Assembly: GCA_937873695.1 (NCBI GenBank)
Contig: CALMYL010000014.1
Span: 1-61,666 of the forward strand
From: an uncultured Ignavibacteria bacterium
GTDB lineage: Bacteria > Bacteroidota > Ignavibacteria > Tepidaquicellales > OLB5
Length of the DNA stretch: 61,666 nt
Direction of reading: 5' to 3'
A program made the position numbers and the translations under genes. Under the pieces are notes generated by a model. That model searched no databases. It saw nothing but the letters and a program-made list of their open reading frames with translations, and was not told the DNA's origin. Positions 1 through 61,666 of this stretch are shown in pieces; within the stretch, counting starts at the first letter, position 1; each line of letters begins with the position of its first letter.

Positions 1-205
1 GTCTGCCTGATTACTCTGTAATTTAAGGGTGTTGATCATTCATTGAATAAGCACACAGATGCTGAACCAATTTCAGCATGACGACTCTGTCACCCTGCTT
101 CGCCTTTAGGAACTTGTTTCAGGGTCTGCCTGATTACTCTGTAATTTAAGGGTGTTGATCATTCATTGAATAAGCACATAGATGCTGAACCGGGTTCAGC
201 ATGAC
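1..205. repeat. Two direct copies of an 82-bp repeat, period 123 bp
   Basis: Positions 1-82 recur at 124-205 with only a few mismatches. Each copy ends in a short inverted repeat, GCTGAA...TTCAGC followed by ATGAC, at 61-82 and 184-205. The spacer between copies (83-123) is not repeated. This looks like a REP-type intergenic palindrome with its flank. I see no ORF in 1-342 other than the start of the GIY-YIG gene at 343. Confidence 0.8.
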
Positions 206-273
206 ATGTGATTTTAGGTAAAATTTCGTAACTTGAAGGACTCCGAATATAATGGTATATCCGCATGAAATAA

Positions 274-342
274 TTATGGGTGAAGCAGCTGGTATCCGCC
301 GACTGGCGGATCATAACCCGGAAAAGTAATCTCGTTTGAAAA
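274..342 (+). pseudogene. Decayed initiator tRNA (copy 1) carrying an inserted hairpin
   Basis: The stretch from 278 matches the D-arm of the intact tRNA-fMet at 1006-1078: GGGTG, one change, then AGCAGCTGGTA. After GGTA a hairpin ATCCGCC-gact-GGCGGAT (294-311) replaces the segment leading into the anticodon arm. The match then resumes with TCATAACCCG, which contains the CAU anticodon. A degenerate T-loop (GTTTGAA) follows, and the acceptor 3' strand is missing. No acceptor stem can form, so this cannot be a working tRNA. The GIY-YIG start codon follows directly. Confidence 0.85.
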
Positions 343-597
343 ATGTTCTTAGTTTATGTATTGTATTCTGAAAATTTTGATAAAATTTATATTGGAATGA
401 CTTCTAATCTTGAGCAGAGGTTATTATCCCATAATGAACTTTCAAAGAAGGGTTGGACTATAAAATTCAGACCATGGAAGATTGTTTATAAAGAGAGTTT
501 TAAGTCTAAACAAGAAGCTTTAAAAAGAGAGAAAGAATTAAAGAGTTTTCGGGGCAGGGAATTCATTCGAAATCAAATTTTAGGTAAAATTTCGTAA
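343..597 (+). CDS. Small GIY-YIG nuclease-family protein (copy 1)
   Basis: The 84-residue protein is a stand-alone GIY-YIG domain (UPF0213/YhbQ-like). Visible motifs are Y5-V-L and Y16-I-G18, the family Arg at R26, H30 with N31, and a conserved Glu at E58 in EALKRE. These are the expected metal-dependent nuclease residues, so it may be active. No DNA-recognition domain is fused. There is no Shine-Dalgarno sequence; the ATG abuts the T-loop remnant of a decayed tRNA-fMet. A TATAAT box lies at 248-253. The last codons run into the shared 50-bp block that begins the next unit. The cellular role of this family is unsettled; a homing-like or repair role is inference. Confidence 0.85.
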   Translation: MFLVYVLYSENFDKIYIGMTSNLEQRLLSHNELSKKGWTIKFRPWKIVYKESFKSKQEALKREKELKSFRGREFIRNQILGKIS

Positions 598-639
598 CTT
601 GAAGGACTCCGAATATAATGGTATATCCGCATGAAATAA

Positions 640-708
640 TTATGGGTGAAGCAGCTGGTATCCGCCGACTGGCGGATCATAACCCGGAAAAGTAATCTCG
701 TTTGAAAA
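640..708 (+). pseudogene. Decayed initiator tRNA (copy 2) carrying an inserted hairpin
   Basis: This is identical to the copy at 274-342, offset by 366 bp. It has the D-arm match, the inserted ATCCGCC/GGCGGAT hairpin, and a retained CAU anticodon followed by ACCCG. The acceptor 3' strand is lost. It lies between the first GIY-YIG ORF and the second. Confidence 0.85.
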
Positions 709-963
709 ATGTTCTTAGTTTATGTATTGTATTCTGAAAATTTTGATAAAATTTATATTGGAATGACTTCTAATCTTGAGCAGAGGTTATTATCCCATAA
801 TGAACTTTCAAAGAAGGGTTGGACTATAAAATTCAGACCATGGAAGATTGTTTATAAAGAGAGTTTTAAGTCTAAACAAGAAGCTTTAAAAAGAGAGAAA
901 GAATTAAAGAGTTTTCGGGGCAGGGAATTCATTCGAAATCAAATTTTAGGTAAAATTTCGTAA
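709..963 (+). CDS. Small GIY-YIG nuclease-family protein (copy 2)
   Basis: The protein is identical residue for residue to the one at 343-597, as part of the 366-bp tandem repeat. All GIY-YIG motif residues are intact, so both copies could be functional. A TATAAT box lies upstream at 614-619, and the ORF ends inside the 50-bp block that precedes the intact tRNA-fMet. Complete identity implies a very recent duplication or gene conversion. Confidence 0.85.
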   Translation: MFLVYVLYSENFDKIYIGMTSNLEQRLLSHNELSKKGWTIKFRPWKIVYKESFKSKQEALKREKELKSFRGREFIRNQILGKIS

Positions 964-964
964 C

Positions 965-985
965 TTGAAGGACTCCGAATATAAT
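965..985 (+). promoter_or_regulatory. Candidate promoter for tRNA-fMet
   Basis: A perfect TATAAT at 980-985 lies 20 nt before the mature tRNA 5' end at 1006, which would leave a leader of roughly 10-15 nt for RNase P. A -35 element is not convincing. The same box occurs at 248-253 and 614-619 ahead of the two decayed tRNA copies, so it was duplicated with the 366-bp unit and could drive the GIY-YIG genes. Confidence 0.45.
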
Positions 986-1005
986 GGTATATTTGTTGAT
1001 AATAT

Positions 1006-1078
<73 letters not shown>

Positions 1079-1094
1079 CTAGAATAAAGAAAAT

Positions 1095-1118
1095 CCCGTC
1101 TAAAAAGACGGGTTTTTT
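1095..1118 (+). terminator. Rho-independent terminator after tRNA-fMet
   Basis: A six-bp GC-rich stem CCCGTC/GACGGG with a TAAAAA loop is followed by six T residues. It ends the tRNA-fMet transcript before alaS. Confidence 0.9.
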
Positions 1119-1135
1119 GTTTATGTTAACTTTGC

Positions 1136-1143
1136 TAAATTTG
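1136..1143 (+). promoter_or_regulatory. Candidate Bacteroidota-type promoter core for alaS
   Basis: TAAATTTG matches the TAnnTTTG -7 consensus of Bacteroidota primary sigma factors. A TTTG at 1116-1119, inside the terminator T-tract, sits 16 nt upstream, slightly short of the usual 19-21. The alaS start is 18 nt downstream, giving a very short leader. Confidence 0.35.
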
Positions 1144-1161
1144 TAGCTTAAATAAAAGAAA

Positions 1162-3870
1162 TTGAAGAAATCTACTGAAATAAGACAGGACTTCCTGGAT
1201 TTTTTTAAGTCCAAACAGCATAAAATAGTGCCTTCGGCACCGGTTTTCCCCTATGATGACCCCACTTTACTTTTCACCAACGCGGGAATGAACCAGTTCA
1301 AGGATGTTTTCCTCGGCACCGGAACCCGTGATTATAAACGATGCGCTGATACTCAGAAGTGCATTCGCGTGAGCGGTAAGCATAACGACCTCGAAGAGGT
1401 CGGTCACGATGGTTACCACCATACATTTTTTGAAATGCTTGGCAACTGGTCATTTGGCGACTACTACAAAAAAGAAGCCATTGAATGGGCATGGGAACTG
1501 CTTACAAAGGTATGGGGTCTCGATAAAAAACGCCTTTGGGTCACTTACTACAGAGAAGACCTTGAAACAAAAGAGCTTTGGGAAAACTGCTCTGATATTG
1601 ATCATAGCCATATATTGAAGTTTGATGAAAAGGATAATTTCTGGGAAATGGGCGATACCGGTCCCTGCGGTCCCTGTAGTGAGATACATTATGATTTCAC
1701 TCCAAATGGCTGCAAAGCCGGTGATGTGAACGCTGATAATCCGGATGTAATGGAAATATGGAACCTCGTGTTCATTCAGTACAACCGCGATAATGAGGGT
1801 AAGCTTCACGACCTGCCCCAGAAGCATGTTGATACAGGCATGGGCTTTGAGCGTATGGTAAGAGTTCTGCAGAATAAATCATCTAACTACCTTACAGATG
1901 TTTTTCTGCCCTTGGTAAATGAGCTCATCAATATTACAGGCAAGGAGTATTCCGGAAAGTTTGAAGCGCCGATGAATGTTATCGCGGACCACGTCCGCAC
2001 GCTGACCTTCGCAATTGGTGATGGCGCGATACCAAGCAACGAAGGCAGGGGATATGTCCTCCGCCGCGTTCTGCGGCGCGCAGCGCGGTACGGCAGGAAT
2101 CTGGATATGCGCACTCCGTTTATATATAAATTGGTTGATACTGTTGTTGATACAATGGGTCACGTTTTCCCTGAAATAGTTGAAAAACGTGAGTTCATAA
2201 AGGAAGTCATAAAGGGAGAAGAAGAGAGCTTTAATGTCACGCTTGATAAGGGACTTGCTTTATTTAATGATGAAGTTGAAAGAATGAAATCGGCCGGTGA
2301 AAAAACTTTCAGCGGTGATGTTGCTTTCAAGCTGCATGATACTTATGGCTTTCCCGTTGACCTGACCCAGCTTATGGCAAGGGAATCAGGATTTTCTGTT
2401 GATATGGATGTCTTCAATAGAAATATGAAAATTGCCCGTGAGCTTTCCAGGGTTGATAAGGTTCTTGATACGATTGAACAGAATGAATACGAAGACCTGC
2501 TAAAGATTTCCGAAGGATTGGAATACGATCCATACCACGAAAAAGGATCGGTTGAAACCGAGGTATTAGCTTACCAGAACAAATTTGATTACTGTACAGG
2601 CATACTTCTTAAAAATAATCCTTTTTACAAAGCTTCAGGCGGGCAGGTTAATGATGAAGGAAAAATTGTTATAGGCAATAAGGAAGTTGAGATATTCAAT
2701 ATTGTAAACAAAAATATTGTCGAGATCCTGAAAACGGATATCACAACCATTCCGGTAAAAGCCGAGGCAAAAGTAGATATACCCCGCAGGTTATCTATCC
2801 AGCGTAATCATTCCGCTACGCATATTATGCATGAAGCTTTGCGCAGGGTTCTTGGTTCACATGTTAAGCAAATGGGTTCATACCTTGATGATAAACTACT
2901 CAGATTTGACTTCCCGCACTTTCACAAGCTTAAACCGCAGGAAATCACGGATATTGAGCAGATTGTGAATGATAAGGTCAAAGAAAAAATTACCGTTTAT
3001 TCAGAAGAAATGCCGATCGAAAAAGCCAATACTATTCCCCATGTGAAGAAGTTCTTTGGTGAAAAGTATGGCGAAATGGTAAGGGTAGTGTTTATTGATG
3101 ATAAATTCAGTGTAGAATTCTGCGGCGGAACTCATGTTAAGGATACTTCCGATATTGGTCTGTTTAAAATTATCCGTGAAGAAAGTATTTCTGCCGGAAC
3201 CAGAAGAATTTTCGCTAAAACCGGTGAAGGAATAATTGACTATATCAACGAAAGAACTGCGGAAATTGAAAGATTAGCATCTGAGCTGCCTGAGAAATAT
3301 GCCAATAATTTCAATCTGGCAATTTCAGAGTTCAAAAAAGATTTTGACGCGACCGATTTCAAAAATACTGAAATGCTGGCATCTTTGATAAAATATCATG
3401 ATTCAACAATAGTTTCGCTGCTTGAACTAAGGGAAAAGTACCAGGAAGAAAAACGCCGGCTTGAAAAGCAGCTCGCTAAACAAAAAGTACAGAATGCTGC
3501 AGGCTCAATTGATGAGCTGATAAGCTCCGCAAAAGATGTAAGCGGCATAAAGCTGATTACAGGCGAATTTACCGTTGATAATACCGATGAGCTTAAAGTG
3601 CTCGGCGATAAGCTTCGCGAAAAGATGGGCTCAGCAGTTGGCTTGTTATATTCTGTGATTGATGGAAAAGTAGGCCTATGCGCCGTTGTAAGCGATGATC
3701 TGGTTAAAACCAAAAAACTTTCCGCAGGCAAAATTGCCGGTGATGTTGCCAAAATTCTCGGCGGCGGGGGAGGCGGCAAGCCGCATCTCGCAACTGCCGG
3801 CGGTAAGGATGTAACAAAGATAGGGGAAGCATTAGTAGCTTTGCCCGGAATTGTTCAGAAATATTTGTAA
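1162..3870 (+). CDS. alaS: Alanine--tRNA ligase
   Basis: This 902-residue class II synthetase charges tRNA-Ala and edits mischarged Ser or Gly. The N-terminal catalytic core starts at once (IRQDFLDFF, then the FTNAGMNQFK region). The editing domain has the zinc-site HSATH near residues 549-553 and CGGTH near 654-658. The C-terminal DHHA1/C-Ala region carries a Gly-rich stretch followed by KPHLATAGG near the end. Length is normal for the family. Translation begins at a TTG. The gene is monocistronic between a terminator and a palindromic element. Confidence 0.98.
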   Translation: MKKSTEIRQDFLDFFKSKQHKIVPSAPVFPYDDPTLLFTNAGMNQFKDVFLGTGTRDYKRCADTQKCIRVSGKHNDLEEVGHDGYHHTFFEMLGNWSFGDYYKKEAIEWAWELLTKVWGLDKKRLWVTYYREDLETKELWENCSDIDHSHILKFDEKDNFWEMGDTGPCGPCSEIHYDFTPNGCKAGDVNADNPDVMEIWNLVFIQYNRDNEGKLHDLPQKHVDTGMGFERMVRVLQNKSSNYLTDVFLPLVNELINITGKEYSGKFEAPMNVIADHVRTLTFAIGDGAIPSNEGRGYVLRRVLRRAARYGRNLDMRTPFIYKLVDTVVDTMGHVFPEIVEKREFIKEVIKGEEESFNVTLDKGLALFNDEVERMKSAGEKTFSGDVAFKLHDTYGFPVDLTQLMARESGFSVDMDVFNRNMKIARELSRVDKVLDTIEQNEYEDLLKISEGLEYDPYHEKGSVETEVLAYQNKFDYCTGILLKNNPFYKASGGQVNDEGKIVIGNKEVEIFNIVNKNIVEILKTDITTIPVKAEAKVDIPRRLSIQRNHSATHIMHEALRRVLGSHVKQMGSYLDDKLLRFDFPHFHKLKPQEITDIEQIVNDKVKEKITVYSEEMPIEKANTIPHVKKFFGEKYGEMVRVVFIDDKFSVEFCGGTHVKDTSDIGLFKIIREESISAGTRRIFAKTGEGIIDYINERTAEIERLASELPEKYANNFNLAISEFKKDFDATDFKNTEMLASLIKYHDSTIVSLLELREKYQEEKRRLEKQLAKQKVQNAAGSIDELISSAKDVSGIKLITGEFTVDNTDELKVLGDKLREKMGSAVGLLYSVIDGKVGLCAVVSDDLVKTKKLSAGKIAGDVAKILGGGGGGKPHLATAGGKDVTKIGEALVALPGIVQKYL

Positions 3871-3881
3871 TTTTGTTAATT

Positions 3882-4133
3882 GGGGCTAAAGCCCCTGGTT
3901 TCTTACTGTTTCTATCCACGACCTAAAGGTCGTGGCAACACAAAAAGCGTTTTTGAATCTCTGGAAATCATTGTGTTATTTCAGCTTTTTTGTCTCACTT
4001 TCTGAAGTCAGTCAAAATTAGTGAATAACATTGTTAAGAAAATATTATTTGAATAGCCACGGTCTTTAGACCGTGGTCAAAAGTTCAACGAATAAAGGGG
4101 CTTTCTCCGAAGGAGTGCCTTTGGCAAGCCCCA
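3882..4133. repeat. Nested palindromic intergenic element (copy 1)
   Basis: Outer palindrome GGGGCTAAAGCCCC (3882-3895) is followed by an inner 20-bp palindrome starting CCACGACCT (3916-3935). After about 120 bp of AT-rich sequence come a related inner palindrome starting CCACGGTCT (4057-4076) and an outer stem GGGGCTT...AAGCCCC (about 4097-4132). The A-B...B'-A' order makes the whole 250 bp a nested inverted structure. It fills the gap between alaS and the nucleotidyltransferase gene, and a relative lies at 5225-5348. Confidence 0.75.
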
Positions 4134-4152
4134 GTTTATTACAGGAGTTTAT

Positions 4153-5151
4153 TTGAAAGCAATCATTCCCGTAGCGGGTATAGGAACGCGGCTTCAGCCG
4201 CTAACAAACGTAGTGCCAAAAGTACTTGTAAATGTGGCAGGCAGACCCATGCTCTTCCACCTGATTGATGAAATTGTAAAAAACGGCAGGATTGAAACTG
4301 TAATTCTGATAATCGGTTATTTAGGCGATAAGATAATCGAGTTTGTTGATAAAGAGTATAAAGATTCCGGCGTAAAGTTTGAATATGTTGAACAGAAGGA
4401 AATGCTGGGACTTGGACACGCAGTCTATCATGCAAATGGACATGTTGCCGATGAGCCCGTGATAATTATCCTTGGTGATACGATATTTGAATTCGACCTC
4501 AACCGGTTTATTTCCGGGGAATATTCATCAATTGGTGTAAAAGATGTTGATGATACTCAGCGTTTTGGCATTGTGGAATCCAGTGACGGATTTATTACAC
4601 GAATGATCGAAAAACCTGCTCCCGGTGTTACGGATAGTAAAAGCGCTATTGCGGGTCTGTATTTTATTAAGAGCGGCGCGAAGTTATTCAGCGCGATTGA
4701 ACACTTGATGAATAACAATATCCGCACAAAGAATGAATACCAGCTTACCGATGCGCTAATGAAACTGGTTGATGACGGCGAAAAAATGGTTCCCTTTGAA
4801 ATTGAGAATTGGTTCGATTGCGGAAAGCCGGAAACGCTTATCAGCACAAATTCATATATATTGAGCCGTGACTGGAATTTTGACCAGGACTATCCCTATG
4901 AAAGCTGTACCTATATTGAGCCTGTTTATATTGGCGAAGGATGTGTTATTGAAAATTCAACTATCGGACCCAACGCAACAATTGCAAACGGGGCTGTTGT
5001 AAAGAATTCAATTATCCGGAATGCCCTGGTAAGTGAAAATGCTGAGATATTGAATGCGGAGCTTGACGGCACTGCAGTTGGTATTGCCGAAAAAGTAACA
5101 GGCATTCATGGCAATGAAGTAATTGCCGATGGTAAATCACTGGCTTATTGA
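4153..5151 (+). CDS. Sugar-1-phosphate nucleotidyltransferase
   Basis: This 332-residue enzyme makes an NDP-sugar for polysaccharide or glycoconjugate synthesis. The N-terminal NTP-transferase fold shows the signature GIGTRLQPLT with PKVLVNVAGRP (about residues 9-32). The metal-binding Asp is in ILGDTIF near residue 108, and the active-site region is MIEKP. The C-terminal third (about 255-330) has hexapeptide-like left-handed helix repeats. Substrate cannot be fixed; glucose-1-phosphate thymidylyl-, uridylyl- or mannose-1-phosphate guanylyl-type are all possible. The start is TTG. Palindromic elements flank the gene on both sides. Confidence 0.9.
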   Translation: MKAIIPVAGIGTRLQPLTNVVPKVLVNVAGRPMLFHLIDEIVKNGRIETVILIIGYLGDKIIEFVDKEYKDSGVKFEYVEQKEMLGLGHAVYHANGHVADEPVIIILGDTIFEFDLNRFISGEYSSIGVKDVDDTQRFGIVESSDGFITRMIEKPAPGVTDSKSAIAGLYFIKSGAKLFSAIEHLMNNNIRTKNEYQLTDALMKLVDDGEKMVPFEIENWFDCGKPETLISTNSYILSRDWNFDQDYPYESCTYIEPVYIGEGCVIENSTIGPNATIANGAVVKNSIIRNALVSENAEILNAELDGTAVGIAEKVTGIHGNEVIADGKSLAY

Positions 5152-5224
5152 AAATTAGTAATATTTTTTAACCTATTGCTCTTACTTAAAGGAATCGAAA
5201 AATTAATGCAGATAACAATAATTG

Positions 5225-5348
5225 CCACGACCTTTAGGTCGTGGTTGAAGAAAATAGAGAAAAATGGGCTTTAGCCCATAACAGATTTAACTTAGGGGCT
5301 AAAGCCCCCGGGTCTTTCATGATTTTATCCACGGTCTAAAGACCGTTG
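5225..5348. repeat. Nested palindromic intergenic element (copy 2)
   Basis: The order here is a 20-bp palindrome starting CCACGACCT (5225-5244), GGGCTTTAGCCC (5266-5277), GGGGCTAAAGCCCC (5295-5308) and a near-palindrome starting CCACGGTCT (5329-5348). The modules match those at 3882-4133 but are arranged B-A-A-B. The element occupies most of the 310-bp gap before the SDR gene; the rest (5349-5461) is AT-rich with no recognizable feature. Confidence 0.75.
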
Positions 5349-5461
5349 CAATAATAATATACTCTTATTTCGATTTTGGCTTAACAGCTTTAAGTCACTT
5401 GTTGTGAGATATAATGTCACTCAGAACGGATATTTGCTATTTGATATTTACTCTTTGGAAC

Positions 5462-6226
5462 TCACTTCTTCGGTCGTGCCAAATTCATTGCCCAATCAAA
5501 TATCCGGTTCGGCAAAAACTTTATCAGCCTTGTAGCCATAACAATGGGGAAAGGGAACTGCACAATACTTCTGCCTGATTCAATTCCTTTCCGTATGATC
5601 CTGGCAGCCTTATCAGGCTGCATAAGCAATGGCATCTTAAATTCATTTTTATCGGTCATAGCTGTTTTTACAAATCCGGGTCTGACTGTTATTACCCTGA
5701 TGTTATCTTTCTTAAGCTCAACACGCGCGGCTTCAAGTAATATCGAGCCCGCCGCTTTGCTCGCTGAATAGCTTGATGACCCGCCGTAACCGCGTACATC
5801 AGCCAGAGAAGTAATGCCGGCAATTGTGCCGTATCCCTGTTTTTTCATAATCGGTATTACGCATTCAAGAACGTGAGCTATACCGAATGTGTTTACTGCA
5901 AAGGTTTGCTTGAATTGCTCGCTCGAGAAACTCTGCATCCAGTTGGGTCCGCCCACACCGGAATTGATAATAACAAGATCAATACTTCCCAGCGAATTGG
6001 CTGCAAATGCAAGACCCTCTCTGACATCATCAAGCAGTGTAACATCACATTTCTTTGAATAACACTTACAGCTCTCAGTTGATATTTCGAGCGCTATCGC
6101 TCCGGTCTCTTTCTCATTTCTTGAAAGCAGTACAAGCGATGAACCCGTGCGCGCATATTCTAACGCGAGGGCTTTTCCTATGCCCTGCGAGGCGCCGAAT
6201 ATTACAATCTTCTTAAATTTACTCAT
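5462..6226 (-). CDS. SDR-family NAD(P)-dependent oxidoreductase
   Basis: This 254-residue classical short-chain dehydrogenase has the Rossmann motif GASQGIG at 11-17, the NSG of the cofactor pocket at 89-91, catalytic S140, Y153 and K157 (YSASK), and the PG motif after strand 6. The C-terminal 40 residues are hydrophobic and basic, suggesting membrane association like DltE or reductase-type SDRs. It is last in a corA-Rieske-SDR operon and its start overlaps the Rieske stop by 8 bp, so translation is probably coupled. The substrate is unknown; pairing with an oxygenase suggests lipid or quaternary-amine metabolism, by inference only. Confidence 0.92.
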   Translation of the reverse strand: MSKFKKIVIFGASQGIGKALALEYARTGSSLVLLSRNEKETGAIALEISTESCKCYSKKCDVTLLDDVREGLAFAANSLGSIDLVIINSGVGGPNWMQSFSSEQFKQTFAVNTFGIAHVLECVIPIMKKQGYGTIAGITSLADVRGYGGSSSYSASKAAGSILLEAARVELKKDNIRVITVRPGFVKTAMTDKNEFKMPLLMQPDKAARIIRKGIESGRSIVQFPFPIVMATRLIKFLPNRIFDWAMNLARPKK

Positions 6227-7304
6227 TGTTTAGAAACTCCGTAAGCAGCCTGTGAAAGTGGTGAACACCGCGTTCGCGCTTCGGTGAATACCTCCCCCGG
6301 GAATAGAAACTAGACTGCATTCCCTTTTGAACCATCTCAACAATAGCTTCATCTTCACGCTCTACGCGGTCAAGTCCCGAACCTGCGCCTTTATCCAGCC
6401 TGGTATGATCACAAACATAAGTTATGAACGATACCTTTGTCAGATCTTCGGCAAGTGGTTTAACTATGTTTACTGAAAGTCCCCAGGGATAATAATTGAG
6501 CATTAAGTTAGGAAAGACCCACCAGTAATAGGCTGCGATCTCATTTCCGTAATCGGGAGAGATTTCGCTGAGTGTGAAGCACACTTCACCCTGCTTGGCT
6601 ATGCCAAGCTGCAGGCTGCAGTAATCATATAGTTCATCGGTATACGCACCATAATCGATTACTTCATTCAAACTGCTGTGTACATATGGAATGTGGAAGC
6701 CTTCGAGGTAATTTTCAACATAAAGCGCCCAGTTGCACTTTACAAGGTAATCTCTGCTTCTCGTCGGCTCGTGGGTCATTTCGTCCAGTTTAACCCCCTC
6801 TAAACGCTCCGTAATGGGTTTAAAGAAGGCATTATGAGGCTTTACAGGGTCAATTGATGTAAAAATGAACTTATGCCAGTATTCAAAGGGTACTTTGGAT
6901 AGATCATCTTCTTTCCTGGGGAAATTCATTGCATCTTCGCACTCCGGCATTGAGCGGAATGAGCCATCAAGCTCAAACCTGCGGCCGTGGTAACGGCAGC
7001 GCATATTCTGAACGACATCAGTGCCTTCAACAAGTATATTACCCCGGTGTGTGCAGACATTGGAAAGGCAATGAACTTTATCATTTTGGTCACGTGTAAG
7101 TAACAGAGGTTCATTAAGATAACCATCAAGCAATGTGAAAGGATAGACTGAACCGGGAATTTTAACAACATCGCTATCGCATGCCAAATGCCAGCATTTG
7201 GCGAATACTTTTTTCTTCAGCTGTTCATATACTTCGCCGCTGCGGTAGAATTCAGAGGGCAAAGTCTCTGCTATCCTGATATCCGGATCAATATTAAACT
7301 TCAT
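6219..7304 (-). CDS. Rieske non-heme iron oxygenase, alpha-subunit type
   Basis: This protein of about 361 residues hydroxylates or demethylates an organic substrate using O2. The N-terminal Rieske 2Fe-2S site is C84-T-H86 and C103-R-Y-H106. The C-terminal catalytic domain has the mononuclear iron ligands H204 and H209 within EGFHIPYVH. A C-terminal GVHHFHRLL is typical of the choline/carnitine monooxygenase-like branch. The ATG at 7304 is preferred: a longer reading frame up to 7397 would overlap corA by about 90 bp and adds no domain. No dedicated reductase is encoded nearby. It lies 2 bp after corA and overlaps the SDR gene. Confidence 0.9.
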   Translation of the reverse strand: MKFNIDPDIRIAETLPSEFYRSGEVYEQLKKKVFAKCWHLACDSDVVKIPGSVYPFTLLDGYLNEPLLLTRDQNDKVHCLSNVCTHRGNILVEGTDVVQNMRCRYHGRRFELDGSFRSMPECEDAMNFPRKEDDLSKVPFEYWHKFIFTSIDPVKPHNAFFKPITERLEGVKLDEMTHEPTRSRDYLVKCNWALYVENYLEGFHIPYVHSSLNEVIDYGAYTDELYDYCSLQLGIAKQGEVCFTLSEISPDYGNEIAAYYWWVFPNLMLNYYPWGLSVNIVKPLAEDLTKVSFITYVCDHTRLDKGAGSGLDRVEREDEAIVEMVQKGMQSSFYSRGRYSPKRERGVHHFHRLLTEFLNNE

Positions 7305-7306
7305 TT

Positions 7307-8413
7307 TCACACCCACTTTTTCTTTTTGAAATAGATATAAAAGCCAATTCCTATTGCTGCCATCAGGCTTAGGGCGAACCAGTAACCCTGCGCCCATTTA
7401 AGTTCAGGCATCAGCTCAAAATTCATTCCATATATGCTTGCGATAAATGTCATTGGAATAAAAATTGTGGATATCAGCGCGAGGTATTTCATTGTTTCAT
7501 TTAGCCTGTTGCTGATGCTTGAAAGATATATATCTATCATACCTGAAAGCATATCGCGGTACGTTTCAATTGTATCAAGTACATTAATTGTGTGATCATA
7601 TACATCCCTTAAATACAAATGAGTATTTCTTGAAACCAGCTCAGATTCACCGCGCTCAAGTCTGCTAATAGCTTCTCTCAGCGGCCAGATAGATTTCCTT
7701 ATATAAAGCATTTCGCGCTTTATACGGTATATTTCCGTAAGTGTCCTTTTCTGGGGATTGTTAACAAGTTCTTCTTCCAGCCTTTCAATACGGTCGCCAA
7801 AAACCTCGAGAATGGTAAAGTATGAGTCAATAATTGAATCTATTATAGAATATACAAGGTAATCAGAGGTCATGCTGTTGATAATGCCTTTATTGTTCCT
7901 TATCCTGTTGCGGATCTCCTGGAAAGTGTCGCCTTCAACTCCCTCCTGAAATGTAACCACATAATTTTTTGAAAGGATTATGCTAACCTGCTCGGGGATA
8001 ATTTCATCAGTTTTCCCCAGGTGAAACATCTTTAACACCAGGTAAATGTATCCGTCATACTCCTCCATTTTTGCACGCTGCTCAACGTTCAGTATATCTT
8101 CAACCACAAGCGGGTGAATGGAAATTGAGTCAGTAATGCTCTGAACCAGAGCTACATCATGAATACCATCTACATCGATCCAGCTGATCGTATCTTTTTT
8201 GGTATATACCGAGCATTCTTTGGGATCTGTGATCTCTTTTTCGTTTACAAGATTCCCTTTGTAATCAATAAGATTGACAATTACCTTCTCTCCCTTAAGA
8301 ACGTCGCCGGTATAAACAGCGGTCCCCGGCGGAAGACCCGCCGCCTTTTTCTTCGGTCTGAAAAGCTTCCGGAGTTTTATGTACGGTTTTTTTATTACTT
8401 TAGGTGTCTGCAT
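7307..8413 (-). CDS. corA: CorA-family magnesium/cobalt channel
   Basis: This 368-residue inner-membrane divalent-cation channel has a long cytoplasmic alpha/beta and helical funnel (residues 1-300) and two C-terminal membrane helices. The signature YGMNFE, the GMN selectivity loop, lies between them near 328-333. The C-terminus is basic (KKKKW), as expected on the cytoplasmic side. The start codon follows a TAnnTTTG core (complement of 8417-8424) by only four bases, so the mRNA may be leaderless or nearly so. It heads the operon with the Rieske and SDR genes. Confidence 0.95.
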   Translation of the reverse strand: MQTPKVIKKPYIKLRKLFRPKKKAAGLPPGTAVYTGDVLKGEKVIVNLIDYKGNLVNEKEITDPKECSVYTKKDTISWIDVDGIHDVALVQSITDSISIHPLVVEDILNVEQRAKMEEYDGYIYLVLKMFHLGKTDEIIPEQVSIILSKNYVVTFQEGVEGDTFQEIRNRIRNNKGIINSMTSDYLVYSIIDSIIDSYFTILEVFGDRIERLEEELVNNPQKRTLTEIYRIKREMLYIRKSIWPLREAISRLERGESELVSRNTHLYLRDVYDHTINVLDTIETYRDMLSGMIDIYLSSISNRLNETMKYLALISTIFIPMTFIASIYGMNFELMPELKWAQGYWFALSLMAAIGIGFYIYFKKKKWV

Positions 8414-8513
8414 AAACCAAAGTTAGCATATTTTGATGAATTAATAAATGTTTAGATTATTCATATTTTTTTTGGATTTTTGTTATTAGATTGCAGTTTC
8501 CAAAGAAATTTTG

Positions 8514-9464
8514 ATGATAAACAGGCGGCTTACATACCGGGCTTTTTTGATATTTTGTGTTATTATGGTTACTGTGGAGTTTTCTTATGCGCAGGCCGAG
8601 TATCCACGATCAGTGAAAACTTACCTGAAGATCAATGATAATGCGAAACAGATAAAACAATCAAAAATAAGCATCAGCACAGAAATTCTGATTTCTGGCG
8701 GCAGGGAAGATACCCTGAGAGTTTCAGTGTATGATCAGGATGGGTTCATTCTGAAGGAGCTTGCAAAAGTTGATACTTCTTCTGATAAAAAGGGAGAATA
8801 TATCACAAGAAATTATTCTTACGTTTACAATAACTACAAACTGCTGACCGAAAAAGTTGATTCGTCATATGCTTCGCCTAAAAAGTATTACCTTAAGTAT
8901 GATGAATTTTATAATATAACAGATGAGGATGTATTTATTAATAACAAACTGGTTCATAAGTACGAGTATGAATATGATGATCTATCCAGACTTATAGAAA
9001 CAACCCAGAAAGATGTTATTTATGACTGCAAAATTATTGATACATATGATTATGATAGCTATAATAACCTGGTGAAAGTGATATCAAGAAACAGGTGTTT
9101 ACAGGGTGAAAATAAGCCATTGGAAACAAAATACAATTATGCTTATGATAAAGATTACAGGATACTTGAAAAAAGAACAAATTCAACATCCGGTGAAGTG
9201 AAAACAGAGACTTTTACATACACTGCTGATGGAAAACCTGAATCTTCGTATGAAATTACAGGAAAAGATTCATATATAAGCAAAAAATACATTTACGAGA
9301 ATAACAGTGTAAGGATAAAAAAAATAGAGACAATAGGTGAGCTTTCAATGAGCTCAGACATATTGATCAAATTCGATAAAGCCGGCAACAGAATACTTGA
9401 GGAGTATTTTGATCCTTCCGGCAAGCTGCTGTATTCATATAAATTTGTATATAATTATTATTAA
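8514..9464 (+). CDS. Secreted hypothetical protein with RHS-like YD strands
   Basis: A signal peptide is clear: a hydrophobic stretch at about 10-22 ends in SYAQ. The rest (about 290 residues) is beta-rich with repeated Tyr-Asp strand motifs such as YEYDDLSRL, YDYDSYNNL and YNYAYDKDY, reminiscent of single RHS/YD repeats. No toxin domain, lipobox or sorting tail is present. It probably acts in the periplasm or on the outer surface. The ATG at 8514 directly follows an alternative TTG at 8511. It lies 12 bp before the enoyl-CoA hydratase gene. Function is not recognised. Confidence 0.75.
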   Translation: MINRRLTYRAFLIFCVIMVTVEFSYAQAEYPRSVKTYLKINDNAKQIKQSKISISTEILISGGREDTLRVSVYDQDGFILKELAKVDTSSDKKGEYITRNYSYVYNNYKLLTEKVDSSYASPKKYYLKYDEFYNITDEDVFINNKLVHKYEYEYDDLSRLIETTQKDVIYDCKIIDTYDYDSYNNLVKVISRNRCLQGENKPLETKYNYAYDKDYRILEKRTNSTSGEVKTETFTYTADGKPESSYEITGKDSYISKKYIYENNSVRIKKIETIGELSMSSDILIKFDKAGNRILEEYFDPSGKLLYSYKFVYNYY

Positions 9465-9476
9465 ATAAAAATTAAA

Positions 9477-10250
9477 ATGAGCTCAATTTTAAAAGAAACA
9501 AACGGCGGTATTATGAAAATTACCCTTAACCGGCCTGATTCCCTTAACGCTTTCAATTCAGAAATGCTTTTCGAACTGCAGGACGCTTTCAAAGAAGCAT
9601 TAAGCGATGATGTAAGGTGTGTTGTTCTTACCGGCGCAGGAAAAGGATTCTGCTCAGGGCAGGACCTGAAAGATTTTGAAGCTGAAAAAAAGACCTTCAA
9701 AGAAGCCATAGAGACAAAGTACAATCCATTGATCACAAAGATAATGAGCCTTCCCAAACCGGTTATTTGCGGAATAAACGGTGTAGCCGCCGGCGCCGGA
9801 CTCTCACTGGCTCTTGCATGTGATTTCAGAATTGCACTTGAGTCAGCTCAGCTGATCGAAGTGTTTATTAATGTAGGGCTCGTCCCTGATTCCGGTTCAA
9901 CTTTTACTCTGCCCCGAATTGTGGGTCTGGCAAAAGCATTCCAAATGTGCTCAACTGCAGAGCGTATTACGGGAAGCGAAGCCAAAAGGCTTGGTTTGGT
10001 GAATGTTTGCGTACAGGCACCGGCGGTTTTAAAAGCAGCTCTTGATAAGTACTCCAAAAAATTCGCAAAGATGCCGACAGCTTCGCTTGGCATGATAAAA
10101 AGCCTGCTTAATAATTCATACTCAAAGTCGCTTTCTGAGATTCTGGATGAAGAAGCAGATATGCAGGATATAGCCGGTAATTCAAACGATTACAGGGAGG
10201 GAGTAAACTCATTCCTCGAAAAAAGGAAACCTGTATTCAAAGGGAACTAA
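9477..10250 (+). CDS. Enoyl-CoA hydratase/isomerase family protein (PaaG-like)
   Basis: This 257-residue crotonase-fold enzyme acts on an acyl-CoA. The oxyanion-hole segments are GFCSGQDL (about 58-65) and GVAAGAGLSLALACD (about 101-115). The GLVPDSGSTFTLPR segment carries an Asp where classical hydratases have Glu, which is characteristic of the PaaG-type isomerase branch (1,2-epoxyphenylacetyl-CoA or delta3-delta2-enoyl-CoA isomerases). No other paa genes are nearby, so the pathway is uncertain. Confidence 0.9.
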   Translation: MSSILKETNGGIMKITLNRPDSLNAFNSEMLFELQDAFKEALSDDVRCVVLTGAGKGFCSGQDLKDFEAEKKTFKEAIETKYNPLITKIMSLPKPVICGINGVAAGAGLSLALACDFRIALESAQLIEVFINVGLVPDSGSTFTLPRIVGLAKAFQMCSTAERITGSEAKRLGLVNVCVQAPAVLKAALDKYSKKFAKMPTASLGMIKSLLNNSYSKSLSEILDEEADMQDIAGNSNDYREGVNSFLEKRKPVFKGN

Positions 10251-10270
10251 TAATCTTAACTATCGAATAA

Positions 10271-12067
10271 GTGCCAAAAGTAAAAAGCAAAGTAAGCCAC
10301 GAGTCAAAACAAAAAAGCAGTGCTGTACCGGAAGAAAATAAATACGTTAACTACGGGTTATTAGGAATTTTCTTAGTCCTGGTATTATTCGCTTCATCTT
10401 ATAAGATCTCAGGTGATGATGATCTTTTTTGGCACCTTGCAACCGGCAGATACATAATTGAAAACAAAGTTGTACCTGATAAAGATGTTTTCGGGCATAT
10501 TACTTCGGGACAGGAATGGATCCCTTTTGAATGGGGATGGGATATTTTAACTTACGGTCTCTATAATATTGGCGGATATAATGCGATCTTGCTTTTCAGG
10601 TCATTGGCTTTTTGTTTTATTTTTCTTTTACTATACCTGCTTCTCAGGAAGTTCAGGGTTAATGCATTTCTCGCTGTTTTCGCTCTTTCTGTTCTGCTTG
10701 TTGCTATTATGGATAGGTTTTCACCCAGACCGCACATCCTTACTTATATATTCTTTGTTTTACTGCTGTATATACTCCTTTCTTATAAATATATTGATAA
10801 AGAAAAATACGGACGGCGATTATTTTTCATACCCTTGATATTCCTGTTGTGGGCTAATTCTCACATGGGAGTTCTGGCAGGCGGGCTGATTTTGTTTGTA
10901 TTCACTATTACAGAAACAATTATTTATCTTAAGCCTGCTTCTTTTACTTCTGCGGAACTTAAGGCGCTTAACAAAACTGAGCTCAGAAACTTGTGGATCA
11001 TATCAATTGTATCCGCATTGATGCTGCTGGTGAACCCTCATGGGTTGAGCACATACATATACGCATACAGTCATACCAAAATGAAAATGCTGGAGAGCGT
11101 TAATGAATGGCAAAGTCCTTTTTCATCAAAGCTTGATTTTGGTTTCATAATTACTCTTTATAAGATCTTCATTTTTTCCGGTGTCATCGTTCTGTATTAC
11201 GCATTCAAAAAGAAAGATCTGCTTTTCGCTCTGATGTACTTTTCCTTCCTTATTTATTCGGTCAGAGCCATAAGGTTTACCGTAGATTATGAGATAATTA
11301 TGTCAGTCTTCATTATTATCAGCATTTCCTATGTTCTATCCGGTATAAGATCCGCCGGATTCATAAAGTTGTATAATGGCAATGTACTTAAAGGAGTATT
11401 AGGGGCTTTTATTATATATATTACCTTTTTGATTCCAAACAACGAGATATACGAGAAGATACAGTACTATCGTGTATCGGGATGGGGTATAAATTCAGAT
11501 TTTATCCCGGTGCAGCTTTTTGACTTTATGAAAGAGAATAAGATATCCGGTACTCCTTTCAACCATTTTGGTACAGGAGGGTATTTGGTGTGGAATTTCC
11601 CGGGCGAGAAGAATTTTATTGACAGCCGGAACCTGAACGATGAAATTCACAGCGAGTATAACTCCATCATGGTAATGCAGCCTGGTTTTGAAAAGAAACT
11701 TGAAGATAGAGGTGTGGATTATGCTGTGTACCTCGATCCTGACCTGATAAGAAGGCCAAATGAACTTAAAACGCTGGTAACAAATTATTTCAGTAACAGC
11801 AAAAAATGGAAACTTATCTTTTGGGATGATAAATCAATGCTTTTTGTAAAAGATGTTCCAAAGTTTGCTGAAGTAATAAGCAGGTACGAGTATAAAGTGA
11901 TCGATCCTTACACAGCAATGTTCAATAAACCGGAATTTGAGAACAATATCAGGCTTGATCCGGAAACTGCACGAAATGAACTGAAACGGAAACTTGATAC
12001 TGAACCAAACGGCTACCTGTTCAGGAATATAAATGCGGCAGCAAATAAAGTGCTGCAGGGGTTGTAA
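10271..12067 (+). CDS. Large polytopic membrane protein, GT-C-like
   Basis: A 598-residue protein begins at GTG with a basic cytoplasmic tail. About ten hydrophobic segments follow (first near 27-42, last near 385). After TM1 comes an acidic loop motif SGDDDLFWHL, resembling the Asp motif that GT-C glycosyltransferases place in their first extracytoplasmic loop. The C-terminal 180 residues are soluble, with GTGGYLVWNFPGEKNFIDSR typical of membrane proteins annotated as GT-C-like. No acceptor or donor can be named. It lies 20 bp after the enoyl-CoA hydratase-family gene and faces the AI-2E transporter gene. Confidence 0.7.
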   Translation: MPKVKSKVSHESKQKSSAVPEENKYVNYGLLGIFLVLVLFASSYKISGDDDLFWHLATGRYIIENKVVPDKDVFGHITSGQEWIPFEWGWDILTYGLYNIGGYNAILLFRSLAFCFIFLLLYLLLRKFRVNAFLAVFALSVLLVAIMDRFSPRPHILTYIFFVLLLYILLSYKYIDKEKYGRRLFFIPLIFLLWANSHMGVLAGGLILFVFTITETIIYLKPASFTSAELKALNKTELRNLWIISIVSALMLLVNPHGLSTYIYAYSHTKMKMLESVNEWQSPFSSKLDFGFIITLYKIFIFSGVIVLYYAFKKKDLLFALMYFSFLIYSVRAIRFTVDYEIIMSVFIIISISYVLSGIRSAGFIKLYNGNVLKGVLGAFIIYITFLIPNNEIYEKIQYYRVSGWGINSDFIPVQLFDFMKENKISGTPFNHFGTGGYLVWNFPGEKNFIDSRNLNDEIHSEYNSIMVMQPGFEKKLEDRGVDYAVYLDPDLIRRPNELKTLVTNYFSNSKKWKLIFWDDKSMLFVKDVPKFAEVISRYEYKVIDPYTAMFNKPEFENNIRLDPETARNELKRKLDTEPNGYLFRNINAAANKVLQGL

Positions 12068-12075
12068 ACAGGCTC

Positions 12076-13281
12076 TTAAGCTTTTTCTTCCCGGGATGCC
12101 ATCCACTCCTTGAAGAACATAATTATTATTGACATAGTTGGCAGGGCAATAAGCATCCCTATGAATCCGAAGAAATAGGAAAATACAAAAAGTGAAAGTA
12201 TAAGCAGGGCAGGGTGCAGGCCAATTCTATTGCCTACGATCTTGGGGATAATGAATGAAGTTTCAAGCAGGTTCTGCGCAAGATAAAGCAGTATTACCAG
12301 TGGTATCTGGAATCCGGGGTCACCGCTGAACAATGAGACTATTACTGCTAGGGTTATTTCAACCAGGAGACCGAAATAAGGAATGATATTTAATACTATT
12401 CCTAAGGCTCCAAGGAACACAGCGAATTTTACACCCAGTATAGAAAGAAAAATGTAAACTATGATACCGTGTATCACAGATACTATTAACTGACCCCTTA
12501 TAAAACTTCCAAGAAGGTCATCTATTTTTTGGTAATATTCAGTTACCTTAGCCCTGCTTTTCTGAGGAAACAGGTCTTTGATCAGATTTTTGAGATTGTC
12601 AAAATCTTTCATGATATAAAATGTAAGAAAGGGGATAAGTATTAAATTAACTACCTGTGTCAGAACCACAGATATTCCGGCAAATAATCCAGAAAGCCCG
12701 CTTAAAAGAGTATTTAAAAGATTCTCAAGTTTCTCCGGAAGTTCCTTTGAAAGCTTTGTCTGTATATCAGCAGTTGGTATGCCAAGTGAATTAAGCTTAG
12801 GTATCAGTACTGCATTTATCCAGGTCTGCAGGTCATTTAAGGCCGCAGGAAGTGACTTGATCAGCTCTGAGAACTGTGCGGCTATTGGCGGCGCAAGCAG
12901 TATTATTGCAAGCGCTGAGATCAGCAGGAAAGCTACCAGTATTATGGCGCTGGCAATTGTTCGGGTTATCTTTCCGCGTGTCATTTTTTCCACCAGCGGA
13001 TTAAGCGCGTAGGAAATTACAAGCGCCGCAAGAAAAGGCGCAAGCAGGTTTGAAATTGAATGAAGGAACCAAAGAGCGAAAATGATGGATGATAAAGATA
13101 TAATGATCTTAATAAGCTTGCTCTTCCTGAAAGGAATAAGTACGAACAATATAACCCCGAATACAATGAAGGGGTTGTGAAAAAGCTCTGTGACTGAGAA
13201 CAGCACCCCAAATAGCACAAGTGCTGCCACAGAAATGACAACTTCATGTATCTTGTATGTATTTGTGTTTGTATCGCTCAA
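12076..13281 (-). CDS. AI-2E family transporter (PerM/UPF0118-like)
   Basis: This 401-residue inner-membrane protein has about eight hydrophobic helices and the family layout: two N-terminal helical pairs, an amphipathic cytosolic stretch (about 140-215), then the conserved block GVKFAVFLGALGIVLNIIPYFG (split here as in family members) and a C-terminal LLYLAQNLLE segment. Family members are linked to export of small molecules or Na+/H+ exchange; AI-2 export is shown only for some. It ends 8 bp from the convergent membrane-protein gene and lies upstream of the convergent-free dut gene by 29 bp. Confidence 0.9.
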   Translation of the reverse strand: MSDTNTNTYKIHEVVISVAALVLFGVLFSVTELFHNPFIVFGVILFVLIPFRKSKLIKIIISLSSIIFALWFLHSISNLLAPFLAALVISYALNPLVEKMTRGKITRTIASAIILVAFLLISALAIILLAPPIAAQFSELIKSLPAALNDLQTWINAVLIPKLNSLGIPTADIQTKLSKELPEKLENLLNTLLSGLSGLFAGISVVLTQVVNLILIPFLTFYIMKDFDNLKNLIKDLFPQKSRAKVTEYYQKIDDLLGSFIRGQLIVSVIHGIIVYIFLSILGVKFAVFLGALGIVLNIIPYFGLLVEITLAVIVSLFSGDPGFQIPLVILLYLAQNLLETSFIIPKIVGNRIGLHPALLILSLFVFSYFFGFIGMLIALPTMSIIIMFFKEWMASREEKA

Positions 13282-13310
13282 CCTGTTATTGATCAGCTTG
13301 TTCTTTTTTG

Positions 13311-13751
13311 TTATTTACCGGTATGACCAAATCCGCCGGAGCTTCGTGAAGTATCGCTTAGCTCGTTTACAACTTCAATTTCCGCCTTTTCAACCCTGCA
13401 GATTATCATTTGCGCAATTCTCTCACCAAACTTCACAGTAAACGGCATTTTACCGAAATTTGCAAGCAGAATCTTTAATTCACCCCTGTAGTCAGCATCA
13501 ATTGTCCCGGGTGAGTTAAGGATCCCGATATTATGTTTTAAAGCCAGCCCGCTCCTCGGCCTTATCTGCGCCTCGAAACCAACGGGTATTTCAAGTATCA
13601 GGTTTGTGGGAATCAGTTCTGTACTCATTGGCTCTATAACTATTTCTTTCTCTGATGCAGAAGTTACATCCATGCCGGAAGCATGTTCGGTGGCATATAC
13701 CGGCAGGGGATTCGCGAGTTTTTCATCTATTCGTTTTATCTTCAGTTTCAT
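13311..13751 (-). CDS. dut: dUTP diphosphatase
   Basis: This 146-residue trimeric dUTPase hydrolyses dUTP to dUMP and PPi. All five family motifs are visible: ASGMDV (motif 1), RPRSGLA (motif 2), GTIDADYRGE (motif 3), RIAQMI (motif 4) and the C-terminal P-loop-like RSSGGFGHTG (motif 5). Length is normal. It probably shares a transcript with the downstream permease gene. Confidence 0.97.
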   Translation of the reverse strand: MKLKIKRIDEKLANPLPVYATEHASGMDVTSASEKEIVIEPMSTELIPTNLILEIPVGFEAQIRPRSGLALKHNIGILNSPGTIDADYRGELKILLANFGKMPFTVKFGERIAQMIICRVEKAEIEVVNELSDTSRSSGGFGHTGK

Positions 13752-13757
13752 ACCAGG

Positions 13758-13792
13758 TAAAAAAATAAGGCAGCCATAAGTAAGCTGCCTTA
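13758..13792 (-). terminator. Rho-independent terminator, minus strand
   Basis: A nine-bp stem TAAGGCAGC/GCTGCCTTA at 13766-13792 is followed on the minus strand by an AT-rich, T-rich tract. It lies just after the stop of the DUF4190-like gene and before dut. Confidence 0.75.
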
Positions 13793-13810
13793 ACTGTTAA
13801 GTATTCTTAA

Positions 13811-14188
13811 TTATTTGCTTGTAACAATTGCCAGTACTATTATAAGCACATACACCAGACCGAACAGGACTGAAAGTATGACGTTAACAATACCCAGCCA
13901 CATACCTATCTTTGCGAGAGTTCTGCCTGCCTCAGAGGATTCACCTCTGTCAATTTTGCCAAGCTCTCCTTTACCCATTATCCAAGCAACTATTCCAAGG
14001 ATGAACGGACAGAATACATACGATAAAATACCGGCTACCAGCGCTATAATTGCGTTAGTACCGGCGCTTCCGCCCATATTTACATTCCCTGCTGATGGTG
14101 GCGGGGGGGGCGGGGGTGATGACATACTTGGCGGTGGTGGCGGCGGCGGTGCGCCGAAATCTGTGGGGTAATGCAAGAATTTTCTCAT
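13811..14188 (-). CDS. Small proline-rich DUF4190-like membrane protein
   Basis: The 125-residue protein has an N-terminal tail with two runs of seven prolines (about 14-32) followed by two membrane helices (about 48-70 and 98-121). Between them is the WIMGKGELGKIDRGE loop typical of DUF4190. The function of the family is unknown. The poly-Pro runs predict EF-P dependent translation. The coding strand for these runs is C-rich (plus strand G-rich, about 14098-14152) and could be slippage-prone. Terminators lie on both sides, so it is a single-gene unit. Confidence 0.8.
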   Translation of the reverse strand: MRKFLHYPTDFGAPPPPPPPSMSSPPPPPPPSAGNVNMGGSAGTNAIIALVAGILSYVFCPFILGIVAWIMGKGELGKIDRGESSEAGRTLAKIGMWLGIVNVILSVLFGLVYVLIIVLAIVTSK

Positions 14189-14235
14189 TTGTTTTCTCCT
14201 GAATTTTATGAAACATTTAATATCCTGATTTACTG

Positions 14236-14277
14236 TAAAATAAAAAACCGATTTCTATTTTTCTACAGAAATCGGTT
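14236..14277 (-). terminator. Rho-independent terminator after the response-regulator operon
   Basis: An 11-bp stem AACCGATTTCT/AGAAATCGGTT (14246-14277) is followed on the minus strand by a T-rich tract. It lies 22 bp past the stop of the last response regulator and ends the five-gene two-component cluster. Confidence 0.85.
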
Positions 14278-14298
14278 ATCATATTAAACTTTTTTTCT

Positions 14299-14685
14299 TC
14301 AGTGTGCTGTGTTTTTTACTTTTTCCTGGATCAATGACGGTAATTGAGCTTTAATTGAACTCTTTGCAATAAAACCGTCTGCGTTAAATTCATCGGCAAG
14401 CTCCTTGTAAACGCTGTCTTCATACAATGTCAGAATGATCACCGATTTCTCAGGCCATCTTTCCTTTATGGTTTTTGTCGCGTCAAGTCCTGATTGGTTA
14501 GGCATGCTGAGGTCCATCAATACAAGATCAGGGTCCAGTGCCTCGGTTTTATCGATCACATCAACTCCGTCTATGGCTTCGCCAACAACTTCAACGCCCG
14601 GCATTACCTTAATATATTGCGTTAATAGCTGCCTGAAATTATCGTTATCATCGCAAAGAAGAATCTTCACTGTTTTATTATCCAT
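14299..14685 (-). CDS. Stand-alone response regulator receiver protein
   Basis: A 128-residue CheY-like receiver without output domain. The acidic pocket is D12-D13, the phospho-acceptor is D58 (LMDLSMP), the switch Thr is in ILTLYED and the Lys is in FIAKSS. It is a paralogue of the next upstream gene (14709-15116). It sits last in a minus-strand series: kinase, hybrid kinase, NarL regulator, receiver, receiver. It may act as phosphate sink or protein-interaction output; this is inference. Confidence 0.9.
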   Translation of the reverse strand: MDNKTVKILLCDDNDNFRQLLTQYIKVMPGVEVVGEAIDGVDVIDKTEALDPDLVLMDLSMPNQSGLDATKTIKERWPEKSVIILTLYEDSVYKELADEFNADGFIAKSSIKAQLPSLIQEKVKNTAH

Positions 14686-14708
14686 TTTATAATAATTAAG
14701 AACTTTAT

Positions 14709-15116
14709 TTAGCTGTTTTTTGCTGCCAGCTTCTGCTGGGTAGCCTGTATTATTTCCAGTAATTCCTTGTGTATATCATCAGAGTTTTTGCCGATGTACT
14801 TATCTACACGGTAAACCTCTGCAAGCTTACGGTATGACTGGCCTTCGTTTATGGATATCATTACTACCGTTACATCCGGGAACTTGTCCTTGATGGCGCT
14901 TAAGGCCTCGATACCGGACTTCTTTGGCATAATTATATCCAGTATGATCAGGTCGGGATAGGTAGCTTCCGCTTTTTTTATCGCGTCTTCACCGTCAACA
15001 GCTTCACCAACCAGCTCAACGCCGGGAATAGAACGTACATACTGCGCAAGCGCGCTTAGGAAATCGGGATTATTATCTGCTATTAATACTCTTACTATGG
15101 GTACTTGAGCATTCAT
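14709..15116 (-). CDS. Stand-alone response regulator receiver protein
   Basis: A 135-residue single receiver domain with phospho-acceptor D60 (ILDIIMP). The acidic pocket reads ADNNPD, so one of the two usual consecutive Asp residues is Asn, which may alter Mg2+ binding. The switch residue is Ser in VVMISI, and the Lys is in YIGKNS. It is closely related to the downstream 128-residue receiver. No output domain is present. Confidence 0.9.
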   Translation of the reverse strand: MNAQVPIVRVLIADNNPDFLSALAQYVRSIPGVELVGEAVDGEDAIKKAEATYPDLIILDIIMPKKSGIEALSAIKDKFPDVTVVMISINEGQSYRKLAEVYRVDKYIGKNSDDIHKELLEIIQATQQKLAAKNS

Positions 15117-15152
15117 TTTTTTTGCCCTTTCTATATCTTTTTACACTTTTAT

Positions 15153-15815
15153 TTAATTTAGTGAGATCAATCCTTTTTCAATCGCGTATCTTACCAGTCC
15201 TGCAGTGTTCTTTATCGAAAGCTTGTGCATTATATTCTTCCTGTGTGTATCAACGGTATTATAGCTGATATAAAGAATATTGGCAATTTCCTGGTTAGAA
15301 TAACCGGAAGCGATCAGTTTCAATATCTCAATTTCACGCTTTGTCAGGGGCACTTCTTTGTAACCGTCATTCTTTTCTGTTTCTTTTGCGGTTCTTATAT
15401 AATTATCAATTATAAGTTTCGAAATATCTTTGCTGAAGAAATTGTCTCCGGAAGCTACTGTTTTAACAGCGTCCAGAAGTTCCTCTTTATCAGTATTTTT
15501 CAGGATGAATCCTTTTGCTCCTGAACGTATTATCTGGTTCAAATATTCCTGGTTGTCATGCATTGTTAAAATAAGTATCCTGGCGTCAGGATCTTTTTCT
15601 TTTATGACCCTGGTTGCTTCAATACCGTTCATACCCGGCATGGAAATATCCATAATTACGAGGTCAGGTTTTAAAGATGAGTACATCTTAACTGCATCTT
15701 CTCCGTTACCGGCTTCACCTGCAATAGAGATATTATCAAGGCTTGTAAGGATATTCCTCAATCCATCCCTTACAACTTCGTGATCATCAACTATTAAAAT
15801 TTTAGTAGTTTTCAT
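15153..15815 (-). CDS. NarL/LuxR-family DNA-binding response regulator
   Basis: A 220-residue regulator: receiver domain (about 1-125) with D10-D11 and phospho-acceptor D56 (IMDISMP), then a LuxR-type helix-turn-helix (about 152-215) with LTKREIEILKLIASGYSNQEIA. NarL-type regulators pair with HisKA_3 kinases, and the adjacent upstream gene encodes exactly that. Target genes cannot be inferred from this window. Confidence 0.95.
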   Translation of the reverse strand: MKTTKILIVDDHEVVRDGLRNILTSLDNISIAGEAGNGEDAVKMYSSLKPDLVIMDISMPGMNGIEATRVIKEKDPDARILILTMHDNQEYLNQIIRSGAKGFILKNTDKEELLDAVKTVASGDNFFSKDISKLIIDNYIRTAKETEKNDGYKEVPLTKREIEILKLIASGYSNQEIANILYISYNTVDTHRKNIMHKLSIKNTAGLVRYAIEKGLISLN

Positions 15816-15830
15816 TATAATCTAATTTGC

Positions 15831-16913
15831 TTAATTATGGTTATTGTTACTAAAGAAATCTAAATTAATTTCGAGCAGCAGTTCGGTACCGTGTCCCGGG
15901 CTGGATATTATCTCAACTTTTCCGCCAACCAATTCTGCTCTTTCTTTCATGTTCAGCAGCCCGAACCCTCCGCCTGCTTTCTTTGATTTTGTAATATTCT
16001 CGGTATCAAAGCCTTTGCCGTTATCTTTTACCCGTACAAAAACCTGGGTGTCGCTGCGGTAAAGATCAAGTGATACATCTGTTGCTTCAGCGTATTTGCT
16101 GATATTATTAAAGGATTCCTGTATTATCCTGTAAATAGCTATCTCTACTTTAGGGTCTATGCGTTCAAGAGTGGGGGAGACCTGGAATTTCACCTTAATG
16201 CCGGTAATTTTCGAAAATTCCTGACACAGTATCCTTAATGCGGGGATGAGCCCAAAATCATCCAGTGTTGTCGGTCTCAGGTCATGTGCTATTCTTCTTG
16301 CTTCAACAATTGCTTTGCTGATAATTGAATCAACCTGTTTAACGATCTCGGTTGTTCTTTCTTTATTTGCGCTGTTCATAAAATCTATCATCCCGAAATT
16401 CAGCTTCGCCGCGCTCAGAAGCTGGCCCAATCCGTCATGTAACTCTCTTGATATCCTTCTTCTTTCGTTTTCCTGGGCTTCAATTATAGAAAGCGCCCTG
16501 ATCCTCTGCTCAAGCAGTTTCTGATGGTCTTCTTCGGCGCGCTTTCTTTCGATCGAGTATCGTATTGATCTCAGCAAAAGCTCACTTTCTACTCTGTCTT
16601 TCACAAGGTAATCCTGCGCGCCCATTTTAACCGCGTTAATAGCGGTTGTTTCATCGTTCAATCCGGTCATTATTATGATCGGAATGTTCGGAATCACGCT
16701 GAATATCTGTTCAACACCGTTTAAGCCTTCGCTGTCAGGAAGCTTGAGATCAAGCAGCACAACGTCAATAAACTCATTTTCAAGAATATCCAGGCCGGCC
16801 TGCAGCCTGTCAGCAATTTGAAGAGTATATTCAATATTCTTCAGATCCGAGAGGTATTCTTTTATCAGCCGGGCATCACCCGGGTTGTCCTCTATTAATA
16901 AGATCTTTATCAA
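15831..16913 (-). CDS. Receiver-histidine kinase hybrid (REC + HisKA_3 + HATPase)
   Basis: A 360-residue cytosolic protein. The N-terminal receiver has E8-D9 and phospho-acceptor D55 (LLDLKLP). A coiled linker (about 120-150) leads to a HisKA_3 dimerisation helix with H159 in RRISRELHDGLGQ. The HATPase_c domain follows, with N-box FNNISKYA and G-boxes DNGKGF and GFGLLNM. There is no membrane or sensor domain, so its input is probably phosphorylation of its own receiver, perhaps by the neighbouring kinase. The cognate NarL regulator lies 15 bp downstream. Confidence 0.93.
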   Translation of the reverse strand: MIKILLIEDNPGDARLIKEYLSDLKNIEYTLQIADRLQAGLDILENEFIDVVLLDLKLPDSEGLNGVEQIFSVIPNIPIIIMTGLNDETTAINAVKMGAQDYLVKDRVESELLLRSIRYSIERKRAEEDHQKLLEQRIRALSIIEAQENERRRISRELHDGLGQLLSAAKLNFGMIDFMNSANKERTTEIVKQVDSIISKAIVEARRIAHDLRPTTLDDFGLIPALRILCQEFSKITGIKVKFQVSPTLERIDPKVEIAIYRIIQESFNNISKYAEATDVSLDLYRSDTQVFVRVKDNGKGFDTENITKSKKAGGGFGLLNMKERAELVGGKVEIISSPGHGTELLLEINLDFFSNNNHN

Positions 16914-16921
16914 ATTATGCT

Positions 16922-17632
16922 TTATCTTTCTTTTTTAATTGTAACATGGAACGTTGAACCTTTTTCCGGTTCTGAATCAATACTGATCGTACCTTTATGC
17001 CGGTCAACTATCTTCTCACATATCGCAAGACCTATCCCCGAACCCGGGTAATCTGCATGATTATGCAGCTTTTGGAATATTCCGAATATCTTGCCGTGGT
17101 AGTCTTTATCTATACCAACTCCGTTATCACTTACCGAGATTTTCCAGTTCATGTCATCTTCATCCATTAAGACCCTGATCTCAGGACGCTCACTGTGATT
17201 GAATTTCAGTGAATTATCGATCAGGTTATAAAGCAGCTTTGTCAGAAGCGCCTTGTCTGCGCTGATCGAGATCTGCCTTCGGGCAGTAAACTCAATTGTA
17301 TCCTTTGAATCCGGATATTTTGACCTCAGGAGTGTCTTAACCTTTTCGATAACCTGGACGGGATCAACTTCTTCCCGTACTAATGCCGGTTTACCGATTC
17401 TGGAGTATGTTAAAAGATCATCCATCATTTGTTTAAGCCTGTTTGAGCCATCAACTGCGTATCTTATATAATCCCGCGCATTATCATCAAGTTTGTCGCC
17501 ATATCTTTTGTTTAGAAGCTGAACATAACTTGTTATCATCCTCAGCGGTTCCTGCAGGTCATGTGATATGATATATGTCAATTCATCAAGGTCCTGCTGT
17601 CTGTCCGCTTTCAGATCATCATCGTTTATCAA
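16922..17632 (-). CDS. Sensorless histidine kinase (HisKA + HATPase_c)
   Basis: A 236-residue kinase starts at TTG with a short acidic leader, then a HisKA domain with H24 in ISHDLQEPL, the form seen in phytochrome-type kinases. A HATPase_c domain follows with N-box LIDNSLKFN, G1 DNGVGID and G2 GSGIGLAI. No sensory or membrane domain is present, so the signal must come from a partner protein. It is the first gene of the two-component operon and lies 8 bp upstream of the hybrid kinase. Confidence 0.9.
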   Translation of the reverse strand: MINDDDLKADRQQDLDELTYIISHDLQEPLRMITSYVQLLNKRYGDKLDDNARDYIRYAVDGSNRLKQMMDDLLTYSRIGKPALVREEVDPVQVIEKVKTLLRSKYPDSKDTIEFTARRQISISADKALLTKLLYNLIDNSLKFNHSERPEIRVLMDEDDMNWKISVSDNGVGIDKDYHGKIFGIFQKLHNHADYPGSGIGLAICEKIVDRHKGTISIDSEPEKGSTFHVTIKKER

Positions 17633-17724
17633 TTCCTCTTTATTATCTCCGTATGTATGTATATTGTTTTCGTTTTCTTGGTCATTATTGCATTAAAGCT
17701 GCTCTATTTGTCTCTTCAAGTAAT

Positions 17725-17762
17725 AAACATTCTGCTACTATATTTCAAATAGCAGAATGTTT
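17725..17762 (-). terminator. Hairpin, probable terminator
   Basis: A 13-bp perfect stem AAACATTCTGCTA/TAGCAGAATGTTT with a 12-nt loop lies between the stop of the barrel gene (17808) and the start of the kinase operon. The T-tract on the minus side is weak, so termination efficiency is uncertain. Confidence 0.55.
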
Positions 17763-17807
17763 AATTTATTATTTACGAGTATTTCAATTTAAACAGAGCT
17801 ATTTAAA

Positions 17808-19076
17808 TTATTTCTTTTCTCTTTCATCAAAGAAGTCACCCAGTTTGAAGCGGAAGTTAACGAATGCTGAAAGCAAACCGAACTTACCTGTATCAAGCTT
17901 AGAAAGCCTGATGGATGGTCCTATTGCGAATGAGTTTAATGCGAATCCTTCTGCTATATTGGATACCATGATCTCAAAAAGCAGCTGGAAGTTTCTTATC
18001 TTCTTTAATGTTGCGTTTACCCTGAAATCAAACACTGATCCTACAAGTCTTGATTCACGTGTAAAGAGACCAATATTCATTTCATTCATATAATAAGCTG
18101 CATATACCTGTGTTCTTGTTGAACCGAACATTCTGAACGGGTAACGGAACTCCGCGATCAGGTTTGAACCTGTAACAATGTTATTAGGCATTACAGTACT
18201 GTCCTTCTGGTTGATGAAGGTATAAAGCGGCGGACCTCCGCCCGGTTCAACACCGGTTTCTTTAATTTCGCTGTATACACCAACTTCAAGGAAGTTACCC
18301 AAAGGAATTGTATAGGTAAGTTTTATACCTCTGGGAGGCATAAAAATAGCATTATACTGTTTCCATGGCTTATTTTCAACACTGTCTGAACCCAGATCGT
18401 GTGTGTTAAGCTCTCTTATTCTTGTAACATATGAAATGTTAACGCCGAGCATATTGAATCCTGCTGCAACTTCATCACTTTCAAATGGACCTGAATATTT
18501 GCTTCCCATACCAAATGTGAATCCGATAGATCTTTTTACAGGTATACCAAGCGGCTCCCACCCGAATACTGTGAAGTACGGATTAATATACGCGGTTGTG
18601 TTCCTGATTACTCTTTCCCTTTTGGGAGGAGCAACGAATTCTTTAATTTTGATCTGTCTTATTACATCTAAAAATACTGATGCGTAATCAAGTTTTTTCT
18701 GGTTCAGATTTTCTTTGTTGGTGTTAGACCAGTTGATAAGTCCATCCTGAACTCTCTTTGAAAGCTGTGACCATGCGTATCTCATTGCTGAGGGGTCAGC
18801 TTCATCGCCCAATACTACGAATTGATTCTGCGCGTTTGGGTCTGTGATGTTTACAACTATGGTGTATGATTCAAGTTTTGGATCAATACCCATATCATCC
18901 TGGGCGATGATAAAAATACTGTCATCTTCCGCCCTTGCAAGGATCTTAAAATACTTCCAGGTCCTTGGATTATTGGGGTCTTCCTGCTGAGCGAAAGTTT
19001 CCCCTGTTTGTATCGCAAGCGAACATAGTATCATCGCCAGAAATACCAAGATACTGAAATTAGCTCTGTTTTTCAT
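17808..19076 (-). CDS. Predicted outer-membrane beta-barrel protein
   Basis: The protein is about 422 residues from the ATG at 19076; an in-frame ATG at 19121 would add 15 residues before the signal peptide. The signal peptide has a hydrophobic core and ends near TFAQ. An N-terminal region (about 30-150) is alpha/beta and may be periplasmic. From about residue 175 alternating aromatic/polar strands such as VGVYSEIKE and TQVYAAYY continue to a C-terminal strand region ending FVNFRFKLG, which suggests an integral barrel. It is third in a run with the two preceding membrane genes and may be the outer-membrane partner of that complex. No family is recognised with confidence. Confidence 0.65.
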   Translation of the reverse strand: MKNRANFSILVFLAMILCSLAIQTGETFAQQEDPNNPRTWKYFKILARAEDDSIFIIAQDDMGIDPKLESYTIVVNITDPNAQNQFVVLGDEADPSAMRYAWSQLSKRVQDGLINWSNTNKENLNQKKLDYASVFLDVIRQIKIKEFVAPPKRERVIRNTTAYINPYFTVFGWEPLGIPVKRSIGFTFGMGSKYSGPFESDEVAAGFNMLGVNISYVTRIRELNTHDLGSDSVENKPWKQYNAIFMPPRGIKLTYTIPLGNFLEVGVYSEIKETGVEPGGGPPLYTFINQKDSTVMPNNIVTGSNLIAEFRYPFRMFGSTRTQVYAAYYMNEMNIGLFTRESRLVGSVFDFRVNATLKKIRNFQLLFEIMVSNIAEGFALNSFAIGPSIRLSKLDTGKFGLLSAFVNFRFKLGDFFDEREKK

Positions 19077-19124
19077 TTTTGTGGTGATTTGATTTATGTT
19101 AATTATTTCTATCTTTTTCATTTT

Positions 19125-20039
19125 TTACCATTCACCGAATATGAAGCTGTTCTGACCGGTGATCTTGTGTCCTGCAATGTTATCAGATACTGACACTGTA
19201 AATCCGACGGAATAAGGCGAATCTTTGCCGTCTGTGAAGTTATCAAAAGCTGATTTTGAACCAAATGCGTTCATTGTTATATCATATACGCCAGCCCCTA
19301 CAGTCTTAACTGTTACCGGACCGTTGAACTTAACATCAAGCTGACCCGGGAAATCATCAGATATGGTTACCCTGTAACACGTGCTGCTCTGCAGCTGTGA
19401 TACCCTGGTATCTTCACCCATTGATGCAACTCTCTGCATGTTGATCTTCGGTTTTTCGTTCGGCTTAAGCTCAACTGTCTTGGTGGAATTACCCACTTTG
19501 ATAGTAACTGTGCTCTGTCCGCCCGTCTGGAAGGTCTTTGAACTCTTTGGAGGTATAGATGTGATTCCTTCTACTTCCAAAGGAGTATCATACGGATTGT
19601 TAAGCGTATTATTAGTGTACTGCGTAAGCTGAATGTTACCTATCCTGATCTCCTGCATTTCACCCGGATCTTTTTTCTCCTCTTCCTTCTTAATCTCCGG
19701 CTGCTGTATCTGCGGATTGTTGGTAGTAAATGTATTTACAGGTGTGGATGATATCTGGACATTCATTGGATTTACGACAAGCTGTTTTATCTTGTCATCC
19801 ATTTTTGCAAGGTCCTCTTTCTTTATTATTACATAAAGATTTGTATCAACTATAATAGATTGTTTGATGATCTCATACAGTTTCTGAAGTGAATCTGGTG
19901 ATAGGAAAACCTTCGGTTTTCCGTCATCTTCTACCACCTGGGTAAGATCAAGGTTAGCGCCCTTGATGGCTATTACACACACGACAAAAATGTATAACGC
20001 CTGGTAGATTATAAATTTTACGTCTTTCTGTTTTTTCAT
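19125..20039 (-). CDS. Single-TM periplasmic protein, GldM/ExbD-like topology
   Basis: A 304-residue protein has one N-terminal membrane helix (about 8-27) after a basic tail with no cleavage site, so it is probably inner-membrane anchored with a periplasmic body. The N-terminal third is helical. A charged linker rich in Lys, Glu and Pro (about 105-130) leads to a beta-rich C-terminal domain (about 130-304). The layout matches the anchored subunits of PorM/GldM or MotB/ExbD stators, but I see no diagnostic motif. It is encoded between a polytopic protein (29 bp upstream) and an outer-membrane barrel. Confidence 0.6.
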   Translation of the reverse strand: MKKQKDVKFIIYQALYIFVVCVIAIKGANLDLTQVVEDDGKPKVFLSPDSLQKLYEIIKQSIIVDTNLYVIIKKEDLAKMDDKIKQLVVNPMNVQISSTPVNTFTTNNPQIQQPEIKKEEEKKDPGEMQEIRIGNIQLTQYTNNTLNNPYDTPLEVEGITSIPPKSSKTFQTGGQSTVTIKVGNSTKTVELKPNEKPKINMQRVASMGEDTRVSQLQSSTCYRVTISDDFPGQLDVKFNGPVTVKTVGAGVYDITMNAFGSKSAFDNFTDGKDSPYSVGFTVSVSDNIAGHKITGQNSFIFGEW

Positions 20040-20068
20040 TTAAGTTAGTTCTCCTGGACTTTCAATAA

Positions 20069-21295
20069 TTATTGAGCTCTTTTTCCTGCTAAATATGCAA
20101 GGTTATCTAAACCTTTGATAGCCTGGGCATCCTTAAATGAATTTACAGTCTCTGTTAACATATGTGAAGTGATCTGAAGTTCTTTAAGCAGCTTATCGTC
20201 CGGATACTTTATGTTATCCATTTCCTTCATCAGGTTACGCATAGCTTCCAGGTTGCTCTTCATTGCCTGTGAATACTCTGCGGTCTGTGAAGCTGCTGCC
20301 AATGCTGTTGTTAAAGACTGGCTGGTATTCTGCAGCTCTCTTAACAGCTCTGAATCGTGAACATTTGTTTTGCTCATTTCGGCAATAGCATTCTTCATAA
20401 TAACAACATTCTTTGAAATATTTTCGCCGAATTCTGCTGCTTTCTTGAGTGAACTTGAGATCTCTGCTGCTTCTTCTTTTGAGAACTTTTCGTAGCCGGG
20501 GCCGGTTGCTGTGCTTGCGCCTTTGAAACCATCATGCAGCTGCTGCAATATTGCTCTCTGGTGTATATCTTCGCGTTCTGTGAAGTATTCCTTTTCAAGG
20601 TCGTTCAGTTCTTCACGTAATTCAGCGAATTTAAGACCCTGCGCATCAAATACGGTCTCAAACAGCTTAGCTACGGCAAGTATTACGATTGACTTGATTT
20701 CAAACGGAACCGAAAAACCGAGAAATACGATAGGACCTTCTTTAATTGAAATAAGAAGAATTGCCGCACCAAGAAGCGGTAAGGCTGTACCTACACCGTC
20801 TACTATTGTTGAGTAGCGATTGGTTATCCTTTCAATGATCTCCTGAGAACAGCCTTTCTGGGAAACTTCTTTCATAAGCTTCCTGTAGGATAATTCTGCA
20901 AGTAAAATAAAGAGAGCATAAACTATAAAAGGCATCCACCATAAAGAAACAGGTTCAACGCCTTTGTTCAGTGTAACACTGCCCGGAAACACAGTATTTG
21001 CCAGTGTCTGCGCGATCTTTCCGAGAAAGGGTACGTTAGCAACATCAATAAATACTGAAAGCAGTAACGCGATTACCGAAGGTATTGCGGGAGCAAATCT
21101 TCCGGCTACACCTTCTGACTGAATTTTGTTAATACCTCTATTGATTACATACTGTTTTAACTCATGATATTCGGTAGACTGTTTAAGTAGTTCCTGAACT
21201 CTCTTGTCCAGATTATCCTTTTTAAAGTTACTGCCGAAAAGCTGCGATGATCCGGTGTTTTGTGCCGTTTTTACATTAGCAGAAGTTTGCTCCAT
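20069..21295 (-). CDS. Polytopic membrane protein with long coiled coil, GldL/ExbB-like
   Basis: A 408-residue protein. After a polar N-terminus there are four hydrophobic segments (about 68-85, 117-138, 164-186, 199-215). Segment three contains GTALPLLGAAILL, resembling the helix in MotA/TolQ/ExbB proteins that has a PLLG motif. E134 is buried in segment two. From about 222 to 395 the protein is a long cytoplasmic helical coiled coil with repeated LLRELQ/LLKELQ heptads and a SNLEAMRNL segment recalling GldL tails. This is a stator-like candidate by topology and context only. It is first in the three-gene run. Confidence 0.6.
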   Translation of the reverse strand: MEQTSANVKTAQNTGSSQLFGSNFKKDNLDKRVQELLKQSTEYHELKQYVINRGINKIQSEGVAGRFAPAIPSVIALLLSVFIDVANVPFLGKIAQTLANTVFPGSVTLNKGVEPVSLWWMPFIVYALFILLAELSYRKLMKEVSQKGCSQEIIERITNRYSTIVDGVGTALPLLGAAILLISIKEGPIVFLGFSVPFEIKSIVILAVAKLFETVFDAQGLKFAELREELNDLEKEYFTEREDIHQRAILQQLHDGFKGASTATGPGYEKFSKEEAAEISSSLKKAAEFGENISKNVVIMKNAIAEMSKTNVHDSELLRELQNTSQSLTTALAAASQTAEYSQAMKSNLEAMRNLMKEMDNIKYPDDKLLKELQITSHMLTETVNSFKDAQAIKGLDNLAYLAGKRAQ

Positions 21296-21493
21296 TGTTG
21301 TTGACTCCGTTTGTTTTAGTTTAGTTTTAAACCTAAAAGTTAATATATTTTAATAATTGTTAATACTAATCAGTTAACTACGATAAATATGAAGATTAAT
21401 CGCAATATTTACGAATTAGTTTGAAAAAACAATACCCGAATTACGTTAGAAAATTCGCAAGGGCGAATTTTGCTCGAAAAACGATAAAAAAAC

Positions 21494-22798
21494 CTACTCT
21501 TGAACAGTTAACCTTAAAGAGTGAACCTTATTCGCTATAGGAAGTTCAACACTTTCTTTGACCTTTTTCTCAAAGTCCGGCATAAACTTCTTTATAGCCC
21601 ATTTCACAGGCCATGCTGCCGCGTCACCAAATGCGCAAATTGTATTGCCTTCAATGTTGTTGGCAACATCACGTAATAACTCTATGTCTTCACTGCGTCC
21701 CATACCTTTATCTATCCTGTCAAGTATCCTCAGCATCCAGCCGCAGCCTTCGCGGCAGGGCGTACACTGCCCGCAGGATTCATGATAATAGAATTTGGTA
21801 ATTCTCTTAATTACTTTCACAACATCGGTATCTTCATTCATAACCACAATACCGCCAGTCCCTATATATGAATTAACTGACTTTAAATGTTCATTATCCA
21901 TCTGCAAGCCTTCAATTTCACCTGCAGTTAAGGGAGGCATTGAAGAACCACCCGGAATTATCATTTTTATGGCTTTATTATCCTTTACGCCGCCGCCGTA
22001 TTTGTAAATCAGGTCAGTCAGCAGAGTTCCTGAAGGTAATTCGTATATACCGGGTTTATTTATGTGACCGCTTAAGCCATATAATAGTGAGCCTGCATGC
22101 TTCGGTTCGCCGATCTTGCTGAACCACTCGCCGCCGTTATCAATAATTGGGGGAATATTAGCAAGCGTTTCGATATTATTAATAGTGGTTGGACAGCCCC
22201 ATAGGCCAAAATTCGCAGGAAATGGCGGCTTAAATCTGGGCATACCGCGTTTTCCTTCAATGGAATTCAATAATGCTGTCTCTTCACCGCAAATATATGC
22301 GCCCGCGCCCCTGTGGATATAAATTTCAGTTGAAAAATCGCTGCCTAATATATTTTTGCCTATCAAACCCTTTGCGTACGCATCATCAATAGCTTTCTGA
22401 AGCATAACTATCCACGGATAGTATTCACCGCGTATGTATACATACGCAGTTTTTATTCCCATAGCTTTGCAGGCAATTAATGTGCCTTCAATAAACTGGT
22501 GCGGATTCTTCTCAAATATTTCTCTATCTTTAAAACTTGCCGGCTCTGATTCATCGCCATTGGCGCATAAATATTTCGGCTTGTCAGTTTTCTGAGGCAT
22601 AAAAGACCACTTCATACCGGTAGGGAAGCATGCGCCGCCGCGCCCTCTTAATCCTGATTTCTTTACCTCTTCAATAATTGCCTCGGGGGTAAGCTTAAGC
22701 GCCTTTTTAAATGCGCTGTAACCGCCGTTTTTCATGTAAACTTCAATGTTGTGAAGATCGGTAATATTTTTCAGTATGATTGGCTGGAAATCTGACAT
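21494..22798 (-). CDS. nuoF: NADH-quinone oxidoreductase subunit F
   Basis: This 434-residue flavoprotein subunit of complex I binds NADH, FMN and the 4Fe-4S cluster N3. Visible are the NADH/FMN loop GLRGRGGACFPTGMKW (about 50-65), the FMN segment YICGEETALLNSIEG and the N3 ligands in SCGQCTPCREGC with the later Cys in NTICAFGD. Length is typical. It is last of a nuoC-D-E-F series and 97 bp from nuoE. Confidence 0.98.
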   Translation of the reverse strand: MSDFQPIILKNITDLHNIEVYMKNGGYSAFKKALKLTPEAIIEEVKKSGLRGRGGACFPTGMKWSFMPQKTDKPKYLCANGDESEPASFKDREIFEKNPHQFIEGTLIACKAMGIKTAYVYIRGEYYPWIVMLQKAIDDAYAKGLIGKNILGSDFSTEIYIHRGAGAYICGEETALLNSIEGKRGMPRFKPPFPANFGLWGCPTTINNIETLANIPPIIDNGGEWFSKIGEPKHAGSLLYGLSGHINKPGIYELPSGTLLTDLIYKYGGGVKDNKAIKMIIPGGSSMPPLTAGEIEGLQMDNEHLKSVNSYIGTGGIVVMNEDTDVVKVIKRITKFYYHESCGQCTPCREGCGWMLRILDRIDKGMGRSEDIELLRDVANNIEGNTICAFGDAAAWPVKWAIKKFMPDFEKKVKESVELPIANKVHSLRLTVQE

Positions 22799-22895
22799 AT
22801 GATTTTTTATACTCTTTATTTAATCTCTTTTGATTTAGCTTTTAAAACTTTTGACTTTTGCTTCTAACTGTAAACTATCAATTGTAAACTATCAA

Positions 22896-23378
22896 CTATT
22901 CACTCTTAGCCAGTTTATCAAGAATTGCGTCAATCTTATCCTTGGTTAAATTCTCTTCATAGTAATCATTTATCTGCATCATAGGCGCGGTACCGCAGCT
23001 GCCAAGGCACTCTGCTTCAATCAGAGTGAACTTGCCGTCAGGCGTTGTTTCCCCAACACTTATATAAAGTTTATTGGAAATGTAATCAACAACATCATAC
23101 CCGCCGCAAAGCATACATGATACATTTGTGCATACCTGTAAATGATGTTTGCCAACAGGCTTTTTGTTGTACATTGTATAAAATTCAGCAACACCAAGCA
23201 CATGCTCATAGGGAATATTAAGCAAATTACCAACGTATTTCATTACATCGGTTGAAAGCCAGCCAAACTGGTATTGTGCAAGCCATAAAGCGCTCATTAA
23301 TGCTGCATCATTAGTAGGGTAGTGGCTCTTAGCTTCTTCAAGCTTTTTAAGATTCTCTTCAGTAAATTTAATTTCCAT
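22896..23378 (-). CDS. nuoE: NADH-quinone oxidoreductase subunit E
   Basis: A 160-residue thioredoxin-like 2Fe-2S subunit of the complex I NADH module. Cluster N1a ligands are in CTNVSCMLCGG (first and second Cys of the set) and CLGSCG. Length is normal. It is separated from nuoD by a 196-bp gap containing a palindromic element, unusual inside a nuo operon. Confidence 0.97.
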   Translation of the reverse strand: MEIKFTEENLKKLEEAKSHYPTNDAALMSALWLAQYQFGWLSTDVMKYVGNLLNIPYEHVLGVAEFYTMYNKKPVGKHHLQVCTNVSCMLCGGYDVVDYISNKLYISVGETTPDGKFTLIEAECLGSCGTAPMMQINDYYEENLTKDKIDAILDKLAKSE

Positions 23379-23389
23379 ATATATACCGT

Positions 23390-23565
23390 ATTCCCGCGCA
23401 AGCGGGAATCTCTTGCTTTATTCTAAAACAAACTTAATGAATTATAAATGATCTGAATTATTGATCTTGTCTTATGTTTCCTTAATCAGTTTATTCAGCA
23501 AACTTCGAATTTTCTAATCTTAAATCAGATAAATCTAAAATAGAGATTCCCGCTTGCGCGGGAAT
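23390..23565. repeat. Palindrome-bounded element between nuoD and nuoE
   Basis: A 176-bp segment is bounded by two 20-bp palindromes: ATTCCCGCgcaaGCGGGAAT at 23390-23409, followed by CTC, and ATTCCCGCttgcGCGGGAAT at 23546-23565, preceded by GAG. The ends are thus inverted repeats of each other and the inside is AT-rich and non-coding. A relative with the same end structure lies at 43640-43795. Confidence 0.75.
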
Positions 23566-23574
23566 GCGTAAAAA

Positions 23575-24873
23575 TTATTTATCCGCTTCACCCATAACCG
23601 GGTCAATACTGCCTATAATTGCTACTATATCACTTATCATCGCGCCTTTCATCATTGTAGGAAGCGCGCCTAAGTTAGTGAATGAGGGAGAGCGTATCTT
23701 CAGCCTGAACGGGTAACCTTTGCCATCGCTGATAGCATAGAAACCAAGCTCGCCTTTGGCTGCTTCAATTGCCTGGTAAGCTTCAACGCCCTTTTCAGGG
23801 GTATTGCCAAAGTTCACAATCATAAAATCGTGAATAAGCTCTTCCATTTTGGAGTAAACTTCACCTTTATCAGGCAAAACTTGTTTTGCGTCGGGAGTGT
23901 TTATCGGTCCTTCTGGCAATTTCTGCAGGCACTGTCTCAGGATCTTTACAGTTTCATACATTTCCCTTACCCTTACGTAATATCTTGCAAGTACATCACT
24001 TTCTGTTGCTGTGGGTACGTTAAAATCAAGCTCCCTGTACTTCAAATACGGATCATCTATTCTCAGATCATTGCCAACGCCTGCTGCGCGCAGGTTCGGA
24101 CCCGTTAAACCAAGAGAAATAGCGTCTTCTTTGGAAATATAGCCAACGCCTTCGCACCTGTTGATAAAAATTTTATTTCTTTCTATAAGGTTACGGGCGT
24201 TTTCAAGCTTGGGTATGAACTGATCCAAAAATGCTACCAAACGTGCTTTGCACTCATCGCTCATATCAAGTGCAAGTCCGCCGATCCTTGTATAACTTGT
24301 TGTGAATCTTACACCCGTTAAAATATCAAGTATATCTAAAATCTTTTCACGTTCTGTGAATGTCCACAAAAATACTGTTAATGCGCCTACATCCATCGCC
24401 ATAGAGCCCATCCACACTAAATGTGAGGCAAGCCTTGCCATTTCGCAGCACATGGTTCTTATCCACTGAGCGCGCTCAGTTGCTTCGATCTTAAGCAATT
24501 TCTCAATCGCAAGTACATATCCAACGTTATTAGCAAGCGGTGATAGATAATCAAGCCTATCGGTATGGGGAATGAACTCATGGAACGTCATATTCTCAGC
24601 AAGCTTTTCGTATCCCCTGTGGAGATATCCAAGAACTGGAATTGTACCCACAACAGATTCGCCATCAAGGCTCACTACAAGCTGTAGCACACCGTGCGTT
24701 GCAGGGTGCTGGGGTCCCATGTTTAGTATAAGCTGGTTATCCAGGGTTCCTTCAAAGTGGCCGCGTACATCATCTGATTCCAGTGCGCGCAGGATCTTTT
24801 CCTGGCTCATTGAAATGTGGCTCGCATCCTTGGTTTCCTGTATGTATTCTTCTTTTGTTAAATCTAAAGACAT
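23575..24873 (-). CDS. nuoD: NADH-quinone oxidoreductase subunit D
   Basis: This 432-residue 49-kDa-type subunit forms the quinone-binding site with NuoB. The family signatures are GPQHPATHGVLQLV (about 52-65), the quinone-site loop GYLHRGYEKLAE (about 82-93), RIGGLALD and the C-terminal SFTNLGALPTMMKG and GSIDPVMGEAD(K) end. Length is typical for stand-alone NuoD. It follows nuoC by 30 bp. Confidence 0.98.
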   Translation of the reverse strand: MSLDLTKEEYIQETKDASHISMSQEKILRALESDDVRGHFEGTLDNQLILNMGPQHPATHGVLQLVVSLDGESVVGTIPVLGYLHRGYEKLAENMTFHEFIPHTDRLDYLSPLANNVGYVLAIEKLLKIEATERAQWIRTMCCEMARLASHLVWMGSMAMDVGALTVFLWTFTEREKILDILDILTGVRFTTSYTRIGGLALDMSDECKARLVAFLDQFIPKLENARNLIERNKIFINRCEGVGYISKEDAISLGLTGPNLRAAGVGNDLRIDDPYLKYRELDFNVPTATESDVLARYYVRVREMYETVKILRQCLQKLPEGPINTPDAKQVLPDKGEVYSKMEELIHDFMIVNFGNTPEKGVEAYQAIEAAKGELGFYAISDGKGYPFRLKIRSPSFTNLGALPTMMKGAMISDIVAIIGSIDPVMGEADK

Positions 24874-24903
24874 ATTTTGTATTGGCTTGTTACGCCGTTA
24901 TAT

Positions 24904-25389
24904 TTACTTTTTGGGTAGTGTAACAGCTCCGGGCAGACCCATGAGCGGATAATCTTTTCTTAACGGATGGTATTCATACTCTTCCATCATGTACATTCTG
25001 CGAAGGTCAGGGTGACCGATGAATTTGATCCCCATCATATCCCACGCTTCGCGCTCTGTCCAGTTGGCAGATTGCCAAACAGGATACAGGCTATCCACTT
25101 CTGGATTTTTGCTATCAAGCATAACCCTTAAGAACACTCTAGAACTGTGAGTAAGTGAATACAGATTATAAATGCATTCAAACCGTTCATTTTTTGTGAA
25201 GCGGTCAACACTTACTACATCCCTTAATTGTTCAAATTGAAATTCGTCCCTAAGTATTGTGCATACTTCCAAAAATCTTTCTTTAGGGACTTCAATCATA
25301 GGGTAATTAATATTCTGTGTAAAAACTATTCCGTTAAACCCATTGGCTTCGGTTAGTTTTTCTTTGATTTTTTCTAGTAATTCAGCCAT
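24904..25389 (-). CDS. nuoC: NADH-quinone oxidoreductase subunit C
   Basis: A 161-residue 30-kDa-type subunit of the complex I connecting module. The conserved tail is visible: SANWTEREAWDMMGIKFIGHPDLRRMYM (signature split by a few residues) and HPLRKDYPLMG. It is the first gene of this cluster; nuoA and nuoB are not upstream, where a secreted protein gene ends at 25575. Confidence 0.97.
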   Translation of the reverse strand: MAELLEKIKEKLTEANGFNGIVFTQNINYPMIEVPKERFLEVCTILRDEFQFEQLRDVVSVDRFTKNERFECIYNLYSLTHSSRVFLRVMLDSKNPEVDSLYPVWQSANWTEREAWDMMGIKFIGHPDLRRMYMMEEYEYHPLRKDYPLMGLPGAVTLPKK

Positions 25390-25499
25390 AATTTATCAGC
25401 AAATTTAGCAAAATATGATAAGATATTCAATGCTGTAAGGGTTGTTGTAATTTGGATATTAACGGGTTTTTGCTGTTCCTTTTCCTACGTTCCATATTT

Positions 25500-25572
25500 C
25501 GGACCTTCATATACCTCGTCCCCATTCCGCCAAGGCGGACCGGTTTGGGAACGGAAAAAGGGTAGGGCGGGG
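25500..25572. repeat. Imperfect palindromic intergenic segment
   Basis: The segment contains TTCCGCCaagGCGGA and an outer pairing of GTCCCC (about 25528) with GGGGAC (about 25568). It is GC-rich relative to its neighbours and follows the stop of the type IX substrate gene, so it may serve as its terminator. Confidence 0.4.
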
Positions 25573-25574
25573 AC

Positions 25575-26822
25575 TCATTTTATTAATATCATCTTCTTAG
25601 TGTCTTTAAAATTATCAGCTTCCAATGAATAAAAGTACAATCCACTGGATAACTCAGATCCGTCAAATTTCATTCCATAGCTGCCTGCCTTTTTGAATTC
25701 ACTGGATTTCAAAATTTCATTTCCAAGTATGTCAAATATTCTTATTGTTATTTCTGAATCTCTATACAGATCAAAATTAATTGTTGTAATGGGGTTGAAA
25801 GGGTTTGGATAATTTGTGTATAGCTTGTTCTCAATTGGAATAATTGTAGAAGTTGAATTTATCTCGGTAAAACCAGAAGTTGTAGTTTTTAAAACTACAC
25901 CATTGTTACCTGACAGGAAGCCGGTCGAACTATTTATCATATGAATAGCTATTAATGAATGAAATGTAGGCGTGTATTGGCCCATCCATGTTAATCCTCC
26001 ATTAGTTGACATGCTTGCGCCATAAGTATTTACATAATCAGGACCACCAGCTACAAAAATTGTATCAGGTCCAAAACATTGAAGAGTACCTGGGGCAGTT
26101 AACGGTGCATTTGTTAATGTCCATGTTAATCCGCTGTTCGTTGTTTTGTCCAATTTTCGGGTGTTTGTTCCAGCTGCATAACCTGTATTTATATCTACAA
26201 AATATATATCATTTAAGAAATTGCTGAAAGGAATTGAAAGCGAATCCCAGGATATCCCGCCATTAGTAGTCTTTAAAATTCTGGAGTATATAAAATTAAC
26301 ATAACCCGCAGCAAATGAAACATTTTCACTGACCGGGAAAACAGAACGCATAAATAAAGTTGAAGGCAAAATCGTAGAAGCCCAGCTAACCCCGCAATCT
26401 GTGGTTTTAAGCATTACTTCATATCCGGAAACCATTGCAAAATTATTATTCAAAAAGCGGATACACATTAGTAACTGATTTGTATTTGAATTTAATCTGT
26501 ACCAGTTCAGACCGGCATTAGTCGTCTTTAAAATTAAACCACTATCACCAACACAAATACCGGTATTTTGGTTAATGAATTTGATCGAACATAGATCAAT
26601 TGATGTTCCGGTATTTAATAAAATCCAATTTGTGCCACTACTCGTAGTTTTGTATATTTTACCGGCATCACCACAAATATATCCTGTGTTGTGATCGTTA
26701 AAATATATTCCATAAAATGCTGTTTGGGTACCTAATCCACTATTTACAAGAGTCCAGCCTGCTTGGGAAAAAGAAAAGGAAATGTTAAGTAAAATGGATA
26801 CAATAATAATTAAAGTTTTCAT
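25575..26822 (-). CDS. Secreted YCF48-like beta-propeller with type IX sorting domain
   Basis: A 415-residue protein with a signal peptide (1-19, ending SFSQ). At least six repeats of the form KTT(S/N)xGxxW lie between about 30 and 325, giving a BNR/YCF48-like propeller. The C-terminal 80 residues are a type A Por sorting domain: NYPNPFNP, then a beta-sandwich with IRIFDILGNEI and ending KKMILIK. Such proteins cross the outer membrane by type IX secretion and are attached or released at the surface. Function beyond binding is unknown. Confidence 0.92.
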   Translation of the reverse strand: MKTLIIIVSILLNISFSFSQAGWTLVNSGLGTQTAFYGIYFNDHNTGYICGDAGKIYKTTSSGTNWILLNTGTSIDLCSIKFINQNTGICVGDSGLILKTTNAGLNWYRLNSNTNQLLMCIRFLNNNFAMVSGYEVMLKTTDCGVSWASTILPSTLFMRSVFPVSENVSFAAGYVNFIYSRILKTTNGGISWDSLSIPFSNFLNDIYFVDINTGYAAGTNTRKLDKTTNSGLTWTLTNAPLTAPGTLQCFGPDTIFVAGGPDYVNTYGASMSTNGGLTWMGQYTPTFHSLIAIHMINSSTGFLSGNNGVVLKTTTSGFTEINSTSTIIPIENKLYTNYPNPFNPITTINFDLYRDSEITIRIFDILGNEILKSSEFKKAGSYGMKFDGSELSSGLYFYSLEADNFKDTKKMILIK

Positions 26823-26960
26823 TATAGTAAATTTTAGTTACTGAAATATAACTTAAATTCATAGAATTTAGCAGGTAAAAAAATACGGCATAAGCGGGGA
26901 CAGGGTTTATTCTGCACTGACATACAGAGGGCACGTCTTAATTGCTCTACCCCGATAAGA

Positions 26961-27013
26961 AGACGACCCGGCCGGACTGAGTAGCCTGTATGGTTCAGAC
27001 AATTGGGTCGTCT
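26961..27013. other. Strong inverted repeat, possible structured RNA
   Basis: AGACGACCC (26961-26969) pairs perfectly with GGGTCGTCT (27005-27013). Within the 35-nt loop, CTGA and TCAG can also pair. No T-tract follows, so a simple terminator is unlikely. It may be part of a structured RNA or a mobile-element end. Confidence 0.45.
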
Positions 27014-27077
27014 CATGTTGCACTTTCATGTCTCCTGTTCCAAATCCAATATAGGGGACTAGTCGGGAACTTAAAAA

Positions 27078-27196
27078 TGCCTCTGCCTCTTGCCCTGAAG
27101 GGGCAAAATACGCAAGCGATGGGCGCAGCCCATCGAACAGGTAAAGCAGTAACACAGCCCTGAAAGTCGCAGAACTGGCTTTGACAGTGGCGAAAT
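27078..27196. repeat. 119-bp direct repeat, copy 1
   Basis: Identical by eye to 27346-27464, 268 bp away. Internal hairpins include TGCCCtgaaGGGGCA and GATGGGCgcaGCCCATC. The unit is GC-rich against AT-rich flanks. Confidence 0.9.
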
Positions 27197-27345
27197 ATTT
27201 ATCTTTTGATTTCTAATTCGTAGAGGTGTACACGTTTGGGAAAAGGGCTAATATAAAAAACTTAACCAACTTTCAAAAGGCGAAAGTCGTGGCGAATTTC
27301 ACTAATGACACGAATTATTAACTTTTACGAATTATTAAATAGCAC

Positions 27346-27464
27346 TGCCTCTGCCTCTTGCCCTGAAGGGGCAAAATACGCAAGCGATGGGCGCAGCCCA
27401 TCGAACAGGTAAAGCAGTAACACAGCCCTGAAAGTCGCAGAACTGGCTTTGACAGTGGCGAAAT
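27346..27464. repeat. 119-bp direct repeat, copy 2
   Basis: Second copy of the 27078-27196 repeat, in the same orientation. It is embedded alone in AT-rich sequence, without the GC-rich block that flanks copy 1. Confidence 0.9.
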
Positions 27465-27594
27465 TTCTTATCTTAAATGGAATAACATGTAGTATTTTCT
27501 GATCCGAAAGAGTTAAATATGTTTGTACTTTGCATTAATACTAAGCTATCAATTGGCTTCGCAAAATGTGTCAGGTAAATACTGACACCCCTAA

Positions 27595-27634
27595 ACAAAA
27601 AAAACCTTGCAGATCTTAAAGACCTGTCAGGTTT
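27595..27634 (-). terminator. Rho-independent terminator for the spermidine-synthase-like gene
   Basis: A long imperfect stem (27602-27634, arms starting AAACCTTGCAG and ending CTGTCAGGTTT) is followed on the minus strand by a run of eight T residues. It lies 16 bp past the stop codon. Confidence 0.85.
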
Positions 27635-27649
27635 AGGATTAATCTAAAA

Positions 27650-30106
27650 CTACGCTGCCTTAGGTTTCAATTTTCCTCCAACCAGCATAGCGGCAAGATA
27701 CAGCAATGCCGAAAGTATAAATACAACTTTAAATCCGTAACTCATTGAAACCATTATGACCAGCACACTGCCAAGCACGCTAAAGAAACCATTTACACCC
27801 CAGCCGTATGCAACAAGGTATTTTTGATTGTTGTCAATCATACTCATCCCATAAGGGAACGGTATCCCCATAAAAAATGCTATCGGGGCAATAAGACCTA
27901 TTGAAATAATAACACGCCACATGATATCAAGCCTAACGAGTGCTTCGAAAATTGCGGAGTTTGCGAGTCCCAATATTACAGCCAGTGCGGCTATTATGAT
28001 ATATACCAGGTTCACATTCTTAAGCTTTGTTATTATCTTATTCGATAGCATACTGCCTATGCCTGAAAATATGAGCATGGTTGAAATAACTGTGAGCATA
28101 GTATATACAGGCTGACCCAAAAACAAAGTGAATTTCTGTATCAGGCAAATTTCTATGATAATGTAGCCAAGTCCAAGCAGTGCAAAGTAAGTTATATACT
28201 TGCCCTTTTTGATATTTTTGATTTCAGGGTCTTTACGGAACTTAATATATATAGGCAGAAAAATAAGCAGGGCGGAAATTAATATTGTCTGCGTAAGCAG
28301 TATAACTAAAGTCGATTCCGCAATTGGCTTCTGTACCATCGATAGCATTGCTCTATCGCCCTGCATGAATGACTCTTTTATATTGCCGAAGTTAATCGAA
28401 GTGAAGTCTGTGTTATGCTCAAAATACGGATTATCATCCGTTGCGGGGTATAGTTTTATACCGGGATGTTTGTCGGCAATTTCATCAATGGTTGTGCTTT
28501 CAACAATATCCTTAAAAATACCATCCTGCTTGGAAACAGGATCGTACACCGTTTCAAGGTTAAGCAGCGCTCCCATAGTCTTTAGCTTCTGAATATCAAA
28601 CTCATCAAATCCCGCTTTTTTGAATAGCACACCGCTTAAGAAACTTACATCCTTTTCAAATTCAGTTGGCGGTCTTTTAAAAACATAAAATTGATTTTTA
28701 ATATCACTGCCGCCGTTCAGCTTCTGCGCTTCTTTTATTGATGCGACTAGTCTCGGCATTTGCGGCTCGGGTCTTGTGATATACAATATGCCGTTAATAT
28801 CAAGATGCTGAAGATATTCGCGCAGCGCTTCCTGTGTTAAAATATAGTTTTCCACAAGGCTCATTGCGCCGCTGTTTGTAGCTGAAGCTGATATTGTATG
28901 TGCGCTGATTATAACATCATATTTAAAGCGCTTGCCGCGCAGCCAGCTTCTGGCGTCATCGGTGATTATCTTAACGCGCTTATCTTTGGCAATGCCGCCT
29001 GTCCAGTAATTTGCAAGGTCCTTTTCAACAAGCTCATTAAGTATCGGATTTATCTCAACCGCTGTAACTGAGCCTGCGCCATTGGTTAAGGCTGAAAGTA
29101 TCTCGCCGCCGCCACCGGAGCCAAGCACGAATACTTTAGCGGTATCTTCGCGCTTTAAGTACATTGCAAGCATTGAAGCATCAAACGGCGGCCTTGCGCC
29201 GCTATCAAGCAAGTTTGGTACCTTGGGAATATTGGTAGTGGAGTTTCCCGCATCAATAATTGCGGTATAGACAGGGTAATCATCAACATTTTCGCCGTCA
29301 TCCTTCATCACATCTACTTTGGAAAATGAATTCCAGCGGGTGAGTAATCTTAGCTCCGGGTTATCCTTGATGTAATTACCATACACTTTGTTTTCAGAAA
29401 CATATATCGGCAGGTATGATTCAGGGTTGGTGAGCATTACGCTGTTTATCACTATCATAATAAACACCGTAAACAAACCGATGGTTTGCCTGCGGCTTTT
29501 TTCGATGGCAAATATTACAGTGCCCGCGCATGCAAGCAGTGATGCAAAAATAATTCCCCCTGAGCCGCCGAATTTTGGCAATACCAAAATGAATACAAAG
29601 CAGCTCAATCCCGCGCCAATGAGGTCGTAGAAATATAATTTGTTAATGCCTGATTTAAATCTTGTGAAGAGCTGACCGATAATGAGTCCCGCTAAAAAGA
29701 ACGGCAGTGTTATGAGGATATAATACAAGGGTAAATAAATGAACTGGTTTGAATCAACAAATAAACTGAATGGATCAAAAGGGATCTTATTCAGAATAAC
29801 AAATGAAAGTACGATCGAGACTGCATACAACAGGGAAGTGACGGTAAGGAATGAATTTATCTCAGCCTTATTTATACGGCTGCTGATAATAATAGTTACC
29901 CCGCTGATACCGAGTCCCAAAAGTGCTATGCTGATTATCATAAACGCAAAGTGATACCAAAGCGAGATCGAGAGTACTCTAATTAAAGTGAACTCCAGCA
30001 TTAGCACGCTCAGCGAAACCAGCATTAAGCCAATTTTATGCTTTAGTGTTAATACTTCCTTTTTTGCAGGCTCATATTTTTTTGAAACAGTATGTTTTTT
30101 GCTCAT
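27650..30106 (-). CDS. Membrane-embedded spermidine synthase-like protein
   Basis: An 818-residue fusion. An N-terminal block of about seven membrane helices (20-230) is followed by a soluble methyltransferase-fold domain (about 240-590) of the polyamine aminopropyltransferase type, with FVLGSGGGGEIL (SAM-like site), VTAVEINPIL and IITDDARSWL. A C-terminal block of about seven helices (610-815) follows. Substrate residues of true spermidine synthases are not clearly conserved, so spermidine production is not assured. Such fused proteins are common but little studied. Its stop is followed by a terminator. Confidence 0.85.
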   Translation of the reverse strand: MSKKHTVSKKYEPAKKEVLTLKHKIGLMLVSLSVLMLEFTLIRVLSISLWYHFAFMIISIALLGLGISGVTIIISSRINKAEINSFLTVTSLLYAVSIVLSFVILNKIPFDPFSLFVDSNQFIYLPLYYILITLPFFLAGLIIGQLFTRFKSGINKLYFYDLIGAGLSCFVFILVLPKFGGSGGIIFASLLACAGTVIFAIEKSRRQTIGLFTVFIMIVINSVMLTNPESYLPIYVSENKVYGNYIKDNPELRLLTRWNSFSKVDVMKDDGENVDDYPVYTAIIDAGNSTTNIPKVPNLLDSGARPPFDASMLAMYLKREDTAKVFVLGSGGGGEILSALTNGAGSVTAVEINPILNELVEKDLANYWTGGIAKDKRVKIITDDARSWLRGKRFKYDVIISAHTISASATNSGAMSLVENYILTQEALREYLQHLDINGILYITRPEPQMPRLVASIKEAQKLNGGSDIKNQFYVFKRPPTEFEKDVSFLSGVLFKKAGFDEFDIQKLKTMGALLNLETVYDPVSKQDGIFKDIVESTTIDEIADKHPGIKLYPATDDNPYFEHNTDFTSINFGNIKESFMQGDRAMLSMVQKPIAESTLVILLTQTILISALLIFLPIYIKFRKDPEIKNIKKGKYITYFALLGLGYIIIEICLIQKFTLFLGQPVYTMLTVISTMLIFSGIGSMLSNKIITKLKNVNLVYIIIAALAVILGLANSAIFEALVRLDIMWRVIISIGLIAPIAFFMGIPFPYGMSMIDNNQKYLVAYGWGVNGFFSVLGSVLVIMVSMSYGFKVVFILSALLYLAAMLVGGKLKPKAA

Positions 30107-30161
30107 TAATACTATACTTATTTACTGTTTAACTTATTTGCTGCTTAACTTTTTTGTATTA

Positions 30162-31778
30162 CTATTTTACAGTTTTATTTGTGATTATAGTATCCTTTAA
30201 ATAAGAGCGTTTTGTTTCGGGGTAATCTGTGCTGTAATGCAGGCCGCGTGATTCTTTTCTCATCAATGCGGAACGGATTATCAAATATGATATCAGCGCC
30301 ATGTTCCTTAGCTCCAGCAACTCGCGGTTAATCCTGGTCTTTTTATAGAATGTCTCTATTTCATCTTTTATCAGTGTTATTCTTCTAAGCGCTCTGTGCA
30401 GTCTTAAATTCGATCTCACTATACCCACATAGTTTGCCATTATCTGCTTTATTTCATTCTTGTTCTGTGATATTAAAACCCATTCTTCTGCGTTTTCTGT
30501 GCCGCTGGAATCCCAGTCCGGAATTGTTATGGTTGATTTCTTGGGCTTATGGTTATCAGTGCAGCAGACCTTTGCTGCTTTATCAGCATAGACCAGTGCT
30601 TCAAGCAGTGAATTGCTGGCAAGTCTGTTGGCGCCGTGTACACCTGTCATAGATGCTTCGCCGAGTACAAATAACCGGTTCATCGAAGTTCTTCCATCGA
30701 GATCGCTTACTATGCCGCCGCAGCTGTAATGCGCTGCAGGTACAACAGGTATCATATCCTTAGCCATATTGATGCCTATGGATAAACATTTTTTGTAAAT
30801 ATACGGGAATTTATTTTTAATTTGTTCTGCGCCTAATTTGGTAATATCAAGATACACAAAATCATCACCGTGCTTTTTCATTTCGCTGTCTATAGCACGG
30901 GCAACAATATCCCTTGGCGCAAGCGAGCCGCGGGAATCATACTTGAACATGAACTCCTCGCCATTTTTGGTCTTTAGAATTGCTCCCGCACCGCGCAAAG
31001 CTTCGCTTATTAAAAATGACTGCCCATCGGTAGGGTTTATCCTGTTTTCATACAGACTTGTGGGGTGGAACTGAACAAACTCCATATTACCAATTTTACA
31101 TCCGCTGCGGTAACCGATGGCAATGCCATCGCCGGTGGCGATTGCGGGATTTGTTGTATGAAGGTAAACCTGCCCAATACCGCCTGTGCAAATTACCGTC
31201 AATTCAGAAAGTATTGTAATTATATCATCATTTAATTCATCATACGCGTATGCGCCGTAACAGTTTATACTGCCTGTAGGTTTGCGTTTTTTGATGTTAT
31301 GTTCGGTGATAAGATCAATTGCGGTGTGATGCTCAAGTACTGTGATATTTTTATGATTTGTAATATTGTGAAGTAAGGCTCGCTCAATTTCTCTGCCGGT
31401 AAGATCTTTTGCGTGAACAATTCGCTGCCTGGAGTGTCCGCCTTCTCTGCCGAGATCAAGCTTGCCCTGCTCACGGCTGAAATTGACACCAAGCTCTATA
31501 AGTTCGTTAATTAAATGGGGACCGTTCTTTACAATCTGCTCAACAGCATCAGTGTGGCATAATCCTGCGCCGCATTCAAGCGTATCTTTAATGTGCAGTT
31601 CGTATGAGTCATCAGGGGAGGTGACTGTAGCAACGCCGCCCTGGGCATAGTTTGTGTTTGATTCAGCCTGTTCTTTTTTGGTAACAATAAGAACTTTGGA
31701 CTTCCTGGCGGCTTTCAAAGCAAATGATAAACCGGCTATACCGCTGCCAATAACTAATATGTCAGTCTCAAGCCTCAA
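30162..31778 (-). CDS. nadB: L-aspartate oxidase
   Basis: A 538-residue FAD enzyme oxidising L-aspartate to iminoaspartate, the first step of de novo NAD synthesis. The dinucleotide motif GSGIAG is at 11-16. The flavin contact NYAQGGVA is at about 43-50, the active-site GREGGHSRQRIVHAKD at about 110-125, and the C-terminal FAD motif HGANRLASNSLLE is present. The C-terminal helical domain is complete. nadA and nadC are not in the window. It starts 4 bp after the rng stop, so the two are probably co-transcribed. Confidence 0.97.
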   Translation of the reverse strand: MRLETDILVIGSGIAGLSFALKAARKSKVLIVTKKEQAESNTNYAQGGVATVTSPDDSYELHIKDTLECGAGLCHTDAVEQIVKNGPHLINELIELGVNFSREQGKLDLGREGGHSRQRIVHAKDLTGREIERALLHNITNHKNITVLEHHTAIDLITEHNIKKRKPTGSINCYGAYAYDELNDDIITILSELTVICTGGIGQVYLHTTNPAIATGDGIAIGYRSGCKIGNMEFVQFHPTSLYENRINPTDGQSFLISEALRGAGAILKTKNGEEFMFKYDSRGSLAPRDIVARAIDSEMKKHGDDFVYLDITKLGAEQIKNKFPYIYKKCLSIGINMAKDMIPVVPAAHYSCGGIVSDLDGRTSMNRLFVLGEASMTGVHGANRLASNSLLEALVYADKAAKVCCTDNHKPKKSTITIPDWDSSGTENAEEWVLISQNKNEIKQIMANYVGIVRSNLRLHRALRRITLIKDEIETFYKKTRINRELLELRNMALISYLIIRSALMRKESRGLHYSTDYPETKRSYLKDTIITNKTVK

Positions 31779-31782
31779 TATC

Positions 31783-33372
31783 TTAAGAATACTTAGCTGT
31801 TAGATCTTCATCAGTTTTGGCGCGTATGAATCTGAAATCCTGGAAAGCAAGTGTTGAATCTTCTTCAAGTGTTATCCTCAGCAAATAGCGGAACGCTATT
31901 TTTGTCATATTGCTGATAGTACCCTCGCGAAGCGTTGTGTAAACCATCGGGTGTACTTTTAATATCAGTTTACCTGAAGGTTTATTTTTATCAAGCTTAT
32001 AGCGCTTTATCCATCTTTCAATTCTTGTAAGTATATTGGTTGAGCTTTCAATGATACCGCTGCCGCCGCATAGCGGGCACTGCTCGGTGATTGAGCGCAC
32101 TACGTTTTCTCTTACACGCTGGCGTGTTATCTGTACCAGCCCGAATTCAGACATAGGCAGTATGGTAACTTTTGCCCTGTCTTTCTTGAATTCCTTTTTC
32201 AGCTCATCGTAAACTTTTTTCTTGTTCTTATCGTCGTATACGTCAATAAAATCTACTACAATTATTCCGCCAAGGTCGCGAAGCCTTATTTGCCTTACAA
32301 TTTCCCTGGATGCGTCAAGATTTGTTTTAAGTGAATTTGTTTCCTGGTCTTTGCTCTTTGCGTACTTTCCGCTGTTAACATCAATAACGTACATCGCCTC
32401 GGTCTTTTCAATAATTAAATGACCGCCGATCTTCAGCGGAACGCGTTTGCTGAGTGTCTGGTGAATTTCAGCTTCAATCCCGTAAACATCAAACAGGGCT
32501 TTATTACCTTTGTACAGCTCAACTTTATTCAGCAGGTCAGGCGAGTTCACCTTAACATACTGCTGAATTTCTTTGTACATTTTTTTGGTATCAACCAGTA
32601 CTTTTTCAACATCATCCCTGAAGAGATCTCTTATTACGCTGGTGGTGACCGTAAGATCTTTGTACAGCAGGGCAGGGGGCTCGCCGGTCTTGATCTGTTT
32701 TTCAATATCTTTCCAAATGTTGTAAAGATTTTCAAGATCTTCTACAATGGCCTTATCATCTTGTTCTTCAGCAACTGTACGCAGTATTGCCCCGAATTCC
32801 AGACCTTTGGATGTCCTGTAATTCCTTACAATATTTTTCAGCCTGCGCTTTTCGCGCATGTTCTGTATCTGCTTCGAAGCGTTGACTTTATTTTCGAAGG
32901 GTAAAAATACAAGGTACCTGCCGGGCAGGGATACTTTTGAAGTAACCCTTACGCCTTTGTTACCGACAGGCTCTTTTGTAATCTGGACAATAATTTTCTG
33001 CCCGCGTTCAAGCCGGGGCAGCTGTCTTCTTTTCTGGGGTTGTCTGGATGATTGTTTCTGCGCAGGGACTGTTTCTTCATCTTCATCATCGTCATCGTCA
33101 TCTATATCAGAATCGCTGCCAAGCAGCGCTTTCATATCTTCAGCCTGGTCGCCCACATCACTAAAGTGAAGGAATGCGTCCTGCTTGAAGCCAAGATCTA
33201 TAAATGCGGCTTTGATGCCGGGAATAACTTTGGCTACTTTACCAAGGTAAATATCGCCAATAACACGTTCATACTCCTCATTTTCAATGAAAAGCTCGCT
33301 TAATTTGCCGTCTTCGGTTATGGCAATGCGGCTTTCATCAGCATTTGAGTTGATGATAATCTCTTTTTTCAT
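31783..33372 (-). CDS. rng: Ribonuclease G/E family endoribonuclease
   Basis: This 529-residue RNase matures rRNA and processes mRNA. The N-terminal S1 domain (about 36-165) is interrupted by an acidic, Asp-rich insert at about 85-100 and a Gln/Arg-rich stretch. The catalytic DNase I-like domain follows, with VIDVNSGKYAKSK near 315-330 and the metal site DLGGIIVVDFIDV near 355-367. The zinc-link is CPLCGGSG near 432. There is no C-terminal degradosome scaffold, so RNase G is a better label than RNase E. It lies between rho and nadB. Confidence 0.93.
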   Translation of the reverse strand: MKKEIIINSNADESRIAITEDGKLSELFIENEEYERVIGDIYLGKVAKVIPGIKAAFIDLGFKQDAFLHFSDVGDQAEDMKALLGSDSDIDDDDDDEDEETVPAQKQSSRQPQKRRQLPRLERGQKIIVQITKEPVGNKGVRVTSKVSLPGRYLVFLPFENKVNASKQIQNMREKRRLKNIVRNYRTSKGLEFGAILRTVAEEQDDKAIVEDLENLYNIWKDIEKQIKTGEPPALLYKDLTVTTSVIRDLFRDDVEKVLVDTKKMYKEIQQYVKVNSPDLLNKVELYKGNKALFDVYGIEAEIHQTLSKRVPLKIGGHLIIEKTEAMYVIDVNSGKYAKSKDQETNSLKTNLDASREIVRQIRLRDLGGIIVVDFIDVYDDKNKKKVYDELKKEFKKDRAKVTILPMSEFGLVQITRQRVRENVVRSITEQCPLCGGSGIIESSTNILTRIERWIKRYKLDKNKPSGKLILKVHPMVYTTLREGTISNMTKIAFRYLLRITLEEDSTLAFQDFRFIRAKTDEDLTAKYS

Positions 33373-33429
33373 ACAATGGATCCGGTTAACTACTTTTTAA
33401 TCGGACTAAAGCTCAAATATCAATTCAGC

Positions 33430-34713
33430 TTAAGAGTTCATGCTCTTAAGGAATTCTTTGTTATGCTTTGTCCCTTTCATTTTTCCTAAAAGGAATTCCA
33501 TTGCTTCAACCTGTGAAAAATCACTCAGAATTTTTCTGAGCAGCCATACCTTTGAGAGCTCTTCTTCATCCAGAAGAAGTTCTTCTTTTCTTGTACCGGA
33601 TTTGTTAAGGTCAATTGCGGGGAAAATCCTCTTATCGGCAAGCTTTCTGTCAAGAACTATTTCCATGTTACCGGTCCCTTTGAATTCTTCGAAGATAACT
33701 TCGTCCATTCTGCTACCGGTTTCAACAAGCGCAGTCGCTATAATAGTCAAACTGCCGCCTTCTTCAATGTTTCTTGCAGCTCCGAAAAATCTTTTTGGTC
33801 TGTGCAATGCATTTGCGTCCACACCGCCGGAAAGTATCTTTCCGCTGTGCGGTACCACTGTGTTATGCGCCCTTGCAAGACGGGTAATACTGTCAAGAAG
33901 TATTACAACATCCTTTTTGGCTTCAGTAAGCCTTTTTGCTTTTTCAAGAACTATGTCAGATACCTGTACGTGCCTTTCAGGCGGCTCGTCGAAGGTTGAG
34001 CTTATCACTTCTGCCCTGACTGAGCGTTCCATATCCGTTACTTCCTCAGGACGCTCATCAATTAATAGGACGATAAGTTCAACTTCAGGCTGGTTCTTTG
34101 CAATAGCGTTGGCTATCTGCTGAAGTAAAATCGTTTTACCTGCTTTAGGCGGTGATACTATCATGCCCCTGTTACCCTTACCTATGGGAGTGAAGAGGTT
34201 CATGATCCTTGTTACATATTCGCCCGGCGCTGACTCTAAATTAAGCCTTTCGTTTGCATATAATGGTGTGAGGTTATCAAACAATGTCCTCTCACGCATT
34301 TTTTCGGGCTCAACGCCGTTTACTTTATCCACTCTCAGTAACGCAAAGAACCTCTCGCCGTCTTTTGGCGGGCGAACCTGTCCGGAGACAGTGTCGCCGG
34401 TCCTTAATGCGAATTTCTTGATCTGTGAAGGTGAAACATAAACATCATCCGGTGATGAAAGATAATTGTAATCAGATGATCTTAAAAAACCGTACCCGTC
34501 AGGAAGTACATCCAGGACACCTTTGCTGTATGCAACGCCGTCATTTTGTGTGCCTGATTCCAGTATCTTGTAGATCAGATCCTGTTTTCTGAGATCACTG
34601 TAATCGTGAATATTTAAGTTCTTTGCAAGCTCATATAACTCAGCTATCTTCTTTTTCTTTAATTCAGCTAAATCCATAGAAGGCTTTAAATCATCTTTTT
34701 TATCTGATGCCAT
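33430..34713 (-). CDS. rho: Transcription termination factor Rho
   Basis: A 427-residue hexameric RNA helicase. The Rho N-terminal helical domain (about 14-53) and the RNA-binding cold-shock-like domain with [12 protein letters not shown] (about 73-84) precede the ATPase. Walker A SPPKAGKT is near 186-193 and Walker [14 protein letters not shown] near 268-280. The Q-loop and R-loop region IEEGGSLTI and the arginine finger region are present. No large insert occurs between the RNA-binding domain and ATPase, unlike some Bacteroidota Rho proteins. Confidence 0.98.
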
Positions 34714-34861
34714 AATACACTTTAATTTTATTTGTTAGTTTTAGATTAGTTATAACCGGAAAGCGATATTTGGATAAATTATAATTTGGAATAACTTAGA
34801 AAGTATGCGATTTTTTCAGATTATTTAAATCCGGGTGTCTTTTTGATGTGCTAATTACGTA

Positions 34862-34893
34862 CAAATATACAAAACAATGAGGTTTAATACAAT
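34862..34893 (-). promoter_or_regulatory. Candidate Bacteroidota-type promoter for rho
   Basis: On the minus strand ATTG (complement of 34890-34893) is followed after 20 nt by TATATTTG (complement of 34862-34869). This fits the TTTG-N19-21-TAnnTTTG consensus with one mismatch. It would give rho a leader of about 140 nt, in which autoregulation by Rho is possible. Confidence 0.45.
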
Positions 34894-34984
34894 AGTGTTA
34901 TTAAAAAATTGTTGGCTATTTCTGCAAATTTTTCATTATTTTTGTTTATAATCAATATATATATTTATCATTATTTCTAATGCC

Positions 34985-36286
34985 ATGAAGTCATCCGGCC
35001 TGTACGTAAAATTGATTCTTGCACTGCTCTTTTTCAGCAGCGTTATTTCAGCGCAGCAGAACCCGCTGATATATGTCATAACCGTTGATGGCTCTATTAA
35101 CCCTTCTACGTCTGACTTTATTCACAAAAGTATTGAAGAAGCGAAAAATAAAAACGCGGAGTGCCTTGTTATCAGACTGAACACTCCCGGCGGTTTATTA
35201 AAATCCACAAGGTATATTGTAAGCGATCTGCTTACATCACCAGTTCCGATAGTAGTATATGTATCCCCGGGCGGCTCGCAGTCTGCGAGCGCGGGAGTCT
35301 TTATAACTCTAGCATCTCACATAGCGGTAATGGCGCCGGGAACAAATATCGGGGCATCGCATCCCGTAAGCGGGGATGGAAGCAAGATGGATTCCACAAT
35401 GAGTGAAAAAGTTACCAATGATGCCGCCGCATTTATCCGCTCAATTAGCGAGAAGCGCAAGCGTAATGTTAAGTGGAGCGAGGACGCGGTACGCAACAGT
35501 GTTTCAATCACAGAAACCGAAGCGTTAAAGGATAGCGTGATTGATCTGATAGCAAATGATATGAACGACCTGCTCGCAAAGATTGACGGCAGGGAAGTAG
35601 AAACATCAATCGGCAAAAAAATATTAAATACAAAAAATCACACTATTGTAAATTTTGAAGAAAGCTGGTTCCAGAAGATACTTGGAATTATCAGCGACCC
35701 TAACATTGCATATATCCTCATGATGATAGGTATGTGGGGAATCATTCTCGAGTTCTATCACCCCGGTGCAATTCTGCCGGGAGTAACAGGAGCAATTTGT
35801 ATATTACTTGGGTTGTACGGTCTGCACACTCTGCCAATAAATTACGCGGGGGCGGGATTGATACTGCTTGCCATAATCCTGTTCATTGCTGAAATAAAAG
35901 TTACAAGTTATGGTATGCTTACCGTTGCAGGAGTCATAGCAATGTTTTTCGGTTCAATGATGCTTATAGATACCGGCTCCTCGCCACTTGAAGCGGCTGT
36001 TGATATTTCAATGAGTGTTATTATCACAACGGTTGTTATAATGGCCGGACTCTTCGCATTACTCGCATGGCTGGTTATCCGTACATACAGACGCAAAGCT
36101 ATGACCGGCGAATCAGGCATGATCGGCGAAATTGGCGAAGTGTTTATTGATATTGTCAACGGTACCGGAACAGTCAAAATACTTGGCGAAATATGGAAGG
36201 CTAATTCCAGTGAAAATATTACAAAAGGCGCTAAAGTGAAGGTGCTTGATGTAAAGGATCTGACAATAATAGTGCAGAGGGTGTAA
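34985..36286 (+). CDS. NfeD1b-type membrane serine protease
   Basis: A 433-residue protein. A signal peptide (1-23) is followed by a ClpP-like periplasmic protease domain (about 28-200) with the catalytic Ser in GGSQSASAG (S102 of the dyad) and a downstream Lys. Then come four to five membrane helices (about 235-360) and a C-terminal NfeD OB-fold (about 375-433). Family members cleave the C-terminus of the partner stomatin, and the stomatin-like gene is next downstream. The 262-bp gap between them is filled with palindromic repeats. Confidence 0.93.
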   Translation: MKSSGLYVKLILALLFFSSVISAQQNPLIYVITVDGSINPSTSDFIHKSIEEAKNKNAECLVIRLNTPGGLLKSTRYIVSDLLTSPVPIVVYVSPGGSQSASAGVFITLASHIAVMAPGTNIGASHPVSGDGSKMDSTMSEKVTNDAAAFIRSISEKRKRNVKWSEDAVRNSVSITETEALKDSVIDLIANDMNDLLAKIDGREVETSIGKKILNTKNHTIVNFEESWFQKILGIISDPNIAYILMMIGMWGIILEFYHPGAILPGVTGAICILLGLYGLHTLPINYAGAGLILLAIILFIAEIKVTSYGMLTVAGVIAMFFGSMMLIDTGSSPLEAAVDISMSVIITTVVIMAGLFALLAWLVIRTYRRKAMTGESGMIGEIGEVFIDIVNGTGTVKILGEIWKANSSENITKGAKVKVLDVKDLTIIVQRV

Positions 36287-36294
36287 AGTTGCGC

Positions 36295-36391
36295 CCTCAC
36301 CCCCCAGCCCCTCTCCCAAAGGGCGAGGGGAGCGATAACTCAAAGTTTGGGTTCCCCCTCTCCTCGCAGGAGAGGGGGACAAGGGGTGAGG
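36295..36391. repeat. REP-like nested palindrome with CCTCACCCC/GGGGTGAGG ends
   Basis: Outer arms CCTCACCCC (36295-36303) and GGGGTGAGG (36383-36391) enclose two hairpins, CCCCTCtcccaaagggcGAGGGG and CCCCCTCTCCTcgcAGGAGAGGGGG. This form of repeat is widespread in environmental genomes. It lies between the NfeD and slipin stop/start. Confidence 0.8.
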
Positions 36392-36408
36392 TGAAAGAGT
36401 ATTGAATT

Positions 36409-36497
36409 CCCCTCCGGCGATTTTTGCCGTCCCGCGTTTCTGCTTAGCGGGATTATCAATAGGAAAGCGGCAGGTCCAAAGGACTCCTTCGGAGGGG
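36409..36497. repeat. Second nested palindrome, CCCCTCCG/CGGAGGGG ends
   Basis: Outer arms CCCCTCCG (36409-36416) and CGGAGGGG (36490-36497) enclose TCCCGCgtttctgcttaGCGGGA and a GCCG/CGGC pairing. It follows the previous element after 17 bp, so two unrelated palindromic elements are stacked in one gap. Confidence 0.75.
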
Positions 36498-36548
36498 TGA
36501 GGTCAAAAATTAAAGTATTTAATCAAATTTAAACCATAAGGAGACATC

Positions 36549-37322
36549 ATGGAGGCAGTAATAATAACATTTTTGTTCTTTGCATTCCTTTTCTTTGTCA
36601 TTATTTTATTCAGTATGATAAAGGTTATGAGGGAGTACGAAAGAGGTGTAATTTTCAGGCTTGGAAGGTATTCACAAACCAAGGGACCCGGATTAATTAT
36701 TCTTATTCCTTTTATCGATAAGATGATAAAAGTAAGTCTGCGTACGTTGGTAATGGATGTGCCGTCACAGGATATTGTTACCAAAGATAACATTTCAGTA
36801 AAAGTTAACGCAGTTGTTTACTTCCGCGTGCTGCAGCCGGAAAAAGCTGTGATCGAAGTACAGGACTTTCTGTTCGCTACTTCACAGATTGCGCAGACAA
36901 CATTGAGAAGTGTACTCGGACAAAGCGAGCTTGATGAGCTGTTAAGCGAGCGTGATGAGATTAATAAGAAACTGCAGGTAATTATTGATGAGCATACTGA
37001 ACCGTGGGGAATTAAAGTTTCAAACGTGGAAGTTAAACAAATTGACTTACCGATAGAGATGCAGCGCGCAATGGCACGCCAGGCTGAGGCTGAAAGAGAA
37101 CGCAGAGCTAAGGTTATTCACGCTGATGGTGAATTCCAGGCATCACAGCGCCTTGCTGATGCAGCCGAAGTAATTAATAAACAGCCGATTTCATTACAGC
37201 TCCGCTATTTGCAGACATTAACAGAGATTGCGACCGAGAAGAATTCAACAATTATCTTCCCGCTGCCTGTTGATATAATATCACAGTTCATGAAGATGGT
37301 AGATAGCGGCACGAAGAAGTAA
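36549..37322 (+). CDS. Slipin (stomatin-like SPFH protein)
   Basis: A 257-residue membrane protein: one N-terminal hydrophobic segment (about 3-23), then the SPFH domain from [15 protein letters not shown] with [11 protein letters not shown] and VNAVVYFRV, and a C-terminal coiled coil (about 175-215, [19 protein letters not shown] region). It forms oligomeric membrane microdomain scaffolds and is a known partner and substrate of NfeD1b proteases. An SD-like AAGGAGA precedes the start by a few bases, stronger than most starts in the window. Confidence 0.94.
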
Positions 37323-37386
37323 GAAAAAAATCACTTATTCTAACAAAAGATCGGCAAATGGAGATTTTCTCAAAATTCTGTTAACC

Positions 37387-37402
37387 CCGGCTTTTAAGCC
37401 GG
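37387..37402. repeat. 16-bp palindrome
   Basis: CCGGCTTTTAAGCCGG is a perfect palindrome in the gap between slipin and dnaG. A half-site GGGCTTTAGC at about 37429 resembles the modules at 5266-5277, so this may be a degraded member of that repeat family. Confidence 0.5.
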
Positions 37403-37540
37403 AGTCATTGCGATTCCAAACTGAAATTGGGCTTTAGCACTGACTCATTTATGATAAATTGATTTTTTGACTCAGACTGAAATGCTCCCTTTTTTTTCAT
37501 TAAACTATGTGTGGATTTGATAATGATAATATAATTCTTA

Positions 37541-37573
37541 ACTCATCCGATGACTTAGAGTCATCGGATGAGT
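37541..37573 (-). terminator. Perfect 15-bp hairpin after dnaG
   Basis: The arms (37541-37555 and 37559-37573, starting ACTCATCCGATG) are perfectly complementary with a 3-nt loop, 4 bp past the dnaG stop. The AT-rich sequence beyond it on the minus strand lacks a strong T-run, so it may act as terminator or mRNA 3'-end stabiliser. Confidence 0.65.
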
Positions 37574-37577
37574 ATAA

Positions 37578-39404
37578 TTACAACGTCTTCATGCTGTTCT
37601 CTATCTGCATTTGCTCGCGGCGGAGCTTTTGTTGAGTGTTAAGCATCTCAAGTATTTCGGGGGAGCTGCTATCAATTGATTTTATCTTAGCTTCAATTTC
37701 TTTTATGGTATTTCTTATGTGGGTAAGCTTCAACTGACCCAGTACCTGGTTCGCCTCGTTCATGTAATTCCTGTTCCTGCCGCCCTGCATTACATAATTT
37801 TCATCAAGCAGTGATTTACCTATTATGCTTTTACCCTCCTCATCCTGAAATTCATTGAATAACTGGTTCAATGCAAGTTTCTCAGGGGAATCAATATTCA
37901 TCATGATATAATTCACAATTTTCTTAACAGTATCATTTTGTATAAGATCCAGTTCAAGTTCATTCATTAACCGTTCCTTAGTCTTTTCATCGGAATCAAC
38001 CAGCAGCCTGATAAGTACCAACTCAACCGCCGAAAATTTGGTGACTTTTTCTCTCACCGGCGCTGTGGGTTTATCCTGATTGATCTCACGGGTTAAACCC
38101 CGGGTTTTTAGCTTAAGTACTGCATCAAGCTCCTTACGGATAATTGTTTCATATATCGAAAACTTCTCAGAAATTCCTTTAACATAAAAATCGCGTTTTA
38201 TCGCATCGCGCATTTTGGTAATCAGTCCTATTATCTCGCGCACAAATTCAGTTTTGCCTTCGGGTGAATTCATTCTGCCTTCTGATTCATACCGCTCAGC
38301 AATGTAATCAATTACAGATAGCCTGTTGCCGAGCAGGTGCTCAAACCCATCAAGACCGTGTTTCTTAATGTAAGTATCAGGGTCATCGCCATAGGGCAGC
38401 TCGAGTATGCTTACCGAAATATCATTTTCAATCAATATCTCAATTGCCCTCCGCGAAGCGTTCTGACCTGCAAGGTCGGCATCGTATACTACAACCACTT
38501 CTTTGGTATAGCGGTGAAGTATCTTTGTGTGCAATTGTGTAAGTGATGTGCCGCTTGATGCCACAACGTTTTCAATGCCGTTCTGGTATAATGATATCAA
38601 ATCCATGTATCCTTCAACCAGTATGGCAAAACCTTTTTGTTTAATCGGGCCCTTCGCAAAATTAAGTCCGTACAGGGTTTTACTCTTGTTGTATATCTTT
38701 GTTTCAGGTGAATTAACATACTTAGCCTCATCAGTTGCCTCATCATACATCCTCCTTCCGCCAAAACCAACTACCTTACCTGTTTCATTGAAAATAGGGA
38801 ACATCAGCCTGCCCCTAAAGCGGTCGCGTATTTCACCCGCTCCCAGAATTAATACCAGCCCTGCATTCTGCAGGTCTTCCGGGTTGAAGTCATTTTCAAA
38901 CTCACGGAATAACGCGTCCTTATCGCGGGGAGAGTAACCCAGTCCGAATTTTGTAATGGTATCATCTTTTAATCCGCGTTCGTTCAGGTATTCCTTTGCA
39001 TATGCACCTTCACGGCTCATTAATTTATCGTAGTAATACTTACCGGCTTTGCGGTTTATATCATAATAGAGCTCAATTTTATTTTTATCTGGGTCGTAAG
39101 GTTCATTCTCAAACTCAATGGTGATATTAGCCTTATCGGCAAGCAGTTTCACTGCGTCAAAAAAAGTAACATTTTCCGTATCCATAATAAATGTGAACAT
39201 ATTACCGCTCTTTCCGCAGCCGAAGCAGTGATATACGCCTTTATCCTGCGATACGCTGAATGATGGCGTCTTTTCTTCGTGGAAAGGGCACCGCCCCATA
39301 AAGCTCCTGCCCGCTTTGCGCAGGGGAGTGTATGCGGAAATTACATCAACTATATCAAGTGATGAGGATATTTCGTCTATTTTGGATTGGGGGATCTTAG
39401 TCAA
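37578..39404 (-). CDS. dnaG: DNA primase
   Basis: This 608-residue primase makes RNA primers at the replication fork. The zinc finger is C39-P-F-H42 and C60-x2-C63. The RNA polymerase core and TOPRIM domain follow, with VEGYMDLISLYQNG near 268-281, ASSGTSLT and VVYDADLAGQNA (the DxD metal site). The C-terminal helicase-interacting domain is helical. Length is normal. The gene is not within the classical rpsU-dnaG-rpoD arrangement here. Confidence 0.97.
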   Translation of the reverse strand: MTKIPQSKIDEISSSLDIVDVISAYTPLRKAGRSFMGRCPFHEEKTPSFSVSQDKGVYHCFGCGKSGNMFTFIMDTENVTFFDAVKLLADKANITIEFENEPYDPDKNKIELYYDINRKAGKYYYDKLMSREGAYAKEYLNERGLKDDTITKFGLGYSPRDKDALFREFENDFNPEDLQNAGLVLILGAGEIRDRFRGRLMFPIFNETGKVVGFGGRRMYDEATDEAKYVNSPETKIYNKSKTLYGLNFAKGPIKQKGFAILVEGYMDLISLYQNGIENVVASSGTSLTQLHTKILHRYTKEVVVVYDADLAGQNASRRAIEILIENDISVSILELPYGDDPDTYIKKHGLDGFEHLLGNRLSVIDYIAERYESEGRMNSPEGKTEFVREIIGLITKMRDAIKRDFYVKGISEKFSIYETIIRKELDAVLKLKTRGLTREINQDKPTAPVREKVTKFSAVELVLIRLLVDSDEKTKERLMNELELDLIQNDTVKKIVNYIMMNIDSPEKLALNQLFNEFQDEEGKSIIGKSLLDENYVMQGGRNRNYMNEANQVLGQLKLTHIRNTIKEIEAKIKSIDSSSPEILEMLNTQQKLRREQMQIENSMKTL

Positions 39405-39509
39405 TTCTGAACGTAGTGAAGAATCTTATTCTATAATCGTTAATTTCGATTTACTTATAACTTTATCTTATATTCTCGAGATCTTTTTAATTAATTGCTC
39501 TTACGAATG

Positions 39510-39585
39510 AGACCCTTACTTCCTCCGCTGAAGCGGAGTAAGTCGTTGCGCTTCCTGCAAAAAGCGCAGTCACTCAGGGTTTGTT
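39510..39585. repeat. Palindrome-rich intergenic segment
   Basis: Contains GAGACCCTT...AGGGTTT ends enclosing CTCCGCTgaAGCGGAG and a GCGCTT...AAGCGC stem. A single-hairpin relative, GAGACCCTTCACTCCGTTCAGGGTTT, lies at 44719-44744 and overlaps the 3' end of the lytic transglycosylase gene. Confidence 0.6.
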
Positions 39586-39587
39586 GT

Positions 39588-40910
39588 TTAGCCGCATACC
39601 TTCTTAAACACTCTCAAAAAATTTCCGCCAAGTATCTTGCGGATATCCTGCTCTGTGTAGCCGCGCTCAACAAGCTTTTTGGTTATTATGGGGTAACAGG
39701 TAGCATCATATATTTCGTTTACTGTCACGATACTGCCGTCAAAATCGCTGCCTAAGCCAATGTAGTCGACCCCAACAAGCTTCGCAATGTGATCAATATG
39801 GTCAACCAGAACATCTACTGATGTACCGCTGTTTACGGGATTATTTGTAATGAATTCATATCGTTTTTCATTGAAACCAACAAGGTCATCGCCGTATTCA
39901 TCCGCAAATTTATTTGCGGCATTGCGGTATTTACTTTGTACATTCTTTATCGCGCCTGGATTCCCGCTTGGATCAAGGAATTTATAAAAGAAGTTAATGC
40001 CAATGTATCCCCCTGATTTTGCAATTGCCTTAATCTGTTCATCGGTTAAATTGCGGTAGTGGGGAGCAAGTGAGTAACAGTTTGAGTGTGATGCTATAAT
40101 CGGGGAATTACTGAGCTCAACAACTTCCCAAAAAGCTGTTTCACCCAAATGCGAAACATCTATCATCATGCCAAGCTCATTCATACGTTTAACAACATCC
40201 TTGCCAAATTCCGTAAGTCCGCCGGTTTTACCGCGCTCGGTTTCATCTTTTGCTGAGATTGCGATTGCATTGCTGGTGTTCCATGTCAATCCAAGGTAAC
40301 GCACGCCGCGGCTGTATAGCGTTTCAAGGTTCTCCATAGAGCCTTCTACCATATTGCCGCCTTCACCGCCCATTAATCCCACAAATTTACCGGCTTTTAT
40401 GCCTGATTCAAGCTCATCATAATTCTTACATAAAACAAATGTTTCCGGATTTTCAATTTGGTTTTCCTCCAGCTTATCGATTAGCTTCATTACATAGCTG
40501 AAGTGGTTTGATTTATACCGCTCAGGCACATAGATGGAGAACATCTGCACATCAAGTCCGCCCTTTTTCCATTTTACCAGGTCCGATTGTGTTCCGGGAT
40601 TATCTTTGTTCAGGTCGGCACCCTGCAAGAATACAGGCATAAGAATATCGTTATGTGTATCAATTACAATTGCGTCGTAGTGGAGCTTAAAAGCATCATT
40701 TTGAAGATCAGTAAATTTATTTGTGTTCATAGTTGAATCCTGTTTACCTGTGTTATCACTTACTTTGCTGCTGTCTGTTTGTTTGGTGCTCTCGGGTATG
40801 GTCTGTTGTTGACTTCTGGAAGTGCCATCTGAACCCGGGGATTTACCCGAAAAGCATGCGAAATTGCAGAGCAGTAAAACGGGGAGTATTGCAGGAATTA
40901 GTTGTTTCAT
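39588..40910 (-). CDS. Membrane dipeptidase (renal dipeptidase family, M19)
   Basis: A 440-residue zinc dipeptidase. The N-terminus is a probable lipoprotein or secretory signal (hydrophobic 5-18, Cys residues at 16 and 20). A Ser/Thr/Gln-rich linker (about 22-65) follows. The catalytic barrel begins at about 80 with the metal site DTHNDI; later zinc-site regions are MGGEGGN, DVSHLG and ASHSNCYS. Length exceeds the core family because of the linker. It likely acts on dipeptides or D-amino-acid peptides in the periplasm. Confidence 0.93.
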   Translation of the reverse strand: MKQLIPAILPVLLLCNFACFSGKSPGSDGTSRSQQQTIPESTKQTDSSKVSDNTGKQDSTMNTNKFTDLQNDAFKLHYDAIVIDTHNDILMPVFLQGADLNKDNPGTQSDLVKWKKGGLDVQMFSIYVPERYKSNHFSYVMKLIDKLEENQIENPETFVLCKNYDELESGIKAGKFVGLMGGEGGNMVEGSMENLETLYSRGVRYLGLTWNTSNAIAISAKDETERGKTGGLTEFGKDVVKRMNELGMMIDVSHLGETAFWEVVELSNSPIIASHSNCYSLAPHYRNLTDEQIKAIAKSGGYIGINFFYKFLDPSGNPGAIKNVQSKYRNAANKFADEYGDDLVGFNEKRYEFITNNPVNSGTSVDVLVDHIDHIAKLVGVDYIGLGSDFDGSIVTVNEIYDATCYPIITKKLVERGYTEQDIRKILGGNFLRVFKKVCG

Positions 40911-41065
40911 ATCAGTAGAATTACCATTAATATATAAAAATGCCTGAAAATGGCAAGTTGCGATTTTACTTTTTAGTGAGAAGAAAAAAAATTATATTTA
41001 ATTTATAAATTTACGAAAAAATCGCAAGAAATACTAAATTAATCGCAGAGCCAAAACGCATTTTA

Positions 41066-42049
41066 TTGTGCAGAACCGACCGCATAGGTGATGTATTGCT
41101 GACGCTTCCTATGGTTGATGCGCTTAAGAGCAGGTATCCTGATGCAAAGATCGATATTCTGGTTCAGCAAAGGGTATATGAGTTGATTTATGATTACCCG
41201 GGGTTGAATAAAGTTCATGCTATTGATAAGGTAACGGCAGGTAAGGTTAAGGCGGTTTGTAAGGCTAATGAGTATGATCTGGCAATAGCGGTTTACCCCA
41301 CTTTTGAAATCGCCCTAGGGTTGTATCTTGGGGGAGTAAAATACAGGCTTGGGACCGGTTATAGGTGGTATTCTTTCCTTTTTAACTTGCCCCATTACCA
41401 GCACAGGAAGGAAGCTATAAAGCACGAATGCGCCTATAATTTGGATTTATTGAAAGAGCTTAACATTGTTTATGATAAGAAGTTAGAGGCCATACTTCAA
41501 GTACAAAATGAGCATGTTAAGTCAGCTGTAGGCAAGCTCAAAGTGTTGGGCTTCAATGAAAATGAACGGTTTGTTGTAATTCATATCCCGTCACTGGGCT
41601 CCGCTAAAGTATGGAGTAATCCCAATTTTAAGCAGCTGCTTGAAACGATTCTTGCCAATGTAAATAATTGTTATCAGGTGGTTTTGACCGGAACAATGGA
41701 TGAGCAGGAACAAGTTAAAAGGATAACAGAGCAGTTACCTGCGAACAACAGGATTTTTGAGGTTTTTGATCTGAATTTGAAGGAATTGGCTGCTATCTTA
41801 AGCAAAGCAAAGCTGTTTTTGGGGAATTCTACAGGACCGATACACATTGCGGCGGCAGTCGGGACCTTTGTGGTGGGGTTGTATTCACCTGTGAAGGTTG
41901 AAAGTCCATTAAGGTGGGGACCCCTTACCGATAAAAAGAAAATATTTGTACCTGATGAAGATGATAATTCAAGGGATGTAATGAACGATATTGAACCAAT
42001 TGAAGTTTACAATTTTATAAATAATTACATGGAATTAAATAAAAAATGA
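41066..42049 (+). CDS. Glycosyltransferase family 9 (heptosyltransferase-like)
   Basis: A 327-residue GT-B enzyme of the LPS heptosyltransferase type. It shows the N-terminal CRTDRIGDVLLTLP, the central HIPSLGSAKVWSNPNF, and a C-terminal donor-site segment KAKLFLGNSTGPIHIAAAVGT (split across strand and helix). The only usual start codon is TTG at 41066, yet the in-frame codons before it read K-R-I-L-L, the expected first beta strand. A non-standard ATT or ATC start upstream (frame open from 41009) is possible. It overlaps the next gene by 4 bp. Confidence 0.88.
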   Translation: MCRTDRIGDVLLTLPMVDALKSRYPDAKIDILVQQRVYELIYDYPGLNKVHAIDKVTAGKVKAVCKANEYDLAIAVYPTFEIALGLYLGGVKYRLGTGYRWYSFLFNLPHYQHRKEAIKHECAYNLDLLKELNIVYDKKLEAILQVQNEHVKSAVGKLKVLGFNENERFVVIHIPSLGSAKVWSNPNFKQLLETILANVNNCYQVVLTGTMDEQEQVKRITEQLPANNRIFEVFDLNLKELAAILSKAKLFLGNSTGPIHIAAAVGTFVVGLYSPVKVESPLRWGPLTDKKKIFVPDEDDNSRDVMNDIEPIEVYNFINNYMELNKK

Positions 42050-42777
42050 ATAAAATTATTGCAGTTTTAGCAGTATTTTTCGTGATATTTAGCGCAATCA
42101 GCCAGGACTTTAAGCCGGTAAATACGGCTCAGGATGTGGTTGATAATTATATTCAAGCCTCCGGCGGAAAGGATGCACTGGCATCCGTTGAATCAATAAG
42201 CATGAAGGGCAATATGGGGGATGGTGAGCAAAAAGGAACCATTGTGATCTATTTCAGTAAAAAGTATGTTTATATGGATATAAACACTGCCCAGTTCAGT
42301 ATGCAGCAGGCAATTGATGTCGGCAAAAAGAAGGGCTGGATGAAATTCGGCTCAATGATAAAAGACCTGAAAGAAGAAGAAATTGAAAAGAATTCAAAGA
42401 ATGTTGAAGGCTCAATGTGGGGGAATTTCATCGACCCGCAAAAAAACGGCATTACCTTTGAAATGCTGCAGAATGAAACAATTGACGGAATTGAATGTTA
42501 TGTAATTGATCTGATAAGAGATAGTCTTGCAGCTTCAACTTCATACTTTGATATGAAGACATTTAATAAGGTACGGGAAATTAAGGGCGGCATGACAAAT
42601 GATTTTTCTGATTTCAGATTAGTTGGCTCTACCGGCATTACAATGCCTTATTCAATCAAAAGCATGACAGGTGATGTGGTAATGACCGAGATTAAATTCA
42701 ATTCAAAGTTTGATAAAAAACTGCTCACAAGACCCAAGGATGATTCAGAAGATACAAAAAAAGAGGAAAAAGACTAA
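42046..42777 (+). CDS. Periplasmic protein, outer-membrane lipoprotein-sorting-like
   Basis: A 243-residue protein with signal peptide (1-20, ending AISQ). The body begins AQDVVDNYIQASGGKDAL and continues with beta strands MKGNMGDGEQKGTIVIYF and IDGIECYVIDL, a pattern seen in LolA/LolB-like lipoprotein-sorting proteins of FCB bacteria. The C-terminus is Lys/Glu/Asp-rich. It overlaps the GT9 gene by ATGA and probably shares its transcript; a role in envelope biogenesis is inferred. Confidence 0.75.
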   Translation: MNKIIAVLAVFFVIFSAISQDFKPVNTAQDVVDNYIQASGGKDALASVESISMKGNMGDGEQKGTIVIYFSKKYVYMDINTAQFSMQQAIDVGKKKGWMKFGSMIKDLKEEEIEKNSKNVEGSMWGNFIDPQKNGITFEMLQNETIDGIECYVIDLIRDSLAASTSYFDMKTFNKVREIKGGMTNDFSDFRLVGSTGITMPYSIKSMTGDVVMTEIKFNSKFDKKLLTRPKDDSEDTKKEEKD

Positions 42778-42825
42778 AAATAGCTGTTAAAGAAACCAAA
42801 CAAGAGAGAAAAAAATAAATAATAT

Positions 42826-43629
42826 ATGAGATCACTAAAAATATTAGCTTCAATATTAGTTTTAATGTTGGCTTTCACGGGAATTTCTTTCTCACAGTTC
42901 CGGACACAGCCTAACAATGCCTTCTCGTACGGTGAAAGGCTCTCGTTTGAGGTGAGTTATGGCTTTATAACAGCCGCAGAGGCGTTCATGACAATTTCTC
43001 CCTCACCATTCATGTACAATAACCGTGAGACTTATGAGGTGAATTTTGATGTGAACTCACGCTCAAGCTTTGATAAAATTTACAAAGTGCGCGATAATTA
43101 CAAAACATTTATTGATGCTTCCGGTATTTTCCCCTGGCGCTTTGAGCAGCATATAAGGGAAAGTGACTTCAAGCGCGATTTTGAAGCTACTTTCATTCAG
43201 GAAAGTCTGAAAGTTTACACAAAAGTGAATTACGTTGAAGATAAAACATATATCTCCAAAAATGAGTATGTTCAGGACCTCATCTCATCTTTCTATTACG
43301 CAAGGACACTTGACTGGAAAGGTAAGAATGAAGGGGATGTAGTTACGGTGAATTATTTTTATAAAGATAATTTTTATCCTCTTGATATCAGATTTGAAGG
43401 CAGGGAAACCGTTGATGTTGCTGCCGGTGAATTCAAAACCTTCATACTCAGACCCATGCTTAAAGAGGGATTCACTAACAAAACTTCTGATATATTCATC
43501 TATTTGAGTGATGATGAACGAAAGATTCCCGTGAAAGTTAAGATGAAAATAGTAATTGGCGCGCTGGTAGCTGAGTTGACTCAGTATACCGGCTTAAACG
43601 GTCCGCTGGATTCGAAGATAGGGGATTAG
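42826..43629 (+). CDS. DUF3108 domain periplasmic protein
   Basis: A 267-residue protein with a signal peptide (1-24, ending SFSQ). The mature part is a DUF3108 beta-sheet protein: FSYGERLSFEVSYGFITAAEA, DNYKTFIDASGIFPWRFEQ and AGEFKTFILRPM are characteristic. The family's role is unknown but lies in the envelope. It is third in the GT9 operon, 48 bp after the previous gene. Confidence 0.88.
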   Translation: MRSLKILASILVLMLAFTGISFSQFRTQPNNAFSYGERLSFEVSYGFITAAEAFMTISPSPFMYNNRETYEVNFDVNSRSSFDKIYKVRDNYKTFIDASGIFPWRFEQHIRESDFKRDFEATFIQESLKVYTKVNYVEDKTYISKNEYVQDLISSFYYARTLDWKGKNEGDVVTVNYFYKDNFYPLDIRFEGRETVDVAAGEFKTFILRPMLKEGFTNKTSDIFIYLSDDERKIPVKVKMKIVIGALVAELTQYTGLNGPLDSKIGD

Positions 43630-43639
43630 TAAGAGCATA

Positions 43640-43795
43640 ATCCCCGCGAAAGCGGGGATCTCATTTTGGAATAATAATAGATTATTAAATACTGCAATAA
43701 TGTTCCATCATATTTGAAAAATCTACTGAACGTTTTGAAGCCCACACCTAGGTGTAGAAATAAGTTAAATTAGAGATTCCCGCTTTCGCGGGAAT
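43640..43795. repeat. Palindrome-bounded element between two convergent genes
   Basis: 156 bp bounded by ATCCCCGCgaaaGCGGGGAT (43640-43659, followed by CTC) and ATTCCCGCtttcGCGGGAAT (43776-43795, preceded by GAG). Ends and the TTAGAGATTCCCGC junction match the element at 23390-23565, but the inner sequence differs. It contains a 12-bp palindrome ACACCTAGGTGT at 43743-43754. Confidence 0.75.
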
Positions 43796-43802
43796 GATTA
43801 TA

Positions 43803-44711
43803 CTAAAGCTTCCATTTTACATTCAGCCCCCCACGCTTGTTATCCATCCAGGGTGAAATAAAGAATCGTTTCCCGGGATCTTCTTTGAATATAAAATTAT
43901 CAAATATTGCGCTTACAGCAAAAGCTGCGCCGAAAAACGTTAACACTCCGCTGTTTATTGAGCCTTCGTCGGTCTTATCTTCACCCAACACCTGGTTTTT
44001 GAATCTGAATAACTCTTTCCTAAGCGAATAAACAAGTATTGATGACCCGCTTCCTATTATAGCGCCGGCTAACAGATCGCTTGGATAGTGCATTCCGAAG
44101 TAAGGTCTGGCATAAGCTATTATAAGTCCCCAAGCGAACATGGGCGCATATACCTGCGGGTAAGCTGGATATCGTAATGCGAACATTGTTGCCATTGAAA
44201 AAGAAGTGCTGGTATGACCTGAAGGAAATGAATAAACATCAAGTATTGGTACACCTTTACTGTGAACATTCTTTAATGCATTCAGAGGACGAGCCCTTTT
44301 GAAAAAAGTTTTAATTCCGAACGTAACAGCAAAATTTGTAAATTCTGACGTAAATAGCAGGTAGGCTGAATTTTCATCATACGTATTGCGCTTAACCCTG
44401 CTGTAAATGAATAATGATGGCGGCAGCATTATTGCTACAGGCAGCATCGAGTTATCAAACGTGTTAAGTAGTTTGGTTTTTAAAGGTGAGCGTGAATTGT
44501 TAATTGAGCGAAAGAGGCGGCAATCAGCATTATCAGGATCTGGAAGAAATATAGAATCTCCGGGATACCTATCTCCTAAACTCACTTTCATATGCGAATC
44601 TTCTGTCTTCGTTTTAAGAGAATCATACAATTTAAAATTAATCGTATCCTGGGAATATAGGACGATTGGAATTAAAAATAAAATTATGGTAAACTTAAAG
44701 TTCTTTAGCAT
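43803..44711 (-). CDS. PAP2-family membrane phosphatase
   Basis: A 302-residue protein with signal sequence and several hydrophobic helices. The three phosphatase motifs are present: KTFFKRARP, PSGHTS and ARPYFGMHYPSD (His and Asp of the third motif). Such enzymes dephosphorylate lipid phosphates, for example undecaprenyl-PP or phosphatidic acid, on the periplasmic side. The third motif lacks the usual Ser before Arg. Substrate is not determinable. Confidence 0.9.
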   Translation of the reverse strand: MLKNFKFTIILFLIPIVLYSQDTINFKLYDSLKTKTEDSHMKVSLGDRYPGDSIFLPDPDNADCRLFRSINNSRSPLKTKLLNTFDNSMLPVAIMLPPSLFIYSRVKRNTYDENSAYLLFTSEFTNFAVTFGIKTFFKRARPLNALKNVHSKGVPILDVYSFPSGHTSTSFSMATMFALRYPAYPQVYAPMFAWGLIIAYARPYFGMHYPSDLLAGAIIGSGSSILVYSLRKELFRFKNQVLGEDKTDEGSINSGVLTFFGAAFAVSAIFDNFIFKEDPGKRFFISPWMDNKRGGLNVKWKL

Positions 44712-44735
44712 TTAGGATGAGACCCTTCACTCCGT

Positions 44736-45761
44736 TCAGGGTTTAAGTTTTTTCTTCTTTGTATAACCTGACTTTTTATTATCTTCAGGGACTGGATAAA
44801 GTTTCTTGTACTGAGTCCAGTACCAGCTTATGTTTTCTACGTAATTGTATGGTTCTTTCCAGTTGGCAAATACGCCGTGCGGCGGCCGGGAGCTCCATAC
44901 CAATTGGTGCAATGAATCATTTCCCGGCGCAAGCAGTTTCATGTATTCCTTTACAATATCCCAATCCTTGTAATCCTGGTTAAAGTAATATGCCATGCTC
45001 ATAGCGTCTTCAACGTGACCCGAACCTGCATTGTATGATGCCAGCGCGAATTTATACATATTTGTATCACCAGTGCCGTAGAATCTGCCTACAAGCATTG
45101 CGTAATAATATATACCTGCTTTCAGGTTATTGGCAGGTGAGCGGTGTTCTTCCAGATTCAGGGTCTGCTCAAGCATTGAGCCTGTCCTTGGCATTATCTG
45201 CATAAATCCGTATGCACCCGCATGGGATACCGCATCTGAAGTGAATGCAGATTCCTGCCTTATCATAGCAAGTACCAGGCGCCAGTCAAGATTGTAATAT
45301 TTACATTCTTCAAGGATAATATCTCCGTATTGCTCCAGGATCTGATCAGAGCCGCCCTTATTGAATTTGCGGTTAGGGTTACGGATAATTTTGACCATGT
45401 TTTCGTAACGGGCAACTGAATCCGCTGCGCTAAATGTACTGTCGTTTAAATTGAATGTAAATATATCGAAGAGGTTCTGCCAGTTCAAAAATGCATTTTC
45501 AATATTTATGGCATTGTTGAAACTTGCACTCTTTATGATATTATCACTTTTCTTTTCGCTACCCGTTTCAATAGGGGGTATCACTCCATCGGGATTTGAA
45601 GATTTAGTATCAGCGAATTGATCTTCTAGTGTCGAGCTGCCGCTGATATCTGTGAACTTGACGATGAGAGTAACAATCACCACAAGCACAAGGATACTTA
45701 TCAAAATTACGGGAATTTTGAGGAAACTTTCGAATTTTAGTGACTTTAGGCTCAATTCCAC
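44736..45761 (-). CDS. Membrane-anchored lytic transglycosylase (SLT domain)
   Basis: A 341-residue protein. One N-terminal membrane helix (about 15-35) is followed by a low-complexity linker, then an SLT domain (about 145-280) with catalytic Glu in RQESAFTSDAVS, the GAYGFMQIMPRTG motif and ASYNAGSGHVEDA. It cleaves peptidoglycan glycan strands in the periplasm. The C-terminal KKKKLKP is encoded within a palindromic repeat that provides the stop codon. Confidence 0.93.
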   Translation of the reverse strand: MELSLKSLKFESFLKIPVILISILVLVVIVTLIVKFTDISGSSTLEDQFADTKSSNPDGVIPPIETGSEKKSDNIIKSASFNNAINIENAFLNWQNLFDIFTFNLNDSTFSAADSVARYENMVKIIRNPNRKFNKGGSDQILEQYGDIILEECKYYNLDWRLVLAMIRQESAFTSDAVSHAGAYGFMQIMPRTGSMLEQTLNLEEHRSPANNLKAGIYYYAMLVGRFYGTGDTNMYKFALASYNAGSGHVEDAMSMAYYFNQDYKDWDIVKEYMKLLAPGNDSLHQLVWSSRPPHGVFANWKEPYNYVENISWYWTQYKKLYPVPEDNKKSGYTKKKKLKP

Positions 45762-46035
45762 AATGAATTTAATGCAAATATAACCAGAATAGTTTCAATT
45801 TTAGCATTTTTTTATCCTTAATGAAATGCTATTATTTATTGAAAAAATCAGTATTTTAGAGCGAAATATTTTTACATAAAATTCCGCAGAATAATTAAAC
45901 TTTTTCAGGAATTTATTGTCATATTTATGAAAAGTAGGGTTAAAAGGCGGGCTGTAAAAATTAATCACAGAGTTAAACATACTGATAACAGTAATTTATA
46001 AATTGAACGTCCGGTAAATTCTGAGCTCGCAGCTA

Positions 46036-46605
46036 ATGACGGGGAACATTGGGAATAAAAATAACGATCTTGTACTGATTCGTAAATTTAAAAACGGTGA
46101 TATTACCGGTTTTAATGAAATAGTCAGGAAGTACCAGCAGCAGGTTTACTGGGTGATACGAAAGATGGTGCAGGATCACGATGAAGCAGACGATATTACA
46201 CAGGAAGTTTTCATCAAGGTGCATACGGCGTTAAAGGATTTCAGGGAAGAATCGAATTTATTTACATGGCTTTATAGGATAGCGACAAATTATTCGATAA
46301 ATCATTTAAGAAAAGTAAAAGTAAGAAACACAGTAAGCGTTGAACTGGTTGTTGAACAGATGGAATCAAAAGATAAAGGGGCAGATGAAACAATTGATGA
46401 TGAAACCAAACGCAAATATTTGATGGAAGCAATTGAAACACTCCCTGCGCAGCAAAGAGCGGTTTTTAACATGAGATACTATGACCAGCTTCCATACGAT
46501 GATATTGCAGATATGCTGGGTAAATCAACCGGGGGAATAAAAGCAAACTATTTTCATGCAGTAAAAAAAATAGGGGAATACTTAAAAGGAAAAATAGAAT
46601 ACTAA
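46036..46605 (+). CDS. ECF-type RNA polymerase sigma factor
   Basis: A 189-residue sigma factor. Region 2 (about 20-85) has YQQQVYWVIRKMVQDHDEADDITQEVFIKV, and region 4 (about 130-185) has LPAQQRAVFNMRYYDQLPYDDIADMLG with a helix-turn-helix. Regions 1 and 3 are absent, as in ECF sigmas. It is followed 11 bp downstream by a putative anti-sigma gene. Confidence 0.95.
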   Translation: MTGNIGNKNNDLVLIRKFKNGDITGFNEIVRKYQQQVYWVIRKMVQDHDEADDITQEVFIKVHTALKDFREESNLFTWLYRIATNYSINHLRKVKVRNTVSVELVVEQMESKDKGADETIDDETKRKYLMEAIETLPAQQRAVFNMRYYDQLPYDDIADMLGKSTGGIKANYFHAVKKIGEYLKGKIEY

Positions 46606-46616
46606 TTGCATAAGAA

Positions 46617-47378
46617 ATGAACAGCAAATTAAACATAGAAGAAATTCAGCTCATGATACCTGATTACATATCAGGAGAGTTGAGTGGTAAAGAAAAAGCT
46701 CTGGTAGATAGCGCATTGAAGGAATCCGCTGAGCTGAGGCAATTTTACAGCGAAATGAAGGAGACCTTCAATTTTGTAAGTTCTGTAAAATTTACAGAAC
46801 CTGCTCCGCAGTATTGGAACTCATTACTGCCAAGGATACATGAAAAAATAGAAAGCCGCGAGCCCAGGGCCTTTTCATGGGATAAGGTTTCGGCTATATG
46901 GAAAGTACTTGTTCCAATTGCTGCAGTTATATTTATCGCTCTGGTGTATTACATTGTAAAACCTACAAATACTCAACTGACAGAAGACAAGAAGATAGAA
47001 AATATTAAGAAGGATTCATCAAAAGATAATGATAACAACCCGAAAGAAGAAAAGCAGGTAGAAAAGCAAAATGAGAATAATTTAACGAATGAACAGGATA
47101 AGTCAACAGAAAAGCAAAATAACATTATAAAAAGAGATAATATTAAAAAAGATAATAATATTGTAAAAGATGAAGAGAAGTCTGTTAATAACAACGATGT
47201 TGTTAAAGAAAGCATAAAAGATGAACAGCTTGCAGTTGATGTCGATATTGAGGAAACATCAATATTTGCCTCCGGTGAAGCAGCCGGATTTGATGAAGAA
47301 ACTGAAAATGAATTAAAGAATTTAAATGACACAGAGCAGTCACAGCTGCTCGATGAGATCATTAACAGTAATCTATAA
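46617..47378 (+). CDS. Putative membrane anti-sigma factor
   Basis: A 253-residue protein. The N-terminal segment IQLMIPDYISGELSGKEKALVD resembles anti-sigma domains but without a zinc Cys-His motif. A single membrane helix lies near 95-115. A long Lys/Asn/Glu-rich low-complexity region (about 120-200) follows in the periplasm, then an acidic C-terminus. Position after the ECF gene and topology support the call; regulated proteolysis is inference. Confidence 0.8.
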   Translation: MNSKLNIEEIQLMIPDYISGELSGKEKALVDSALKESAELRQFYSEMKETFNFVSSVKFTEPAPQYWNSLLPRIHEKIESREPRAFSWDKVSAIWKVLVPIAAVIFIALVYYIVKPTNTQLTEDKKIENIKKDSSKDNDNNPKEEKQVEKQNENNLTNEQDKSTEKQNNIIKRDNIKKDNNIVKDEEKSVNNNDVVKESIKDEQLAVDVDIEETSIFASGEAAGFDEETENELKNLNDTEQSQLLDEIINSNL

Positions 47379-47417
47379 TAACAAAAGTAATACTATATAA
47401 AAGTTTAACTTGCGAAC

Positions 47418-47888
47418 ATGGAAAAAACTTACAAAATATTAGTCTTTTTGCTGTTTTTCGGGATAGTATCCCTAAATACGGCATATGCACAGGATGATTT
47501 CAGGGAAAAATTGCAGGAAATAAAGCTTGAAAAACTTACCAAAAAGCTGGAGCTTGATGATAATACTAAATCTGTTTTTATAGATAAGTACAAGGCGTTT
47601 GCATCGGATATGAAGGACCTGAACAAAAAAAGAGCGAAGACGTATAAACTTATGACGGAAAATATCGAGTCAGGTAACGGGATGGATTCAATTGTAAACC
47701 AATTACTTGATTACGAAGAACAGATTAACAACAAGCGTGAGACTTTTGTTACTGATATGAAATCAATATTAACATCACAACAAATTGCAAAAATGATAGT
47801 CTTTGAGCGTAAATTCAATAATGAGATAAAAAAACTGCTTAAACAGTACCAGAAAGATAACAAAAAAGAAAAACCATTTAAAGAGTAA
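47418..47888 (+). CDS. Small periplasmic helical protein, Spy/CpxP-like
   Basis: A 156-residue protein with signal peptide (1-24, ending YAQ) and an all-helical, highly charged mature part. LEKLTKKLELDD and LTSQQIAKMIVFERKF are reminiscent of Spy/CpxP-type stress chaperones. It is third in the sigma/anti-sigma operon, so it is a candidate effector or feedback sensor of that stress response. It ends 1 bp from the convergent folC stop. Confidence 0.7.
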   Translation: MEKTYKILVFLLFFGIVSLNTAYAQDDFREKLQEIKLEKLTKKLELDDNTKSVFIDKYKAFASDMKDLNKKRAKTYKLMTENIESGNGMDSIVNQLLDYEEQINNKRETFVTDMKSILTSQQIAKMIVFERKFNNEIKKLLKQYQKDNKKEKPFKE

Positions 47889-47889
47889 G

Positions 47890-49191
47890 TTATTTCACCT
47901 GAATACTATGTATTCCAAGTGCTTTCAATGCATCTGAAACCATAAAGAATGAACCTAATATCATAATTCTTTTATAGTTCAACTTATCTGCTATTTTTAA
48001 CGCCCCTTTTACACAGTTATCCAGCATTAAATTATTCGTGCCTTTTATTTTCAGTGAATCAGAATAGAGTATACCGGGTTCCTGAGCCCTTTCATAATCA
48101 GGTTTAGTAAAAATTATGTTCTTTGAAAATGGCAAGAGCTGCTTCAATACGTTATTGTGATCTTTATCGCTCATTATCCCGAATATCACAACTTCAGGTT
48201 TAAATCCGGTATTCTTAACTGATGTTATGGCATTCTTAATCCCATCGGGATTATGTGAAACATCCAGCAGATACTGCTTCCCGTTCTTTTTGATAAGTTC
48301 CAGCCTGCCAAAATACCCGGTGTTCTTCTTTACATCAGAGATTCCTTTTTTGAACTTGCCCAGATGAAATTTATTTCCAGTTTCAAAGAGAAATTGTTTT
48401 ACAATAAAATAACCTGCTGCAGCGTTTCTAACCTGGTATTTACCCGGCAGGGGAGTAGTTAGCGTAATACTTTTTTTACTTTTTGGAGTAATTGTAAACT
48501 TAAGTTTCCCGTTGGAATTACTTAATACTTTCATTCGGGCAATGTCATCTATATACAACAGTTCATTTTCTGTTATGCTTTTGTGAAACAAACTAACGAG
48601 TTTCCTGTTATTATCGCTTACTATAACTTTCACACCATTTTTTACAATCCCAAGTTTTTCCAGCGCGATTTCGCGCAGCGTATTTCCAAGGAACTGCATA
48701 TGATCCATATCAATTTGGGTAATTGCTGAAACAACCGGCTTCAATATATTAGTGGAATCCAGCCTGCCGCCCAGTCCGCACTCAATGACTGCCGCTTCAA
48801 CTTTCTTATCTGCAAAATATTTGAATGCCATTGCCGTATTAACTTCAAAGAATGAGGGTTTAATTCGTTTGATCAGCTTGATATTTTTTTCAAGGAACTT
48901 CTTTATGTAGGTATTACTGATGCATTTACCACCCACCCGAATTCTTTCATTAAATTGCAGAATATGCGGCGAGGTAAAGAGTCCGGTTTTTAGCCCATGC
49001 TCCATAAGTACAGAAGCTGTGAATGAAGCAGTTGCGCCTTTACCGTTTGTGCCTGCTATATGAATTGACCTGAATTTATCCTGTGGATTGCCGAGTGCTT
49101 TGCAAAGTGTTGTGATGTTGGATAAGTCATACTTCATTCCGGCTCTTTCAAGCGAGTATAGATATTGAAAATATTGGTTTATATTTTTCAT
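47890..49191 (-). CDS. folC: Bifunctional folylpolyglutamate/dihydrofolate synthase
   Basis: A 433-residue Mur-ligase-like ATPase that adds glutamate to folates. It has the P-loop AGTNGKGATASF (about 46-57), the SPHILQFNERIRVGG folate segment (about 78-92), the ECGLGGRLDSTN motif (about 137-148), QIDMDHMQFLG, and the C-terminal ligand motif DVSHNPDGIKNA. Length is normal. Its start overlaps the upstream P-loop gene by 4 bp. Confidence 0.96.
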   Translation of the reverse strand: MKNINQYFQYLYSLERAGMKYDLSNITTLCKALGNPQDKFRSIHIAGTNGKGATASFTASVLMEHGLKTGLFTSPHILQFNERIRVGGKCISNTYIKKFLEKNIKLIKRIKPSFFEVNTAMAFKYFADKKVEAAVIECGLGGRLDSTNILKPVVSAITQIDMDHMQFLGNTLREIALEKLGIVKNGVKVIVSDNNRKLVSLFHKSITENELLYIDDIARMKVLSNSNGKLKFTITPKSKKSITLTTPLPGKYQVRNAAAGYFIVKQFLFETGNKFHLGKFKKGISDVKKNTGYFGRLELIKKNGKQYLLDVSHNPDGIKNAITSVKNTGFKPEVVIFGIMSDKDHNNVLKQLLPFSKNIIFTKPDYERAQEPGILYSDSLKIKGTNNLMLDNCVKGALKIADKLNYKRIMILGSFFMVSDALKALGIHSIQVK

Positions 49192-49718
49192 TTAGCTTTC
49201 TCCGGCCAAAAAAGCAATATTTCCTTAGCTATAGATTCGATTGATCTATTCTCAGTATCAATAATCATGTTTTCCAGATTCTTGCTTTCAAACATATCTA
49301 TTAGCTCTAAGGCTCTTTTTTTATGCCACTCCAGCAGATTCCCGATCTCTCGTTTATCCAGCCTATTGTGAAGTGTAGCGGGTGTGGCAGTAAGCCTTAT
49401 GACAAAAATATCTGAACCCTTAATGAGCTTATTAAACGTTTCAATTTCAACTTTGCTTTCAACAACAGTAGGGATAATGAATAGTTTAATTCCCATTGAT
49501 ATGTAATTGGGAATTATCGAACTTAAATTTTTAATTCCAAGTCGGAAATTAAACCTGTCTCCGGCAGGTGGGGGATATGCAGCAGTCAGCCAGTCAAAAT
49601 CAATTACAGCACAGGGGGTTTTGTCTGCTGAAAGCAGGTCGAAAACGGCCTCTGCAGCAGAAGTCTTTCCTGCTCCTACGGGTCCCGTTATTATTAAAAT
49701 TGAATTTTTTCTTGTCAT
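49188..49718 (-). CDS. Small P-loop NTPase or kinase-like protein
   Basis: A 176-residue single-domain protein with Walker A GPVGAGKTS (residues 12-20) and a strand ending in an acidic residue, VIDFDWL (about 38-44). The lid-like region is RLTATPATLHNRLDKRE with a basic cluster. It resembles nucleotide-kinase-type or gluconate-kinase-like folds, but no substrate motif is recognised. The co-translation with folC (ATGA overlap) suggests a linked or housekeeping role. Confidence 0.75.
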   Translation of the reverse strand: MTRKNSILIITGPVGAGKTSAAEAVFDLLSADKTPCAVIDFDWLTAAYPPPAGDRFNFRLGIKNLSSIIPNYISMGIKLFIIPTVVESKVEIETFNKLIKGSDIFVIRLTATPATLHNRLDKREIGNLLEWHKKRALELIDMFESKNLENMIIDTENRSIESIAKEILLFWPEKAK

Positions 49719-49731
49719 TCAAACAGAGAAT

Positions 49732-49762
49732 AAAAAACCCCGATATTTATCGGGGTTTTTTT
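49732..49762. terminator. Bidirectional rho-independent terminator after rpoC
   Basis: An eight-bp stem CCCCGATA/TATCGGGG with a 2-nt loop is flanked by six A and seven T residues, so it works on either strand. It ends the long rpoBC transcript, 16 bp after the rpoC stop. Confidence 0.92.
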
Positions 49763-49777
49763 GAATATATTGTTCAG

Positions 49778-52700
49778 TTATTCTGTTTCTGCTGTTTCTT
49801 TAACTTTCTTCTTTGACTTCTTAACCTTCTTTGGTTTCTCTTCTTCTGCAGGTTCGGCATCCTTGCTTGTAACAAGGAGGTCCTTGTAAGCCTTCAGGCC
49901 CGTACCGGCAGGTATAAGCTGACCAACGATAACGTTTTCTTTCAAGCCCTGCAATGAATCAACCTTGCCTTCAATTGCTGCATCGGTCAATACCTTGGTG
50001 GTTTCCTGGAATGAAGCCGCTGAAATAAAGCTATCTGTTGTGAGCGAAGTTTGCGTAATACCAAGTAATACCGGGTTCGCAATTGCGGGATTTGCATCGC
50101 GGAACTCAATGAGAGCTTTAGATTTCTTTTTCAGCTCTGTGTTAAGTTCTTTAACCTTTTTCTTATCCATCATATCGTACATTCTCACCTTGTTCGAGTC
50201 ACCCTTATCAGTAACAATTATCTTGTTCCTGAGTGTTTCGTTTTCCGTCAGGAACTTGAAGCGGTGAACAACATCACCTTCAAGGAACATCGTATCGCCG
50301 GAATCAACAACGCGTACCTTCTGAAGCATCTGTCTTACGATAACTTCAATGTGTTTATCATTGATCTTTACACCCTGCATCCTGTATACTTCCTGAATTT
50401 CGTTTACAAGGTAAGCCTGTACGTCACCAACGCCTTTTATCCTTAAGATATCGTGCGGGTCAACTGAACCGCTTGAAAGCGCTTCACCGGCTTTAACATA
50501 ATCACCATCACGGACAAGAATATGTTTTCCGACTGGGATCATATATTTCTTTTCTATGGCCAGATCTGCTGTTTTAACTTTCACTTCACGTGAACCCCTC
50601 TTGAGTGAACCTATCTCAACGAAACCGTCGATCTCGGTTACAACTGAAGGTGAGTTGGGGCTTCTTGCTTCGAATAATTCGGTTACTCTTGGCAAACCGC
50701 CTGTGATATCTCTTGTTTTACCAGTATCCCTGGGGATCTTAACAAGTATTTGACCTGCATAGATCTGGTCATCATTATTCACAAGCAAATGAGCCTGTGC
50801 GGGAATAATATACTGGCTAAGCAGGTCACCCTTGGAATCTGTTAACTGGATTGTCGGACTGAGTGTCTTATCCTTGGATTCGATAACTACTTTCTGGATA
50901 TGTCCTGTAGTTTCATCAGGAGCCTCTACATAGCTTACATTCTCTTTCAGATCGGCGTATTTAGCTGTACCATTATGTTCAGCAACAATAACAGAGTTGT
51001 ACGGGTCCCATTCATAAAGCACCGTATTCTTTTCTATCATTTCACCGTCTTTTATCATCAAATGCGCGCCGTATGGTACATCATATTTTGAAACTAAACG
51101 GTTATTTTCGTCAAGTATCTGGATAATGCCGTTCCTGCTGTGTGTTACGTAATATTCGCCCTCTGTTGAAGCAGGATTGGAATATTTAATAGATTTAATA
51201 CTGTCAAATTTAACTTTACCTGCGAATTTTGTAGGTATCCTTGACTGAGTAACGATCCTGCTTGCAGTACCACCAATGTGGAATGTACGTAATGTAAGCT
51301 GTGTACCCGGTTCGCCAATTGACTGAGCGGCTACAACACCTACTGCTTCACCTACATCTACAAGCTTGCCTGTTGTCAGGTTTCTTCCGTAACATTTTGC
51401 GCAAATACCTTTGCGCGATTCGCATGTTAATACAGAACGAATTTCAACTGACTGAATTGAAGTACCTGCAATTTGCTGTGCAAGATCTTCATCAATGATC
51501 TCACCTGCTTTTACAAGTGTTTTTCTTGTCAGCGGATCTACTACGCTCTGCAGAGCGGCACGCCCCAATATTCTTTCTGCCAGCGGTTCTTTAATATCCT
51601 CACCGTCTTTCAGTGCTTCAACGGTAAGTCCGCGGATAGTACCGCAGTCAATTTCAGATATAATTACATCCTGAGAAACATCCACAAGTTTACGTGTTAA
51701 GTATCCTGCATCAGCCGTTTTTAAAGCGGTATCAGCAAGACCCTTACGTGCACCGTGTGTTGATATAAAGTATTCGAGGATGGATAATCCTTCTTTAAAA
51801 TTTGCAATGATCGGGTTTTCGATAATTTCACCTGCCTGGCCGGTCATGCTCTTTTGAGGTTTAGCCATAAGACCCCTCATACCGGCAAGCTGGCTAACCT
51901 GGTCCTGGGAACCTCTCGCACCGGAATCAATCATCATATGCAGCGAATTAAAACCATCTCTTGATGTTCTGAGTGTACTCATAAGATCACTCTTCACATC
52001 ATTGGTCGCATGTGTCCAAATGTCAATTACTTTATTGTATCTTTCGCCTTCGGTGATAAGTCCCCTCATCCTTGACTTTTCAATTGCATCAACCTTTTTC
52101 TGGGCTGTTTCAATTATCTTGTCTTTAGAACCCGGTACAACGATATCATCTAGATTTACTGAAAGGCCGCCTCGCATTGCATAACGGAACCCGGTTTCTT
52201 TCAATGCGTCAAGAAATTCAACTGTTTTCTTATTACCAACGCTTTTGAATACTTTCGCGATATTCTTGATTATACCCTTTTTAGTCAACAACTCATTAAT
52301 ATATGGAGCGCCTTCAGGAACAATGTTGTTGAATAATACGCGTCCTACTGTAGTTTCAATAATTTCTCCCTTAATACGTACTTTTATCTTTGCGTGCAGT
52401 CCGACTTTGCCTGTACTGTGAGCTATTACAACTTCTTCCGGGCTTGAAAACATTTTATCTTCGCCAAGGTCTCCTTTTTTGTATTTTGTAAGGTAATAGC
52501 AGCCCAATACTATTTCCTGGTTAGGAACAGTAATTGGGTCACCGTTTTGAGGTGACATTAGATTATGGCTTGAAAGCATAAGAACCCTTACCTCAAGCTG
52601 AGCCTCCGGTGATAGCGGTACATGCACTGCCATCTGGTCACCGTCAAAATCCGCGTTGAATGCTGTACAAACAAGCGGGTGCAGTCTTATAGCTTTACCT

Positions 52701-54061
52701 TCAACAATGATAGGCTGGAATGCCTGTATGCTGAGCCTGTGCAGGGTAGGGGCACGGTTTAGCATGATTGGATGTCCTTCGATCACGTTTTCGAGTACTT
52801 CCCAAACTTCGGGGGTTCTTCTTTCAATTAATTTTTTTGCGCTTTTAACAGTTTTAACAAGATCCCTGTCAATTAGCCTTCTTATTACAAATGGTTTGAA
52901 TAATTCCAAAGCCATATCTTTCGGCAGACCGCACTCGTGAAGCTTTAATTCCGGTCCAACAACAATAACAGCACGACCTGAATAATCAACACGTTTTCCT
53001 AACAAGTTCTGCCTGAAACGGCCCTGTTTACCTTTCAGGATATCTGAAAGTGATTTTAAAGGTCTGTTCTCTGATTTTACCGCAGTCGCACGTCTTGAGT
53101 TATCCAGCAAAGCGTCAACTGCTTCCTGTAACATACGTTTTTCATTACGCAGAATTACTTCAGGAGCTTTAATATCTATAAGTCTTTTCAAACGGTTATT
53201 GCGGATTATAACTCTCCTGTATAGGTCGTTAAGATCCGATGTAGCGAACCTTCCGCCTTCAAGCGGTACCAATGGTCTTAATTCAGGCGGAATAACCGGG
53301 ATCACATCAAGTATCATCCATTCAGGTTTATTCTGTCTTCTTCCTTCTTTTTTCTGGAAGGACTTGAGCACCCTTAATCTTTTTATAAGGTCCTGCTTCT
53401 TCTGAACAGAGGTTTCTTCATATAGCTGAATTCTTAATCTGGAAATATCCTCTTCAACATCAACTCTTCTCAGAAGCTCTTTTACAGCTTCCGCGCCGTT
53501 TTTACATACGAACTTGTTAGGATCAAAATCATCCAGGTCCTCCTGGTCTTCCGGAAGATTGTTCAGCGCATTAAGATACTCATCTTCAGTTAGCAGGTCA
53601 TTTTTAGTGAACTGGGTTGGACCCGGGTTCACAATTACATAGTTTTCGTAATATATGATTCTCTCAAGCTCTTTGTTAGTAAGACCAAGCAGGTAACTTA
53701 TTTTGCTTGGCGTTGAACGGAAGTACCAGATATGAACTACCGGAACGCTCAGGGAAATATGTCCCATTCTTTCGCGCCTTAAGCTCTTCAGGTTAACTTC
53801 AACACCGCACCTGTCGCAGACAATTCCGTGATATCTTATGCCTTTGTATTTTCCGCAGTGGCATTCCCAATCCTTTACCGGACCGAAGATCTTTTCACAG
53901 AATAAACCGTCTTTATCAGGTTTGAAAGTTCTGTAATTAATAGTTTCAGGTTTAAGTACTTCACCATGCGAATTCCTGATTATCGAATCTGTTGATGCCA
54001 GGTTTATTGCGATCTTAGTGAATACTTTTTTTACTTTTTTCTGATCTCTTTTAAAAAACAT
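49778..54061 (-). CDS. rpoC: DNA-directed RNA polymerase subunit beta'
   Basis: A 1427-residue subunit. The N-terminal zinc site is [13 protein letters not shown]...CDRCG (about 66-90). The catalytic Mg2+ motif NADFDGD is at about 467-473. The bridge-helix and trigger-loop region includes [10 protein letters not shown] (about 930) and the second zinc site is [14 protein letters not shown] non-catalytic insert region follows after about 970. The C-terminal tail is Lys/Glu-rich. It begins 18 bp after rpoB. Confidence 0.99.
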
Positions 54062-54079
54062 ATGTTTTTATGATTTTAA

Positions 54080-57000
54080 TTAGTCTAATGAAATATCAAG
54101 GCACAGGCCCTGGAGTTCTTTTACCAAAACATTGAACGATTCCGGAACCTGCGGTTCAGGAGTATTCTCACCTTTAATAAGTGTTTCATATGTTTTGGAT
54201 CTTCCTGCTACGTCATCACTTTTCACAGTCAGTATTTCCTGAAGCGTGTAAGCTGCGCCGTATCCTTCAAGCGCCCAAACTTCCATCTCTCCGAATCTCT
54301 GACCGCCAAACTGGGCTTTACCGCCTAACGGCTGCTGAGTGATAAGTGAATATGGTCCTATTGATCTTGCATGTATCTTATCATCTGATAAATGTGACAG
54401 CTTCATCATATAAATATAGCCAACAGTTACCATCTGGTCAAAACGGTCTCCCGTCTGTCCATCGTATAGAATGCTTCTTGAGTTACTGGGCAACCCTGAT
54501 TGAACAAGTATATCAGTGATGTCTTCAAATGAAGCGCCATCAAATACAGGTGTAGCAAAAGTGCATCCAAGCAGTGTGGCCGCCCATCCTAACGCTGTTT
54601 CATAAAGCTGACCAAGATTCATACGAGAAGGTACGCCAAGCGGATTAAGAACTATATCCACAGGTGTGCCATCCGGCATAAATGGCATATCAGCCCGGGG
54701 AACTATCTTGGCTACGACACCTTTGTTACCATGCCTGCCAGCCATTTTATCACCAACTGAAAGCTTTTTCTTCTTAGCAATATAAACCTTAGCCATTTTT
54801 ACTACACCTGTCGGTAATTCATCACCCAATATTATCTTATTCCTGTTTCTCTTTGTCTTCTCTTCTATATCGCTGAGCCTTGTTTTGAAATTCCTGTATA
54901 AATGCTGAAGCAGTGTTTGTGCTTTCTTGGATGAAGTCCAGTCATTTGAAACATCAAGTGTATCAATCCTGAAATTCGGATTTTCGAGATGTTTGAGGAA
55001 GGTATCCTTTTTAATAGTAGTGCCGCCCCTGATGATAATTGTGCCGTCTATATCACGGATCCCGAGAGAATCTTTATTATCAAAAATATGACCAAGTTTT
55101 TCAGCAAGTTTCCTGTTCAGGTCATTTATTGCGTCATAACGATCCTGCTCAAGCTTCTCAAGCTTTTTCTTTTCTTCTTTCTTTGTTTCTGTATCTCTTT
55201 GCTTCCTAGTGAATAGTTTTTTGCTGATAATGATACCTTTCATACCCGGAGGAGCTTTCAGCGAAGCATCCTTAACGTCTCCGGCCTTATCACCAAAGAT
55301 AGCTCTTAAGAGCTTTTCTTCAGGAGTTGGTTCGGTTTCTCCTTTTGGAGTTACTTTACCAATAAGTATATCGTTCTCTTTAACTTCAGCGCCAATTCTT
55401 ATAATTCCATCTTCGTCCAGGTCTTTTGTAGCTTCTTCGCTGACATTCGGAATGTCGCGGGTTAGCTCTTCTTCGCCGCGCTTTGTATCTCTTACCTGCA
55501 GGTTATACTCTTCAATATGCACTGATGTATAAATATCTTCAGCAACAATTCTTTCGCTGATAACAATAGCATCTTCAAAGTTATAACCTCTCCATGGCAT
55601 GAACGCGACAAGCACGCTTCTGCCGAGGGCCAGTTCACCTTTATCGGTAGCGGCGCCATCTGCAAGACACTCGCCTTTTTTGACCCGCTGTCCAACCTGT
55701 ACAATAGGCTTCTGGTTTATTGATGTATCCTGATTGGTTCTTAAGAACTTTATCAGGTTGTATTCTTTTATCTCTTCATCATCAAAGCTTAACAAAGCTT
55801 CATCTGAATTTTTATCAATATCATATTTTACAACTATTCTGTCAGCTGAAACGTGTTCAATAACACCATCTGCTTCCGCAAGTATAAGTGTTCTTGAATC
55901 ATTTGCAACTTTCTTCTCGAAACCTGTTCCAACAAGCGGTGCTTCAGGTCTTAATAAAGGAACGGCCTGGCGCTGCATATTTGAACCCATCAGCGCACGG
56001 TTTGCATCATCATGCTCAAGGAAGGGGATAAGAGCCGCTGCAGCACTTACTATCTGGTTCGGAGCAATATCCATATATTGCACTTCCTCAGGGTTCACGA
56101 TCGGGAAATCACCTTTGGACCTGGCTTTTATTTTGGTTTCAGTTATCTTATTACCATCCAGATCTGAAATTACCTGTGCAATTGTGAAATCATCTTCTTT
56201 TTCTGCTGATAAATAATCTATTTCATTCAGTACTTTGCCGTTTTTAACTTTACGGTACGGAGTTTCGATAAAACCGAAATCGCTAATTCTTGCATGTGTG
56301 CAAAGTGATGAAATAAGACCGATGTTCGGACCTTCAGGAGTTTCGATAGGGCAGAGGCGGCCGTAATGTGTATAATGTACGTCACGAACCTCAAAGCCCG
56401 CTCTTTCCCTGGTCAAACCGCCCGGCCCAAGAGCCGAAACCCTTCTTTTGTGTGTCATTTCACTTAGCGGGTTAGTCTGATCCATATACTGTGACAGCTG
56501 GCTTGTTCCGAAGAATGAAACCAGTGCAGTTGTGATTGTTCTGGCGCTTACCAGGTTGCCTGGAGTTATATTTTCTTCATCGTGAATGCTCATACGTTCA
56601 CGGATGGTTCTTGACATTCTTGCCAATCCTACGTTGAACTGCGCAGCAAGCTGCTCGCCGATTGAACGCACTCTCCTGTTGCCTAAATGGTCAATATCGT
56701 CAATTTCTTTTCTTCCGGCTTCAAGATCAACTAGGTAATTTATTATTGAAATAATATCTTCCTTTGTTAATACTGTTTTATCTGCGGGGATATCAAGGTG
56801 CAGCTTGTAATTAAGCTTGTACCTGCCAACTTCACCAAGATCGTATTTCTTTTCGTTGAAGAAAAGTTTATCTACCAGGTTCTTGGCTGATTCGTCATCC
56901 TGATCAGGTCTTAACTGCTCTGATATCTGCTCCAAAGCGTCAATTTCTGACTGTGCAGCGTCTTTGTTAAGGGTATTTGCTATCAGTGACTCTTCATAGG

Positions 57001-57868
57001 GTCTATCTGATTTGAATAATTTTATTTTTGAAATGGTAGATTTGTTTATCTTTTCGATTAGTTCTTCATCCACTTCAGTAGCTTTTTCAGCAATCAGTTC
57101 GCCTGTTTCCTTATCAATAAGGTCATCACTAAGCTGTTTGCCCATAAAGTTCTTAAGGTCCTTCTTTTCTACAACTACAAGGAGACCGAAAAGATCCAGA
57201 ATTTCCTCGTTTGTAGAATAGCCAAGCGCTCTGAGAATTGTTGTAACCGGGAATTTTTTTCTTCTGTCAATATATGCAAAAAGACAGTTGTTGATATCAG
57301 TTGTAAATTCAACCCATGAACCCTTCATCGGGATAATCCTTGCCGAAAAGAGTTTTGTACCATTCTGGTGAGTTGATTCACTGAATACTACTCCGGGAGC
57401 CCTGTGCAGTTGCGAAACAATAACACGCTCTGCACCATTTATAACAAAACTTCCGTAGGGCGACATATAGGGAATATTTCCCATATAAACATCCTGTTCA
57501 ACAGCATTGGAATATTCCTTTGCTTCTTTGTTGGGTTTTGTTGAAAGACGGAGTTTAGCTTTCAATGAGACAGCGTATGTTAAACCCTGTTCCTGGCATT
57601 CGCGGATCGAATACTGCGGTTTTTCAAGATTATATTCTATAAATTCAAGAAGCGCAGTTTCCCTGGAATCAGTAATTGGAAAATTCCTTGTAAAAACAGC
57701 CTGCATTCCTGTATCTTTTCTTTCATTAGGAGCAACATCTTCCTGCAGGAATTCCTTGAAAGCCTGGAGCTGCACATTCAGCAGATCCGGTGCATCAGGC
57801 TGCTTACCTGATTTGGATAAGTAGATTCGCTCTCCGTTGAAATTAAATTTAGATATGTCTATTGGCAT
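54080..57868 (-). CDS. rpoB: DNA-directed RNA polymerase subunit beta
   Basis: A 1262-residue subunit. The rifampicin pocket (about 445-475) reads [21 protein letters not shown] followed by [10 protein letters not shown]; the Asp, His and Ser positions that mutate in resistance are wild type. Catalytic and flap elements are conserved, including [14 protein letters not shown] near 1035-1048. The C-terminus ends LCLDISLD. It is separated from rplL by 149 bp with a hairpin. Confidence 0.99.
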
Positions 57869-57908
57869 TTTTTTTTGACCTCCCGGTGGGGATTATATAA
57901 ATAGGTAA

Positions 57909-57938
57909 TAGACAAGCCATTAGGACATGGCTTGCCTA
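57909..57938 (-). promoter_or_regulatory. Hairpin between rplL and rpoB, possible attenuator
   Basis: CAAGCCAT (57913-57920) pairs with ATGGCTTG (57927-57934), extended by TAG/CTA with one mismatch. It lies within the rplL-rpoB gap, where many bacteria place a partial terminator or processing site that sets the ratio of ribosomal protein to polymerase. There is no T-run, so an RNase processing site is equally possible. Confidence 0.45.
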
Positions 57939-58017
57939 TAAATTTATAAATTTAAGTATTTTTTGAGTTTATAGGTTTCAGTGAGACCTATTTCTTTGGA
58001 ATAGAATTTTTATTTTT

Positions 58018-58395
58018 TTACTTTAATTCTACTTTTGCTCCGGCAGCTTCAAGTTCAGCTTTCAGTTTTTCTGCATCTGCCTTTGCGATACCTTCTTTTA
58101 CAGGTTTTGGAGCGCTTTCAACAAGCCCTTTTGCTTCTGTTAAGCCAAGACCTGTAGCATTTTTAACTGCTTTGATAACATTGATCTTAGAAGCGCCTGC
58201 ATCAACCAGAACTACTGTGAATTCTGTCTTTTCTTCGGCAGCGGCTGTAGGTGCAGCTCCGCCTGTTGCTCCTGCCATTACCATAGGTGCAGCGGCAGTA
58301 ACTCCAAACTTATCTTCCAATGCTTTTTTTAATTCAGCAGCATCTGAAAGTGTGAGATTGCTAATTTTTTCAACTAATTCTTCTACTACAGACAT
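58018..58395 (-). CDS. rplL: 50S ribosomal protein L7/L12
   Basis: A 125-residue stalk protein. The N-terminal dimerisation helices (1-30), an Ala/Gly-rich hinge (about 35-55) and the C-terminal factor-binding domain (about 58-125, with [15 protein letters not shown]) are all present. Length is typical. Confidence 0.98.
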
Positions 58396-58432
58396 TTTAA
58401 TGTATCTCCTTAATTATTAAGTTTTTTTATTT

Positions 58433-58969
58433 TTAATTTGCGTTTTTCTTAGCCACTTCTTCAACAATTGAAGCCAGATCTCTGATTACCGCGTTTATCG
58501 AGCCTACTATTCCCGATATTGGCGCGTTCAGGCTGCCTATAATTGATGAAATTATTTCAGGCTTTGATTGTAATGCTGCAAGCTGGTTCAGATGTTTGCT
58601 TTCGTAAGCAACGTTTTCTACTAAAGCCAGCTTTAATTTAGGCTTCTCCGCTTTATCATAAAACTTCTTTATGATCTTAGCAGGGGAGACCGGGTCATCA
58701 AATGCAAATACAATACCTGTGGGACCCTTCAGATGCTCGTTCAGCTTATCGCTTTGCGCGTTAAACTTTCCATCGCTCTGCTGAAGCGCTTTTTTGACAA
58801 GAGTATTTTTTAATACTTTATACTCAACTTTAGCGTTAAAGAACTCATCACGGAGCTCATTTGTCTGCTCAACTGTCAACCCGCTGAAATCAGTAATATA
58901 AATGCTTGATGCCTTATCTAATTTTTCTTTTATTTCTAGAACTGATTGTTCTTTATCTTGCTTGTTCAT
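58433..58969 (-). CDS. rplJ: 50S ribosomal protein L10
   Basis: A 178-residue stalk base protein binding 23S rRNA and L7/L12 dimers. It shows YITDFSGLTVEQTNELR (about 19-35), VLKNTLVKKAL and GPTGIVFAFDDPVSPAKI. Only 21 bp separate it from rplA, so the usual L10(L12)4 autoregulatory leader RNA cannot fit in this gap. Confidence 0.98.
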   Translation of the reverse strand: MNKQDKEQSVLEIKEKLDKASSIYITDFSGLTVEQTNELRDEFFNAKVEYKVLKNTLVKKALQQSDGKFNAQSDKLNEHLKGPTGIVFAFDDPVSPAKIIKKFYDKAEKPKLKLALVENVAYESKHLNQLAALQSKPEIISSIIGSLNAPISGIVGSINAVIRDLASIVEEVAKKNAN

Positions 58970-58990
58970 GAAAGTCTGTTTTATAATAAA

Positions 58991-59686
58991 TTAATGATGT
59001 GCTAATTCGTTTTTGCTTATAGCAAGACCCGGGCCCATTGTACTGGATAGGTATACGCTCTTCACATACTGTCCTTTTGAAGTTGCAGGCTTCATTTTTA
59101 GAACCTGGTTGATAAACGTATGAATATTGTCTTCTAGCTGCTTAGGCTCAAATGAAGATTTGCCTATGCATGCGTGAACAATACCGGCTTTTTCAACCCT
59201 GAATTCTATTCTTCCTGCTTTAACTTCGTTAACAGCTTTTGCAAGATCGTTTGTTACAGTTCCGCTTTTGGGATTGGGCATTAATCCTTTTGGTCCAAGA
59301 ACTTTACCCAGTTTGCCAAGTTCGCTCATTGTGTCAGGTGCGGCTATAATAACATCAACATCAGCCCATCCTTCTTTGATCTTGGCGAGGTAATCGTCAA
59401 AGCCAACATGATCTGCGCCTGCGTTTTTAGCTTCTTCCTGTTTTTCAGGTTTTGCGATCACAAGCACTCTAACTGTTTTACCGGTTCCGTGCGGAAGAGC
59501 AACTGTACCTCTTACAAGCTGGTCTGCCTGCCTTGGGTCAACGCCCAGCTTCATCGAAATATCAATGGACTCATTGAATTTTGCCTTTGATGTTTCTTTT
59601 AGCTTTGCAACAGCTTCAGTAATAGAATATTCTTTTTTGAGATCTACTCTACTATTTATATCTTTTCTTCTTTTTGTAACTTTCAT
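58991..59686 (-). CDS. rplA: 50S ribosomal protein L1
   Basis: A 231-residue L1-stalk protein. The signature DQLVRGTVALPHGTGK and the rRNA-binding MPNPKSGTVT are clear. L1 often represses its own operon by binding the leader mRNA. It lies 16 bp after rplK. Confidence 0.98.
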   Translation of the reverse strand: MKVTKRRKDINSRVDLKKEYSITEAVAKLKETSKAKFNESIDISMKLGVDPRQADQLVRGTVALPHGTGKTVRVLVIAKPEKQEEAKNAGADHVGFDDYLAKIKEGWADVDVIIAAPDTMSELGKLGKVLGPKGLMPNPKSGTVTNDLAKAVNEVKAGRIEFRVEKAGIVHACIGKSSFEPKQLEDNIHTFINQVLKMKPATSKGQYVKSVYLSSTMGPGLAISKNELAHH

Positions 59687-59702
59687 TGTTATTGTACCTT
59701 TA

Positions 59703-60128
59703 TTATCCTTCTACTGTAATTCCCATACTTCTTGCAGTACCTGCTATAACTTTTACAGCAGATTCAATCGTCCTGGCATTGAGATCTTTCATTTTCAGCG
59801 AAGCAATATCTTCAACCTGTTTCTTGGATACTTTGCCTACTTTATTACGGTTTGATTGAGCGCTTCCTTTATCAAGCTTTGCAGCTTTCAAAAGCAAAAC
59901 GGCTGCAGGGGGAGTCTTAGTAATGAATGTGAAAGACTTATCTGAATATACCGTAATTACAACAGGAATTATCAGACCCTGGTCCTTTGATGTTCTTGCA
60001 TTGAATTGCTTGCAGAATTCCATACCGTTCACACCTCTTTGACCTAAAGCGGGGCCAACAGGCGGTGCCATAGTTGCCTGGCCGGCAGGGATCTGAAGCT
60101 TTACAAATCCAACTACTTTTTTTGCCAT
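59703..60128 (-). CDS. rplK: 50S ribosomal protein L11
   Basis: A 141-residue protein of the GTPase-associated centre. Shows the N-terminal [25 protein letters not shown] and the C-terminal rRNA-binding domain with [11 protein letters not shown]. Length is standard. A 105-bp gap with AT-rich sequence precedes it after nusG, the only sizeable gap among these ribosomal genes. Confidence 0.98.
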
Positions 60129-60233
60129 TTTATATTATTGTATCTTTTATATTTGTGAGTGCGTAATATTTTTTTATGTACTTAAACAGGGAGAACTGAA
60201 TAGGTACACATTATCTTATGTGCAGAAACGAAG

Positions 60234-60803
60234 CTACTTTTCTTTTTCTATTTGTGTAAAATCAAGCTCTATCGGTGTTTTCCTTCCGAAGATGCTTACC
60301 ATGACCTTTACTTTCATTCTTTCAAGGTTTATTTCATTAATGGTTCCATTGAAGCTTACAAACGGACCGCTTACTACTTTTATCAGGTCACCCTTTTCAA
60401 ACTGCATATCGATTTTTTCTTTTTCATCCGAATCATTTATTCTGCCGATTATTCTCTTTACTTCGTCATCTCTCAGGGCAATAGCGTCATTTTTATCTCC
60501 CACCATTTTAAGCACTGATGGGGCATGATTAAGAAGATAAACCACCTCTCTGTCAAGGTCAGCCTGTACAAGCACGTAACCCGGGAAAAAATTCTTGTAC
60601 TTTATCTTCTTCTTGCCGCCTTTTACTTCGAATACTTTTTCTTCGGGAATTAAAACCTGCTCTATTTTATGTGAAATTCCAAGCTCAGCAATCTCTGTAT
60701 CCAGGTAATTCTTTACTCTTTTTTCGTGTCCTGTAATAGTCCTTACTGCATACCATTTCTTTCCGGGTGTTGTAACAGGCGTCTCTGTCTTTGCTTCGCT
60801 CAT
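60234..60803 (-). CDS. nusG: Transcription termination/antitermination factor NusG
   Basis: A 189-residue factor: the NGN domain (about 14-120) with WYAVRTITGHEKRVKNYL and KNFFPGYVLVQ, then a KOW domain (about 135-189) with FEKGDLIKVVSGPFVSFNGT. It links RNA polymerase to Rho or the ribosome. It starts 5 bp after secE. Confidence 0.98.
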   Translation of the reverse strand: MSEAKTETPVTTPGKKWYAVRTITGHEKRVKNYLDTEIAELGISHKIEQVLIPEEKVFEVKGGKKKIKYKNFFPGYVLVQADLDREVVYLLNHAPSVLKMVGDKNDAIALRDDEVKRIIGRINDSDEKEKIDMQFEKGDLIKVVSGPFVSFNGTINEINLERMKVKVMVSIFGRKTPIELDFTQIEKEK

Positions 60804-60808
60804 ATACG

Positions 60809-60991
60809 TTAAAATATTATTTTTAATCCTTCGTTAATTACTTTATCCACAGCATATACAAACACTGCAAATATCAGGGAAGTAGCTATAACAACCATAG
60901 TTGATTCTTTGAGCTCTTCTCTTTTGGGCCATGTTACCTTCTTCATTTCTTTTACAATATCAGTGAAGAAGCCAATAATTTTATTTTTCAA
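60809..60991 (-). CDS. secE: Preprotein translocase subunit SecE
   Basis: A 60-residue single-TM form. The amphipathic conserved segment VKEMKKVTWPKREEL (about 13-27) precedes one membrane helix (about 31-48). This is the short SecE found outside Enterobacteria. It is co-transcribed with nusG. Confidence 0.97.
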   Translation of the reverse strand: MKNKIIGFFTDIVKEMKKVTWPKREELKESTMVVIATSLIFAVFVYAVDKVINEGLKIIF

Positions 60992-61035
60992 TTCTTTAAA
61001 ACTCCGTTTTGATTTTTTATTCCAGAGGAAGTTGC

Positions 61036-61107
61036 ACGTCAGGAGGGACTCGAACCCCCAACCTGCGGTTTTGGAGACCGCTGCTCTACCAATTGAGCCA
61101 CTGACGT
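61036..61107 (-). tRNA. tRNA-Trp (CCA)
   Basis: Acceptor ACGTCAG/CTGACGT pairs perfectly. The anticodon stem GCGGT/ACCGC holds loop CTCCAAA with anticodon CCA. The T-arm has the loop TTCGAGT. CCA is not encoded. Its position just ahead of secE is conserved in many bacteria. Confidence 0.97.
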
Positions 61108-61122
61108 ATTAGCTCTTTATTC

Positions 61123-61284
61123 TTACTTGGTCTCTTTGTGGAGTGTGCGTTTTGTGCAATGTCTGCAGAATTTCTTATACTCTACTCTGCCTGAGTGTTT
61201 TGTTTTGTTCTTTGTAGCACTGTAATTCCTGTTCTTACAGTCAGTGCATTCCAATACTATTATTAATCTTCCGTCTTTTGCCAT
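61123..61284 (-). CDS. rpmG: 50S ribosomal protein L33
   Basis: Reading the minus strand from ATG at 61284 gives a 53-residue protein beginning MAKDGRLIIVLECTDC, with KNRNYSATKNKTKHSGR, and ending CTKRTLHKETK. The zinc-type paired CxxC motifs (C13-x2-C16 and C38-x2-C41) are intact. Size and sequence match L33, which commonly precedes tRNA-Trp and secE. Confidence 0.96.
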   Translation of the reverse strand: MAKDGRLIIVLECTDCKNRNYSATKNKTKHSGRVEYKKFCRHCTKRTLHKETK

Positions 61285-61315
61285 GATTATATTATGCTGT
61301 TAATTTTTCTATTTG

Positions 61316-61377
61316 AGCGGGAAAACCCGATTTGAAATCTGCGACCAATCCCGCTTCGCGGGATGACTCTACCAACT
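61316..61377 (-). pseudogene. Decayed tRNA-Gly fragment with hairpin in place of the anticodon arm
   Basis: On the minus strand the segment starts in the D-loop (AGTTGGTAGAGTCA) and runs to the tRNA 3' end (CCCGCTCA), matching the intact tRNA-Gly at 61615 onward. The 15 nt of the anticodon arm (CAGCCTTCCAAGCTG in the intact gene) are replaced by 15 nt of TCCCGCgaaGCGGGA. The T-arm is degenerate. The stop codon of the GIY-YIG gene directly abuts this D-loop sequence, and the 5' part of the tRNA is absent. Confidence 0.85.
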
Positions 61378-61610
61378 TATATATTTAAGAACTGTTTTAT
61401 GTTTTTTAAAGCCTTTAACTGCCTTTCTCTTGCGATTGCCTCGGATCTGTTGCCAAAAGTTTCTGAGTAAACTAACATCCATGGCTGAAATCGTTTTGTC
61501 CATCTTGCTCTTGAAGAATTATGCCAATCCAATCGTTTTACTAAATCCTTCGTCTGCCCTATGTAATACTTTTCTTGCTCAATACTCTTCAAAACATAAA
61601 CTTTGTACAT
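61377..61610 (-). CDS. Small GIY-YIG nuclease-family protein
   Basis: A 77-residue stand-alone GIY-YIG domain with Y5-V-L, Y16-I-G18, R26, H30-N31 and E57 in place. It is clearly diverged from the pair at 343-963 (different throughout except the motif positions). The start codon is only 4 bp downstream of the intact tRNA-Gly 3' end, leaving no room for a Shine-Dalgarno site. The stop abuts a decayed tRNA-Gly. It probably relies on the tRNA promoter; tRNA 3' processing would leave a near-leaderless mRNA. Confidence 0.87.
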   Translation of the reverse strand: MYKVYVLKSIEQEKYYIGQTKDLVKRLDWHNSSRARWTKRFQPWMLVYSETFGNRSEAIARERQLKALKNIKQFLNI

Positions 61611-61614
61611 TCTG

Positions 61615-61666
61615 AGCGGGAGACGAGACTCGAACTCGCGACCAACAGCTTGGAAGGCTGTGACTC
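61615..61666 (-). tRNA. tRNA-Gly (TCC), 5' part beyond window
   Basis: The visible part covers the end of the D-arm to the 3' end. Anticodon loop CTTCCAA on stem ACAGC/GCTGT gives anticodon TCC (Gly). The T-arm GCGAG/CTCGT has loop TTCGAGT, and the acceptor 3' strand is CTCCCGC. CCA is not encoded. The 5' acceptor strand lies outside the window. Confidence 0.93.

Follow-up and report, generated by a model that had tools for sequence, protein, structure and literature searches.

Integrative elements are known to enter tRNA genes, keeping a functional copy and leaving a displaced fragment behind. In the T-even phages, SegB is a free-standing GIY-YIG homing endonuclease that lies next to tRNA genes and, in the available portions of two reports, is tied to tandem amplification of a tRNA–nuclease unit with microhomology (PMC13096335, PMC2988022). 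PMC3984707 cites work on an intron endonuclease specific for the tRNA-fMet anticodon, and the REP/RAYT and REPIN systems comprise short dispersed palindromes, inverted pairs of these and a resident nuclease gene (PMC3116915, PMC2817692). The searched literature, which covers few subscription papers or preprints, yielded no bacterial GIY-YIG element that splits tRNA genes, and within the same coverage there was no joint mention of GIY-YIG with Ignavibacteria or with ‘repetitive extragenic palindromic’. Here, a very small GIY-YIG gene found at tRNA genes beside arm-swapped tRNA halves points to a selfish element that disrupts a tRNA gene but brings an intact one with it, and we consider it somewhat probable that this small stand-alone gene forms a homing-like, tRNA-rescuing selfish unit.

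The window, the whole stretch of 61,666 nucleotides that was analysed, is one entire contig (C14) of a source genome of 3.78 Mb in 30 contigs. On the minus strand at its end, a tRNA-Gly(TCC) gene, which is complete in the congener locus L136/L265 and here is cut at 61666, where the contig stops, is followed by a GIY-YIG ORF and then by a decayed tRNA-Gly remnant (Table 1). The ORF starts 4 nt past the 3′ end of the tRNA and its stop codon abuts the remnant, in which, on the right-hand side of the stem, 16 of the 31 positions aligned without gaps differ from tRNA-Gly. Where the intact gene reads GAGTC-ACAGCCTTCCAAGCTGT-TGGTCGC on the minus strand, the decayed copy reads GAGTC-ATCCCGCGAAGCGGGAT-TGGTCGC, a swap of exactly the 17-nt anticodon arm, shared A and T included. 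The first-pass annotation had described this exact-length exchange of the arm for a CCCGC hairpin, which is indeed present in the sequence; its coordinates of 61352–61366 are 3 nt too high, the palindrome lying at 61348–61364 of the plus strand with a 15-nt core at 61349–61363. It had also recognised the swap as sitting in a decayed copy, overlooking that this is half of a split tRNA gene: from its alignment, we take the remnant to be the 3′ part of the native tRNA-Gly gene, now displaced. Rfam found no group I intron core (RF00028) in the window, the ORF lies outside any intron, and between tRNA-Gly and the remnant there is no tyrosine or serine recombinase, the GIY-YIG ORF standing there alone.

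Table 1 Features of the window discussed in the text (positions count from its first letter)
Feature	Position	Strand	Evidence
Hairpin ATCCGCCGACTGGCGGAT in tRNA-Met remnant 1, replacing nt 22-32	294..311	+	
GIY-YIG ORF, first tandem copy at tRNA-Met	343..597	+	
Hairpin ATCCGCCGACTGGCGGAT again, in tRNA-Met remnant 2	660..677	+	
GIY-YIG ORF, second tandem copy (366-bp unit)	709..963	+	
Intact tRNA-Met(CAT), downstream of both remnant-ORF units	1006..1079	+	
Dispersed inverted pair of ATTCCCGC palindromes without ORF (MITE/REPIN-like)	23390..23565	.	
Second dispersed inverted palindrome pair without ORF	43640..43795	.	
Decayed tRNA-Gly remnant, D-loop to 3′ end, without 5′ end	61315..61376	-	Sequence comparison
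17-nt hairpin ATCCCGC-GAA-GCGGGAT replacing the anticodon arm (nt 27-43) of the tRNA-Gly remnant	61348..61364	-	Alignment to intact copy
GIY-YIG nuclease ORF, 77 aa	61377..61610	-	PF01541, 64.3 bits
tRNA-Gly(TCC), 3′ 52 nt	61615..61666	-	Rfam RF00005, 32.4 bits, truncated at 5′ end

At the opposite end of the window, two 366-bp units, each composed of a hairpin-bearing tRNA-Met remnant and a GIY-YIG ORF, precede the intact tRNA-Met gene. The source genome holds 11 PF01541 matches, eight of which also match a profile of the tRNA-linked proteins; six of these eight copies are spread over five tRNA loci, with two at Met and one each at Gly, Ile, Cys and Leu, and the other two are not beside a tRNA. 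A same-strand decayed copy lies within 1 kb (score at least 16) of 14 of the 44 tRNA entries in one remnant scan, with Gly a 15th recognised by eye, and 10 of these 15 remnant-bearing tRNAs are now without a nuclease gene; the opposite-strand control scored at most 12.5. The hairpins lie in the anticodon arm, the D arm or the T loop. A double hairpin, TCCCGAAGGGACTCCTTTGGAG, recurs in the T loop of several isotypes between TTC and GAA, and is found at 27 sites in the genome (up to 2 mismatches; control 0), nine of them in tRNA remnants. Arrays of tRNA remnants are often found where contigs of the source genome end (both ends of C14, that is, window positions 1 and 61666, together with C4, C13 and C22; loci L005, L007, L047 and L053), and assemblies therefore hide the full length of such arrays.

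A profile built from five tRNA-linked proteins matched in 50 of 59 genomes, the source genome being among the 59. We examined 95 matches from its relatives, an Ignavibacteria group, picked mostly by score from a longer list. ARAGORN placed an intact tRNA within the retrieved locus, no more than about 1.5 kb away, for 72 of the 95, on the same strand as the nuclease in 71 of the 72. The remaining 23 matches correspond to 21 loci, and an Rfam search of 17 of these plus L271 (18 loci) revealed tRNAs in six and group I introns in two. These introns adjoin tRNA-linked GIY-YIG genes (L117, 1831–2077; L271, 1937–2185), where the nuclease might support intron homing in trans. A single-protein scan of named genomes gave nine loci, eight with a tRNA and all eight on the same strand, from Ignavibacteria/Ignavibacteriales (L265, L266, L270), Neomarinimicrobiota, Portnoybacteria, Parcubacteria, a MAG labelled Rikenella and one further bacterium; the ninth, from Berkelbacteria, combines halves that resemble a tRNA with an intron. 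In the Neomarinimicrobiota locus there is a double hairpin at the TTC|GAA place, as in the T loops of the source genome.

To determine the polarity of the remnants, the flanks of 65 tRNA–nuclease loci were compared with the two ends of the neighbouring tRNA (24 nt at its 5′ end, 26 nt at its 3′ end). The 5′ part of the tRNA was found upstream in 29 of the 65 loci and the 3′ part in none, while the downstream flank held the 3′ part in 37 loci, the polarity also of the window remnant, and the 5′ part in three; above the threshold, an upstream 5′ remnant was absent in 36 loci and a downstream 3′ remnant in 28. Such polarity fits insertion into a tRNA gene and is not predicted by tandem duplication with random decay. 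The corresponding empty site is present in a two-contig congener (G009), where tRNA-Gly lies uninterrupted between tRNA-Thr and a small ORF, which we take to be ribosomal protein L33-like, followed by tRNA-Trp. In G011, which has the same gene order of tRNA-Thr, tRNA-Gly, small ORF and tRNA-Trp, the site is occupied by a hairpin-bearing 5′ part, an intact tRNA-Gly, the nuclease and a hairpin-bearing 3′ part. The intact tRNA and the nuclease gene thus sit between the 5′ and 3′ parts of the native gene, which is therefore interrupted although the locus still has a complete tRNA, and polarity and empty site together indicate that a unit of intact tRNA plus nuclease did the splitting. The same plan is found for Thr (L115), Asp (L132, L124), Asn (L189), Gln (L123) and Cys (L126).

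In three relatives without a profile match, same-strand tRNA remnants scoring at least 16 were found at 0 of 31, 0 of 35 and 0 of 35 tRNAs, with one tRNA of G052 reaching 13.1; among nuclease-positive genomes, the source genome had them at 13 of 41 tRNAs (the entries in the scan shared with the control genomes) and G009 at 5 of 42. For G009, G052 and G058, the scan took in most of their tRNAs. At L124, L136, L148 and L115, the remnant upstream of the intact tRNA breaks off at GTTC of the T loop and is joined there to a GTTCTTTAA leader resembling boxA; this fusion is a possible microhomology junction.

The displaced tRNA parts carry hairpins that replace, or lie inside, tRNA arms, and the units can be tandem, as they are in at least eight genomes. 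When inserts at the Gly and Asp sites were surveyed by anchoring on the flanks only, the Gly site over the source and other genomes gave six distinct non-intact inserts, all six with perfect 7–8 bp stems and four of them 17 nt long, which takes the anticodon-arm swap beyond chance. Their loops vary, and one C-G pair is changed to A-T. At the Asp site (nt 50–57), all eight inserts have the form TCCCG..CGGGA with inner pairs that covary in most, one being a longer compound insert, and the Pro hairpin, found in only 5 of the 59 genomes, keeps a constant 9-bp stem while three congeners show three different loops. Ile, Pro, Ser and Thr likewise have exact 26|44 swaps, as does, by eye, the tRNA-Gln of G009; the exchanged segment is not always a whole arm (Asp nt 50–57, Met 22–32, Cys 38–55). 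Perfect hairpins were detected in the remnants of 42 of 83 class-1 loci, on both flanks in 13, and the same search found none in the other 41.

Three genomes contradict the view that all remnant hairpins are copied from dispersed repeats. TGGCGC..GCGCCA occurs once each in G028 and G034, in the remnant only, and all six copies of TCCCGACAC..GTGTCGGGA in G009 lie in remnants of either tRNA-Pro or tRNA-Gln. Five of the six belong to a tandem array with a 111-bp repeat (L313), made up of five tRNA-Gln remnant units, where no GIY-YIG match was listed. The window hairpin is of the CCCGC type, but the derivation from a dispersed family proposed in the first-pass annotation does not hold in general given these locus-only hairpins, and from the sequences compared hairpin formation looks to be maintained, at least partly apart from dispersed repeats.

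The window ORF of 77 aa has a GIY-YIG domain over residues 2–70 that lies well above the PF01541 cut-off (64.3 bits against 22.6), and Pfam found no separate DNA-binding domain in it. The copy at L265 is 91% identical to the window ORF. In alignment A1, the tRNA-linked proteins, of about 77–110 aa, share invariant Y5, Y16, G18, R26, H30 and E62, presumably the catalytic positions of GIY-YIG, with the Y, YIG, R, H and E columns conserved; together with the PF01541 score, this places the nuclease in the GIY-YIG superfamily. Its best solved relatives are the UPF0213 protein BH0048 (1.4e-13) and SLX1 (1.6e-5), which works with SLX4 in eukaryotes. Features of a free-standing homing endonuclease are likewise found, namely a stand-alone ORF, occupied (G000, G011) and empty (G009) alleles at one place, and target-derived homology in the flanks (29/65 upstream, 37/65 downstream). 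I-TevI has a separate DNA-binding domain, and because the nuclease here is without one we describe it as probably working like a free-standing homing endonuclease rather than as a member of that group.

In a tree of 81 columns and 121 rows, from which rows shorter than 55 aa and identical rows had been dropped (126 to 121), nuclease lineages track tRNA isotype, with 43 label changes compared with 88.5 after shuffling and 0 of 200 shuffles as low. The clustering could reflect nucleases specific for their own tRNA gene or nucleases inherited with it, and under both it argues against a random hitch-hiker. A phage origin of the family was rejected, since only 5 of 50,697 phage records match, all below 40% identity, and the family here is cellular; nor is it supported as a defence gene, PADLOC giving only very weak matches to the candidate model PDC-S14.

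The same tree sets GIY-YIG proteins that are not at tRNAs, and are often bracketed by palindromes, in one branch with a support of 97–98, apart from the tRNA-linked ones. Palindromes lie on both sides of 10 of 36 loci of this sister clade (41 less five with tRNAs or with scores typical of the tRNA clade), compared with a background of 1.3% in the window to 2.5% in other loci, and judged by eye from their loops the upstream and downstream copies are mostly inverted relative to each other. Loci L195, L198, L201, L205, L219, L222, L223 and L191 are bracketed by inverted palindromes such as ATTCCGGCGAAAGCCGGAAT / ATTCCGGCTTTCGCCGGAAT. The sister clade has the look of a unit in the style of RAYT whose nuclease is unrelated. 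Both non-coding elements of the window are, as previously annotated, bounded by CCCGC palindromes in inverted pairs; they look like ORF-less versions of these bracketed units, and the first (23390–23565) probably belongs to the non-tRNA clade.

In the source genome, CCCGCN{2,8}GCGGG occurs 171 times, compared with six for the reversed control, and for at least 22 of the 171 sites a tRNA entry is no more than 600 nt away where 2.06 were expected, tandem copies not being independent. The correlation that the first-pass annotation anticipated between palindrome abundance and presence of the nuclease was found, palindrome density following GIY-YIG density across 59 genomes (rho 0.62) and the median count of TCCCGC/TCCCGA palindromes being 42 with the tRNA-linked clade (n=39) and 6.5 without it (n=20), both uncorrected for phylogeny. 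Read by hand, five of six within-genus or within-family contrasts run in the same direction, g13 being the exception, and G019 and G026 possess the nuclease with only two and five palindromes. The broader suggestion of a GIY-YIG–palindrome relationship is thus supported, but through a sister clade without tRNAs. Resident RAYTs do not obviously own the CCCGC palindromes: the Y1_Tnp genes of the source genome are flanked mainly by other palindromes, CCCGC forms appearing once or twice in L015 and L018, and the proposal that the CCCGC palindromes are their cognates was rejected. The several Y1_Tnp (RAYT-type) loci, L012–L018, each have their own palindrome family (CGACCCC/GGGGTCG, CGATGGGC, CCCACGG, GTGTCAGGTT, GTTGTTGG).

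We tentatively propose the following mechanism for the homing-like unit. The nuclease would cut the hairpin-forming arm of its cognate tRNA gene, and repair of the break from a donor, with the tRNA-derived flanks as homology, would copy in the nuclease together with the rescue tRNA. Loss of the unit would then cost the cell an essential tRNA, favouring retention by addiction to the rescue copy, and the repeats could amplify the unit in tandem, much as for SegB in phage T6. The nuclease may be a minimal SLX1-like, possibly structure-reading enzyme, and our best guess is that the hairpin is the unit's own end signal for it; such cis-acting ends might mark or bind the nuclease, or alternatively the hairpins might break up homology that would let the unit loop out. 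Several observations count against the homing-like reading. The rescue tRNA keeps the very arm proposed to be cut, the nuclease has no visible DNA-binding domain, and isotype fidelity fits plain vertical inheritance too; to these are added the hairpin-less loci (41/83), missing remnants (36/65 and 28/65), partial-arm swaps, nuclease-less remnants (10/15) and the few columns of the tree (81 for 121 rows).

Much of this could in principle be neutral debris, in which tandem tRNA duplicates decay, REP-like palindromes drop in and the nuclease gene is a hitch-hiker. The genome-wide dispersal of the palindromes, the plain tandem repeats and a T-loop double hairpin with only nine of its 27 sites in tRNA remnants are all in keeping with such an origin, but we regard it as rather unlikely in view of the strict end polarity of the remnants, the stems kept under variable loops with paired changes, the near or complete absence of the hairpins elsewhere in G028, G034 and G009, the lack of remnants in three nuclease-free relatives and the isotype-specific nuclease lineages. 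As the whole story, random tandem decay was rejected on account of the polarity. A different account, akin to RAYT and IS200, would have the GIY-YIG protein recognise DNA hairpins, cut at their base and move or copy them with the segment between two, so that tRNA arms are exchanged for palindromes. It would account for swap boundaries that coincide with the anticodon-arm base, at 26|44 in Ile, Pro, Ser and Thr and at 27|43 in Gly, and it draws on the 13 loci with hairpins on both flanks, SLX1 among the nearest solved relatives, the two-sided bracketing of the sister clade and the correlated counts. Set against these are the many swaps that do not match an arm, the several hairpins that are not dispersed, a count correlation uncorrected for phylogeny and a bracketed clade that differs from the tRNA-linked one, and we judge this account quite improbable.

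That remnant and nuclease share isotype and strand, with exact-length arm replacement in several isotypes, would also be expected of a toxin–antitoxin pair, in which the GIY-YIG protein cuts its cognate tRNA and a remnant transcript with an uncleavable hairpin serves as an RNA decoy, and the very weak PDC-S14 matches point the same way. Yet the remnants miss one tRNA end and their bodies decay while the hairpin stays, the Asp hairpin is often in the T arm, and GIY-YIG proteins are known as DNA nucleases, making such a pair very improbable indeed. A bolder form of the homing-like reading, which we think doubtful, is a new class of selfish element in which a minimal GIY-YIG nuclease would cut at the base of a DNA hairpin, split an essential tRNA gene within the anticodon, D or T arm, supply a rescue tRNA and cap both displaced halves with cognate hairpins that act as the element's ends; the same superfamily would also drive dispersed palindromes as RAYT does REPs.

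If the homing-like reading is true, essential genes of free-living bacteria would harbour a naturally occurring ‘break and rescue’ element, in more than one phylum and with a simple, testable enzyme. It would account for the tRNA remnant arrays that break assemblies, offer a route tying mobile DNA to tRNA genes, and add an unrelated nuclease to the candidates in the old debate over what mobilises short palindromes in bacteria.

The unit displays individual features of several known systems. Integrative elements that restore tRNA genes differ from it in that the unit here is about 0.3–0.45 kb, lacks an integrase, has a GIY-YIG ORF as its only gene and bears hairpins in the displaced parts. UPF0213/SLX1-like GIY-YIG proteins are the closest solved relatives of the tRNA-linked nuclease and, to our knowledge, are not known as tRNA-linked elements. 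Group I introns of tRNA anticodon loops, with their endonucleases, share the target region and lie beside the nuclease in L117 and L271, though none is present at the window locus. RAYTs are Y1/HUH transposases, whereas the window ORF is PF01541, with a putative link to mobility. SegB belongs to phages and sits between tRNA genes, and a split tRNA, a rescue copy and hairpin-swapped halves are not described in the accessible parts of its reports (PMC13096335, PMC2988022); as a stand-alone GIY-YIG nuclease that adjoins tRNA genes and forms tandem units, it is nonetheless the nearest known system.
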